Below are positions 1 to 64,000 of a DNA stretch of 64,000 nt, in pieces (within the stretch, counting starts at the first letter, position 1; each line of letters starts with the position of its first letter). The translations under genes were made by a program, and so were the position numbers. The notes below the pieces were generated by a model. It did not search any database and was not told the origin of the DNA. It saw nothing but the letters and a program-made list of their open reading frames with translations. Source of the stretch: Sycon ciliatum (Eukaryota > Porifera > Calcarea > Leucosolenida > Sycettidae); assembly GCF_964019385.1 (NCBI RefSeq), contig NC_088643.1:74508396-74572395 (forward strand). The letters are read 5' to 3'.

Positions 1-3000
1 TTGGCTAGTTCAATGGCTGATTCCAACAATGTCAAACAGGCTGCCAAGAATACTGAAGCAACTCTTAACAACCAGCTGCAGCAAGCCAAGAGCAATGCTG
101 AGAGGCAGCAGAAGCGTGCCCGTGATCTGGAGAAACAACTTCAGTCAGAACCTAAAGCTGGAGTGGAGGTATGTGATCTTGTACTGTCTTTTTCACTGCT
201 GCCTTCTTAATTGCTTGTTATAGATCCAGTCACTGGACAGGGTGATCTGCCCCAGTTTGCCGTATGCACACACCGTAAGAGCACATGTAGCCTGCATCTC
301 CACCTATGTGTTGTCACCCTGCCACCATTTCCAACATCTTGATGTCTGAGTCCTCCCCACACTCGCTCACTTCCTCAAAGTGTTGTCCGTGTCGTCATTC
401 CAATGTCATATTTGGTCACATCTGCTATGCATGTGTGTGGCTTTCTTTACCGTACAAGGCAACTGCTGTGCAAGCTCAGAATGATGAGCTTCGTCAAAGA
501 ATTGCTACAGTAGAAGCTGGTGTGTCAGAGCAGATTGCTGCTGTGGAGAGCAGCAAATCAAAGGAACTCGTTGCTCTGGAAAAGAAGAAGGCTGAGGAAC
601 TCGTTGCTCTGGAAAAGAAGAAGGCTGAGGAAGTCGTTGCTCTGGAAAAGAAGAAGGCTGAGGAACTCGTTGCTCTGGAAAAGAAGAAGGCTGAGGAGCT
701 AGCTGCAGTGGAAAAGAACCTGTCCGTCAGAATTGCCGACTTGGAAAAGAGCAAACAAGAGCTGGTCACAGAATTGCAGAGTGCCAAGGTGATTGAGCAG
801 TGCAAAACTTGTCATGTCATTGTCATGTGTCACTCATACCTCCGTCATGGCACACTCCCTGTCTCCCTTTCTTTGTTTGTGGATATCACTGTCCTGTTGA
901 CTTGCTTGACTTTCCTCTCGGTTGGTACTGACTTGTCGTTCCAGCCGGGAGCGTAAATATCTCTTTTCACTACCTGTGATTGCTATTGTACATGTAGTGA
1001 CGACTTGTTCAAACGTGCTACTTTCTGTCCATGTATGTGGTGTGTTTGACATTTCAGACTGCTTCCAATGGTCATCATGTTGAGGAGACTCAAAGGTATA
1101 TTGTGATTATCGGCTTAACGTGCTTGTAGTTGGCCAAATTCTTGATATTGTTGTGTTGTGTTTTTGCACTGGGAAAATTAACTGGCTATTTTGAAGTATT
1201 TTGCTTGCGGTGCACATGGAACACATGTGTATGTGTGAGAAGTGTCTGATGCCTGTGTATCCTGCATGTAACTTATGCCTGTAATGTGTAAGGAATTGGT
1301 TTCACTTTCCGACTTTTTTGCTGTGTACTTTTTTTCTAGTGCTGACCCAGCACTCGTGACGGAAAAGGACGAGGAGATCTCGAAGCTGAAGAAGAGCCTG
1401 GAGTCTTGGAAGACAGATGCAAAGAAGTTTGAGGAGAGACTTCTGGCTTCGAATGCCAAGAACGCTGTGAGTGGTGCTACAGCTTTCGTTTTCGAAAATG
1501 TTAAGGGTGACACTGGTTCTCTTATTTTAAGATTTTTTTCGCCATTACTATTGCTTCAATAATAATACCAAGAGTGTGTATTGTGAGCATGATTGTGAAA
1601 CTCCGAGAATGCGAACTTTCACTGCATCAGAAGAAAAAACTTGACTGTCACCACCAGTCTTCGAATCAGGGACCTTTACTGTTGGCTAGCAATGCATAGG
1701 CTGGTGGCTCGCAGCCCTTACTGTACCAAACACTTAACGCACACAAAGTAGTACTGTAAGACATGTTATTATAACGAGTCGCAAATTTAACGATTGTCCA
1801 AAATTCATAGGTTAACGAGAAGATAGGTTAACGATCTTGCAGTATTCTGCCATGTCCACACACAGCATATATGAAGCAGTACGGCCTCAACGGATCTTAT
1901 TATAACGAAGAAATGTCATCCGTTAAAACGTTAGATTTGCTTTCTCGTTATGTATACATGTCTTACAGTACCCGGGAAGCCCCAATGTCCAACTATTCAC
2001 ATGTTTCAGGGACTATAAAATTATCATGACTACGGATTTGACTGTAGGCGCTTGCAACTGGGAGATATGGCACTCTGGAAATAAGTTGTTTATTCTTGCC
2101 TGTGTCCTTTGATCTTTCTTTATTTCAATAATGTTCTACCCCATGCTTTCTGGTTGCAGGAGCTTCGTGAGACAACGTGGCGAGCAAAGGACGAGGCAGC
2201 GCTTGCACAGAAGAATGCGAAGGCCGAAGTAAAGAAATCGATTGATGGTTTCAAGGTAAGTGTTCTCTCTATACTGTTGTGATTGTCTGGTCGTTGATAG
2301 GCTACCGGTACGTGCCACTGCAAGATTGAATAGAAGAAACAGGATGATGGTTTGGAACTTTGGATGTCATTGTGCGCATGTACTTTTACGTATGCTTTTG
2401 GCAGTCTAGGCGTTAGGGATTTGCCCCTATTATTCTCGACAAGGCACGGACAGTGCGTGCATTCATGCAGCGTAGGTCGTTTTGCATGCCATGCCCTGCA
2501 CTATGATATGCCGTTGTATGTGTCATGCCTGTCATGCAAGCACGACTCGTATCTGCGAGATCAGCGAAAGAATTCCATGAAATGATCACTGCGCTTTGGC
2601 TGTGTTCAGCGTTTGCTCGCAGTTAGCTTAGCCTGGTGGCACCCAATCGTTTACATTCAATTTGCTCACAGTATGCGATTGTTTCGTGATATTTGAATCT
2701 GTCTACAACGCTCTACATTATGCCTGTTTGCATCCCGTAGGCAAAGCAGCGTGAAGAAACATCAGCTGAGCGTGATGCAGTTACAGTAAGGCATTTTCCA
2801 GTGTTTGTGTCTGTGTGCAATAATAAATCCAGACAACTCATCAAGGAGAAATGCCATAATTGATGCATTCATTGCTGTTCTAATCGAATCATCCTTCTTA
2901 GCATTGTGTGTTAGGCTCTTGTTTGCTGTACGAGAGGTTGGAGGTACGAATCCCAGCTATAGGGAAATTTTACTTATAGATTTTCTGATTTATTCTCCTA

Positions 3001-6000
3001 TCCTGCTTATTTGGGGCATTTCATCTTATAGTGGTGGTCTGCCTTGAGATAGCAGGTACAGTATGATTGTCTTGGATCTCCATGAGAAGTTGTGGAATAT
3101 GTTGCTACTCCTCCCCGTATCAAGACAACATTATTTTTTCTTCTTTTTTTCTTCACTATTGTTGGTGCATGCGTGTCGTTAGGGGTGTTCTTTTGCATAA
3201 AAAGCCTGTTTACATGGAGTTTGCTGCAGGATGTGCTCGCGGTCAAGAATGCTTGGATTGGACTTTAAATCTAAAGAAGGAAATTGATTAGCATAACCCC
3301 TTTAGCTTTTGCATGCGCTTGTGAATTATGAACTTGGTAAACATCAGGCTGGTGTGTTCATTCAGGAAAGATAGGACATGGACATTGCAACTACCGCCTT
3401 GCTGCTCATGTCAATTTTTCATTTTCAAACGTTCTTTCCATTGTTCACTGTGGTTTGCAGAAGGAGCTTAGAGACCTATGTCCGAGCGTGGAAGTATCGA
3501 GCGACTGCAAGGTAACTTTGAGCTACTTTTGGTACTCCAACATTGATTTGTTTCCGTTGAATGCCCATCAGGTTGACCTGTGACGTACATGCACATCACT
3601 AATAGTGTCATGATCCAACCACTGGGGTCGGTATACGTCTGTGTGTTTCAAGCAACACCCAGGACCGCCATGTAGTGTGAGCGAGACCCAAATTCAAAGT
3701 GCGCAATACGAATAAATGCACGTTGTCACTCAACAGCCAACCAAGAGTTCTAGTATCAACGACCTACATTGCTACTAGTCTAGTCAGAGATATAATGGGA
3801 TGAGAGAGAGGCAAGCACCGGGGTGAAAACGAATACCAGCGAAACAAGGGCTTATATTGGGGGAAGTAGCATTGTACTCACTAGTCATACTTCTAGATGG
3901 TAAGGTGATATAAGGGGAGAAGTAGTTAGGGGCCTAATTGCGAATATCTAGTTCAGAATAGCGCTAGACGCTATAGTAGCGTGTTCGGTGCCTCGAACCC
4001 AGGCGCATTTTGAGTGGAAACAGTTTTGTACGGGGTCCGTGGCACAATCGTACATCACTGTGCTTATTGCCTTGGCAGGGTAAAATTTTAGCAGCTCAGG
4101 ACGAGTTTGTTTCTTTGTTGGAAAGAGGAGATGTCTCTGCTGTTGAGACCGTAAGTCCCGTTTCCACACGACGAATTTTAGCAATGTTACGCCCTGCGCA
4201 ACTTCAGGGTATCGATTTCGGCCTGTTCTGGGCCGGTCGCAACGCCGACGACCATTCCATCGTCTTCAGCGTCGAAAAACTACGCAGTGTGTGAAATTTG
4301 GAGGCTCTACGATGCTGTGTTCTTGTTCTATGAGAGATCGATTTGCGCCAGGATACCAAATGTGCGGAGTACATGTACATGTACATGGAGTTGATGGACT
4401 TGGCTGTAGTGCTGTTTATTTGTAGTTTCGCTGAGCTACCACATCAGATAAATCTGGTCGCTGTATCATATAGGAGAGTGGATAAAGCCATTGTGCAGAC
4501 AAATTGGTCAAGAACAGATTTCCTGCCAATACTGCGTTCAATCATGATGCAGCTGAAAATCTGACACTCTGAGGATTTGCAAAATTGCAGCGCGCTAGCA
4601 CAGTGCAGCTACGCAATGCCGTATGCACCGTGTCTGGAGTACATTGTCATCCACATAGCATGGGCAATGTAGGGCCAGTGTATTTGTCGACTTTATAATT
4701 TACATCCAAATTACGCTTGCACGATCATCCGATAAATGAACTGTCTGTTGATAGTGCAAATCGTATGAATGAATAACATGTGACGTGCGACACCAATTGC
4801 CCCGAAGTGCTGCACGCGTCGTATATGACTGGGAACAAGTTGTCCTTCTAAAGCTGATGATTAGCAGGACTGCTGCTGCCTTGGCCTGGCTGAAGCTTAC
4901 ATCGTGTTGCAATGGTGCAGCATACCTGTTAATTGGCTGCATGCATCCGGTCCCGCGGCGCAACATGCCCGGGTGCGGGTGCCGTCTCGGCTGAGTGCGT
5001 ATGTTATTTTCTTGGATGCTTCATCTACATGGGGTAGATAACTGTAATCTCCTCCTGGTGATGCGTCTTTGTAGTACCCGTATTCCAATTAGCTTCAGCC
5101 TGTGAAGGGTTACATCTTTCGCATTTATTTCGACTAATTTGTATGCGTTGCTATGGTGGTTGCTATGGGCGTAATTTGAATTTGGCTAGATGGAATACCA
5201 AAAAAATGGTGAAGTGATGGAAGCTCTCTATTGGCTATCATCTGTGAAAATTTGAAAGACCCTGAACGAAATTGATTTTCACCTTGTTCTAGTTGGTTTT
5301 GAATTTCCCGGTTTTGTGCCACTGGCCTGCATCAAAACTGTTCCAGCAAAAGTCCCAACAAGCGCACTTCAAACGATCATAACTCTTGAACGTCTGGTCG
5401 GATTTAGACAAACCTTATATATTTCCCGGCTAGTTTATCCTACTCTTTCCAATGAGACTAAAATCGAGGAGATCGGAGCAACTTTCAAAATCGTCCGAAC
5501 ACCCTAGCTATAGCTGTGTTGACAACTGGCACGTGTACGCGTTTGTGCGTATTTTTGCTGGCCTTTTGGGGCATGGTGCAAATTGGAATGCGTCGAAATG
5601 GAAACTCCAACATGTTGTACTTGTCAGCATGTACCAGACACATACTTTGAAGTACTGGTGTATATGCTAGTGCACTTTGATCGGCGGGGTCGAATTTATT
5701 AGTAGTAGAAGGCATCGCACAACCTAAACTATGTCTTGCACTGCTGTTTTCTGTGAAAGGCTGAACGTGCGACTCAGTTGCATGGTGCACTGTAGAATGA
5801 ACCATCAGTGACTCCATGATGATCTTACCATGGCCCAGCGCTGAAGTCTTGCGAGTGCGTCTTTTCAGTTCTGGTCACGTGCGGTTCACCTCCGTATGTT
5901 GGCTTGTTGGTTGTCACGCACACCAATGTGCTGACAGTACTTTTGATAATTTTTGTGCTTGAGAAATATTGATAATGACTGTCTCCTTGTTGCACATGAC

Positions 6001-9000
6001 ATCCACATTGTATCCATTGCTGCTGTGTACTACTGATTACAGACGCTCACAAGCTGGGTGCAGTCATTTGTGGAGAAGGCAGGCCAGGAAAAAGCCAGCA
6101 CTGCAACATCTGCTTCAAGCTCCTCTGCCGAGTCTACTGAAGTAAGTGTTATGTCCTGTCTCTGCTCTCGTTATTTCTTCCTTCCCTTATATGTATTCGT
6201 GTGAGGTAATTTCGGTCCTCTGCATCAAAAGTTGCATTTTAATGAAGCCTGTTTGTCATGGGACCTTCTTCGAACTTCAGTCTTAAATGTTTGTTGGGTA
6301 GCCATCTGAACTATGCAGATTCCTGTTGCTGTAGAATTGGTGCAACATGCGAGGGGTGATGTTATGTTGTCATGGCATTGTGGCCACTATTGTGGAAGCA
6401 GGACTCGAGTTGAACATCCTTCTTCCATTATACTCTATCGATTTTCTTGCTTGTGCTCAGGAGCTAGAGCGTTCCCGTGAAAGGCTAAGTGCGGCGGAGG
6501 CAGAAGTTGAATCATTGAAGTCTCGCTGTGAGGAGGCTGAGGAAGTCTTGGCACAGACCACGAGTACCCTGGCTGGTATCCAAAGCCAGGTCGAGGCAGA
6601 GGATGACAAGCATATGGATAAGCTTCAGTCCTTGGAAGCAGATTTTGATCGAGTGGAAGCATCGAAAAAGAAGGTATGTCGACTTGGACAGGTGTTCTGT
6701 GCACTGTAAACTGGTCTGTATCATAGCAATGTACATGTATGGTGTGTAGGGGTGAAACAATTATACCGAGTACTCGAGTACTCGCTCGGTTTTTTCAAAA
6801 ATAATCGTACTCGGAATAAATCAGAGTACTCGTTCATACGTGGTACATGCATTTTCTACAGAAATCTGCAGTTTCAGGGCAGCAGTCGGCAGATGGTGAT
6901 GTGCAGACTGTGTGGTGAACATTTGTTCTCGAGTGGAGAGAGCCCAATTGACCCACCAACCAATATACCTGAGAAAAATGACTGCTACTCAGTTCAATCA
7001 GGGTTGCACCATGTTATTTTAAAGCCCTTGGTGTGCAATTTTTAGGAGATGAAAAATACTCGAATACTCGAATATTCGATCGGAGAAAATCAGAGTACTC
7101 GAACTCGGGATCTCAGTGCCAACTTTCACCCCTAATGGTGTGTGATGGATTTTTCAGCACCCCATATCAAGTGTGCATAACCCCCAAGAGTGCCGCTGCA
7201 GTCTTTGGGATCTGTGTCTACAGAATTTCGCATCATGTGACATACCGTAAAGTCGCGGATAAAAGCTGGGCTTATAAGCACATAAGCCGCTTTCTGCATC
7301 AGGCTTCAATGCAAACCAGGCTTCAATGCAAACCATGCTTATATGCACCACTGATATTTTGGCCAGGCTTGTATGCACATCGGCCGATCCGGGCTTGCAT
7401 AGATGCCAGGGTTCTACGCACGACACGCGTAGATCTACCACTGACTACCGGTATGGCGGCAGTTTTACTATGCACTGTACATAGCGCATGCACTCCTGAC
7501 CTACCTGATCCGCACTTGCATAGAAGCCAGGCTTCTACGCGCGACGGGCTTATATGCATTTGACCCGTTTGATTTTCAGGCTTCTATCCGCGATGTGCTT
7601 GTATGCAAACCCGGCTTTTATCCACGACTTTACGGTACTTGTACACGCTGCTTGGACCCTGAATGATACAGGTGGAATCCTGATAATTCGAACTCCAAAA
7701 TACTGGGGAATATTTTCGAATTATCCAAACATGTACCCACATCACATAATGTATGTCAAAATTCTCGCATTGTGAATGCAGAGTTGCGCAATACACCCTA
7801 CAAGACACATAACTTCGAATTATGCCTTTCTAACTTCGAATTTTCAGCAAGAGCCCCACCCGCTTTGTATGTAAGCGGGTTTCATGGGAAAATGGGATGG
7901 TTTCATGTAATCATACATGCCCTGTCCGAGGTTCGAATTATCAGGCATGATGTGGGAATCGTATTGCTTGATTAAGCGGTATGTTTGAATTATCAGGATT
8001 CCACCTGTAGCTACAGGGCTGTAAACAACCCTGCTTTGGTTACACCTCTCTGGTGGTCACTTTGCACTGTTTGCTGGCGTAATCTATTAAACCATGTCAT
8101 GTGAAACATTGCTGCCAGTGCACCGGGTACGGAACGTCACAGTGTAGGTAGTTGCGTATTCTCGGGGTTATGTATTATGCATTGGTAACATCACCGGTGC
8201 TCTGCATGGTGGCTTGCTTCTTCTTTACTATAGCTCCAAGAACAGCTTGATAGTGCAGAGACAGAGCTTGCACAGGCGAAGAACGGTCAGAAACAAATCC
8301 ACAGCCTGAGGAAGGAGCTGGAGCAATCTAAGAATGTCAATGATGACATGCAGAAGTTCCTTCAGCAGACTAGCACGCGCCACGAGGGTCATCTGAAGGA
8401 GAGTGCTGAGAAACTGCGTCGGGCCGAATCACAGCTGTCTAGCTCCAAGTCTAGGATGGAGGTGGCTGAGCAGAAAGCAAAGGCAGCGGAAGAGGCACTG
8501 GCCAAGCACCGTAGTGAGCAAACTGAATCTACGACTGTTATCGAGCAGGTATGTTCCATCCCACTGGCGTCCTCTTCTTTTTAAACCGCTTTTGCTTTTG
8601 CAGTCCTCTCAGTCTGCTACTAGTCCTTTACAAGCTGGCGTGTCTGGTTGCAGCCTGTTCACTTAGATTATGTGCAGTAGAATGTGGTTCAATTGTCGAT
8701 TTTGTGCAGGTATTCAGTAGCACAGCTGTTTCCTCCGAAGTCAGTGTTTCCATTCACGCTGTAACTTTCCTGTGTCGTATGGTGTAATTGTTGCCTTTTG
8801 TTTACAGCTGAGGAAAGACATAGAGACTTCCTCAAAGGAAAGAGAATCACTACAGAGTCGATGTGCTGAGGTAGGTGCTTTGGCCACCGGCCCACTGTTC
8901 AGCATTCGGAAAAAAATGCTAGTGCATATGATTGATCATATTGCTTTTTTGTTCTGTTCTGTTCTGTTTGGATGGTCTCTAAGCTTTGTTGTGTGTAGAA

Positions 9001-12000
9001 TTTGGAAAAATCCAGATAGTGGCAGGTGCGTGATGAATGGTTTAGTCTTTAAAAACGACAGTTTGTGACCATGACACCATGCGGTGCTTGGATTGCTGCG
9101 CGGCTGGACGATATGAAGCTCATAAAGAACGACTTTTTGGTGTCTGTCATGCAGGGAGTCTTAAAAAGTTGCACGCGTCCCAGTGCGGACCTTCGCTTTT
9201 CTCGTGTTGAACACTTTCAAAGCCCTTCAACCTTTTCACTTCTTGAAGTACCGTACTCATTTCATAATTGTTTGGGGGTGTCATGAAAAAGACATAATTT
9301 TAGTTGAGTTTTCATAGCAGAAGAAAATGATCTGAAGTTACAAGCATAACTTGATCGAAAAAGGAAAGAAAAATGTCCAATATGGGGAATGGGAGGGTGA
9401 GTCATCCCTTTATCCGCTACTAACCAGGATTTCCCCCGAAATTTATGGACGGCCCCATTATGCCCTATATGTACACAGGTCAGTGGCTATAGAAGTGATA
9501 ATAATTATGTTATTGCTCATTAGTAGTGTTGGGAAGAAGGTTCGAATGTTCGAATGATCTTCGTTTTCGAATTCAAAAGAAGGAATGTTCAATTCAAAAG
9601 AACCTTCGTTCGTATACATAATCATTTACTCGTACACACTGCACTTGTACGCACCTGTGTAAGACGACGGAAGCTGTGTCGGCCATGAAGCAGCTGAAAC
9701 TACAGTCGTTTTTCAAGAGTTTCTATCGAATCGTCCTTGATCTGAGGAACGCTCGAGTGGTATCTCGAATCCCCTGGCTCGCTGGTGCTTCGTAATTTTT
9801 TGGCCTATGTGACAGTGTCTACATGTATCGCGGAGGACAATTTTTATACTGCACTTCAATAGAAGGTTCGAACATTCGTTCGTTTGAAACAGAAGGATTC
9901 TTTTCTCATTAAGAACATTCGTCCCAACATTACTCTTTAGAGACTTTTACTGATTCATAAAGTGAATACAGAGTCACTAGACATGGTTAGCATGTTACCG
10001 TTCACGCTATTTTGAGTATTTTCGACGGTCGGCGTGTACAGTGGTGTAGAGGGCGAGTCTACTGTTTTTTTGTGTGTTTTCGAGACACGGTTAGCTGTTC
10101 GGCTTCTGAGTCCTCACTCCTGACGCAACGATAGACGTGTGAGGTAACTCTAGTTGGAATCTTGCCGTTTCGTTCTCCCGCTAAACAGAGCTTTCTATCG
10201 TCGAAACGGTACCAAACCGACGGTATTTTGGGTGTTGGGTACGAGCACCGTTGGATCTAGCGCGTGAACTGTAAAATGCCATGTCTACACGGCCCAAGTG
10301 ACTGGAGATGATGTTTGGTTTTTTCTAGTGCTGAGACGATTACGTGTTTTCCTTAGTGGCTTAGGCCGCGGTCACACCGAGCCCGATTCAGCCGTTCAGC
10401 CAAAAAAACGCTTTTTCCGGCTGAGGTTTCCACGGAAACGGCTAAAAATCGGGGCACCAGCTACTTTCAGCTTTCAGCCTTTTTGGAAGCGCTGAAAAGC
10501 TGAAAGTGGCTGAATAAGTTTGGCTGAAGTGCAAGAGGAGCTGAAGAACTTGAGTTGACGTTTGTTGTAGTCAGGTAGTTTCTTCCCACGTGGAGATTCA
10601 AAATTAGGACGTAGTGTGTACGCAAATCACGTATACTGGGCACAGGGGTCATCCTCCAAATAAAGAAAAACCCGGGGAAACCCCCGTCAGCCAGTTTTGG
10701 TGTGACCGTCAGCTGACTAGTCGCAAGCCACTTTCAGCGCAAGCCAAAAACGGCTGAACTTGGTGAGACCGCGGCCTTAGCTGATACCATAACGATCGGC
10801 TAAACGATTATTATTGTAACTACATCAGTACACATTTACATTCTGTGAATTTCAAAAAAATTACCAATACGAGTCCAATATCGCCAATGACGGAAAGCGG
10901 GCGCATAGATCCGATGATCCCGCAACAAGTCCGTCAGCTATTCGGACTGACCAGATGAATGCGGACAAGACAGAGGCGACACACCGGTATCAACCCAAGA
11001 GCTGATGGTGCCCTTCGCCTGTGACTTTGCTGACTCCGACGATGAAGTCAGAGAAGCTGGCCAGGGGTGCAGATCGACGGATTTCGACGGATGAGCTGAC
11101 TTGAGGCGCGCAAACAAGTAACTACAGTAAAACCTGTAATGGCGACCACTTGACCATGGCGACCACTTTTCCTTGTCACGGACGCATTCACATTCAAAAC
11201 AACTCGGATAAGGCGACCACTCGCTCAACGCGACCGGCGACCACCCACCCGCGACCGCTTTGTACAGTGCTAGTCATGTAAATGTATGCATTGCATGGTG
11301 CACCAGGCATGGTAGATCTACACATCAGTGCAGGAAGTGTAGATGTACATGGTGCATGCACGACATTTGACAGGTCTGAGGACCCCAGGCACATGAGTCG
11401 TGCTAGAGTAGCATAGGTGTGTGCACTGTGATGCACTGATCAAAATGATGTATCACATGTGGATATGGTCACGTGACCCACTGAACCTGGATAAGAAGAC
11501 CACCTGGCCACGGCGACCACTTTTTCTCGTCCCTTGAGGGGTCGCCTTAGATAGGTTTCACTGTAGTTGCTTTTCCTGTCTATGCTCAAAATAGGCATCA
11601 ACTTAAACAGTGGGTGTATGTGTGTAACCGCACTGCTCCGCGAACATTGCTGTCGGGCACTCGCTGGTTCTGAGAATTGCGACAATTTAAAATTTGAATA
11701 TTGGTTTACAGTATTTGAATTTTTCTCAAGTTGTCAGATTTGGTATGCACTCGTTTACAGCTTACTAACCTGCTCTTTTGTCTGTGTGCATGTGTGCTTA
11801 TGGGTGTGCAGCAAGAGACTGCTTTGCAGGCAGCCCGTCAAGAGGTAGAGGAGGCTGCTAAAGAAAAGAGGACCTCGGTTGACGATGTCAATCAGGTAAG
11901 GCGTGCTTTGCTGTGTGAACATTTCATCAAGACAGTGTATGGGTGTCATATAGCCAGCTACGTGCTGTAAAAGAATGCTTGCCCTGGTCCTATCATGATG

Positions 12001-13648
12001 GTCAACCACAACTGCCTTCAAAGAGGCAAAGACCGTACCAAGAGTGCATAAACAAGAGTATGCAACTGTGGTTATGGGTCAGTGCGCGGCGCGCTGCCTT
12101 CATTACGTAACTTGCCTTCATCACGCTCTGAAAGCATGCATTCAAACTCTCAATTTCTCGCACGAGTCCATCCGTTTTTGCTCGATTCGTTCCAGTACCT
12201 ACACAATCTCTGAATTCTGGCGCGTGAACTCCGGTTTCGTACGAAAGTTCATTTCAAACTAGAGGGAAAGTGCGGTGTTTGATTTTCCGCAGTGCGCGGA
12301 CTCCAGCTGAATGATGTAATGAAGGCAGCGCGCCGCGCATCTGGCCCATAGAAAAGAGATCACAGTTGCATACTCTTGTTTATGGACTCTTGACCGTACT
12401 AAGGAATGAGTGTGGCCCTGGCTGTACATATCACATGGAGTGACGTTCTGCTATCACTATTGATGCTTCGAATTTTAAATTGTGGAAGCTTCGACTGAAA
12501 CTGGGTTGAATATCAAAGTTGTACTTGGTCTTTGGAGAAGGCCAAGAAATCGAAAGGTGAATGTCGCTGATTGGTCGTCTCCTAGACGACGAGACAGACT
12601 TCATTCTTAAGTACTTTATTATACATGTACATGTACTTAATTTCTTATGTTCCGTTTCTTGCCACAGATGGTCTCTAGTTTGAATGAACTGCAGACCGCC
12701 ATGTCAAAATTAGAAGTAGAAAAGCAGGAGCTTGCCGAGCAGCTGGTACGTAGTAGCGTTGTGCCTTTTTGTCTTAGATGTACTGCATGCATTTTTGCGT
12801 TGATTGGGCAATGGCAAGAGTACGTAACCCCGAGGGTGTGCAACTACATTGCGTGGCTTTTCACCAAAGTTTCTTGTGTACGTCCGTCATCAGGCTGTAA
12901 TGGCCCATCTTAGCTCTGCATAATTATTCTCAACTACAAAAAAAAAGGAAAAAATGGCAATAAATAAAACGCTTTCTGTCTCCTCGATGATTTAATATGC
13001 AAAAATACTGTTGGTTTGTGAGAAAGTCACCCCTGTACCATCTGTGGTCACTTCTTACGGCATCCACTGGGAAGTGACGATGTGCGTTATTAGTTTTGAT
13101 GTACAGTGGACATGGATCAGAATTGCACAGTCAGAGGGGGGCTATATACTCTCTGCAATGGTGGAATGAGAGGAAAACGCAACATCCTCGATCATTACGT
13201 AAATACATGTAGTTGCCTCCAGCACTCCACACTACACTATCGGCCGACCCACCGCACTTGCCTATGACCCCCCCCCCCCTAACAAGGACAGTTGCGTTGA
13301 TGAGATGTTGACAGATCCTGCAGGCAGCTGTTCCGGTTTTGCAGAGCTCGTCGGTGGAGGTGTAGATGTCGAGTGAATGATACGAAGTGTAGGAAAGATG
13401 TTTTATATGTTTAAACTGGCACAATTGCACACTTTTACATAGCACCATTGCACCTGTTGAGATGATCATTCATCAACATCCAGCGTCCATCTTTTTTTCC
13501 CCTGAAGGGATTGTAGGATACAGCAATATACAACTGGGGGCTTCTGTGTACATTTTGTTGTCTTTCCCGACATATGATGTTCCCTGTTCTGTTGTTCTTA
13601 CAGAGAAACGTCCTCAATGCATCGGCATCAGCATCTACAGACGTCTGA
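1..13648 (+). CDS. p180/kinectin-like coiled-coil protein, C-terminal 15 exons (5' partial)
   Basis: Exons I read with GT/AG borders: 1-168, 459-788, 1058-1095, 1340-1466, 2160-2255, 2741-2785, 3461-3511, 4079-4150, 6043-6141, 6461-6673, 8234-8548, 8808-8870, 11812-11895, 12668-12745 and 13604-13648, with TGA at 13646-13648. They join without a frame break into 607 residues. Nearly all of this is charged heptad coiled coil rich in E, K, Q, A and L. The middle has a hydrophobic patch with 'LRDLCPSVEVS' and 'TLTSWVQSFVEKAGQE', followed by 'LAQTTSTLAGIQSQVEAE'. From memory, order and spacing resemble the C-terminal rod of ribosome-binding protein 1 (p180) and kinectin, ER-membrane proteins that tether ribosomes or microtubule motors. 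The short tail ends in an Ala/Ser-rich stretch. The membrane anchor would lie upstream of the window. Alternatives are other long coiled coils such as golgins. Exon structure is well supported; the family name is moderately supported. Confidence 0.72.
567..698 (+). repeat. In-frame 33-bp tandem repeat, 4 units
   Basis: Four near-identical 33-bp units inside exon 2 of the coiled-coil gene encode LVALEKKKAEE four times (the third unit begins with V). A degenerate fifth unit, LAAVEKNLS, follows. An 11-residue unit matches the hendecad form of coiled-coil periodicity, so copy-number change would lengthen the rod without breaking the frame. Vertebrate p180 also carries tandem short basic repeats, but of a different sequence. 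Confidence 0.9.
1754..1968. mobile_element. MITE, TA target site, CTGTAAGACATG ends
   Basis: The intron between exons 4 and 5 holds a 215-bp element with terminal inverted repeats CTGTAAGACATG / CATGTCTTACAG flanked by TA on both sides. The interior has ATTATAACGA motifs in inverted orientation. No coding capacity is seen. The TA target suggests a mariner/pogo-mobilised element. Confidence 0.7.
2915..2965 (+). other. Possible tRNA-derived SINE fragment
   Basis: GGTACGAATCCC at about 2940-2951 resembles a pol III B box, but no convincing A box lies at the right distance upstream. Recorded only as a possible SINE remnant in an intron. Confidence 0.15.
6747..7134. mobile_element. hAT-type non-autonomous element, copy 1
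   Basis: 388 bp with terminal inverted repeats TAGGGGTGAAA / TTTCACCCCTA, flanked by a perfect 8-bp target duplication ATGGTGTG at 6739-6746 and 7135-7142. Subterminal regions are built of ACTCGAGTACTCG / ACTCGAATATTCG motifs. The interior has an open stretch on the + strand with a Cys-x2-Cys motif (CRLCGEHLF). It lies in the coiled-coil gene intron between exons 10 and 11. A reverse-oriented relative is at 52516-52883. Confidence 0.88.
7245..7635. mobile_element. MITE, TA target site, CCGTAAAGTCG ends
   Basis: Inverted repeats of about 24 bp beginning CCGTAAAGTCGCGGATAAAA are flanked by TA at 7243-7244 and 7636-7637. The interior holds short direct repeats of 'caggcttcaatgcaaac' and GCTTATATGCA motifs. 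There is no coding capacity. It lies in the intron between exons 10 and 11, close to two other elements. Confidence 0.75.
7669..8007. mobile_element. pogo-like MITE (CAGGTGGAATCC ends), copy A
   Basis: 339 bp with 24-bp inverted repeats CAGGTGGAATCCTGATAATT(CGAA), flanked by TA at 7667-7668 and 8008-8009. CAG-starting ends with a TA target are typical of the pogo/Tigger branch of Tc1/mariner. Relatives: 49335-50081 (reverse), 56804-59303 (carrying two nested elements) and a 38-bp relic at 20101-20138. Confidence 0.82.
9524..9932. mobile_element. hAT-type MITE (TAGTGTTGGGA ends)
   Basis: 409 bp with ends TAGTGTTGGGA and TCCCAACATTA. The flanking 8-mers CTCATTAG (9516-9523) and CTCTTTAG (9933-9940) match at 7 of 8 positions, as expected for an aged hAT target duplication. 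Subterminal GTTCGAA/TTCGAAC motifs are repeated. It lies in the intron between exons 12 and 13. Confidence 0.8.
10364..10776. mobile_element. PIF/Harbinger-type MITE (GGCCGCGGTC ends)
   Basis: 413 bp bounded by GGCCGCGGTCACACCGAG and an inverted GGTGAGACCGCGGCC, with direct TTA at 10361-10363 and 10777-10779. TTA is the classic PIF/Harbinger target. The interior repeats GCTGAAAGTGGCTGAA-like motifs in both orientations. No coding capacity. Confidence 0.75.
11125..11563. mobile_element. pogo/Tigger-like MITE (CAGTAAAACCT ends)
   Basis: Ends CAGTAAAACCTGTAATGGCG and an inverted CGCCTTAGATAGGTTTCACTG, flanked by TA. The motif GGCGACCACTT is repeated four to five times in the subterminal regions, a typical transposase-binding arrangement. 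439 bp, non-coding, in the intron between exons 12 and 13. Confidence 0.78.
12039..12392. mobile_element. CAAGAGT-family MITE with 7-bp TSD, copy 1
   Basis: 354 bp. The ends CAAGAGTGCATAAAC and GTTTATGGACTCTTG continue into inverted repeats reaching ATGCAACTGTG and a GC-rich block. The flanking ACCGTAC at 12032-12038 and 12393-12399 is a perfect 7-bp direct duplication. Non-coding. It lies between exons 13 and 14 of the coiled-coil gene. A diverged, truncated relative is at 59308-59600. Confidence 0.8.
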
Positions 13649-14579
13649 AGTATTAGTTGCGCAACAGCGCTCTTGTGTCTATTGTATGTTCGTGAATAAC
13701 AATCCAACTATGATGTTTTGTCTGCTTTTTTCTTCTATTTTCTCCTTTTCTGCTCCTCTCAATATTTGTGATTTCCCAACCTCCCGTAACCCTTCCCAAC
13801 CACCCAGAAATATTTTATGGGAGAAATTTCTCCTAAAATTCCATTTTCCTACATTATCATTTGCACTTGTCTATTTGTGCTGTCATTGTGTATTTCATTC
13901 ATGCTTTCAAGTAATCACTGAATGTCCGCTTTGATTTGGAATGTCTGGCTAGCAAGCTTGGGGAAAGACATGTTTGCAGCGCAATGTCCCGGTATTAGCA
14001 ACACTACTAATAATAGTAGTAGTCATCGTAGCACGTCCAGCAGGGCTCGTGTCTGCTTCATTATTTCGTGGCCTTTTAGTTCCGAGCGGTTTTAGATTGT
14101 TTCCCTCCTTTTGCTACTGCTACCTTTTACTGATTTCTTATTCTTTTCTCTATCTTTCTCATATGGCTTTGTTTGCGTCTCTTGCCAAGATTTTTTTGCT
14201 GGCACCCCTCTTCTTCTTTTCTAGAACAGCCAGCTTCTCTTCTTTTTACGTTAACATTGTTGTTGAGTAGCCGTTCCATTTCAAAGGTGCAACTTAGCCG
14301 GTGGCTATGAGTTGTATTCCAGATGCTGTTTGTGTTAGAGTTCGGCCGGGACTCTGTGTTTTCTTTCTTTTTCTAGAATTTTGTTGACATGGTTGCTGAT
14401 ACTGCCCATTCTAGGCTCAACTCTTCTGTGTATCTTATGCCTGCCAAGAGAACCCGACTTGTAACATGTGCACATGGGGCGTGTACTTCGAACTAGATTG
14501 CACATGCGCGCGCGCGTGTGTGTGGGTGTGCGTGTGTGTGCATGCCTGCTACACTGGTGAGATTATGGGAATGTGTGTT
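13649..14579. other. 3' flank of the coiled-coil gene
   Basis: Pyrimidine-rich sequence following the TGA. I see no canonical AATAAA close to the stop, no further exon and no element with clear ends. A short GT-rich tract occurs at about 14510-14545. Confidence 0.4.
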
Positions 14580-14914
14580 CTGTCCCCGTGGAAAATCGCG
14601 GGAAAAAATCGCAAAAAAACGCGGGGGGGGGGGGAACGCGGCATAATATGGCATAATTTGCGGTAAATATGCGGTGAATATTATTGATATGCGGCAAGTT
14701 TGCAGTTGATATGAGGCAATTTTCAGTGAGTACAAGTAGTGAAATCAATCAGTTACAAGTCTCTGGTGTAGGCACGCGTCATAATTATTTGAGTACAAAG
14801 CAGCCACGATGAGACGTTGCTGACCGAACAGTGCACTGTGCATGTGTGTACGTGTAGTGCAACAAAAAAGTTCAAAAAACGCGGCCGCGGAATCGCGATT
14901 TTCCCCGGGGACAG
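14580..14914. mobile_element. CTGTCCCC-family MITE with 6-bp TSD, copy 1
   Basis: 335 bp with ends CTGTCCCCGTGGAAAATCGC and an inverted GCGATTTTCCCCGGGGACAG. The perfect 6-bp flanking direct repeat is TGTGTT (14574-14579, 14915-14920). The interior repeats 'atgcggc'-like units. The reverse complement of most of the interior recurs at 46503-46805. Confidence 0.82.
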
Positions 14915-14970
14915 TGTGTTGAACTGTTGATATTTGATAGCAAAATTATGCGGATCTTTGTCATGGTCTA

Positions 14971-15199
14971 CTGTAAAAGCAGAAATTGTCGGTGGTGTTT
15001 TATTTTCGGTAACTTCGGTGCCGACAATTTTTACCGAAAATAAAACGCACCGAAATTTTCGGTACAACCGATACTGTATACATGTAGTACTAGTACACCT
15101 ACCTGGAGAACGGGTTTTACCGAAAATTTCCCGCTACCGAACCGCCGATTTTGGCGAATACCGAAAATATTACACCACCGAAAATTTCTGCTTTTACAG
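14971..15199. mobile_element. TA-target MITE (CTGTAAAAGCAG ends)
   Basis: 229 bp with inverted repeats CTGTAAAAGCAGAAATTGTC / AAATTTCTGCTTTTACAG flanked by TA. The interior is built of TTTTCGGT/ACCGAAAA motifs. It resembles the elements at 50162-50596 and 57099-57300 in motif style. Confidence 0.75.
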
Positions 15200-16301
15200 T
15201 ATACGTTAGTGTGCATCATTACAGCATGCCATTGAGCTAGGTTACCCAGGACTCTTTGTAAAACAAAAAGGTTCCAGGCTGTCCAGTAGAAAATCCTAAC
15301 CATTGATCCCTTCTCTGTGTGTGTGCGTGCGTGTGTATTTACATGTACTTGGTACTATCAATCCATGCACATCGTGGGAGTTCATTTAACATTAATTTTA
15401 TGCAAAGGAAGAATGAACTATTACTTTACCTTTCGGTTGTAATTAAATCACCCTTTACTTGAGTGATTGCATGCCCTCTCATCGTCCTGCATGATCACAA
15501 TGACACAACTATTTTTGTAATGAATTAGGCTGCACATCATTCATGATTGAAACCTTGACTCAATGACGGACCGTGTCCTACACAATACAATGTCCATAAG
15601 CATAGCCTATGATTGGCCAAGTTGAGTGAGTACTAGTACTACTCTACTCGACCAGGTAACAGTGACTGGAAAGATGAAGTCAAGTCAGTGGCCAGCCTAG
15701 GCCCTGGCCTGCCTCTCTGATCTGCATGGGCTTTTCTTCTATCAAGTGAAAGAAAACTATAAAAACAGCGTCCCGGAAGTGGACTTTGCGGGACGTGTGC
15801 CATATCGGTCAAGCTGTGGCCCTATCCTGTGCGTGTGATTGTGAAGCGTGACAGAAAAAGCAGATCATGCAGAAGCCTCGAGTGCCATATCGGCACATAC
15901 AATACAGTCATGTAGATTTATCGGACCGGCCAAATAGGGTGTGTTAGTGCAGTTTCTTCCAGAAGTGCTTTTCTTTCTCCGTAGACCACGAATGCCGGTG
16001 GGCGCGTGGATCGGAAATACACCCACGCACAAGTCCTTGATCGCCTCCCTTTTTCTACCTACGCCTTGGCTACGGTACTACCTGCTATAACAGTCATGTA
16101 GGCTGATGCTGACACAGCTGTACAGTGACAGTGACAAGACGTGAAGTAGCAGACCGGTCGACCATTCCTGGCAGTACGGCAACAGTTACATACGCCAACA
16201 CTGGCAACAGTCACAGAGCAGTGCAGTGCAGTGCCGGCACTCAAGTAATAGTTGAAGACTTTGAAGTGTCTGCTGATAAAGCTACACTTTCACACTACAC
16301 A
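15200..16301 (+). promoter_or_regulatory. Upstream region of the glutaredoxin-DEP-DUF547 gene
   Basis: About 1.1 kb without a recognisable element or exon. A TATA-like CTATAAAAAC lies at about 15758-15767, but it is about 540 bp upstream of the chosen ATG, so a 5' UTR, possibly spliced, would be needed. The reading frame of the first coding exon stays open upstream to about 16125 but contains no ATG before 16302. Confidence 0.3.
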
Positions 16302-25658
<9,357 letters not shown>

Positions 25659-25708
25659 TCATTGCAGTACTGATGTTACTGCTGCTGTTGACATCCACTG
25701 GTGCTCAT

Positions 25709-25786
25709 GGTCCTTATTATTATTATTATTATTATTATTATCATTATTATACTGTCAAGTTGACTTTTTAAATGTCATCAACTCGA

Positions 25787-25860
<74 letters not shown>
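25709..25860. repeat. (TTA)n and (CT)n microsatellites
   Basis: TTA repeats at about 25709-25748 and CT repeats at about 25791-25859, just after the stop codon of the glutaredoxin fusion gene, in its probable 3' UTR or flank. Confidence 0.95.
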
Positions 25861-25863
<3 letters not shown>

Positions 25864-26688
25864 TTTTTGTGAAATCATGTGCCGGCTTTCAGACATTTAA
25901 AAACCTGTTGTAGATGTCTTCGTCCTCATTTATTAGACTCATCTGTCTTCATAAATGTAAAATACTCTCTCGCTGCTCTTTATATACACATCTTTTAGCA
26001 TTGACCTTTCAAATTTTCCCACCACCAACCAGTGCCTTTATTCATTCAACCAACAACCACATGCATGCAAGACAATTTTGATTGCAATGAATAAGTAGGC
26101 TGGAAAACCTAACGTTACTAAAATGTAACTTTCTGCATCTATCTGAATAGTTATTTTGCTCTGAGCTTCCACGAAACGACCATTCTGCTTTTCCTGTTTT
26201 TGTTAGCAAGACAATGAATGCTGTCTTTATAAACAATGAGTGCTGCTTTTATTATCAATCACCGAACCGAATGTTATTTTTCTGTTGTATTGACCTTTCC
26301 TTCATACCGCTATGCAATGTGTTACTTCTGCTTTTGCTAGTTTTATGGCTTTGTGCTGGGAACAGGGTATTACCCGGACATGATCTTCTTATCTTGAAAT
26401 TTTCTGTTCATCCCCTGTGTATACCAGTCAGACTCAGGCAGCGCTTTATTTGACAACATACCAGTACTGTTCATTGCATCTCGGTGCTCATGTACTACTG
26501 TGCTTGCAATTTTTCTTTCAAAAGCACAACGGACTTAACTTTTTTTTTTTTTTTTATGAAAGTGCACATGCCTACATAGAATGGAAGTTACTTGTGTGAC
26601 CATTGTTGTTTTTGCATACTCTTACCGTGCAGTGACTGCATCGTACAGCTCTGTAAGTGTGCAGCTGACTGCCGTGTATGGGTATATC

Positions 26689-26717
26689 CAAGAGTACATA
26701 ACCCCCTGGACTCTTTG
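26689..26717. mobile_element. 29-bp deletion relic of the CAAGAGT family
   Basis: CAAGAGTACATAACCCCC followed directly by TGGACTCTTTG: both ends of the family with the interior lost. It is flanked by GTATATC on the left (26682-26688) and on the right (26718-26724). The right copy is also the left TSD of the next element. Confidence 0.7.
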
Positions 26718-26724
26718 GTATATC

Positions 26725-27006
26725 CAAGAGTACATAACCCCCCAGAGTGTGCAACGCCTGATCCAGCTCTGCATAGGGTCTTGGTCGAGCGGAATCGGAT
26801 CTTTGCGTCATAATACCGTACACATCTGAGGGGAACCCGGGGAGTCGCGGGTACTCTTGGATCAAAAACAATGGTGCCCTGCCTCGAGACCGGCCTTGCG
26901 CTGGTGTGAAGTGTACGCATGACATCAGAAGATCCGATTCCGCTCGACCAAGACCCTACACAGAGCTGGATCGGCATTGCACACTCTGGGGGGTTATGTA
27001 CTCTTG
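26725..27006. mobile_element. CAAGAGT-family MITE, copy 2
   Basis: 282 bp with ends CAAGAGTACATAACCCCCCA and its inverse. Long inverted repeats (about 100 bp, including GGTCTTGGTCGAGCGGAATC) make the element nearly a foldback. Perfect 7-bp TSD GTATATC at 26718-26724 and 27007-27013. Confidence 0.88.
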
Positions 27007-27210
27007 GTATATCTCATCAAGAGTATGTCCCTGAGGAGTGTGCAACTCTCCACTATGGGTGTTGTCTCGGCAGAATTTCAAGTTGAAGACGTTAGTCATT
27101 GTTATGATGCATTCTACACATGTACAGTACCTACAAGTACAATCATGCATATGCTGGTACTACATTGTAGTATGCATGTCATACTACCAGCATAGGCATG
27201 TAGGTAGTAC

Positions 27211-27442
27211 CAAGAGTCCATAGCCCCAAGAGTGTGCAACTGGTCTGGCTGCTGTTAGCCTGTACTAGGCTGTAGGCCCACTGCAGAGCGGAATTCCAAC
27301 ATTACGTCCTGCCGCTGAGGCTTGGAACCAGGGAGTAGTACAAGCGCAACGAACGTGTACGTCATTTTTGATGTAACGTTGGAATTCCGCCGTGCAGATC
27401 CCCATGCACAGAGTTGCACACTCTTGGGGTTATGGACTCTTG
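27211..27442. mobile_element. CAAGAGT-family MITE, copy 3
   Basis: 232 bp with ends CAAGAGTCCATAGCCCCAAG and its inverse. Left flank GTAGTAC (27204-27210) and right flank GTAATAC (27443-27449) match at 6 of 7. It abuts copy 4 through the shared GTAATAC. Confidence 0.85.
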
Positions 27443-27449
27443 GTAATAC

Positions 27450-27865
27450 CAAGAGTACATAAACCAGAGTGCAACTCGGGATGGTTCCTGTGGGAGCGTA
27501 ATTCGTGCAGTACGTCATTTCTGACGGCATGGTAAACCACAGGTACGGTGAAAAGTTGCGTAACCAGTCGCGGTGGTGCAGGTCACTGAGTTTGTCCTGA
27601 TTTCGGTTTTTTTTGATACGGATAGCCTGGTGACTTTACTTGTCAGTGGATGTATGCAGCGTACACAGTCACACAAAACACCGAAATCCTGAAACAGGAC
27701 GTCTAAAATCAAGCAAACTTGGCCGGTTTCCAGGCTATGAAACATGAAAATTTGAGCTGTACGCAAGTCGCGGCTTGGCTGACCTCATCAGGGTGACATA
27801 GTGCACGAACTGCGCTGTTTCAGATCTGACATGCACAGTTGCACACTCTGGTTTATGTACTCTTG
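27450..27865. mobile_element. CAAGAGT-family MITE, copy 4
   Basis: 416 bp with ends CAAGAGTACATAAACCAGAG and an inverted CTCTGGTTTATGTACTCTTG. Perfect 7-bp TSD GTAATAC at 27443-27449 and 27866-27872. The interior contains an inverted CATGAAA/AAACCGG region. No coding potential. Confidence 0.88.
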
Positions 27866-27982
27866 GTAATACTGTACATGTGTTTTATAATTTTATTATG
27901 TGTATCACCAAAGTGACGCTCACTGCATTCATTTCAACCCGGAGCAGTCAGCAGTTCCAGGACACTACAATAATTATAGGTA

Positions 27983-28129
27983 CAGTTGTGCTGTGTGAAA
28001 CCTAGCCCAATTCCACATGCAGGGTACGGATCCTGCTGAATGTACACATGTACAAACACAGTGATGTGATGTGAACTGGTCCAGGGTGCTTGCTTGGTAC
28101 TTTGGGTAGGATTTCACACAGCGCAACTA
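27983..28129. mobile_element. Short TA-flanked inverted-repeat element
   Basis: CAGTTGTGCTGTGTGAAACC at the left and an imperfect inverse GGATTTCACACAGCGCAACT at the right, about 147 bp. TA precedes the left end. The right end is less certain. Confidence 0.55.
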
Positions 28130-28445
28130 TAATACTCACAATTCTAAATAGAACAATTGGACAGGACAATGGGTGGACTCACAATCGATATAGACAAAAT
28201 TAATGGTTCAACAGCCACTTTGGGTCAAGAAAGTCAGAAATACGAGAACCAAAATGCACAACACAGCTATGTACAGGGTTTCAGACGGATCTTGGCCTGT
28301 AGTTTATCTATCATATGTACAGAAAGCTTTGCTGCCTACTTTTTAAAGGGTTAGACATCTTATAACTACAAATGTGCAAGGTTAACAAGTATGTACAATG
28401 GACAAATCCAAGAAAGCAATGCGAGAGGGAGAGAGAGAGAGAACA

Positions 28446-31400
28446 TTAATCGACAGTGGGGAGCTTTCTCCGATCTCGCGATGCGTTTCTCTTTCTTTTC
28501 TTAATTGAAAACTTATCCAGTTTGTTCGTCTTTTTCAGCTCAGCAAACTTGGTTGCAATCTCCAGCTTCTTCTGGTCACCTACAGGGACATGAAAAACAA
28601 CCAGCAGAGTACTTTCTCGAATGTACTATCGAGAGGCAAAAAGGAATACAGAGTACACTGTTTCAGTTAATAAAATCCCTATTTGAATAATGTGGATGAA
28701 CGCTGGTGGCCAGCTCTCTTTGACGGTATGGTACGGGACATGTACGGGATAGCGCGCCAGGCGGGGCGACGCTAGTCACATGGTTCGTGCCGCCCCTCCT
28801 CCCCCCCCCCCCACACAAAACATACAAAATAAAGCGCTGTGGACTCTGGCTAGCGCCGCCAGGCGCTACTACTCGTAACATCTCGCGCATAGCTCCGGGA
28901 ATTAACTGCTATTCTGTGCGGTCATATTGAACTGATGTGTACGATGTAGCAATCTGTGACACTTTTAACCCTTCACCGACTGAACTCAATGTATGTGGAG
29001 AACTGTGCCCTCAAATTTATTTTATATTAAAATGCGGCAAAGCAAAGCATGTGACAGCCACGTACTCTTTTTCAGGTAGAAAGGCTTTTTGCCTTGCTTG
29101 ATCAGATCCTGTTGATGCTTCCTAGTCTCTCGCTTCGCTGCTTGTTGTTCTTTCCTCTGCTGGTCCCTGCGCTCCTGCTGGTCCTGCAACAGCAACAAGC
29201 AACAAAACACCATTATACCTATCTGTCAGTGTCCCATCATCATGTACAGTCATGAAGATTCTACTGAAATACTGTTACCTACAATGCTACATGTACAATG
29301 CAAGCATGGCACGCTACTGGCACTTTGGCAGGAGAAATACACACACGGAAGACACAGAATTAACCTTGGGACTTTGAGGAACTTGGGAAGGTCATTGCCG
29401 AAAGTAATAGCACCCATATTACATAAGGAACACACATGCATGCATGTACTCGTGTACAGGCCTGCCACACACATACATGGGACAAACTCAACTCAATACG
29501 CTCAAACACGACAACATCAACAGTAGAACTGTGCTAAGATGTACCCGCATGGGCTGCAGGAAAGTGTACTTACCATCCGAGGCACTTCTTATCACAACCT
29601 ACTTCAGAGTACGCACTAAGTGAATTGCACTGTCTTTGAAGTCGTGCTTTGATACTGGCTGCAAACAAACGTCCTGCAAATCACCCTTTTCAAATAGGAC
29701 ATACCGGTACCGGTGGCCATAGATGTCACATACATGTACACACTTGCGGTCAGCCAACATGGTATCAAAATTTAATTGTGATGGCTTCAATCGGCTAGCG
29801 AGTCCATGAATATGCACTAAACTTGGGAGTAGCAGACAGTGGAGGGTACTGTATGAAGTTGAAACCACCAATGCTATAGCCACGGCTTACCAATCGAGAT
29901 AGCATCGTGTTAATCTCTAACTTCCTGTTCGGATCTCGGGTCCGCTTGGCTTCACGCCGAAGCTCCTGAAAAGGAGAAGCACCAGACAAAAGACCGAACG
30001 TTAGGCAACAGCAATGCTAATAAGCCAATACGCTGATTTCCAGTCATAAACGGGCACCTGATGGAAATATCCATAACAAAGTTAGTTCACAGTAAAATGT
30101 CGTTGACCCACCCTGTGGGTGTGTCGCTTCGCAGCTGGTTTCTCAGTATGGGCGGGAATGAGATGCAGGCTTCTCAGTAGGGGCGGGAATGAGATGCAGG
30201 CTTCTGAGTAGGGGCGGGAATGAGATGCAGGCTTCTGAGTAGGGGCGGGAATGAGATGCAGGCTTCTGAGTAGGGGCGGGAATGAGATGCAGGCTGTCAT
30301 GCGCAGCACACACTACAATGTACAACAACGTAAAAGATCAAACATGCCGTGCGGGATTTTATCCACCGGCTAGCTTTGCATGATGGCAGCCGTGAGCGCC
30401 AGTCAAGTGTCAAGCAAGGTCAGTGGGGAAAAGCGACAGTCATTTCATTACTCAATCTCTGGACAGTCAGCTGTTTGTGTTTGCATCTTGTTTGGTGCAA
30501 TCAGCGGAGCTCAGAGTGATTGGCCCCGCCGATCGCAATCAAGTCTAGTGTACAGCGCAGCGTTTTTAATTTGCCGGAATGTGTCAAAGTCAGAGCATGA
30601 GAAACACAGCTAGCTTTGTTCTAATCCTTTTGCTAGAATGATCTATTACTTGGCTAGTAGGGAAATGGTGGTAAAACACACACACACACGTAGCAAAATT
30701 TAACAGGTATGATTGCACTAGCCCCGTACAATGCCCAGAGATGTGTGCGATCATACCCTCTGGATATTGTTCTGATGACAGCGACATGATGTAGAACATT
30801 CGCTCATTCATTACAGTTCAGGAACGACTATTGGTTACGTTACGCAGATGAAGAGATTAGACTGAGAAACACAGCACAAAATACAGCTAATGTAGGTTCA
30901 CAGAAGATGAAGTGGATGGAAGTTTAACGTCTAAACTTTTTAATAATAGCCAACCTTCTTCTCAGTCGATTGGTACGACTCAATGAAGTCATAAGACTTT
31001 TGGAAGAGATCCGGGTTTAACTTTCCCGACAGGTCGTCGAAACGAGGGTCACGAGCAACCTGAATGCCAAAAATACACGCGTAGAAGAACGCAATTAGAA
31101 GTGCACGTTGATGCATACATGTACATAGCACTTACATGCAAAAAGCAGGGATAACTTGGAATCAACTACTATCCACTTCAATGCACAGGCGAGGGTAAAT
31201 GAACCGCTTGCACACTGGACATGTGTAAGTGAACATACTCGTACATAGCACATGCACACTGCCCAGATAAGACCCTGACAGGTTCAGCTGAATGTCTGCA
31301 CAATCGAGGTAGGACAGCACATAAGATGATGCTCCTAATATCCAGAACAAGCCCCTCCTGGAGGAGCTATGGGAAAAGAATCCCCCAGAACAACAGTCTT

Positions 31401-32269
31401 GTGTTTGTAGTAATCATGGTAATAGTACTTGTCAGTATGCAGATAAGGTACAGACACCAGAAGCAACCGACACAATGCCCAACCTTCTTTTTCCGAAGAG
31501 GATCTTTAAAGGCGGATACTCGCTGCTTTGAAGACTTTTCAACAGGCCTGCATGGCAAACAGTGGAGAAAAGGCAGCAGACGCACACAGACACATAAGTC
31601 AAGTACAAATAGATCAGTCTGGTGAGGATTAGAACACCGATGCATGTGGGGCGTGCACTAAGTAGTTTGCAGTGCATTGATATAAGCAGATAGGCTGCAA
31701 GACAAGTTGAGCAACATGTCAGTCATCAGGAGGTTGTTGTCAGACACCAACCTGTTCTTGTTTGTGCGAGTGAACTGCTTTTTCTCTTTCGCTTCATCGG
31801 ACTGCAGGCTGGATTTCTTGGAGCTGTACACGGCATCAAACCTACACGAAGAACAGGCACATGGAGACGAAAATCTAGTCGCAAGCTTGGAAGAGCTCAG
31901 CAACATCCCACAATGAGTACTAGTGCTGAAAAAAATACTCAGCGCCAGGTGTGATTGAGCCCCCCCCCCCCCCCCCCCCCCCCCCGCAATGTGCTTACTT
32001 CTTGGTACCGATCTTTTCGCGGAGCTCCACCAACTCACCAAAAGAGCAATCCCTTAGCCCTGTGACACGGGCACACGAAAACAACGCACAGAAAAAAACA
32101 GAAAATAATGTTTGAGCGCCATCACCCTTCTTCGTGTCAGACCAGGGTGCATACTGGTAGTGACGCGGCAATCCCAAACACAAGTAAACAAAACCGAGCC
32201 AACTGTCTTACCTTCTGGCAGCTGGTCGTCACCACTTTCCTGAAGACAGAGAAACAACCATGGAAGAAT

Positions 32270-32352
<83 letters not shown>

Positions 32353-33550
32353 CATGCAAAGGTGATCAAACTACATGCACCAGATAATGGCCAAATCGAT
32401 GGTAGCCATCTCTAGTCCAGGACTACCTGGGTATTCGAGAATAAAGAACATAACTCAATGTGCCGTCGGGTGATTGCTTGTTTGCGAAGGCAACTACGAG
32501 GCATCCAGGCACGGTAATACTGTCAGTGCACATGCATCGGCCAATTATATGAAGTAGGCGATACATTATTTTGGCAACTTAGTGACATGCATGCACACGC
32601 GCAAGTAAAGCCCACACACACGTATACACACACACCCCTCCGGCAGCTGGCCAGGAATGTTGGAAATGTCATGCTCATTAGAATGGTGCAATAGCGACGT
32701 CTACAGGGAAAGCCTATCAGCATAGAGCATATGACTCGAGACGTACAAGCCAAAAAGCAAAGCAATGACTGAATGAGTCTGTCAATGACTCGACAATCGG
32801 GCCGGAACATGGTAACCACTTGATCAGCTATCCAATCGGCAAAAGCGACAGCAGAAGCAAGTTGCATGCACGTGTGTATATGTTTGAGAGAGCTAAGATA
32901 AATTATACCAATGCAAACACCAGGCGACAAGAAACGAGATAAATTCACAACCAGAAAGCGAAACATGAAAGTGAGGAATACTGACCTAAATTTACAAACA
33001 ATTTCAGTGTGAACAAATTCTTTCTCTGCTTCTTTTTCTGCATGGTTTGCGCTAAATTAAAATAAGGTATAAACTACTTTGCAGTTTGCGTATTTATATA
33101 TTATTTAGTTATCGGATTGTTTTGGTTTGCCAGTAAATACTTCTGATGAGATGGCTTCAAAAACGTTGAAGGAATATACATGACAACTATTTCTTAAGGT
33201 ACGCAAGCTCCACTGCAGACACTTCATGACATGAAAACCCGAAACTGATTGAGATATTGTAATTCGCAGTGAGGAGCCCACTGGATTTGAGGGTGGTATG
33301 TGTACGGTTTTCATACATGGCAAGTAGTTTTTACTGATGGTGTTTGTACTGAGTGCACAACTCACTCTATTTATTGCATAAATCACATTAACATAATAAT
33401 ATTATTGTCCACAGTAGCAAAACCATTGATTACACTTTACAAAATGATTTTATGGATTCAGCTAGTGAGTCCAATGGGGAAAAAACTACGTACCTCTTCA
33501 CTAGCTGAGCTGTCTGTAGTAACATCTCCTGTGTCCTCATCAGAACTCAT
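28446..33550 (-). CDS. RRP36: RRP36, rRNA-processing protein 36 homologue (9 exons, complete)
   Basis: Exons in coding order (minus strand): 33550-33494, 32239-32212, 32059-31999, 31841-31752, 31547-31484, 31059-30955, 29965-29891, 29183-29066 and 28579-28446 (TAA). Every junction is in phase, giving 243 residues against about 259 in human. RRP36 is a nucleolar factor of the small-subunit processome needed for early cleavages in 18S rRNA maturation. Diagnostic matches, in order: an acidic N-terminus (SSDEDTGDVTTDSSASEE), FGELVELREKIGTKK, NRPVEKSSKQRV, the family hallmark VARDPRFDDLSG, a charged helix (DQQERRDQQRKEQQAAKRE), KKPFYLKKSDQKKLEIATKF, and the basic C-terminus KKRKRNASRDRRKLP. Introns 4, 5 and 6 all use an unusual GTTGG donor. 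The gene is head-to-head with BAF and convergent with the glutaredoxin fusion gene. Identification is very secure. Confidence 0.95.
30138..30292. repeat. 31-bp minisatellite inside a MITE relative
   Basis: Five units of 31 bp containing GGGGCGGGAATGAGATGCAG. The flanks (GTCGTTGACCCACCC at about 30098 on the left, 'acaatgtacaacaacgta' at about 30313 on the right) match the interior of the element at 24171-24603. Here, however, a different internal segment has been amplified. It is in RRP36 intron 6 (between exons 6 and 7 in coding order). Confidence 0.85.
31961..31985. repeat. Poly-C run
   Basis: About 25 consecutive C, 13 nt from the RRP36 exon 3 border at 31999. In the minus-strand transcript it is a G-run just inside the intron, downstream of the donor, and a potential G-quadruplex. 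Confidence 0.9.
32268..32349. repeat. (CAG)n trinucleotide tract
   Basis: About 27 CAG/CTG units with a few substitutions, in the RRP36 intron between exons 1 and 2. In the transcript it reads CUG/CUGCUG, about 30 nt upstream of the exon 2 acceptor, so it may form part of the polypyrimidine region. Confidence 0.92.
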
Positions 33551-33937
33551 CTTGCTAATTTGTTGCTCAATGGACACTGCTGAAATAGTAGTGCCCAGTA
33601 CCACGGCAGCACAATGCAGACAATTCACAGCAAAAAGAGCAAGACAGTCAGTGAGTGCAGTCACTGCAGTTTGAAACAAACTGTGCTAAATCTATGACGT
33701 CATCAGCCACGAGTGCAAAAAAAATATAATTATGGTGAAAAAAGGTCTGCTGCGCGCGTGGCCCGTGCATCCATGCAGCGCCGCCGTTGTCGGTGCGCCG
33801 CTTTTCAAATTTTGCCTCAACAAGCTGGGATCGGGAGTGCACGCATCGTTGATGACGAAAAGTGTCGTTTCTGGTATCTCCGAATTTGACTTTGGTGAAA
33901 TAGTTGTTTCTCTTCTTCAGCCGTCCTGACTTCTAGG
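33551..33937. promoter_or_regulatory. Shared RRP36/BAF promoter region
   Basis: RRP36 (minus) and BAF (plus) start codons are 477 bp apart. The region has no TATA box that I can see and contains a CG-rich stretch around 33755-33800. The first BAF 5' UTR exon ends at 33937. Divergent TATA-less housekeeping pairs of this kind usually share one bidirectional promoter; that is inference. Confidence 0.55.
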
Positions 33938-34020
33938 GTGAGTGATAAGCCTGGTGATTCCTTTAACTTGCATTGAAATTTACTATAGTAGCCGGCGGTA
34001 TCCTTATTTTTGCTGTCCAG
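33938..34020 (+). other. 5' UTR intron of the BAF gene
   Basis: AGG|GTGAGTGATAAG at 33938 and a pyrimidine tract with TTTTTGCTGTCCAG ending at 34020 form a clean 83-bp intron directly upstream of the ATG. Confidence 0.65.
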
Positions 34021-34027
34021 CCTAAAC

Positions 34028-34300
34028 ATGAGTTCCACCAGTCAGAAACATCGTGATTTCACCGGTGAGCCTATGGGCGACAAGGATGTCACTGAATTGC
34101 CTGGCATTGGACCCGCTCTCGGCGGCAGACTGAAGGAGCAAGGCTTCGACAAGGCCTACGTCGTCTATGGTCAGTTCTTGGTGCTGAAGAAGAACGAAGA
34201 GCTATTTCTGGACTGGATTAAGCAGACTTGTGGTGCGAACGCGAAGCAGGGTGGAGATTGCTATCAGGCCTTCAAGGATTGGACAAACTCCTTCTTGTGA
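34028..34300 (+). CDS. BANF1: Barrier-to-autointegration factor (BAF/BANF1), complete
   Basis: A single coding exon of 90 residues, the normal BAF length (89-90). It starts at the ATG that gives [18 protein letters not shown], the BAF N-terminus, whose Ser/Thr are the VRK-type phosphorylation sites in homologues. The helix-hairpin-helix [12 protein letters not shown] binds the DNA backbone non-specifically, and [18 protein letters not shown] and FKDWTNSFL match the rest of the fold. BAF dimers bridge DNA and bind LEM-domain proteins and lamins during nuclear envelope assembly. The earlier in-frame triplet at 34010 is not ATG and lies in the intron, so 34028 is the start. Paired with RRP36. 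Confidence 0.97.
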
Positions 34301-34580
34301 GGTAGTGGTACAGCCTTTTCCAGTACATTCTTGCCTGGAGAGCTTATATCAGGCATTTTATACGTTATGGATCTAGCTGTTTTATAGTCGTGTCCAGTTT
34401 TAGCGTTGTGGTTTGAGCTTGACGTCCCATCTGCAAACTTTTTAGTTCATTGATATAGCTTTTAGCTTTTCAGAGAAAGATCAAGTCCCACTTTCTTGTG
34501 TGTTGTGCTTTTAGCTTTTCACGTATTGTCGAAAAAATACAACTTTAATAGCCCCTATAATCATTCGATATGTGAAAGTA

Positions 34581-34921
34581 CAGTGCTGCTCAATGAGATC
34601 CGACTCGAAGCTCAAATCTGTGCCTTGCAGATTTCGGGCCCTGGGCTGTACGCACTAGCAAAGTGCACGCGCTCATCATGCCCCCAGCATACGCGCTCAT
34701 TATGCCCCCAGCATGTGCAAGTGACGTTTCCGCGCGGGAACTGCGGCATCACAACGATAAACAAGTCGAAAAAGGGAGAAAAAATAAAGAGTTTTCTTTG
34801 GACAGACGGCACGCGCTGACCCCGAGCGTGTGCCATATGGCCGATGATGAAACCAAAATCATTTCGCGGCGCTCGTTCTGAAGAATCTGAACTTCGGTTC
34901 GGATTTCATTGAGCAGCACTG
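34581..34921. mobile_element. TA-target MITE (CAGTGCTGCTCAATGA ends)
   Basis: 341 bp with inverted repeats CAGTGCTGCTCAATGAGATC / GGATTTCATTGAGCAGCACTG flanked by TA. A 24-bp direct duplication (GCGCTCATCATGCCCCCAGC...) lies inside at about 34668-34716. A truncated relative is at 41992-42120. Confidence 0.8.
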
Positions 34922-35110
34922 TAGATGCTGCTGGCCTGCTATATGTATCTCTCCTTGTAGCTCAGTGGCAACCTGTCATTAAAACCCGGTGCGGAACGCA
35001 CTGCGGAACATTGACTATGCATAGATTGAAAACAGGGAGTACTATTAAAAAAACACGGTATCTCCCCACTCCCTGGTTCAAGCTAAACCGATAGTATTGT
35101 AATGGTACTA

Positions 35111-35432
35111 CCGTATTTCCCCGTAAGTTAGTTCTCCCCAATGACTTAGTACCCCCGTATAAAAACACACTTTCCACTGCCGAGGTTATCACCCCGAAAA
35201 ACAGTTCCCCCCGAAAGATAGTAAGTTTGTACCCGTCCTACATGTACAGACGGTACCATACAGTACATACATCATATGCACAGACACTAGAGTTGCGCAG
35301 ACTGTGTGTCATTTACCCCCGATAAAAAAGTACTCCCCGAAAGATAGTACCACCCCCGAAAGTTAGTACTCATGTGGCTGCTAAGTTCGAAAGTTAGTAA
35401 GTTAGTACGTACTAACTTACTGGGAAATACGG
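35111..35432. mobile_element. TA-target MITE (CCGTATTTCCC ends)
   Basis: Ends CCGTATTTCCCCGTAAGTTA / AACTTACTGGGAAATACGG, with TA on both sides. The interior is full of short 'cccccgaaagatagtac'-type repeats. Non-coding, 322 bp. Confidence 0.78.
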
Positions 35433-35444
35433 TAAGTAGATAAA

Positions 35445-35538
35445 CAAGCGAGGTACGGAGGGCTTGATGGCTAATCAAAGCCCAAGGGACCAGCCCGAGG
35501 GCTTTGATCAATCGTCAAGCCCGACTGTACCTCGCTTG
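35445..35538. repeat. Imperfect palindrome
   Basis: CAAGCGAGGTAC at the left and GTACCTCGCTTG at the right, with inner arms GGGCTTTGAT / ATCAAAGCCC. The arms are about 38 bp around a short spacer. No flanking duplication was found. Confidence 0.8.
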
Positions 35539-36167
35539 AATATCCTTCAGACGATCCCCCACAATATTTTTAAATTTAGAATCGCTTTTTTTCTTTCGGT
35601 GATCTCGGGTGTGGACAATGTCGGTCTTTCGTTTGGGGTTTCAGAGCAGCCTGAAGTCTAAAGTCCACGTCGTTTTCGTCCCGTTCGTAAGTTTCACACA
35701 GAGATTACAAGAAAGGGAAAGTCATGTGAGTGGACGATAAACCTGTTTCGTGAGAAAATTTTGAGACTAGAACAGACGTAGGTAAAGCAGGGATGAATTT
35801 ATCCTGTATCGCATCGCAGTTTGCTACGCAAAATCGATCTACTCCTACTCAAAAATGACAGTGACACGCAGAAAACTGCCATACATACATGTACAGGCTA
35901 TCCATGCTTTTCGTAGCTTACGCCACAATTGAGATTTTGCATAGCAAAAACTGCTATGCAAAAACGTGACAGTAAATTCATCCCTGTAAAGTATTTTTAC
36001 TTCGACCATACACACCTTGCTCACTCTCCACACTGCTAAGAGTTCTGTGCTGGTGGAGCTAGATTTCACGAGTTGAGAGCCACCGCATCCCCGACCACCA
36101 CCCATATTGGTTTCTTGTTCCTATAGCCAGACCACCTTGAAAAGAATGAGATTGGGCATGATCAAGA

Positions 36168-36247
36168 CTTTGATGGTTTTCTCGTACAGTTTGTCCCTGG
36201 CAGCCTGCTTTGATGGTTTTCTCGTACAGGTTGCCCCTGACAGCGGG
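36168..36247. repeat. 40-bp tandem duplication
   Basis: Two copies of a 40-bp unit starting CTTTGATGGTTTTCTCGTAC, with a few substitutions. Non-coding. Confidence 0.85.
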
Positions 36248-36299
36248 CTTTGGCAATCACAGCCTGCTCTCCGAGGCTGCTCATTGGTCGTAACCTAGT

Positions 36300-37626
36300 A
36301 AAGGGCACGTGGGTCATTTGAAAGTACCATTGGTCCGCCCAACCCCTGTCGATTTTCAAAGCCTAGATCTAGTTCCTGATCCTTGCCGTAAATAGGCCGT
36401 TGAAGTCTGACATCACAGCTTCTTGACAACGCATAGCGACCGCACCAACTGGTGACGAAGAAAATTCGCGTCACCCACGCTTTTTGTATAGCCAGTGGTA
36501 GCAGCATCACTTTTACTTGAGAGCAAGCAAGGACAAGACCATCTTCATTTTCTTTCCATTTGTTGATGAGTTTTCTAGTTTTTGCAATGTAGAGAAGGAG
36601 AAACAGTAACTGACGTTTTCGTTTAGCCATTGATGTGTCTGTTCTGTCATTCGGTTTTAGTCTCAAGCCAAGAAACCATGATTGGTGTCTCTGTTATTAA
36701 TTTCTATCACGGCGATCGCTGATTTCTTTTGGTTCTGAGACCAATCAACTCTAGCCTCGTTTCCTTATCCAGAGGGAAGCGAAAATCAGACCCCATATCT
36801 CTCAGGTGCTGGTGAACACTCGGCAGGAATACATTGCACAGTCTCTAAACAACGAAAAGTGAACTTCTTCAAGAAGAAAACGGAAATGTGTCCTTGCATC
36901 TTGCACGAGCTCCAGTCAAAGTGTTACTGTGACCACTGGAAGCACAAAAGTGTAGTTATAGGTGGTGTGACTTGTTTGTCACCACTTCGTCCCGTGGTAC
37001 TCATTTTCAAGAGGCGTCGACGGCCTATCCAGCTGTAACGTACAATCCATGGTTATAGGCGATTCAGACTATACGGCCAACTGTGACCACGTTTCTACGA
37101 CTCAGACGTATTTGATCAGCGATTGTGCATAATTATTTGAAACACAGCTGCATCACCATGGAAATTCAAGTTCAGATTTCATGGCGGGTTTTGTAATAGG
37201 CGCTAAGTTTGCAGCGTGAGTCGCTACTGCAAGTGCAGCGCTATTATTCAAAGAGGAGCTTCTAATGGAGTATTAAAGTGCGGTATTTATTTCTGAACAC
37301 ATTGCACATGTGGGGCATCAAGAAGTTTGCGGTAGTCATGAACTTGAATGTGTGGTGGTTGCACAGTACAGTTTGGCATTCACGAAAGTGTCATGGTAAC
37401 CCAAATTGAAGGTGCCCCGCATAGAAACATTCCCGTATCTAAAGCGTCTGTGAATAAGAGCTGTTTGAGTGTTGTTGTTTTTGCCAACTACTTCTGCCCA
37501 TGGCAAAAATGCGCAGACACAACGAAATTACAGACCCCCAAAAAAGCACCCAGACAGGAACACAAAAATAAAGAGCAACCACAGGCAACCACAGTTATAA
37601 TTGTAGAGGATTGTACCAGTTCCGGC
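36300..37626. other. Gene-free stretch
   Basis: I see no exon with good borders and no element with clear ends here. The short frames have no recognisable content. Confidence 0.4.
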
Positions 37627-38394
37627 TAGGCTTTCCCCAAATCGGCCAGCCGAAAACCAGACTTAGCGAAAAATCGCTAAGCCTTTCGCCGATTATGGAG
37701 GATTCCTTTGAGAATCGCCGAAAATCTACAAAATTTTGTTGCAAAGTGTGTTTACGAATGAATGATGTTGCTGCAAGCATGACCGCTCGAGCTTTCTACT
37801 TCAGTACTTGTAGAACTAGTGCGTTGAGGTCGTGTGACTCGTGTCGTTTGACCTCCTCTCAAACAAACATTACTGATTAGCCATTACAGTGCATTTCAAA
37901 ACTATAGACGCGTAGGGTTTTTGAAATATTTCAAATTTGGCTGGAACTTTTTGAGAATTGTTTTCGGAATATTGCTCAGGATCGCTCCACAATTACTCTC
38001 ATTATAGTTTCTAAAGGATTGGATAACAGACGCCCAATTTGGAAAAAATTATGCACAAAGTGATCACAGATTTTATGTGGTATAGATGCTGGCATAACGG
38101 TTTTTGCCTAGGTACGCGTCTATAGTTTTGAAATGGACTGTAGGAAGATCATTACTGGTAAAATACTACACTACAACAGTTGTGACGAGTTCCATCTAGC
38201 AGAGCTGTATTTCAAATACCTCACCAATTTTGAAGCCAATATGCCAACAATTCTTTTAGCCGATTTTCCAATATATTCCAATTTTGCAGCCGATTTTAGA
38301 ACAATCAGCTGATTTTGCAACCGAATCTGATGTATTTTTGAGCTAAGCGAAAAGCCGAATAGGCGAAAAAACGGGCCGATTTGGGGAAAGCCTA
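37627..38394. mobile_element. hAT-type element with a nested MITE
   Basis: Terminal inverted repeats TAGGCTTTCCCCAAATCGGC / GCCGATTTGGGGAAAGCCTA. The flanking 8-mers GTTCCGGC (37619-37626) and GTTCTGGC (38395-38402) match at 7 of 8. Subterminal motifs read GCCGAAAA / AGCCGATTTT. A second element occupies 37887-38140. Without it the hAT copy is about 514 bp and non-coding. Confidence 0.82.
37887..38140. mobile_element. Nested TA-target MITE (CAGTGCATTTCAAAAC ends)
   Basis: 254 bp with inverted repeats of about 28 bp (CAGTGCATTTCAAAACTATA / TATAGTTTTGAAATGGACTG) flanked by TA, inside the hAT element. Because it interrupts the hAT element, it inserted later. Confidence 0.8.
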
Positions 38395-38439
38395 GTTCTG
38401 GCCGGATTTCAACTCCCAAGCACTAATTACGAGACCAGG

Positions 38440-38600
38440 AATTTCCCTATTCCCCCTAGAATAATGAGGATCTGAACCGGGGCATAGCCCCATACGGTTC
38501 AAATGGTCGCAAGACCAAGACTCTACAACCGGTCTATGGTTGTAGTCAGCTCAGGAGCACTGTTTCCCGTACGCTGCGTCCTCGCCGCCTTGTTCACGCT
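38440..38600 (-). mobile_element. Possible SINE fragment
   Basis: On the minus strand GGTTCAGATCC (38468-38478) is close to a B box and is followed by an AT-rich body. An A-box candidate upstream is weak. Low confidence. Confidence 0.2.
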
Positions 38601-38666
38601 GTCATCGTGAAAACAGAGTACATGTGCAATCATGTAGTATCGGCCTGACATTCTTCTCAGCCTCTA

Positions 38667-39071
38667 CAGTCCATTCAGAAAAAAATGAACTAAAATTACT
38701 TCTAGCTTTTGGCCATAAATGGGTCAAACGTTGAGTTTTTTTAGAATTTTTTTCTGCAATCCCATATGGAATCCTCTTCCAATTATGTTTCTGAAGTTTT
38801 TTTGTCCAAAAAGCAAGCCATAGCAAGAATAGGATTTCGGCCAGGTTTTGCCCCAAAAGCACTGAATTGGGAAAAACCATCAAAATCCAGGCCGTTTGAC
38901 CCCGCCTGCAACAGTGCATTCTGCGGTTCGAACCCCAGTTCAGGCACCCTTTTTGGACCCTTTTTCAAATTTCAAAGTTCGCAGCACTGCACTGTGTACG
39001 ATGAAATCACGAAAAATCGCCAAATACGGGAGCTCGCCAGAGCCAGGACCCATCTTTTTATGAATGGACTG
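38667..39071. mobile_element. TA-target MITE (CAGTCCATTCA ends)
   Basis: Ends CAGTCCATTCA / TGAATGGACTG with flanking TA, 405 bp. The ends resemble the nested element at 37887-38140 (CAGTGCATTTCA), so they may be related. The interior includes a B-box-like GGTTCGAACCCC at about 38927. Confidence 0.65.
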
Positions 39072-39356
39072 TAGGGACTCGATGACGATGTTGTGCTGTG
39101 GGTCTCTCGTCTGACTACCATCATAATCATTGGCCACTGCCCTGCATCAGTCTATTTGGTGACATAAATGCGTAAATGAGAGCCGGATCATGATCAAGCA
39201 AGCTACAGTACATAATAACATTGTCATTGTACAACTACATTACAAGACACAAGAGCACAAGTCAAGCAAAGTTAGCTCTCTCTTTCTGTCTATCTGTCTG
39301 TCCGTCCACCATTTTCTCTGTCTGTCTTTCGCATCACCTTACATGATACACACACA

Positions 39357-40856
<1,500 letters not shown>

Positions 40857-43800
40857 ATGCCGTTTGGGGGTGGAGCGAAATGTGGCCTTTGCGCCAAGAC
40901 TGTGTACATGAATGAGGAGGTGAAATTCAACTCCCAAAGCTGGCACAAGCTCTGCTTCAAATGCGCGGGTTGTAGCAAACTTCTCGAAATGGGTGCAGCC
41001 GTCGATCATGGCCAGAAAATTTATTGCAAGCAGTGTCACTCCAAGAGCTATGGAACGGCAGGGTACGGCCATGGTGTAGGGGCTGGAGTTCTCAGCACAG
41101 ACAATGGCCGTGGTCCAACAAGCACTGCACCTCAGAGGCCTGCCGCGAGTCCCGCGACTGCTGCTGCCAAATCGTCGTACGGTAAGGCAACATGATTTGC
41201 TGGTTCTGTAATAGGTTAATATTGTGTGGCTATTGTTACGTGTTGAGGTAAATCGCGCTCTCAATCCAGCAATTGACAGTTGGTAGAGAAATCTCTTGCA
41301 CTGCAGGTCTATGGTTGAATATCGTACTCGTATCGTCCACCTGAGGCAAGCTTCTTGGACCGGCTGTGATTGGTTTTGGCGGAAGTCCTTGAAAATGCAC
41401 CCATTCCCAACCCAAATCAGACAAATGACTCTGCAAGTGCAAAGTTGCCAAACCTAGTCAGCCGGTGTGGAATGCCGATAGAGATATCGTGGATATCCAC
41501 ATGTGTGTCGCACTATGGTTTGTTGCTGCTACGTAACTCACTGTAACTACATAATATTGTACTAACTAACAGTAACTGTTACTTGTGTCAGGAATGTTGC
41601 TTGGGGGTGACCCAGACAGGAATACTAAAATAGTAGATCATGCATCAGTACACGTGTGACTGGAATACCCACCACCAATGCCGCAATGGCACCATCCCTA
41701 CTCTGCACAACATTTATGTGGATGGTATAGACTACGGTACAGTACTGCTGGTCTCATGCCAGGGGGAGACCAGCACTGCGGTGTTCTTGCACCATGCACA
41801 AGGCATGAATACTGGTTGTACTTGTAGTGCGCGCAGTGATGTATTGTGTGCCGTGCCCGAGGCAAACTCTATAATAATTGTGTTGGCCACTTCGTATCCT
41901 GCTCTCTTTCGTTTTATCTGGTGTTTAAGCTGCTTTCCCAATTATTTGACGTTGTATAGAAGTGATTGACTGCTAAGTCATGTGTACTGTACAGTGCTAT
42001 TCAATGAAATCCGATCGGGAGAGTCAAGCTTACGCCCTGCACCATTTTGCATCCCAGTACTCGCAGGTCTTGGGCTTTACAGCACCCGCAGCGTGCCTGA
42101 CCCACACGATCGGATTTCATCGATTTTCATTTTACCTGCAAGCTTCAACAAAATAGTACATGTATCATTATCTGATGAGCTAGATAGATTCCCTGATCTG
42201 GACCTGCGCCTACGAGGGCCTCTGGCAAATGGCCCTCACATCAGTGATGTAGGACTGGACAGGTCTTCGTGTCACTGGACAGCGCAGAGAGACACTATGG
42301 TCATGTCTAGAGACACTATGCCTATGGTCATGTTTTAGTTATGTTTTCTCTCTATTTCATGTTTAGGTGCATACCGTACCCAGAATGCCATGCGGTCGCA
42401 GGATAGTGTGGGAGCCATGGTTGGCAGCGGCGGTAACAAATGCCCACGCTGTGGCAAGGCGGTGTACCATGCTGAGAAGCTCGTGGCCCTGAGCAGAGTG
42501 AGTGGAAATTGTGTGTGTGGGGGGGGGGGGGGGGGGGGGGGATGTTGCTGTTTCTTGTCATTGATTGCCAACTAACTTCACAACAAATATTTGTATCCAC
42601 AGTGCCACACACAAAGCCAGTGATTTTCTTTGTCACCGGGCCATGCATGATTTCTTTGAGGTCATTTGTCTAGTCCAACTACATGAAGTGATTGTAATTA
42701 ACACCAGTGTTATGTGACTGAACACATTTGTAGTACATGTGCCTGGAAGTAGACCAATGTACTGGTACATGTAGTCTACAATACCTGTGTAGTATGCAGA
42801 ACATGTCTACCATACCTGTCTAGTGTGCAGGGCATGTTGTAGTTTACGATACGCGTGTAGTGTGCAGGACAGGTTAGCGTTTTGTAGTGGAGGAAAACGT
42901 GGCAAGTATGCCTTTTGGGGGGCACTTTAGACGCAAGTGGCAGCCTTTTGCAACTGCAATGTTGTTGAGTGGTACAATTGATAATACATTGTGCTTTTTG
43001 AAGTGGACTTCGCCTTATTAGGGCTCTGCTTTGCCCTGGGTACGTAATTGTACAGTATACAATGATACAAGCATACATTTGCCTCATGGTTCTTTTCTTT
43101 GACACATAGTACATCTGGACTTCCTCAGCTTTGTCTACAAAAATTTTGGTTGTGACAAAGAGCTGATCTGCTGATACCTGCTTACTAGTAGCAAGAGTAC
43201 ATGAAACCCGGAGTGTGCAGCTCAGATGGGTTGCTGTCAGGGTGAAATTCTGGAATTACATCATGTTAGTGATGCAGGGGGATACAACCAGGATTCATGC
43301 AGGTTCCTGCTGTGCAACTGCAGCTCCGTTGTACGCACTGTGCCACTTCTCGCCCACATCTGCGCCAACTATGATTTAATCCTGGAATTTCGCCGTGACA
43401 GACACCCAGACCATGCAGAAAAAGTCAGAAGCTACCCACTCTGGGTTTCGTGTACTCTTGCTAGTAGTACCAAGAGTGGGTAACTCCATGGAGTGTGCTA
43501 TGGATCCACCAACAATGAAAAGAAACTCACATCATGTGATGTAGTATTCACGTTGTACGTCTCCAGCCTGTTTTAGCAAACAGTGAAGTAAAACTAGCAC
43601 ACCGGTGACCCTGACAAGAAACCCACTCAGCATATGCGATTCTTTAACATGACCGTGGTGCAAGTAGGTACTGCTGGTATCCGGACTGTGCGTGTGCTGG
43701 CCTTCATTGTATGTGGTGCGAAGCGTACTTGGAAGAGGTGATGTGAGTTTTCCCCGTTGAGGACCCATAGTCATAGTTGCTCACTCTTGATGGTCTTTAT

Positions 43801-45244
43801 CTACTCTTGGTAGTATCTACCTTGCCTGTTTTTACTCCTTTGGAGCATTTTTAGATCTCGCCGACCCAATGTGTGCATCGATGTGAGACTAAACACATAA
43901 GGCCAGTTTAGGTGGCGCTTGGGGTGAGATCGAACCTGTTTTGTTCCCATCGGTACAGCTTACCGCATGGCTGACAGGATATGGTAGTTGGAAGTGGGAA
44001 ATGAGGGTGTGTCTTAGCCAAGGTGTCCAGTTAGGGAAGTTCTACGCCACGGCTTCTAAAGTGCAATGCTCATGTGTCCTGTCCGACTATCCGTTTTAAT
44101 ATTACTATCCTGAGGCTTCTTTCATTTGACATACCTGTGTTTGTCTCCTTGTTGGTGCGTTGTCGCTTGTGTTCACAGGATTGGCACAAGCTCTGCTTCA
44201 AGTGTGCTGACTGCAAGAAATCTCTGGAGCCTGGAAACTTTGGTGATAATGAAGGAGAGATCTACTGTAGAGGTACGTTATTCCTTTCATGAATTATTAC
44301 CGTAAATACTAGTATAAGTAGAAACTGTTGGTTGGTTCAGGTGGCGCTTCAGTACATCAAAGTCTTGAGCTGAATTACAACTACTGCAGACATGGTTAGC
44401 ATTTCACCGTCTACGCTAAATCCAACAGTACTCGTACCCAGCACACACGTCGGGTTGGTATCATTTTCACGTTAGCAGGTTCTTGTTAGCGGGAGAACTA
44501 AACGGTAAGATTCCACCTAGGGTGATGTTGCAAGCCAATCATTGTGTCAGAAACGGAAATGCTAATCATGACTTGTACATAGACAAAATAATGCTACATG
44601 CCGACTGTCGAAATTATGGTGAACAGTAAAGTGCTAACCCTCTCTAGTAGTAAGTGTTGGCCCTCGGTGGGAACTAGAATGGCTTCACTGTTCAGGCTAG
44701 CTTTCCCCACATACTGATGGAGACGGCAGACCCGCTCTCCTGGCACTGTGATACAGGAGTCCACAGCGTGCGCCTCACCATGGCCACTCTACGTCATACC
44801 CAGTGCAACATGAGAAAAAGCGCACCATTGCTCAACTGACTGCAAAGCTGTCAGCTCCCTTTCAGGGGACGCATTTATCTTCTGGCTCAAAAAAAGTATT
44901 AAGTGTAGCGCTGATGGCTGGGAACTTGAGGGTGTTGTCGTACGAACGTGTGATGTGTGTGACATATGCCACGAGGTTGTAAGTCATGATTGCTCAACCA
45001 CAGAACCAAAGAACATACTTCAAGTAGTAGGGAGTCCAGCTTCTGACATGCTGGTAGCTCAGTATATAGAGTCGGACTCAGGGCATGACAGTACATGTGG
45101 CGCTGGTGCTGGCTGTAATAGGACCTCGTGTTTATTGTATTGTGTCTGTTGGTTCTCTTGTGCCCATCTTCAGGTTGCTACGGCCGCAAGTTTGGCCCGA
45201 AGGGTGTTGGCTATGGAGTCGGTGCTGGTGTTCTCTCATCCTGA
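40857..45244 (+). CDS. CRP/MLP-type two-LIM protein (4 exons, complete)
   Basis: Exons: 40857-41181, 42367-42497, 44179-44272 and 45174-45244 (TGA). All are in phase and give 206 residues; CRPs are usually about 190-210. LIM1 (residues 9-60) has C9, C12, H30, C33, C36, C39, C57 and C60, the exact C-x2-C-x17-H-x2-C-x2-C-x2-C-x17-C-x2-C pattern. It is followed by the glycine-rich [15 protein letters not shown]2 has the same spacing ([20 protein letters not shown]) and ends [21 protein letters not shown]. Cysteine- and glycine-rich proteins bind alpha-actinin, zyxin and actin filaments and shuttle to the nucleus in muscle and contractile cells. An Ala/Ser/Pro-rich linker of about 55 residues separates the LIM domains. 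CSRP1/2/3 paralogue assignment is not possible. Intron 2 holds two tandem MITEs. Confidence 0.95.
41992..42120. mobile_element. Truncated MITE, relative of 34581-34921
   Basis: CAGTGCTATTCAATGAAATC at the left after TA, and a decayed 'gatcggatttcat' at the right without the final bases. It lies in intron 1 of the LIM gene. Confidence 0.6.
42519..42541. repeat. Poly-G run
   Basis: About 23 G in a row shortly downstream of the LIM exon 2 donor. Confidence 0.95.
43192..43460. mobile_element. CAAGAGT-family MITE, copy 5
   Basis: 269 bp with ends CAAGAGTACATGAAACCCGG and an inverted GGGTTTCGTGTACTCTTG. Perfect 7-bp TSD CTAGTAG at 43185-43191 and 43461-43467. Intron 2 of the LIM gene. Confidence 0.85.
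43471..43809. mobile_element. CAAGAGT-family MITE, copy 6
   Basis: 339 bp with left end CAAGAGTGGGTAACTCCATG and a right end closing TTATCTACTCTTG. Flanks are GTAGTAC (43464-43470) and GTAGTAT (43810-43816), 6 of 7. Its left flank overlaps the right TSD of copy 5, so the two are immediate neighbours. Confidence 0.78.
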
Positions 45245-46013
45245 ATGCTCGTTGTCTTTGGTTGTGTTGACGGCGCAATCAGTTTTATTTTTTAAATCCG
45301 TAGATAACGTCACAGAATATGATTATCCTCAGTAGACCTATCATAGTAAATGACTCACTATCACGCCAGCATATTTTAAGTGCAGACTTTTGTATGCCTT
45401 CTAGTCCGCCCTGCTTCATGTCCTGTTTTATCTGTATCTCTGGAACAGAACAATGGCACGCCGTTTAGCTGTGTATGCCAATATGAAAATCTGAACTTGC
45501 CAGCGTACGTGCATCAAATAATGTGATTGTGGTTGTGTGAGCGTGTGCACATGTCTGTTTTCACTGGTACGAAGGAACCGTGAGGATGTACTGCTGAGTT
45601 CGGGGCTAGTTGGGATTTTGTGAGATGGTAATGCGATCTGCTGTGTTCTATGAGTGTCAGGTGGTGACAAGTTCCATTGCACACAACGGTAGACTAGATG
45701 ATACGGTCGACTCACAAAAAGTCACATCTGTGATGTGGTGACCTTCTACCACTGGCAACCTCACAGTCACCGTTCACCCTATTTTGACTATAATCATACC
45801 GAGTTGCCGGTATTTGACAATTCCCTGCTAGATACACAAATCCAGTCCCCATTCATTTTGCGAGCACCTTCGAACCTTGACTGATGAGTACGAGTACTGT
45901 ATACTGTAGTTTACGGTATGTGAACATGGTGTTTTTGTGGTGTCTGTGCGTCCCAAGATGGACTGCATTTAGGTTCACTTATATTTATAAGCCCATGCGC
46001 TTAGGGGCCGTCC

Positions 46014-46263
46014 GGGGTTACCAATAGTTTTCGCGAAACGAAAAGCTTTAGTATTTTTCAGCACCCACCCACCCACCTACCTTTTCTGCAGGTAAAACGA
46101 ACTCCAATAAAATATTGATGTCAATTTTCGACACCCAGAAGTAACTGGGTATTCTCCATCTGCATTCAATAATTATTTTCAAAACGAAACTCCTTCAAAC
46201 CCACCCACCCCCAAACGAAAACTTTTCGTTTTGAAAATACTATTGGTAACCTTGGACGGCCCC
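46014..46263. mobile_element. PIF/Harbinger-type MITE (GGGGCCGTCC ends)
   Basis: 250 bp with inverted repeats GGGGCCGTCCGGGGTTACCA / TGGTAACCTTGGACGGCCCC and direct TTA at 46011-46013 and 46264-46266. Subterminal repeats read CACCCACC and CGAAACGAAAA. Confidence 0.82.
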
Positions 46264-46292
46264 TTATGCCCGCGTGGGGTCAAGAAAGCATA

Positions 46293-46386
46293 CAGTAGAG
46301 TCGCGCGCTGAAGAAGGTGAAGCCCAAGAACGTCCAGCCTGAAATAACCCCTTGGAAACAACGTTCTTGGGCGCGCGACTCTACTG
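46293..46386. mobile_element. 94-bp TA-target MITE (CAGTAGAGTCGCGCGC ends)
   Basis: A very short element with inverted repeats CAGTAGAGTCGCGCGC / GCGCGCGACTCTACTG flanked by TA, and an inner AAGAACGTCCAGCCTGAAAT. A 229-bp relative is at 53526-53754. Confidence 0.82.
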
Positions 46387-46502
46387 TACAATAGTACACC
46401 AAGTGCGTAAATTCTGCTAGTTCCACCAACTTCGGAATGAGCGGATTCTGAGGAGGAAATCTGTGTAATAGCATGCAGTCCCGAGGTGGCCAGCTGAATT
46501 TC

Positions 46503-46805
46503 CTGTCCCCGGGGAAAATTGCAATTCCGCGGCCGCGTTTTCCGCGATTTTCCCGCGTTTTTTGAACTTTTTTGTTGCACTACACGTACACACAGTGCAC
46601 TGTTCGGTCAGCAACGTCTCATCGTGGCGGCTTTTTACTCAAATATGACGAGTGCTTACACCAGAGACTTGTAACTGATTGATTTCACTACATACTCACT
46701 GAAAATTGCCGCACATCAATATTATTCACCGCATATTTACCGCAAATTATGCCATATTATGCCGCGTTTTTTGCGATTTTTTTCCGCAATTTTCCCCGGG
46801 GACAG
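46503..46805. mobile_element. CTGTCCCC-family MITE, copy 2 (reverse of copy 1)
   Basis: 303 bp with ends CTGTCCCCGGGGAAAATTGC and GCAATTTTCCCCGGGGACAG, and a perfect 6-bp flanking repeat AATTTC (46497-46502, 46806-46811). The interior is the reverse complement of 14580-14914 with small indels. Confidence 0.85.
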
Positions 46806-46993
46806 AATTTCATACGTATTTTATGAGCAGTAAACTGCTGTTCATTACGACGTAAGTAGCAGCATCAATTTACTTTGATTCAAAATAATAATTGCTTTTA
46901 CTGGGTGAGTGAATTGCTCGTACAGTGTACATGTATTATTATAAAATTAATAACTAGTCATTCTGTGAAAACTGTAGTTTTTCTGGCCCTCAC

Positions 46994-47072
46994 CTTTGCC
47001 TTTGGCGATAACTCCTAGCTTCCGCAGCTCTGCTTCGGGTTTTTTTTTGGCGTGACGCTTTTGAGTCTCCAT
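46994..47072 (-). CDS. Exon-like frame of unknown origin (Lys-rich)
   Basis: A minus-strand ATG at 47072 opens 26 codons (METQKRHAKKKPEAELRKLG...), ending at a good donor CAAAG|GTGAGG. I find no partner exon toward the LIM gene and no family match. It could be a first exon, a retroposed fragment or chance. Confidence 0.2.
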
Positions 47073-47700
47073 TTAGAGATATCTTACAGCATCGATACAA
47101 ATTCAGGAATGTCGTTCCACACAATCATAATATTTCCGGTGATATAGCAAAGAAAAGGACCTGAACTACAAGGAAGTTACATTATGATAGTGATGTCCAC
47201 TAACCATCTAACACCACGATGACATTGTACTACTTGACAATCAGCTCATTCGATAACATCACGACACTGACCGACGTATAAACTAATAATTATTACTAAA
47301 TTTGGCTCTTCATCTGATTTTATGGGGAAACGAACATTTATTTTTGTACCGCCATAATTATCAACAATAAGGCACAATTGTACAAGCAGTTCGGCGGAAC
47401 AAGATATCAAAAATTATTACTAACTACTACCCAGGACTGTTGTACTAGCACCTTGAGCCAGGATTTGGTAGGGATTAGTCTGTCTAGTACGTCTCGATAT
47501 CTTCCTAGACGTAGTCGGTGGCAAACCGTACCTGTACCAGGTGACTGTCATTTGTAGTCAATACAAAATAATTGTTTTAGTCTCTCAAAAGCAACAATTA
47601 CGAAACAGCCTTCAAGTTCTACGTTCCTCGCCACCATTACAAGGACTCGTTGACCAATCAACAAACATGCACACACAAAACAAACATATCTTTCTTTTGA
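47073..47700. other. Gene-free stretch 3' of H2A
   Basis: AT-rich sequence with no exon and no element whose ends I can define. Confidence 0.4.
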
Positions 47701-47711
47701 TTGAAAGTGGT

Positions 47712-47727
47712 GGCTTTTAAAAAAGCC
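47712..47727 (-). other. Histone 3' stem-loop of H2A
   Basis: On the minus strand GGCTTTTTTAAAAGCC forms a 6-bp stem with a TTTA loop, followed by ACCAC. About 10 nt further, a purine-rich TCAAAAGAAAGA fits a histone downstream element. It is about 40 nt after the H2A stop. Confidence 0.92.
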
Positions 47728-47765
47728 GGGTAGATTGGTTGAACAGGGAGGAAGGATGAACGAAT

Positions 47766-48146
47766 TTATGCCTTCTTGCTCTGGCCAGTCTTCTTCGGGA
47801 GAAGAACAGCCTGGATGTTGGGCAGGACACCACCCTGAGCGATGGTGACATGCGACAAGAGGCGGTTCAACTCTTCGTCGTTTCGGATGGCCAACTGCAA
47901 GTGACGAGGGTTGATTCTCGTCTTCTTGTTGTCGCGGGCAGCATTGCCAGCCAGTTCGAGGATCTCAGCGGCCAGGTATTCCATGACGGCAGCCAGGTAA
48001 ACTGGTGCGCCAGCTCCTACACGCTCAGAGTAGTTACCATTGCGGAGAAGACGGTGGACACGACCGACTGGGAACTGAAGTCCAGCACGGGATGAGCGGC
48101 TCTTCGCCTTTCCCTTAGCTTTTCCTCCCTTGCCACGGCCTGACAT
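47766..48146 (-). CDS. H2A: Histone H2A (canonical), complete
   Basis: An intronless frame of 126 residues, a typical H2A length. It opens [20 protein letters not shown] and continues with [20 protein letters not shown], the acidic-patch region [40 protein letters not shown] and a C-terminus ending KKTGQSKKA. There is no SQ[E/D] tail (H2A.X) and no H2A.Z-type sequence, so it is the replication-dependent form. It packages DNA in the nucleosome as a dimer with H2B. Transcribed away from H3 with a shared 392-bp intergenic promoter; a TATAAAAG at 48231-48224 (minus) serves this gene. Confidence 0.98.
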
Positions 48147-48949
<803 letters not shown>

Positions 48950-48985
48950 ATTTCGACACTCTGCAAACGAATCAACCAATCAACC

Positions 48986-49001
48986 GGCTTTTTTAAAAGC
49001 C
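48986..49001 (+). other. Histone 3' stem-loop of H3
   Basis: GGCTTTTTTAAAAGCC followed by ACCAC, identical to the H2A stem-loop. It fits the animal consensus GGYYYT-loop-ARRRCC. AATAAA at 49007-49012 and the purine-rich AATCAAAAGAGAA follow directly. Confidence 0.93.
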
Positions 49002-49334
49002 ACCACAATAAATCAAAAGAGAACTGTGTCTTGCACCTTTTACTGTATCGTGTGTTCTGTTCCCTTCACAGGTACGTCTAGCTCTTGCAAGGTCAGTGCA
49101 GCGTCGTTTTGTTTTGTACAGTACTAGGTAGTGCATGAAAATCACTTGTAACTGGAAGTTTAGTGTTAGGGGTTATGTATTCTTCGTGATGATAGCAGGA
49201 GCAGGTTTGGAGGTCTACTTATTATTGTAACGTAATTTCATTGGAAGGACATCAGTACAGGTGCAGATCCTCCTCGCGCAGTGCATGCAATCTCTTTATT
49301 GGTATATTTGCGTAAGCCCTGACAGAATTGTACT

Positions 49335-50081
49335 ACTGTATTCATCGAATATGGCTTAATTCGAACATACAGTTTTCCAGGACCGATTTCTATTAATAAG
49401 ATTCCCACATAAAAAATTCTGGCAATTCGAACCTCGAACTGGACATGTACAGATTCCACTAAATGTGTGGGATTTGTGCTGATAATTCGAAGTTAGCAAA
49501 GTGTAATTCGAAGTTCACTGTACATGTACTGGTCAGTCTATTGTCCGTAAAATCTGTGTCTAAGGTCCATAGCGCAACTCTGCGTGACCATGAGAGCATT
49601 TTGCTGTCCCCTTGGAAAAACGCGATTCCGCAGAAATTGTCATCATCCATATCCGCGGAAATCACGGAATCCACACTATTGCCCGCGGAATTTGAATTTT
49701 TTAGGATAAATTAGTAAAATTACTACTCAGAAAGCAGCAGAAAAACTACTTTGCGATCGGTTTGAGCACATTATGCTCTTGCGAGTGTAGGTGAGTGCAG
49801 AATCTCCAAGATTCTTCACTCTCGATCTCATTCAGTTTGTGACTGCAAACGATAGTGTGAAAGGTACTTGCAGAAAGTGCCGCAGATTTTTGATTTTACC
49901 ACAGAAAATGCCGCAGAAAACCCCCTTTTCCCCGCGGAATTTGCCGCAGAATATTGAATTATTGGCCGCGTTTTTCCAAAGGGACAGATTTTGACATACA
50001 TATTGAGTTGTCGGTTCATGTTTGGATAATTAGAAGTTTTTTCCTGGCATTTGGAGGTTCGAATTATCAGGATTTCACCTT
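49335..50081 (-). mobile_element. pogo-like MITE, copy C (reverse), interrupted
   Basis: The reverse complement of the 7669/56804 family. The end GGATTTCACCT at 50071-50080 and internal TTCGAATTATCAG blocks match, while the other terminus is decayed. A CTGTCCCC-family element (49604-49987) splits it. Confidence 0.7.
49604..49987. mobile_element. CTGTCCCC-family MITE, copy 3, nested
   Basis: 384 bp with ends CTGTCCCCTTGGAAAAACGC and GCGTTTTTCCAAAGGGACAG, and a perfect 6-bp flanking repeat ATTTTG (49598-49603, 49988-49993). The interior differs from copies 1 and 2 except for CCGCGGAA/GCCGCAGAA motifs. It is inserted inside the pogo-like copy C. Confidence 0.83.
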
Positions 50082-50161
50082 TAGTAGTATATGCACGTGC
50101 ACCTAGGGTAGAAACTGTACTCAATTTATTTGTGCATGTTGAGTTGAACTTTCTTCAACTA

Positions 50162-50596
50162 CTGTAAATAATATACAAATTTTCGGCAGCTATATAATTT
50201 CGGCTATATTCGGCACCGACCCAAAACGCCGATGAAATTTTTCACAGCATCTGTCGCACTATACTCGTACCATGCCGAAAATAAATCGCCGCCGAAATGT
50301 CAAAAATCGTGAAGTGCCGAAATTTTGCTGCGCCAAAATGTTGTATATTGCCGTCGCAAAAGTTTTTTGTCGTCCCTGAAACGAACATTCATTTGGCCAA
50401 TTGGGGGGAGGGGGTGCGAGCCAAATCGCAAGTCGACCGACACTGTACATTTGACATGTACATGCTTGCGATTTTCGTCGTCCAGCTTAGCAAGCTGTGT
50501 TCGTTTCAGAGGGAGGGGAGGGAGTCCAAGTACGAAATGAACGATGTTCGTTTCAGGGACGACAGAAAACTTTTGCGACGACCCCTTTAATTACAG
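50162..50596. mobile_element. TA-target MITE interrupted by a foldback
   Basis: The left part (CTGTAAATAATATACAAATT, TTTTCGGCAGC, CGGCACCGACCCAAAA) matches the intact element at 57099-57300, and the right terminus TTACAG with TA follows the insertion. A separate inverted-repeat unit occupies about 50352-50580. Confidence 0.72.
50352..50580. mobile_element. Nested foldback element
   Basis: Arms of about 40 bp beginning CGTCGCAAAAGTTTTTTGTC and their near-perfect inverse ending AAAACTTTTGCGACG, around about 150 bp. It sits in the tail of the MITE at 50162-50596. No clear target duplication. Confidence 0.7.
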
Positions 50597-51111
50597 TATT
50601 TACTTCTGCGACAGGCAGTTTCTTGTCGCAGGAAGTTGATTGTGAATTGGCTTTTATGGACGGGCTCCTTTTATAATACTTGCCTTGGTTCAATATAAAG
50701 TGCTGGGACGTGACGATTGTTGACATGCCGTCCAACTTTTTATAAAGCAAACTAATTTTCACTCCAGGACAAACTTGCATTCAATACTGACTGACCATAG
50801 TGAACAACAAACAGGATAAAAGACAGGATAAAATCAATACTAGTACTGTAGTGGAGCTACCCGGACTAAAAAAGGATGATAACATTTGGATTAGAAACAA
50901 ACACGTTATAGAAGATAGGAGACGGACGAAAATATTTTCAAAAAGTCCTATTTCGAAACGCACTGCAATGCGTACAATGTACTACATACAGTGCAGCATA
51001 CCGTGTTGAACACACAGGGAAAACTACTCGCGAACGACACAAATGCAACAGCAACAAGACTCCACACCAACGGGCAGGGTACCGTTCGGGAAGAACAATA
51101 GTTACAACACG

Positions 51112-51365
51112 CTGTCCCCACAGAATAATGCGGCAAATCTTCGGGATTATGCGGTATATAATGTGGCCATTATGCACGAGTTGTCTGTCATTGGTACAAG
51201 TACAGTTTCACGCAAGTGTACGGCTTTGTAGTACACTTTCAACATCGTGTTCTATTTCTTGTACATTTTCATGGATAAGGCGGGTTTTATGCAAAATCTC
51301 TCGAAAATGCGGATGAAAGCCAATAATGCGGAAAATTGCTCGCCCGCGGTATCCTGTGGGGGCAG
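51112..51365. mobile_element. CTGTCCCC-family MITE, copy 4 (diverged)
   Basis: 254 bp with ends CTGTCCCCACAG and CTGTGGGGGCAG. The flanking hexamers AACACG and AATACA share 4 of 6. Internal 'atgcggcaa/aatgcgg' repeats resemble copies 1 and 2. Confidence 0.55.
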
Positions 51366-51731
51366 AATACAGAAGAGAGCACTCAAACTGCAGAAGATGA
51401 GTATTTGTTGGGATAGGCAGCACACAAACAGTGTAGACGAGGAGTAAGATGGGAAATGAGAACGAGACAAAGACCTCACTGGCAATCGGCAGAGTGAGGG
51501 GAGCGAAAACCTTCCAGACTATAGCAGCATTGTCTGGAAAAATGAAAATGAAATAAGCCAGCACTTGCAGGTAGCACTGTACTGCATCGTGCTAAAAACA
51601 ACATCAACTTATGTACATGATTATGTTCACTACATACCAGTATGTACAGAACACGTCCTGTTCGCTGCAGCGGCACTGCACAGCAGCGGCATCAATCCCT
51701 ACGCATCGGGCACGTCACCACTAAAAGCCAC

Positions 51732-54700
51732 CTGGAAGCTGATGAAAAGCGGAAAGACGGCGTTCTCCGGAACGTCCAGTACAGTGCATTCCTACAGGGA
51801 GATGGTGCGGCAAAGAAGACAACAAAACGGAGGCACAGACCACCGGTGTTGAACACAAACTGCATGCAACCGACTGGGGAATCTCAGGCTTTCAAAGTCA
51901 TCGCAAACACTTGAACAGAAAGTAAAGTCACATAGGCGTTCCATGCACAGGCACACTTGTACACACTCCTACGAGGACACTCATCACGCACAGACCAACA
52001 CATATCAACACATACCAACACATATCAACACATATCAACACATATCAACACATATGCATGGTTATACATGTACTTGATCTGCCGACAGAACCCTTTCGTT
52101 CGTTTTGTAATTGTGGGCTCATTAGCGCAGCACAGAGAAAATGAGACCGAACCTGATAGCAATGAAACTTCTTTTTTTCTTTTTACCGTATGTCCGCACC
52201 TTTAAAGCCATGGTGGTATATTCGATTATAAAGCCAGTCTCAGTTATAAAGCCATGGGCTTCATAAATGAAATGACATTTGAAGTATATTTTGTGCAAAA
52301 ATGAAGGAATAAGTAGTATGCTAACCAACTTACAGCCCAGCAGGAAGGGTGAATACGTAGATTTAGATTGAAATTTCTGTGTGGACGTTGACTTTTATGG
52401 CATGGCGTAGTGGGTGAGTCATTTTGCATCTAAAATAGCTAGGAAAGCAGCGGTGTTTCGATTATAAGGCCATGGCTTTAAAGGCGCTGACATACGGTAT
52501 ATAAAATACGAAAATTAGGGGTGAAAGTTGGCACTGATATCCCGGGTTCGACTACTCTGATTTTCTCCGATCAAATATTCGAGTATTCTTCATCTCCTGA
52601 AAATTGCACACCAAGGGCCTTAAAATCACATGATGAAACCCGGATTGAACCAAGTGGCAGTCATTTTTCTCGGGTATATTGGTTGGTGGATCATTTGGGC
52701 TCTCTCTACTCGTGAACAAACGTTCACCGCACAGTCTGCACATCAATATCTGCCGACTGCTGCTCTAAAACTGCAGATTTCTGTTGAAATGCATGTGCCA
52801 TGTATGAACGAGTACGATTAATTTTGAAAAAAAACAGAGCGAGTACTCGAGTATTCAGTATACATGTAATTGTTTCACCCCTAACAAAAATTCACGCAAA
52901 AGCCCTGATATAATGTGGCACTTCTTTCAGACAGGCGGTAATAAACGACCGGCCCCAACTCCAGAAAATATGGTACATGCGCATGCACACACACACACCA
53001 CCACCACCACCACACACACGGAGCAAGGAGCCCACACTTGTATGCACGAGCATGCAGGCGAACACCCTCACCTCATCGTTGCTAAGTTGGAAACCGAGGC
53101 GTCCGCTTTCCTCGTCGTAGACGCGGACATGGTCATTTTCATCTTCCTGTTGCCAAATCGCTCGCACCCTGAGCAACACACAACACGAGAGGAAGTGTTT
53201 GAAAATGACAGAAAAATGCTAGTGGGTAAGCATAACAAATACACCTGCATCTTGCCACAGTGGCCACTCGGATCTCCTTCTGTTTCTGCCTCTGTCCTCT
53301 TGTCTCACCGTATCTCTGTCTACCCCCTTCTTCCTATCCCTTTGTTTCTTGAGGTGGTGGTAGGTGAGAGCAAACTGTCCGTGCACAACATCAGCCTCGG
53401 GTGGTCGAGCCAGGAGCCTTATCTATGCAACAGAGATGTGCATGATGTCAGGGAAGAATATTTGCTACAGGAAATCAACAGAGGCTCACACAGTAAAAAG
53501 AGCACACCAATGACACCATGACATACAGTAGTCGCGCACTGAAGAACGTGGAGATCAAGAATGTCCAGCCTGAAATTCTAAGAACGCCACAGCCTAAAGC
53601 TAAGAACGGCGGTGTTGGCTTTCTGGCAGCCTGTGGGATTCGGTACGGATTGTTCCTAAGAACGTGCTATAAGAACGCAGCCAGATTGCAGAAAAATAAG
53701 AACGTCCCAGGTTAACCCCTAGGAAACAACGTTCTTGGGCGCGCGGCTCTACTGTATACAGTACCAGAACAGTCAACTTTGTGAGTAACGACATCTGGCT
53801 GCCGTGGCCGGGCACCAGAATAATGTCCTTACTCGTGAAGTGTCCTTACTCCCGAAGTCACATTTCTCGTATACAACCCATACATTGTATATTATGCTGA
53901 CCTTTCATATAAACTTCCAGTCAACTTGCCCATCATGCTGGCGGCTTATACTGGGCATATAAACCTCATACAAACCCCATACAAACCCCATACAAACCCC
54001 ATATAGACCGCCACCATAGAAACAGGAAGAAGTTGACTGTCAGTTTGTATGAAGGTCAGCATAAGTATAATACATCCCACTAGTACGCTTGTACGTGAAA
54101 TATAAACCATCATACAAACCTCGGCTTCGCCTCGGTTTGTATGTCGGTTTATATTTCACGTACAAGCGTACTGTTGGGTTGTATTATATACGTATGACAT
54201 GTATATCAAAATGAAGCTTTGTTCGTGCTTTATGTCAACGTGTACTCTATTTTCATATTGCAATGAAATGAAAAATAAAGTCAATATCTACAGAAGTCAA
54301 TATCCAAGAGAACTAAATTGAGAAATACTAGTAAGCCCTTTGGAGCCATCTACAGATACATGTGCAGTGTGCATGTACACGTATGATGATTACTGTACCA
54401 GGGTTCTAGCCAGGTCAAAAATAGTAGGGGGGGGGGGGGGGGCATTATACTCAGGTGCGTGTTATACCGTGTTATACCCCGGTAAATATGGTACACGAAA
54501 TACACAAACATGTAGCTGCCAAGAGCCAAGAAAGTCGTTTCTCAAAAGCAGTGGATTTGACATCGGGGCACAAAAATCATGTCGTTACTCGCGAATTGCC
54601 GTTACTCAGACGGCCGTCATATCCAAAGTTAAATGTATACAGTTAGATGTAGATGGGACTTTGCTCCGGGCATGACAATCCTGCCGTTACTCGCGAATTG

Positions 54701-54839
54701 TCACTACTCCCGAAGTCGTTACTCACAAAGTTGACAATACATGAATCTCTACCTGATTTCAATGTGACGTGCTTCCGGGTGCACATGAATGCTGCGCATA
54801 CATGGATACTTTGCGGTGTTGCGACGAATTGATACGCGC
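51732..54839 (-). CDS. Unidentified gene, three in-phase minus-strand exons
   Basis: Three minus-strand exons with good borders join in phase: 54839-54753 (acceptor CTTCTTACAG, donor CAG|GTAGAG), 53168-53072 (acceptor GTTGCTCAG, donor GAG|GTGAGG) and 51791-51732 (acceptor CATCTCCCTGTAG, donor CAG|GTGGCT). They encode about 81 residues with the runs RVSIRRNTAKYPCMRSIHV, EARHIEIRVRAIWQQ, ENDHVRVYDEESGRLGFQLS and CTVLDVPENAVFPLFISFQ. The alternation of hydrophobic and acidic residues looks like a folded beta-rich domain, but I cannot name a family. Upstream and downstream exons are not resolved. The introns contain hAT, TA and foldback elements. Exon calls are plausible but not certain. Confidence 0.42.
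52001..52056. repeat. 10-bp tandem repeat
   Basis: About five to six units of CATATCAACA (one CATACCAACA). Confidence 0.92.
52186..52497. mobile_element. TA-target MITE (CCGTATGTCCGC ends)
   Basis: 312 bp with ends CCGTATGTCCGCACCTTTAA and an inverted TTAAAGGCGCTGACATACGG, flanked by TA. Inner repeats are TTTAAAGCCATGG and TATAAAGCCATGG. Confidence 0.8.
52516..52883 (-). mobile_element. hAT-type non-autonomous element, copy 2
   Basis: 368 bp with ends TAGGGGTGAAA / TTTCACCCCTA and flanking 8-mers ACGAAAAT and ACAAAAAT (7 of 8). It is the reverse complement of 6747-7134. The minus strand has an open stretch with CRLCGERLF and PTNIPEKNDC, parallel to CRLCGEHLF in copy 1. Confidence 0.87.
53526..53754. 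mobile_element. TA-target MITE (CAGTAGTCGCGCAC ends)
   Basis: 229 bp, longer relative of the 94-bp element at 46293-46386. Ends CAGTAGTCGCGCACTGAAGA / CTTGGGCGCGCGGCTCTACTG with TA. The interior repeats AAGAACG units. Confidence 0.8.
53893..54172. repeat. Complex foldback with hairpin
   Basis: Outer arms TTATGCTGACCTT (53895) and AAGGTCAGCATAA (54053) enclose four CCCCATACAAA direct repeats (about 53964-54003). Directly beyond lies a hairpin at 54082-54172, whose two arms of about 42 bp (AGTACGCTTGTACGTGAAAT... and its inverse) leave a loop of about 5 nt. No target duplication recognised. Confidence 0.78.
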
Positions 54840-55499
54840 CTGTAAGAAGAAGAGAATGGCAGCAGGAGTAAACAGCAGGTTGAACCACATGTACAGCAAC
54901 ATCGGGTGCCGAAGAACAAAGGTGGTCGCTTCAGGCTAGTGAAGCACAAGGTCTTTCTTTTGAGATTCCAGGGTCTTTGTTCTCTTTCTGCTCTTGGACA
55001 ATCACAAAACAGACGTAACGTGTAATACACCGTGCAGTGATACATGAAAAAAACACTAAAACTTTGCTTCTCGCCTAGCACGTTCTGTTTTAACAGAATG
55101 GACTTTGGATGTTCTTCAGCGTCCAAGGTCACTACTCTAGGCCATATGCTGGAACCAATGAACAAGTGAAGTGAGCCATGCAAGCCAGTAGTTCCCAGCA
55201 GAACATTGCATACGCCATGGCCTATGGGAAAACAACATTGCGTAGCCCATGGGCCATGGTCTATGGGAAATGATTCCTTTTCGCACGGAACTTCAAGTTG
55301 CAGCAGTATTCATCAAATGGTTCTTTTCTTTTCTCTTCTTTTAAGTATCCATCATTGAAGTAACTATTGTGAACAGTGTGTTCATGGAGTACCCAGGGGA
55401 TGTAGTGAACCGTGATTTACACGAAGGATTATGTGCTAATTCTTTTAAAACAAACAAACAAACACCCTACTGTTCTGCATAGACCAGTGTGCCACTTCA

Positions 55500-55610
55500 A
55501 GAATAATAATTTGTGGCTTTGCAGTTCGTCCCAATTCTCCAAGATGCTGTAGCTCTCCTCAGCTATTGTACAAACAGTGCTGCGGACACAGGTGGGATTA
55601 CACCAACAGC
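55500..55610. other. Possible exon, strand uncertain
   Basis: Both strands are open. On minus, after CCGCAG, the frame TVCTIAEESYSILENWDELQ looks protein-like; on plus, after TTTGCAG, FVPILQDAVALLSYCTNS ends at a GTGGGA donor. One of these may be an exon of the unidentified minus-strand gene; I cannot decide. Confidence 0.25.
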
Positions 55611-55904
55611 AGCACTAACACTTATCATTTTCGGTGTCTGAGTTTGTCTTAGCACGTTTACGCACTAGGTCTATGTAGTGACATTTCGAATCTTCCAAAT
55701 TTGAAGCTTCTTATTTGAATATTTTTAGGGCACCGCCAAATCAAAATAAGTTTAAAAAAAATTGAATATTGGTTACCGGTACATCTGTACACACAATACC
55801 TTTGTTTGTAGGCAGCCACCAAGTCAAGACCAAACGTGTAGCCAACCCATCGCCAGCAGTACTGCATTAAGTACACAAAGTACATCAATAGGCAGCTTAT
55901 GCAA

Positions 55905-56004
<100 letters not shown>

Positions 56005-56637
56005 TACTTGTACTTACTTGTACTTGTACTTGCTCACTGCCAAAACTGGTCACGTGGGTCTCCCCGGGAGAGGGAAGAGAGACTCAAAAGGAATCTTGGA
56101 AAGATGACTCAATTGGCCATTGAACCACCCAACGGCCGACACCCCCTGAAATCCCCAAACTAGGGTGGACTTGAAATGATCCCACTTATGGGCTCACCAC
56201 ACCTCAGTAAGTGGGTGAGGACAAGGTGCAGAAAAAAGGATTGACGGCATCAGGGTATCCGTCCCGGGATCCAACTGCAGGTACCCCTGCCCCCAGTGAA
56301 GGTAATACTTGGTACTAGTGTGGGTGGCTAAATCAGAGTGGATCTGATATAAGCTTCACTAGCACCATTGATTACACAAGAGTTAATCTAGCCAGAAGCA
56401 GTCCATGGTTAACAGGTATGTATACTTCAAATAGAAAGTATATGAACCCTGAAACCAACAAAGGTGGTAGGTACAACAATACACCTTCAAGCAGCCGAGC
56501 CCGTTGGCAACAGGCCCAACACTATCTGGCATAAGTGTACCCACCAACCAAACTAGCTGGCACACACACACACACGCGCACACACGCACGCACGGCATCG
56601 CACGCACAGAATACAGGTTCCAAAGTAACTTTATGAT

Positions 56638-56676
56638 AATAACCTTATAAGTTATATTATAACTTATAAGGTTATT
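56638..56676. repeat. Perfect 19-bp-arm hairpin
   Basis: AATAACCTTATAAGTTATA, one T, and its exact inverse. A larger imperfect arm (GGTTCCAAA / TTTGGAACC) surrounds it. Confidence 0.9.
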
Positions 56677-57098
56677 TGGAACCTGTATTATTAGGATATG
56701 CACTTATTGTGCAGCCCTGCCTAAGCGCTCTGTCGATGACGTCATCACATGTACTGTACTACAGGGTAGTGCAGGCTATACACGGGCTACTACAATAGTA
56801 GTACAGGTGGAATCCTGATAATTCGAACCTCAAAATGCCAGGATAAAACTTCCAATTATCCGGACATTCTAATTATCCAAACACAAACCCACAACACAAT
56901 ATGTATGTCAAAATGCTCCCATGGTCACGCAGAGTTGCGCTATGGATCTTAGACACATATTTCACGGATACTGAACTGACCGGCACAGCCTGCTCATGCA
57001 AACTGAACTGACCAGTACAGTGCACAGTGAACTTCGAATTACACTTTGCTAACTATGTTACTTCGAATTATGAGCACAAATCACACACATTTTCTATA

Positions 57099-57300
57099 CT
57101 GTAAAATGTAAATATACAACTTTTCGGCAGCTATTTAATTTCCGCTATATTCGGCACCGACCCAAAATGCCTAAATTAAAACGCCGATGAAAATTTTCAC
57201 AGCATCTGTCGCACTATACCATGCCCTCTAGCCCACGCCGAAATGTCAAAAATCATGAAGTGCCAAAATTTCGCAGTGCCGAAATTTTGTATATTTACAG
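57099..57300. mobile_element. TA-target MITE (CTGTAAAATG ends), nested
   Basis: 202 bp. The ends CTGTAAAATGTAAATATACA / TTGTATATTTACAG, with TA on both sides, enclose TTTTCGGCAGC and CGGCACCGACCC. It is the intact relative of 50162-50596 and is inserted in pogo-like copy B. Confidence 0.8.
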
Positions 57301-57333
57301 TATATTCAAGTGGAATCCGTGGGACTTCTACTT

Positions 57334-59161
57334 AAGGTAGCAGTAACCCCAAAATTTCGAAAAAAATTGAAAGTTTCAGATACCGTTGTACCTTTACTTT
57401 TTGATATCTATAAACTCCAAAGAGGCCGTACAGAAAATTTGAGCCCAATTGGACCACACAGAACACTTTGCAATGTCAAGTGCAGTAAAGACTTTGATAT
57501 CATGGGATACAGGAAAGGTACTTGACGTTGACGTCTTGTCCAAGTATTGCCCAATGTGTGAGAGTTGGCTAGCCAAGAAAAAGCATGGCTCCATAACTGC
57601 TGCTGCTTACGATACGTGGCACCTTGATCATGCGCCTAACTGCCAAATAAACACAGAAGTGTCGTCACCCAGCATGGAGACCGAAGCTGTGAAGAGGATA
57701 TGGAGCAGGTCATTGGAACAGCACAACTTGAGGTATACAACCTATATAGGTGACGGAGATTCAAAGGGTCATGCAGCTGTTCGACAGATGGCGGTGTACG
57801 GTAGCATCAAAATAACCAAAGAGGAATGTGTAGGACATGTACAGAAGCGTGCGGGCAAGAATCTACGTGACCTGAAGCAGCGCTTAGGCTCCACCAAATT
57901 ATCTGATGGCAAGGCCATAGGAGGAAGAGGAAGACTGACAGATGCAGTGATAAATTCAATGCAGAACTACTATGGTCGTGCAGTGAGAGATCACCGTGGG
58001 AGTGTCACTGATATGGCCCGCGCTATTTGGGCATCGTTCTGCCACACTTTCTCGACCGACCAGTCGCCACATCACGATTTCTGCCCTAAGGGAAGTGACT
58101 CGTGGTGCAGATGGCAGGCAAGCCAAGTGACAGGTGAGCCATTCTCCCACAAGTACAACTTGTCCACTGCAATCAAGGACCAGGTGAAGCCTCTCTACAT
58201 CCGTCTTGCAGACAAGCCGCTTCTAGAACGATGCAAGCTGGGAGCCACACAAAACGCCAATGAGTGCCTCAATGGCCTTATCTGGCAATTGTGTCCGAAG
58301 CAATCATTCTGCATTGTCAAGACAGTGGAGACTGCTGCTTATTTGTCTGTGATCATATTCAATAATGGGTACGGTAAGCTGGACGCAGTTCTGGAGAAAA
58401 TGGGATGCGGTACTGGTACATTCACTGGCCAAGCCTTAGCTCAGCTGGACAGTGTCAAGGCCTATCACAAGAGAAGGAAGTCATCAGACAAAGAACAACA
58501 TGCCAGGAAGAGAAGAAGAGCAGTCAAGAAGGGCTACACTGGCTCAGCTCTTGAAAAGGAAGGAGTCACCTACTGTGCTGGTGGGTTTTAGTGCATTTTA
58601 GAGTACCAATTTTTAGTGTTTTTTTACTACTTCCGGAGCTTTGTCCCACCGTAGTTTTGTCATTTTTCATCAAAACCCTAGAACCAGTAGATCATTTTGG
58701 AATAGAACGAAATTTCCTAGGTGCCAAACCTCTCAAATTGCAAGTTACATGCATTTGTTGAGAGGCATTCCTTGCTCTAAGCTTTGCCTGAATTTTCGCC
58801 GGTCCGCACTTTGAAAATTTCATCATGCATGACACTTCTTCTGTGCCCTTTTTATGTGTTTTTGGAGGTTTGGCACCTCAAGGTGTCTGTTGGCCACCAG
58901 AATGCCTAATAATATTGCATCTGGTGCCTTTCCTGGCAACAGAATGCTGCGACAAAAATTAGCTTCGCAAAATCGCACTGCGTTCTTTTTTGTTTCCTCA
59001 ATAATTTGTAGCCCTTTGCTTCTGCTGTCTTATTGACTGTTTCACCAGAAACAATATTGTATTGTGAGTGAGTGCTGACAATTTGAAAGAGATCCATCAC
59101 GCCTGTCCACAGTTATGGGAGTTCTTGCGCAGTCAGTCGGATTTGGGGTTACTGCCACCTT
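57334..59161 (+). mobile_element. Mutator-like element, nested
   Basis: 1.83 kb with 20-bp terminal inverted repeats AAGGTAGCAGTAACCCCAAA / TTTGGGGTTACTGCCACCTT (one mismatch), carrying the transposase frame at 57449-58591. I see no clean 9-bp target duplication. The boundaries are supported by the interrupted sequence of the surrounding MITE. Confidence 0.78.
57449..58591 (+). CDS. Mutator-like transposase, N-terminally truncated
   Basis: An open frame of 380 codons; the true ATG may be at 57473 (MSSAVKTLISW). Recognisable parts, in order: GKVLDVDVLSKYCPMCESW, a conserved His/Cys pair (LDHAPNCQIN), RYTTYIGDGDSKGHAAV (probable catalytic Asp), CVGHVQKRAGKNLRDLK, GGRGRLTDAVINSMQNYYGR, then CPKGSDSWCRWQ and TQNANECLNGLIWQLCPKQ (probable catalytic Glu). 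This is the layout of the Mutator-like transposase domain proteins spread through animal genomes. The N-terminal part with the first catalytic Asp is absent: a stop lies just upstream at 57440-57442. Unless an upstream exon supplies it, the protein is inactive. The basic tail RRKSSDKEQHARKRRRAVKK looks like a nuclear localisation signal. Confidence 0.82.
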   Translation: MDHTEHFAMSSAVKTLISWDTGKVLDVDVLSKYCPMCESWLAKKKHGSITAAAYDTWHLDHAPNCQINTEVSSPSMETEAVKRIWSRSLEQHNLRYTTYIGDGDSKGHAAVRQMAVYGSIKITKEECVGHVQKRAGKNLRDLKQRLGSTKLSDGKAIGGRGRLTDAVINSMQNYYGRAVRDHRGSVTDMARAIWASFCHTFSTDQSPHHDFCPKGSDSWCRWQASQVTGEPFSHKYNLSTAIKDQVKPLYIRLADKPLLERCKLGATQNANECLNGLIWQLCPKQSFCIVKTVETAAYLSVIIFNNGYGKLDAVLEKMGCGTGTFTGQALAQLDSVKAYHKRRKSSDKEQHARKRRRAVKKGYTGSALEKEGVTYCAGGF

Positions 59162-59307
59162 GACCGAACATGTCCAGTTCGAGGTTCGAATTATCAGAAC
59201 TTCTTATGTGGGAATCGTATTGATAGAAATTGGTCCTGGAAAAACTTCTAAATAAGCGGTATGTTCAAATTAAGCCATATTCGAATTATCAGGATTCCAC
59301 CTATAAT

Positions 59308-59600
59308 ACGAAGAGCTCATGTAGACAAGAGAATGCAACTGTGGCTATGGGTCAGTGCGTGGCACCCTGCCTTGATTACGTAGCTGACTGGCCTGCATCA
59401 TGCCCTGCACTCATGCAACAAACCCCACATCGTACCAGCACATCTGGTTTTGCTTGATTCGTCCGAGCACAGATACGATCTCTAAATTCATTGCAGGTGC
59501 ATGAACTCCAGTTCCGCAAGAAAGTTGGTTTCAAGCCACAGGGAAAGTGTGCTGTTTGATTTTTCTGCAGTGCGCGGATATCCCTGCTGTCCGCCATGCA
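59308..59600. mobile_element. Diverged relic of the CAAGAGT family
   Basis: CAAGAGAATGCAACTGTGGC at about 59328, GGGTCAGTGCGTGGC and 'gatttttctgcagtgcgcgga' at about 59560 follow the order of copy 1 (12039-12392). The ends and TSD are lost. Confidence 0.6.
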
Positions 59601-59608
59601 GCGGTTTT

Positions 59609-59670
59609 AACGAAAAAATCACAGAGCTCTTCTCTGTTAAAACAGAGAAGAGCTCTGTGATTTTTTCGTT
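59609..59670. repeat. Perfect 30-bp-arm palindrome
   Basis: Two exactly complementary 30-bp arms, AACGAAAAAATCACAGAGCT... and its inverse ending ATTTTTTCGTT, separated by AA. No mismatch in 60 bases. Confidence 0.95.
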
Positions 59671-60114
59671 CTTGGTGACCCAGAGCAGCCCGTTGCACAT
59701 CCTGAATCCAATCCCAACCCGGTACAGCAGGAACTAGGAAGGTAATTGGCACTACTAATTTGCACTGGTGTTCACATTCCCATGCTGGGCTCTTTGTCCA
59801 GCAACATGATTTCAAGTACATGTACGGTACTGGACAGAGAAATCCAACCTCATGAATAAAATAGCGCCGTGTGCTATGCAGCCCTAGCACTAGTGACTGA
59901 CTACACACACGCACGGTTCTGTGCACTCGAACGTGGCGCTACTATATTAACGAGGTTGGATTTCTCTGGCCAGAACTGTACATACTCGTGCAAAGAGTGT
60001 CCACTGCTTGGCTGCAAGCACACCAACTCACTCACCTCGGCATTGGCTTGAGGCAAGACACGTCCATAGCGCATGGCATGTGCAAAGAACCATTCATTGC
60101 TAACACCAGCAAGT
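59671..60114 (-). CDS. Unidentified minus-strand gene fragment, two exons
   Basis: Exon 60114-60036 has acceptor TTTATGTAG and donor GAG|GTGAGTGAG and encodes LAGVSNEWFFAHAMRYGRVL plus QANAE. A second exon starting at 59733 (acceptor CCTTCCTAG) continues in phase with FLLYRVGIGFRMCNGLLWVT. It runs into the palindrome at 59670 without a clear donor. I do not recognise the family. These may be upstream exons of the gene whose exons lie at 51732-54839, or a separate gene. Confidence 0.35.
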
Positions 60115-60734
60115 CTACATAAACAGCAGCAGGCGCCATAACAACACCGAACATAGCGGCACCAATCAGGTATGAGAAGCGTTTCTAACACATAATGATA
60201 GAGCAAGTTGGCTGAAGATTGAAGAACAATCTGAAAAATGAGTTAATTCACTAAAACAGCTGACCATGCATTAGAGGTTCTTGTGACAGGCCACGATGCG
60301 CTGCAGGCAGCCTCCATGGCTTCTTTTCAGAATCTGGTATTTCGTGTTTCCCTCACTAGCCTAGAATGCAGGAGGAACCCGTTAAGTGCGTTCCAGTGGT
60401 CCCTCTAAACTCTCCGAATCGTGTGTCTGTCAGTGAAGAACTGTGCATGAGGTTACAGTTTAGTGTACAGGCTGAATGAGAACTATAACATCAGTCATCC
60501 TTAATTTCTGTGTGTGTGGGGGGGGGTCAGCCATGGCCTTGGCAACAGGTATGGTCCCAAAAAATCAGTTTATGAAATCAACTTGGCAGAGTTTGTTTGA
60601 ACTGCCAAAATCGAATCAGTTGGAAGTATGGTTGTCACAAGTGTGCTGCCAAGACAAGAGAATGCCACGCCTGCCTCCTTCAATCAACCTAAGTTAGGCA
60701 TTGGGCAGGTATCCAACAGCACAGCAACAGGACA

Positions 60735-60739
<5 letters not shown>

Positions 60740-60810
<71 letters not shown>

Positions 60811-60824
60811 TCTCTCTCTCTCTC

Positions 60825-60893
<69 letters not shown>
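60740..60893. repeat. (CT)n microsatellite
   Basis: About 155 bp of CT with a few CA interruptions. Confidence 0.96.
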
Positions 60894-60894
<1 letters not shown>

Positions 60895-61087
60895 TCCCTC
60901 TCTCACGTACACACACTCTCTCCCCTCTATATCTCTCTCAGTTTCTTAGCATCCTTCCCCTATTGTTGCCTGTCATTCACTCACTCCCTCACCCAGTATC
61001 AGTTGACAGTTCCGAGTTCACCACCATGAGCCACTGCTTGCGGTACATGTTATTCAGCCAGGCTACAAGGGCAAAGATTACAAGAAA

Positions 61088-61184
61088 CAGAAAGAAAGAG
61101 AGAAAGAGAGAAAGAGAAAGAAAGAAAGAGAGAAAGAGAACGAAAGAGAAAGAGAAAGAAAGAGAAAAAGAGAGAAAGAGAGAA

Positions 61185-61219
<35 letters not shown>

Positions 61220-61248
61220 AAGAAAGAGAAAAAGAGAGAAAGAAGGGA
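61088..61248. repeat. (GAAA)n/(GA)n purine tract
   Basis: About 160 bp of AGAAAGAGAAAGAG-type purine repeat on the plus strand, about 190 bp after a pyrimidine (CT) tract of similar length. Confidence 0.95.
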
Positions 61249-62144
61249 CAGCACCACAGTAGCAGCAGTTACAGACAAAGTCTTCAAACACAGAACTGCA
61301 TTCTGAAAAATACATGCACAGATATTGTAGAGGTGAAACTGGGTTTCAGTGACCACCCATGGCACTGCACTATCGCGGCCTTTGAACACAGGTGATCTCT
61401 GAGACCTGGGTGATTCTTGCGCATTCAGCACAATTCCAAACGTTTGGCGACAAAGATCAGTGGTGGTTACAGGTACAGAGCAGGTGATTGCATTTCCTGA
61501 TCACTAGACCAACAAGCAGATGTGCACTGCACAGTCATGAAGATTGCCCACACTAGAAAGAGACTCCCTCGATTTAGGCTAAGGCCTGTGGAGAATCCAT
61601 AAATACAAATCCAAAGACTCCTTCAGCACACACCTTCACTGGACCAAACACACAAGGTCACGTTGGGAGAAGTCTTGAGGCTTCTCGCTCCAGCTATAGA
61701 AACTCATTAGAATGGGGTATGTGTGGAAATGCACTAAAAAGAGATGCTGGTGCAATCGTGGCCAAAGAAACCCGGCCCAAGAGTCAAATGTAGAACCGCC
61801 TTTCCATTTCCATTACGTCATGCACGGTCCAAAAATCCCATCCAAGGGCCTCAGGGGCCGCATGAGTCGTGGCGCTGGGTTGGTATAGGGCTTGAAAGTG
61901 CTACGTCACAGCATAGCAACAATTTCAAAAATTCAAAAACTGGATCCACTTGGATCCAGTTTTTGTATGGATCCAAGCACATTTCAAGCGGTCTTACCCA
62001 CAGCATGGTGATGTAGCCAGTGAAACTGACTGATTTGGCTACTGGGGGCGGGGTTACAACTGGTGGCGAAATAAAAGTCACACCTGCATGCGACATGAGT
62101 GGGTTGCTATGCACCCACATACTTAGGCTATAGCAAAGTCACAC

Positions 62145-63568
62145 CTAAGGCCCTCTTCAGACTAGGTACAAAACAGCCTATAAGTCACATTTACATAGAA
62201 GTTTCCAAGACAACAACAAGAATCTGGCGGGAAGCCTAAAAAGCTGCCCAATCCTTTCAGGCAGGGTGCCAACCCTTGTACAAGGCAAATTTCCTGCATT
62301 TATCGTACTTTCATCAGGCAGTTGTACGGACTTTGTACCCGGGTACGACTGTCCGCTGCTTTCACACATCCCAGGCCCCTTGCGCAATTTCGTAGGGTCA
62401 AAGGTTGCCTGTATATTGCATGTGAAATGTGTAGTCTGAATGCAGGCATGGAAAAATGTTGCCTTTTAGGTTTTATGTGACTTTGTACGTAGAGGATATA
62501 ACCCGAGTCAGAGGGTTATACCGGCTGAATATAAATCCCGACTGCGATAGCAGGAGGGATTTATATGAGGGTACGGTATAACCCGACTACGAGGGTCATA
62601 TCCTACTTATGCCAGGTACCCCTACGCATTTCCAGAACAACGAACCTATTTGGAGATCTCCTACATCATGCAGTACATGAACATCTTCTGATGGTTATCA
62701 GTTGTTAGTTGAAAGAATGGTCGAGCAAGGTCAGAAGGAGATTCCTCCGTGGATGTTTGGCATAAGATTTCCTTTCAGTACCAGTGCATATTGTAGCATC
62801 TTCATGATCTTGTCTTGAGTCGTGAGCGGTGCGGAAGTCGACTGAATTGCTGCGGTGTTGGAGTTTGTCGTTGAATCAAACTACCGTCACTAGTTAGATT
62901 ACAGACTCTTTGGGAGTAAGTGTTACTATAATTATGGTACAGTGCTGATTTTCACATGCGGCATCTTATAATCAGTTTTGCTTGCAAGTAGATGCATTTG
63001 CATGCACTGTTTTGTATCACATTTCAATCCAATCTATTGTAGCCTTTTCCAATCGGGTTGAAGTACATGTACACTGGTATTATAAACTTATTTACGAAGG
63101 AGACAGTCTGTTGATGATCTTTAACTCTTCGAAGTACAATGTACATTGCTGACCCATTCGGGATACTTCGTGGTTATTCGACGTTCTTTATCCTCAGATT
63201 CAGTATAACAGAATACTCTGTAGACGAATTCCAGGTCATTCTTCTTTTCCATTGTGTACTGTTCCTCGTCAGTGTGCCGTTCTGTGTGGTGTGTACACGT
63301 GCATGTGGTGTCCGTTGTGTCTGTTTATGTATGGTCCGTGCGCTGGAGTACTGCCGCCGTACAAGTTCAGGCAGTGAACATGTACGGTGGCAGTGCCCGA
63401 GCGTACGTACCGTGCACCGGGATTTATATTCTATATAAATCCCGCGCGGGATTTATACTGGCCAATATAACCATGGCTAGACGAGCGCTGATTGGCTGAA
63501 AACAGGCCCTCCGTACCGTACCATGGTATAATGGATTTTCTATGTACGTAGTCTGATGAGGGCCTTAG
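62145..63568. mobile_element. 1.4-kb inverted-repeat element (CTAAGGCCCTC ends)
   Basis: CTAAGGCCCTCTTCAGACTA at the left and its near-inverse TAGTCTGATGAGGGCCTTAG at the right, 1,424 bp apart. GGATATAACCCGA, ATAAATCCCG and GGGATTTATA motifs occur in inverted order inside (62490-62600 and 63418-63450). No transposase frame is visible and no convincing target duplication, so the boundaries are tentative. Confidence 0.6.
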
Positions 63569-64000
63569 TGGATCCAAAAATAGAAATCTGATGTCAACTT
63601 ACTACTCCCTGGCCGTTTTGACGTCATCACTTTCAAGGACGTTAAGCAACGCGAAAGTTCGAAAGAAAATTCGAGCCTGGGAATGAGTACAGAAAAGAAA
63701 CTCGAAACTTTGAAATCTTGGACGCGAAGTTGCAGTAATTTGCGAAAGTAACTTTCTCTTTTCTCGGTACGCATTTGACTACAGGGAGTAGTAATTTGAC
63801 AGCCCCTTGCTTGAGACTGAGCTGCATATACGGTACGGTACTATAAGATTCAAACAACTTCGAGAAAAAGTCATTTCACATTGCTAAACCTCACAAGTTT
63901 TCTTTTTCGAAATAGATTTTCGCGAAACATCACCACCACCAAAAGTTCGAATTTTCGCATTGCTAAACGTCCTTATTCCTTTGGCCACAACTGTACATGT
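63569..64000. other. Window end, nothing recognised
   Basis: No exon or element with definable ends is visible. Confidence 0.4.

What the first reader, a model, noticed from the sequence alone, without database searches (positions are those of the whole stretch)
26682..27872. Transposon family with 7-bp target duplications that inserts next to itself
Elements with CAAGAGT...ACTCTTG ends carry exact or near-exact 7-bp flanking repeats: GTATATC (26725-27006), GTAATAC (27450-27865), GTAGTAC/GTAATAC (27211-27442), ACCGTAC (12039-12392), CTAGTAG (43192-43460) and GTAGTAC/GTAGTAT (43471-43809). A solo end at 40403 is preceded by GTATTAC. Most flanks fit GTA(N)TAC or a close variant. A 7-bp TSD does not match the common superfamilies (TA, TTA, TTAA, 8 or 9 bp) that I know; Dada elements (6-7 bp) are the nearest I can recall. 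This looks like a family with a defined palindromic target.
Basis: partly seen in the sequence, partly recalled or inferred. Interest (0 to 1): 0.82.

Follow-up and report, generated by a model that had tools for sequence, protein, structure and literature searches.

The report
Galileo/P-like mini-transposons with 7-bp targets
A family of small non-coding jumping genes in an animal genome copies 7 bases of its target on insertion, prefers the palindrome GTANTAC, and often lands in its own earlier target copies; these habits match the fruit-fly transposon Galileo (P superfamily) rather than an unknown kind of element.

Summary
CAAGAGT...ACTCTTG elements carry in-register 7-bp flanking repeats; among 38 end pairs, 5 were exact at 7 bp and none at 5, 6, 8, 9 or 10 bp. 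I add a seventh element (12815-13154, TSD GCAATGG) and two 28-29 nt mini-units between 7-bp repeats (22709-22736, 26689-26717). Over 12 flanks the mean match to GTANTAC is 4.2 of 6, against 1.5 for window 7-mers, although 5 of the 12 score 3 or less. Three adjacent pairs share or overlap a TSD.

The Dada comparison does not hold. A 7-bp TSD with GTANTAC is published for Galileo, and 7-bp GTTNAAC for 1360, both P superfamily. Also P-like: a CA terminus, a shared ~31-bp end, and mini-units made of two terminal stubs, as P-type staggered excision would leave. Best reading: non-autonomous P-superfamily MITEs with Galileo-like targeting in a non-insect animal, tentatively a calcareous sponge.

Membership is unproven. 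No P transposase was found in the window, and the whole-genome search did not complete in 17 tries. P elements I read about outside Galileo and 1360 have 8-bp TSDs, so this would be a worthwhile new member.

The parts
12039..12392 (.). two-ended element, 354 bp, TSD ACCGTAC on both sides
12815..13154 (.). newly found two-ended element, 340 bp, TSD GCAATGG on both sides; right end degenerate (..TATACTCTCT)
22709..22736 (.). 28-nt mini-unit between two GTAATAG copies, read as left stub CAAGACATAAC and right stub TTGGTTATGTACTCTTT; interpreted as excision footprint
22831..23100 (+). solo left end (flank CTGCTAG); no right end seen; right limit arbitrary
26689..26717 (.). 29-nt mini-unit between two GTATATC copies, read as left stub CAAGAGTACATAACCCCC and right stub TGGACTCTTTG; interpreted as excision footprint
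26725..27006 (.). two-ended element, 282 bp, TSD GTATATC on both sides; about 80 bp of 95-97% complementary inverted arms
27018..27203 (+). solo left end 4 bp beyond the TSD of 26725-27006; interior matches the solo end at 22831 (87% over 46 bp); right limit arbitrary
27211..27442 (.). two-ended element, 232 bp, flanks GTAGTAC / GTAATAC
27450..27865 (.). two-ended element, 416 bp, TSD GTAATAC on both sides; left copy (27443-27449) shared with 27211-27442
40403..40434 (+). solo left end preceded by GTATTAC
43192..43460 (.). two-ended element, 269 bp, TSD CTAGTAG on both sides
43471..43809 (.). two-ended element, 339 bp, flanks GTAGTAC / GTAGTAT; left TSD overlaps the right TSD of 43192-43460 (CTAGTAGTAC)
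7168..7192 (+). weak end-like remnant (nhmmer E 0.0014), flank CCCATAT

Best explanation
These are non-autonomous cut-and-paste DNA transposons (MITEs, several with foldback-like arms), most likely moved in trans by a P-superfamily transposase with Galileo-like target choice. Shown: a typical end is bipartite, CAAGAGTnCATAA, a spacer of about 1-7 nt, then CARGAGTGTGCAAC; interiors mostly differ; insertion duplicates 7 bp with a palindromic preference for GTANTAC. Inferred: a symmetric transposase dimer joins the two ends to target strands 7 bp apart; each insertion leaves two good target copies at its edges, so later copies insert into the TSD itself and build adjacent pairs; on excision the transposase cuts one strand at the edge and the other about 17 nt inside, and end joining leaves two TIR stubs between the TSD copies, seen as the 28-29 nt mini-units. 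The autonomous source is expected elsewhere in the genome.
For: 7-bp TSDs in register. GTANTAC preference: 12 flanks, none dropped, mean 4.17/6 against 1.55 background, 0 of 200,000 resamples as high; motif-free self-complementarity p about 4.5e-5 on the 10 flanks left after removing two that share or overlap another's TSD. The same target is published for Galileo, and 7-bp GTTNAAC for 1360, both P superfamily. Five of seven two-ended elements match one another by blastn almost only over the terminal 28-32 bp; P TIRs are 31 bp in Drosophila and 27-31 bp in Anopheles, whose P-MITEs likewise have unrelated centres. Mini-units: the top two of 503 short candidates; weaker-stub score 6.5 each against at most 6.0 in 200 decoys, summed score 24.5 and 19.5 against at most 15.5. 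In an unfiltered scan of 16-599 bp inserts, the exact-TSD units with both ends were 28 and 29 bp or 269 bp and longer, none between. The longest stub is 18 nt, close to the 17-nt P stagger (PMC7776569, passages). Adjacency: 3 pairs with gaps of 10 bp or less; 0.011 expected for 9 randomly placed units.
Against: No P transposase was found in the window, so the superfamily rests on target, end length and footprints, not protein. CAAGAGT ends were not matched to any known P element. P elements read about outside Galileo/1360 have 8-bp TSDs. Five of 12 flanks score 3/6 or less. Elements 43192 and 43471 gave no blastn match to the other elements at E 1e-3; they join the family by the shorter end motif only. 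Mini-units: the margin over decoys on the weaker stub is narrow (6.5 vs 6.0); both end CTCTTT rather than CTCTTG; one stub is 18 nt, 1 more than 17; one unit can be read with an 8-bp repeat GGTATATC. Only two cases.
Confidence: 0.7

Rival explanations
1. The elements belong to a hAT-like group with a 7-bp instead of 8-bp duplication. hAT targets can also be palindromic with GT...AC edges.
For: hobo (hAT) has 8-bp TSDs with target motif GTNCGNAC, so GT..AC edges are not unique to P; CA-type termini are common in hAT (recalled).
Against: Among the 38 end pairs no flank pair matched at 8 bp; hAT excision leaves flank rather than TIR sequence (recalled), whereas the mini-units keep about 11-18 nt of both ends; the GTANTAC motif itself is reported for Galileo.
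Confidence: 0.13
2. A Dada element or an unrecognised superfamily with 6-7 bp TSDs.
For: Dada TSDs are 6-7 bp and tandem Dada insertions are described (PMC3706591, passages).
Against: Dada-U6 and Dada-U1 have no TIRs and Dada targets snRNA/tRNA genes; these elements have TIRs and the Rfam gathering scan listed no snRNA or tRNA.
Confidence: 0.05
3. A Mutator/Foldback-type element with long variable inverted repeats.
For: Long imperfect arms in several copies; a PF20700 'Mutator-like' ORF lies at 57443-58588; a rice MULE survey accepted 7-11 bp TSDs (PMC4508813, one passage).
Against: The foldback Mutator Tm1 has mostly 9-bp TSDs and no target consensus (PMC3169594, passages). The PF20700 ORF sits within different ends (GGTAGCAGTAACCCC) flanked by TTAA/TTGA, so it reads as a separate Kolobok-like element.
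Confidence: 0.08
4. Sub-question, compatible with the main reading: the 28-29 nt mini-units are ordinary internal deletions or local duplicates, not excision footprints.
For: 26681-26706 is an exact copy of 26717-26742, so unit 26689 could come partly from a local duplication; only two cases, with a narrow margin on the weaker stub.
Against: The second case (22709-22736) lies about 4 kb away with its own TSD GTAATAG; both contain a stub of each end; no exact-TSD unit with both ends was found at 30-268 bp, as a range of internal deletions would give.
Confidence: 0.35

Closest known systems
Galileo (P superfamily, Drosophila)
   Same: 7-bp TSD; GTANTAC palindromic target; long inverted arms with foldback look; abundant non-autonomous copies (PMC4168063, PMC2775673, PMC3573991, PMC3688188, passages)
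   Different: here 232-416 bp copies in a non-insect animal; terminal sequences were not compared; the Galileo papers seen concern Drosophila or Drosophilidae; Galileo arms reach over 1 kb
1360/Hoppel (P superfamily, D. melanogaster)
   Same: 7-bp TSD and palindromic 7-bp motif with free centre
   Different: motif GTTNAAC rather than GTANTAC (PMC3276498, passages)
P-MITEs of Anopheles gambiae
   Same: short non-autonomous copies with P-type ends and unrelated centres; related P elements have TIRs of 27-31 bp
   Different: 8-bp TSDs (PMC1562414, passages)
Zebrafish Pdre2 / THAP9
   Same: P-superfamily element in a non-insect animal; terminus starts CA
   Different: 8-bp TSD, 13-bp TIR with distant 12-bp subterminal repeats (PMC10983969, passages)
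Dada
   Same: 6-7 bp TSD; tandem insertions at one site
   Different: no TIRs in the U6/U1 families; targets RNA genes (PMC3706591, passages)

Membership tests
P superfamily (Galileo group) | 7-bp TSD | tested here: met
   exact in 4 of 6 reader elements plus 12815; 1 mismatch in 2 of 6
P superfamily (Galileo group) | GTANTAC target consensus | tested here: met
   mean 4.17/6 over 12 flanks vs 1.55; but 5 of 12 score 3 or less
P superfamily (Galileo group) | 15-bp target motif with AANGT / ACNTT extensions | tested here: inconclusive
   flanking 4-bp columns of 9 units were listed and show no evident AANGT/ACNTT pattern; no statistic run
P superfamily | THAP-domain DDE transposase with GTP-binding insertion | not testable with these tools
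   none found in the window (tblastn; HMM of 28 sequences, best E 0.9; the same pipeline found the Kolobok ORF); genome search did not complete (17 tries)
P superfamily | about 31-bp terminal inverted repeats | tested here: met
   28-32 bp shared between 5 of 7 two-ended elements, one pair 55 bp at 75%; 43192 and 43471 gave no match to the others
P superfamily | 17-nt staggered excision | tested here: inconclusive
   two mini-units with stubs of about 11-18 nt; indirect, n=2
Galileo | Galileo terminal sequence | not tested
   no Galileo DNA was compared
Dada | no TIR (U6/U1 families); inserts in snRNA/tRNA genes | tested here: not met
   TIRs present; no snRNA or tRNA in the Rfam gathering scan
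hAT | 8-bp TSD | tested here: not met
   0 exact matches at k=8 among 38 end pairs; one mini-unit can be read with 8 bp
Mutator/MULE | mostly 8-10 bp TSD | tested here: not met
   0 exact matches at k=8, 9 and 10 among 38 end pairs; some MULE surveys also accept 7 bp

The most novel reading that the evidence does not exclude
The Galileo target rule (7-bp GTANTAC) is not a Drosophila peculiarity but an old property of one P-transposase lineage, kept in an animal as distant as a calcareous sponge, together with the P-type long-stagger excision recorded as 28-29 nt footprints; self-insertion into the TSD is a direct consequence of the palindromic target and could build tandem arrays.
Probability: 0.43. 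Interest if true: 0.62.

Novelty: new member of a known kind. Interest (0 to 1): 0.45.

Why it matters
In the open-access papers I could search, GTANTAC elements are reported from Drosophila, and P elements of mosquito and zebrafish have 8-bp duplications. A 7-bp GTANTAC family in a distant animal would suggest that the 7-bp/8-bp split inside the P superfamily is old, give an outgroup for asking which transposase residues set TSD length and target code, and offer natural excision footprints as a record of the unusual 17-nt cut. The shared-TSD pairs also show a simple route from a MITE towards an array.

Tried and rejected
Dada was rejected. The PF20700 transposase at 57443-58588 as source of the family was rejected: its own ends and TTAA-type flanks differ. 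One IMG/VR hit to GTANTACCAAGAGTNCATAA (L001) is judged chance: it lies inside a long ORF that looks by eye like a serine recombinase (no domain search run). Scans of viral contigs and genome contigs for the paired end boxes gave 0 hits. Coral CMITEs, which also form tandem arrays, were dropped because of TTAA TSDs and slippage-type arrays (PMC2872659, passages). Two other '7-bp TSD' papers from the listing were checked: one concerns a truncated non-LTR copy (PMC1852546, passages), one a MULE search criterion (PMC4508813, passage). PMC3169594 mentions in passing a 936-bp inverted-repeat element with 7-bp TSDs in a nematode, not classified in the passages seen; so 7-bp elements outside flies are not unheard of. 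A P-transposase protein search gave 141 hits; of the 120 listed, those with species names are nearly all insect, plus two non-insect arthropods (Petrolisthes, Orchesella), and none has an 'scpid' name.

Rows dropped or filtered: one search left out flanks 27018 and 7168, and its palindrome test also 27450 and 43471; repeat the tests with them. In one search, decoy hits in three microsatellite stretches were removed; the real profile had none there. One search ranked decoys by the weaker stub and printed only the 8 best, so its sum limit was incomplete; one search gives both limits. The complexity filter lost two known elements among the longer inserts; one search repeats the scan without it, and lists one further unit (45007-45444, scores 7.5 and 5.0) that I take as chance. 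Confidence was lowered slightly (0.72 to 0.70; novel case 0.45 to 0.43) after these checks.

Full report
What is there. The window holds seven two-ended elements of 232-416 bp; six start CAAGAGT and end ACTCTTG, and 12815-13154 has a degenerate right end. There are also two 28-29 nt mini-units and four single ends (22831, 27018, 40403, and a weak one at 7168). CAAGAGT itself is enriched: 33 matches against a mean of 12.1 in 100 shuffles.

The duplication is 7 bp. For 38 pairs of exact ends 100-1000 bp apart, exact flank identity was found for 5 at 7 bp, 1 at 4 bp and none at 3, 5, 6, 8, 9 or 10 bp; one of the five is the 26725 element again, read from the mini-unit at 26689. With one mismatch allowed the count at 7 bp is 8, and 0 at 6, 8, 9 and 10. 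A profile-plus-TSD scan gave six rows (five distinct elements) scoring 26.1 or more, while 7 of 40 decoy profiles had any hit and none passed 13.0.

The target. Using one flank for each of 12 insertions, the mean match to GTANTAC is 4.17 of 6; window 7-mers average 1.55, and none of 200,000 resamples of 12 reached the observed value. That test is partly circular, because the motif was suggested by these flanks, though the same motif is published independently for Galileo. A motif-free test of self-complementarity gave p about 4.5e-5 on 10 flanks that do not share a TSD, and 0 of 200,000 on all 12. Five of 12 flanks score 3 or less, so the preference is strong but not strict.

Anatomy. A typical end is bipartite: CAAGAGTnCATAA, a spacer of about 1-7 nt, then CARGAGTGTGCAAC, so a CAAGAGT-like box recurs in the same direction 14-20 nt in (read). 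By blastn, 5 of the 7 two-ended elements (12039, 12815, 26725, 27211, 27450) match one another almost only over the terminal 28-32 bp, with one 55-bp match at 75%; 43192 and 43471 match only themselves at E 1e-3. Longer matches are 12039 to 59322-59578 (76%) and the solo ends 22831 and 27018 (46 bp at 87%). Several copies have long inverted arms; those of 26725-27006 are about 80 bp at 95-97%, which suggests recent activity (inference).

Insertion next to itself. The mini-unit 26689 and element 26725 are separated by one GTATATC; 27211 and 27450 by one GTAATAC; 43192 and 43471 by CTAGTAGTAC, in which their two TSDs overlap. For nine randomly placed units 0.011 such neighbours are expected, and none of 20,000 trials gave three. 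The simplest reading is that a palindromic target copied at both edges stays a preferred target, so a later copy lands in it. The random placement ignores target preference; the window has 28 perfect GTANTAC sites and 2411 with at least 4 of 6 matches, so preference alone would rarely pick an edge unless edges are favoured.

The mini-units. Among all 16-60 nt inserts between identical 7-mers, a low-complexity filter left 503 candidates. The two that look most like a pair of element ends are 26689-26717 and 22709-22736. Their weaker stub scores 6.5, just above the best of 200 decoys (6.0); their summed scores, 24.5 and 19.5, are well above the decoy maximum of 15.5. Their TSDs, GTATATC and GTAATAG, fit the family's target. 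I divide each by eye into one longer stub (18 and about 17 nt) and one shorter (about 11 nt). In an unfiltered scan of 16-599 bp inserts, exact-TSD units with both ends were 28, 29, 269, 282, 340, 354 and 416 bp (plus shifted readings, the 318-bp composite, and one 438-bp row that I take as chance), with none at 30-268 bp. The P transposase leaves 17-nt 3' extensions at each end (PMC7776569, passages), so end joining would leave stubs of about that size at most. I read the mini-units as P-type excision footprints, with moderate confidence: there are only two, both end CTCTTT instead of CTCTTG, one stub is 18 nt, and 26689 lies in a local 26-bp exact duplication.

What it resembles. Galileo makes 7-bp TSDs with consensus GTAGTAC in D. 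buzzatii, GTANTAC over six species and GTATTAC in D. willistoni, where three copies had 8 bp (PMC4168063, PMC2775673, passages). 1360, another P-superfamily member, has 7-bp TSDs in 274 of 279 insertion sites and motif GTTNAAC; P itself 8 bp and GTCCGGAC; the hAT element hobo 8 bp and GTNCGNAC (PMC3276498, passages). P-MITEs of Anopheles have P-type ends with unrelated centres, and 8-bp TSDs (PMC1562414, passages). Membership is not shown, because no transposase with these ends was found.

Host and source. The window is animal: histone H3 and H2A genes with Rfam histone stem-loops, a barrier-to-autointegration factor and a LIM-domain exon. A Kolobok-type protein in the window has unnamed best hits (five at 68-89% identity); among the 120 listed of 407, two have 'scpid' names, at 52-53%, identifiers used for Sycon ciliatum (PMC6526912, passages), and the other hits named by species are at 40-44%. 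BAF is 82% identical to its best unnamed relative and at most 74% to species-named entries in the 120 listed of 591. A calcareous sponge is plausible, but a transposon can move between species, so this is tentative. P-transposase searches of the window, by tblastn (best E 3.5) and by an HMM of 28 diverse sequences (best E 0.9), found nothing, while the same HMM pipeline found the Kolobok ORF. The assembly could not be searched: the tool failed to answer 17 times.

Verdict. It is best seen as a Galileo-like P-superfamily MITE family in a non-insect animal: a new member of a known kind, with added interest from the shared-TSD insertions and possible long-stagger footprints.

Noticed in passing
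window 57336-59159: Kolobok-like element: PF20700 transposase ORF (57443-58588) between GGTAGCAGTAACCCC...GGGGTTACTGCCACC ends with TTAA / TTGA flanks, nested inside a TA-flanked element of about 56804-59303 (CAGGTGGAATCCTGATAATTCGAA ends).
   Followed up: partly
window 47686-49027: Divergent histone genes H2A (- strand) and H3 (+ strand), each followed by a histone 3' stem-loop.
   Followed up: partly
window 59322-59578: 76% identical to the inside of element 12039-12392 but without the outer CAAGAGT box; a perfect 30-bp hairpin (59609-59670) follows.
   Followed up: no
window 33992-34294: Open frame for barrier-to-autointegration factor, a host protein known to bind retroviral DNA (recalled), in the same 64 kb.
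   Followed up: partly
window 18209-18879 and 39163-39915: Very long (CT)n arrays giving spurious open frames in several frames.
   Followed up: no
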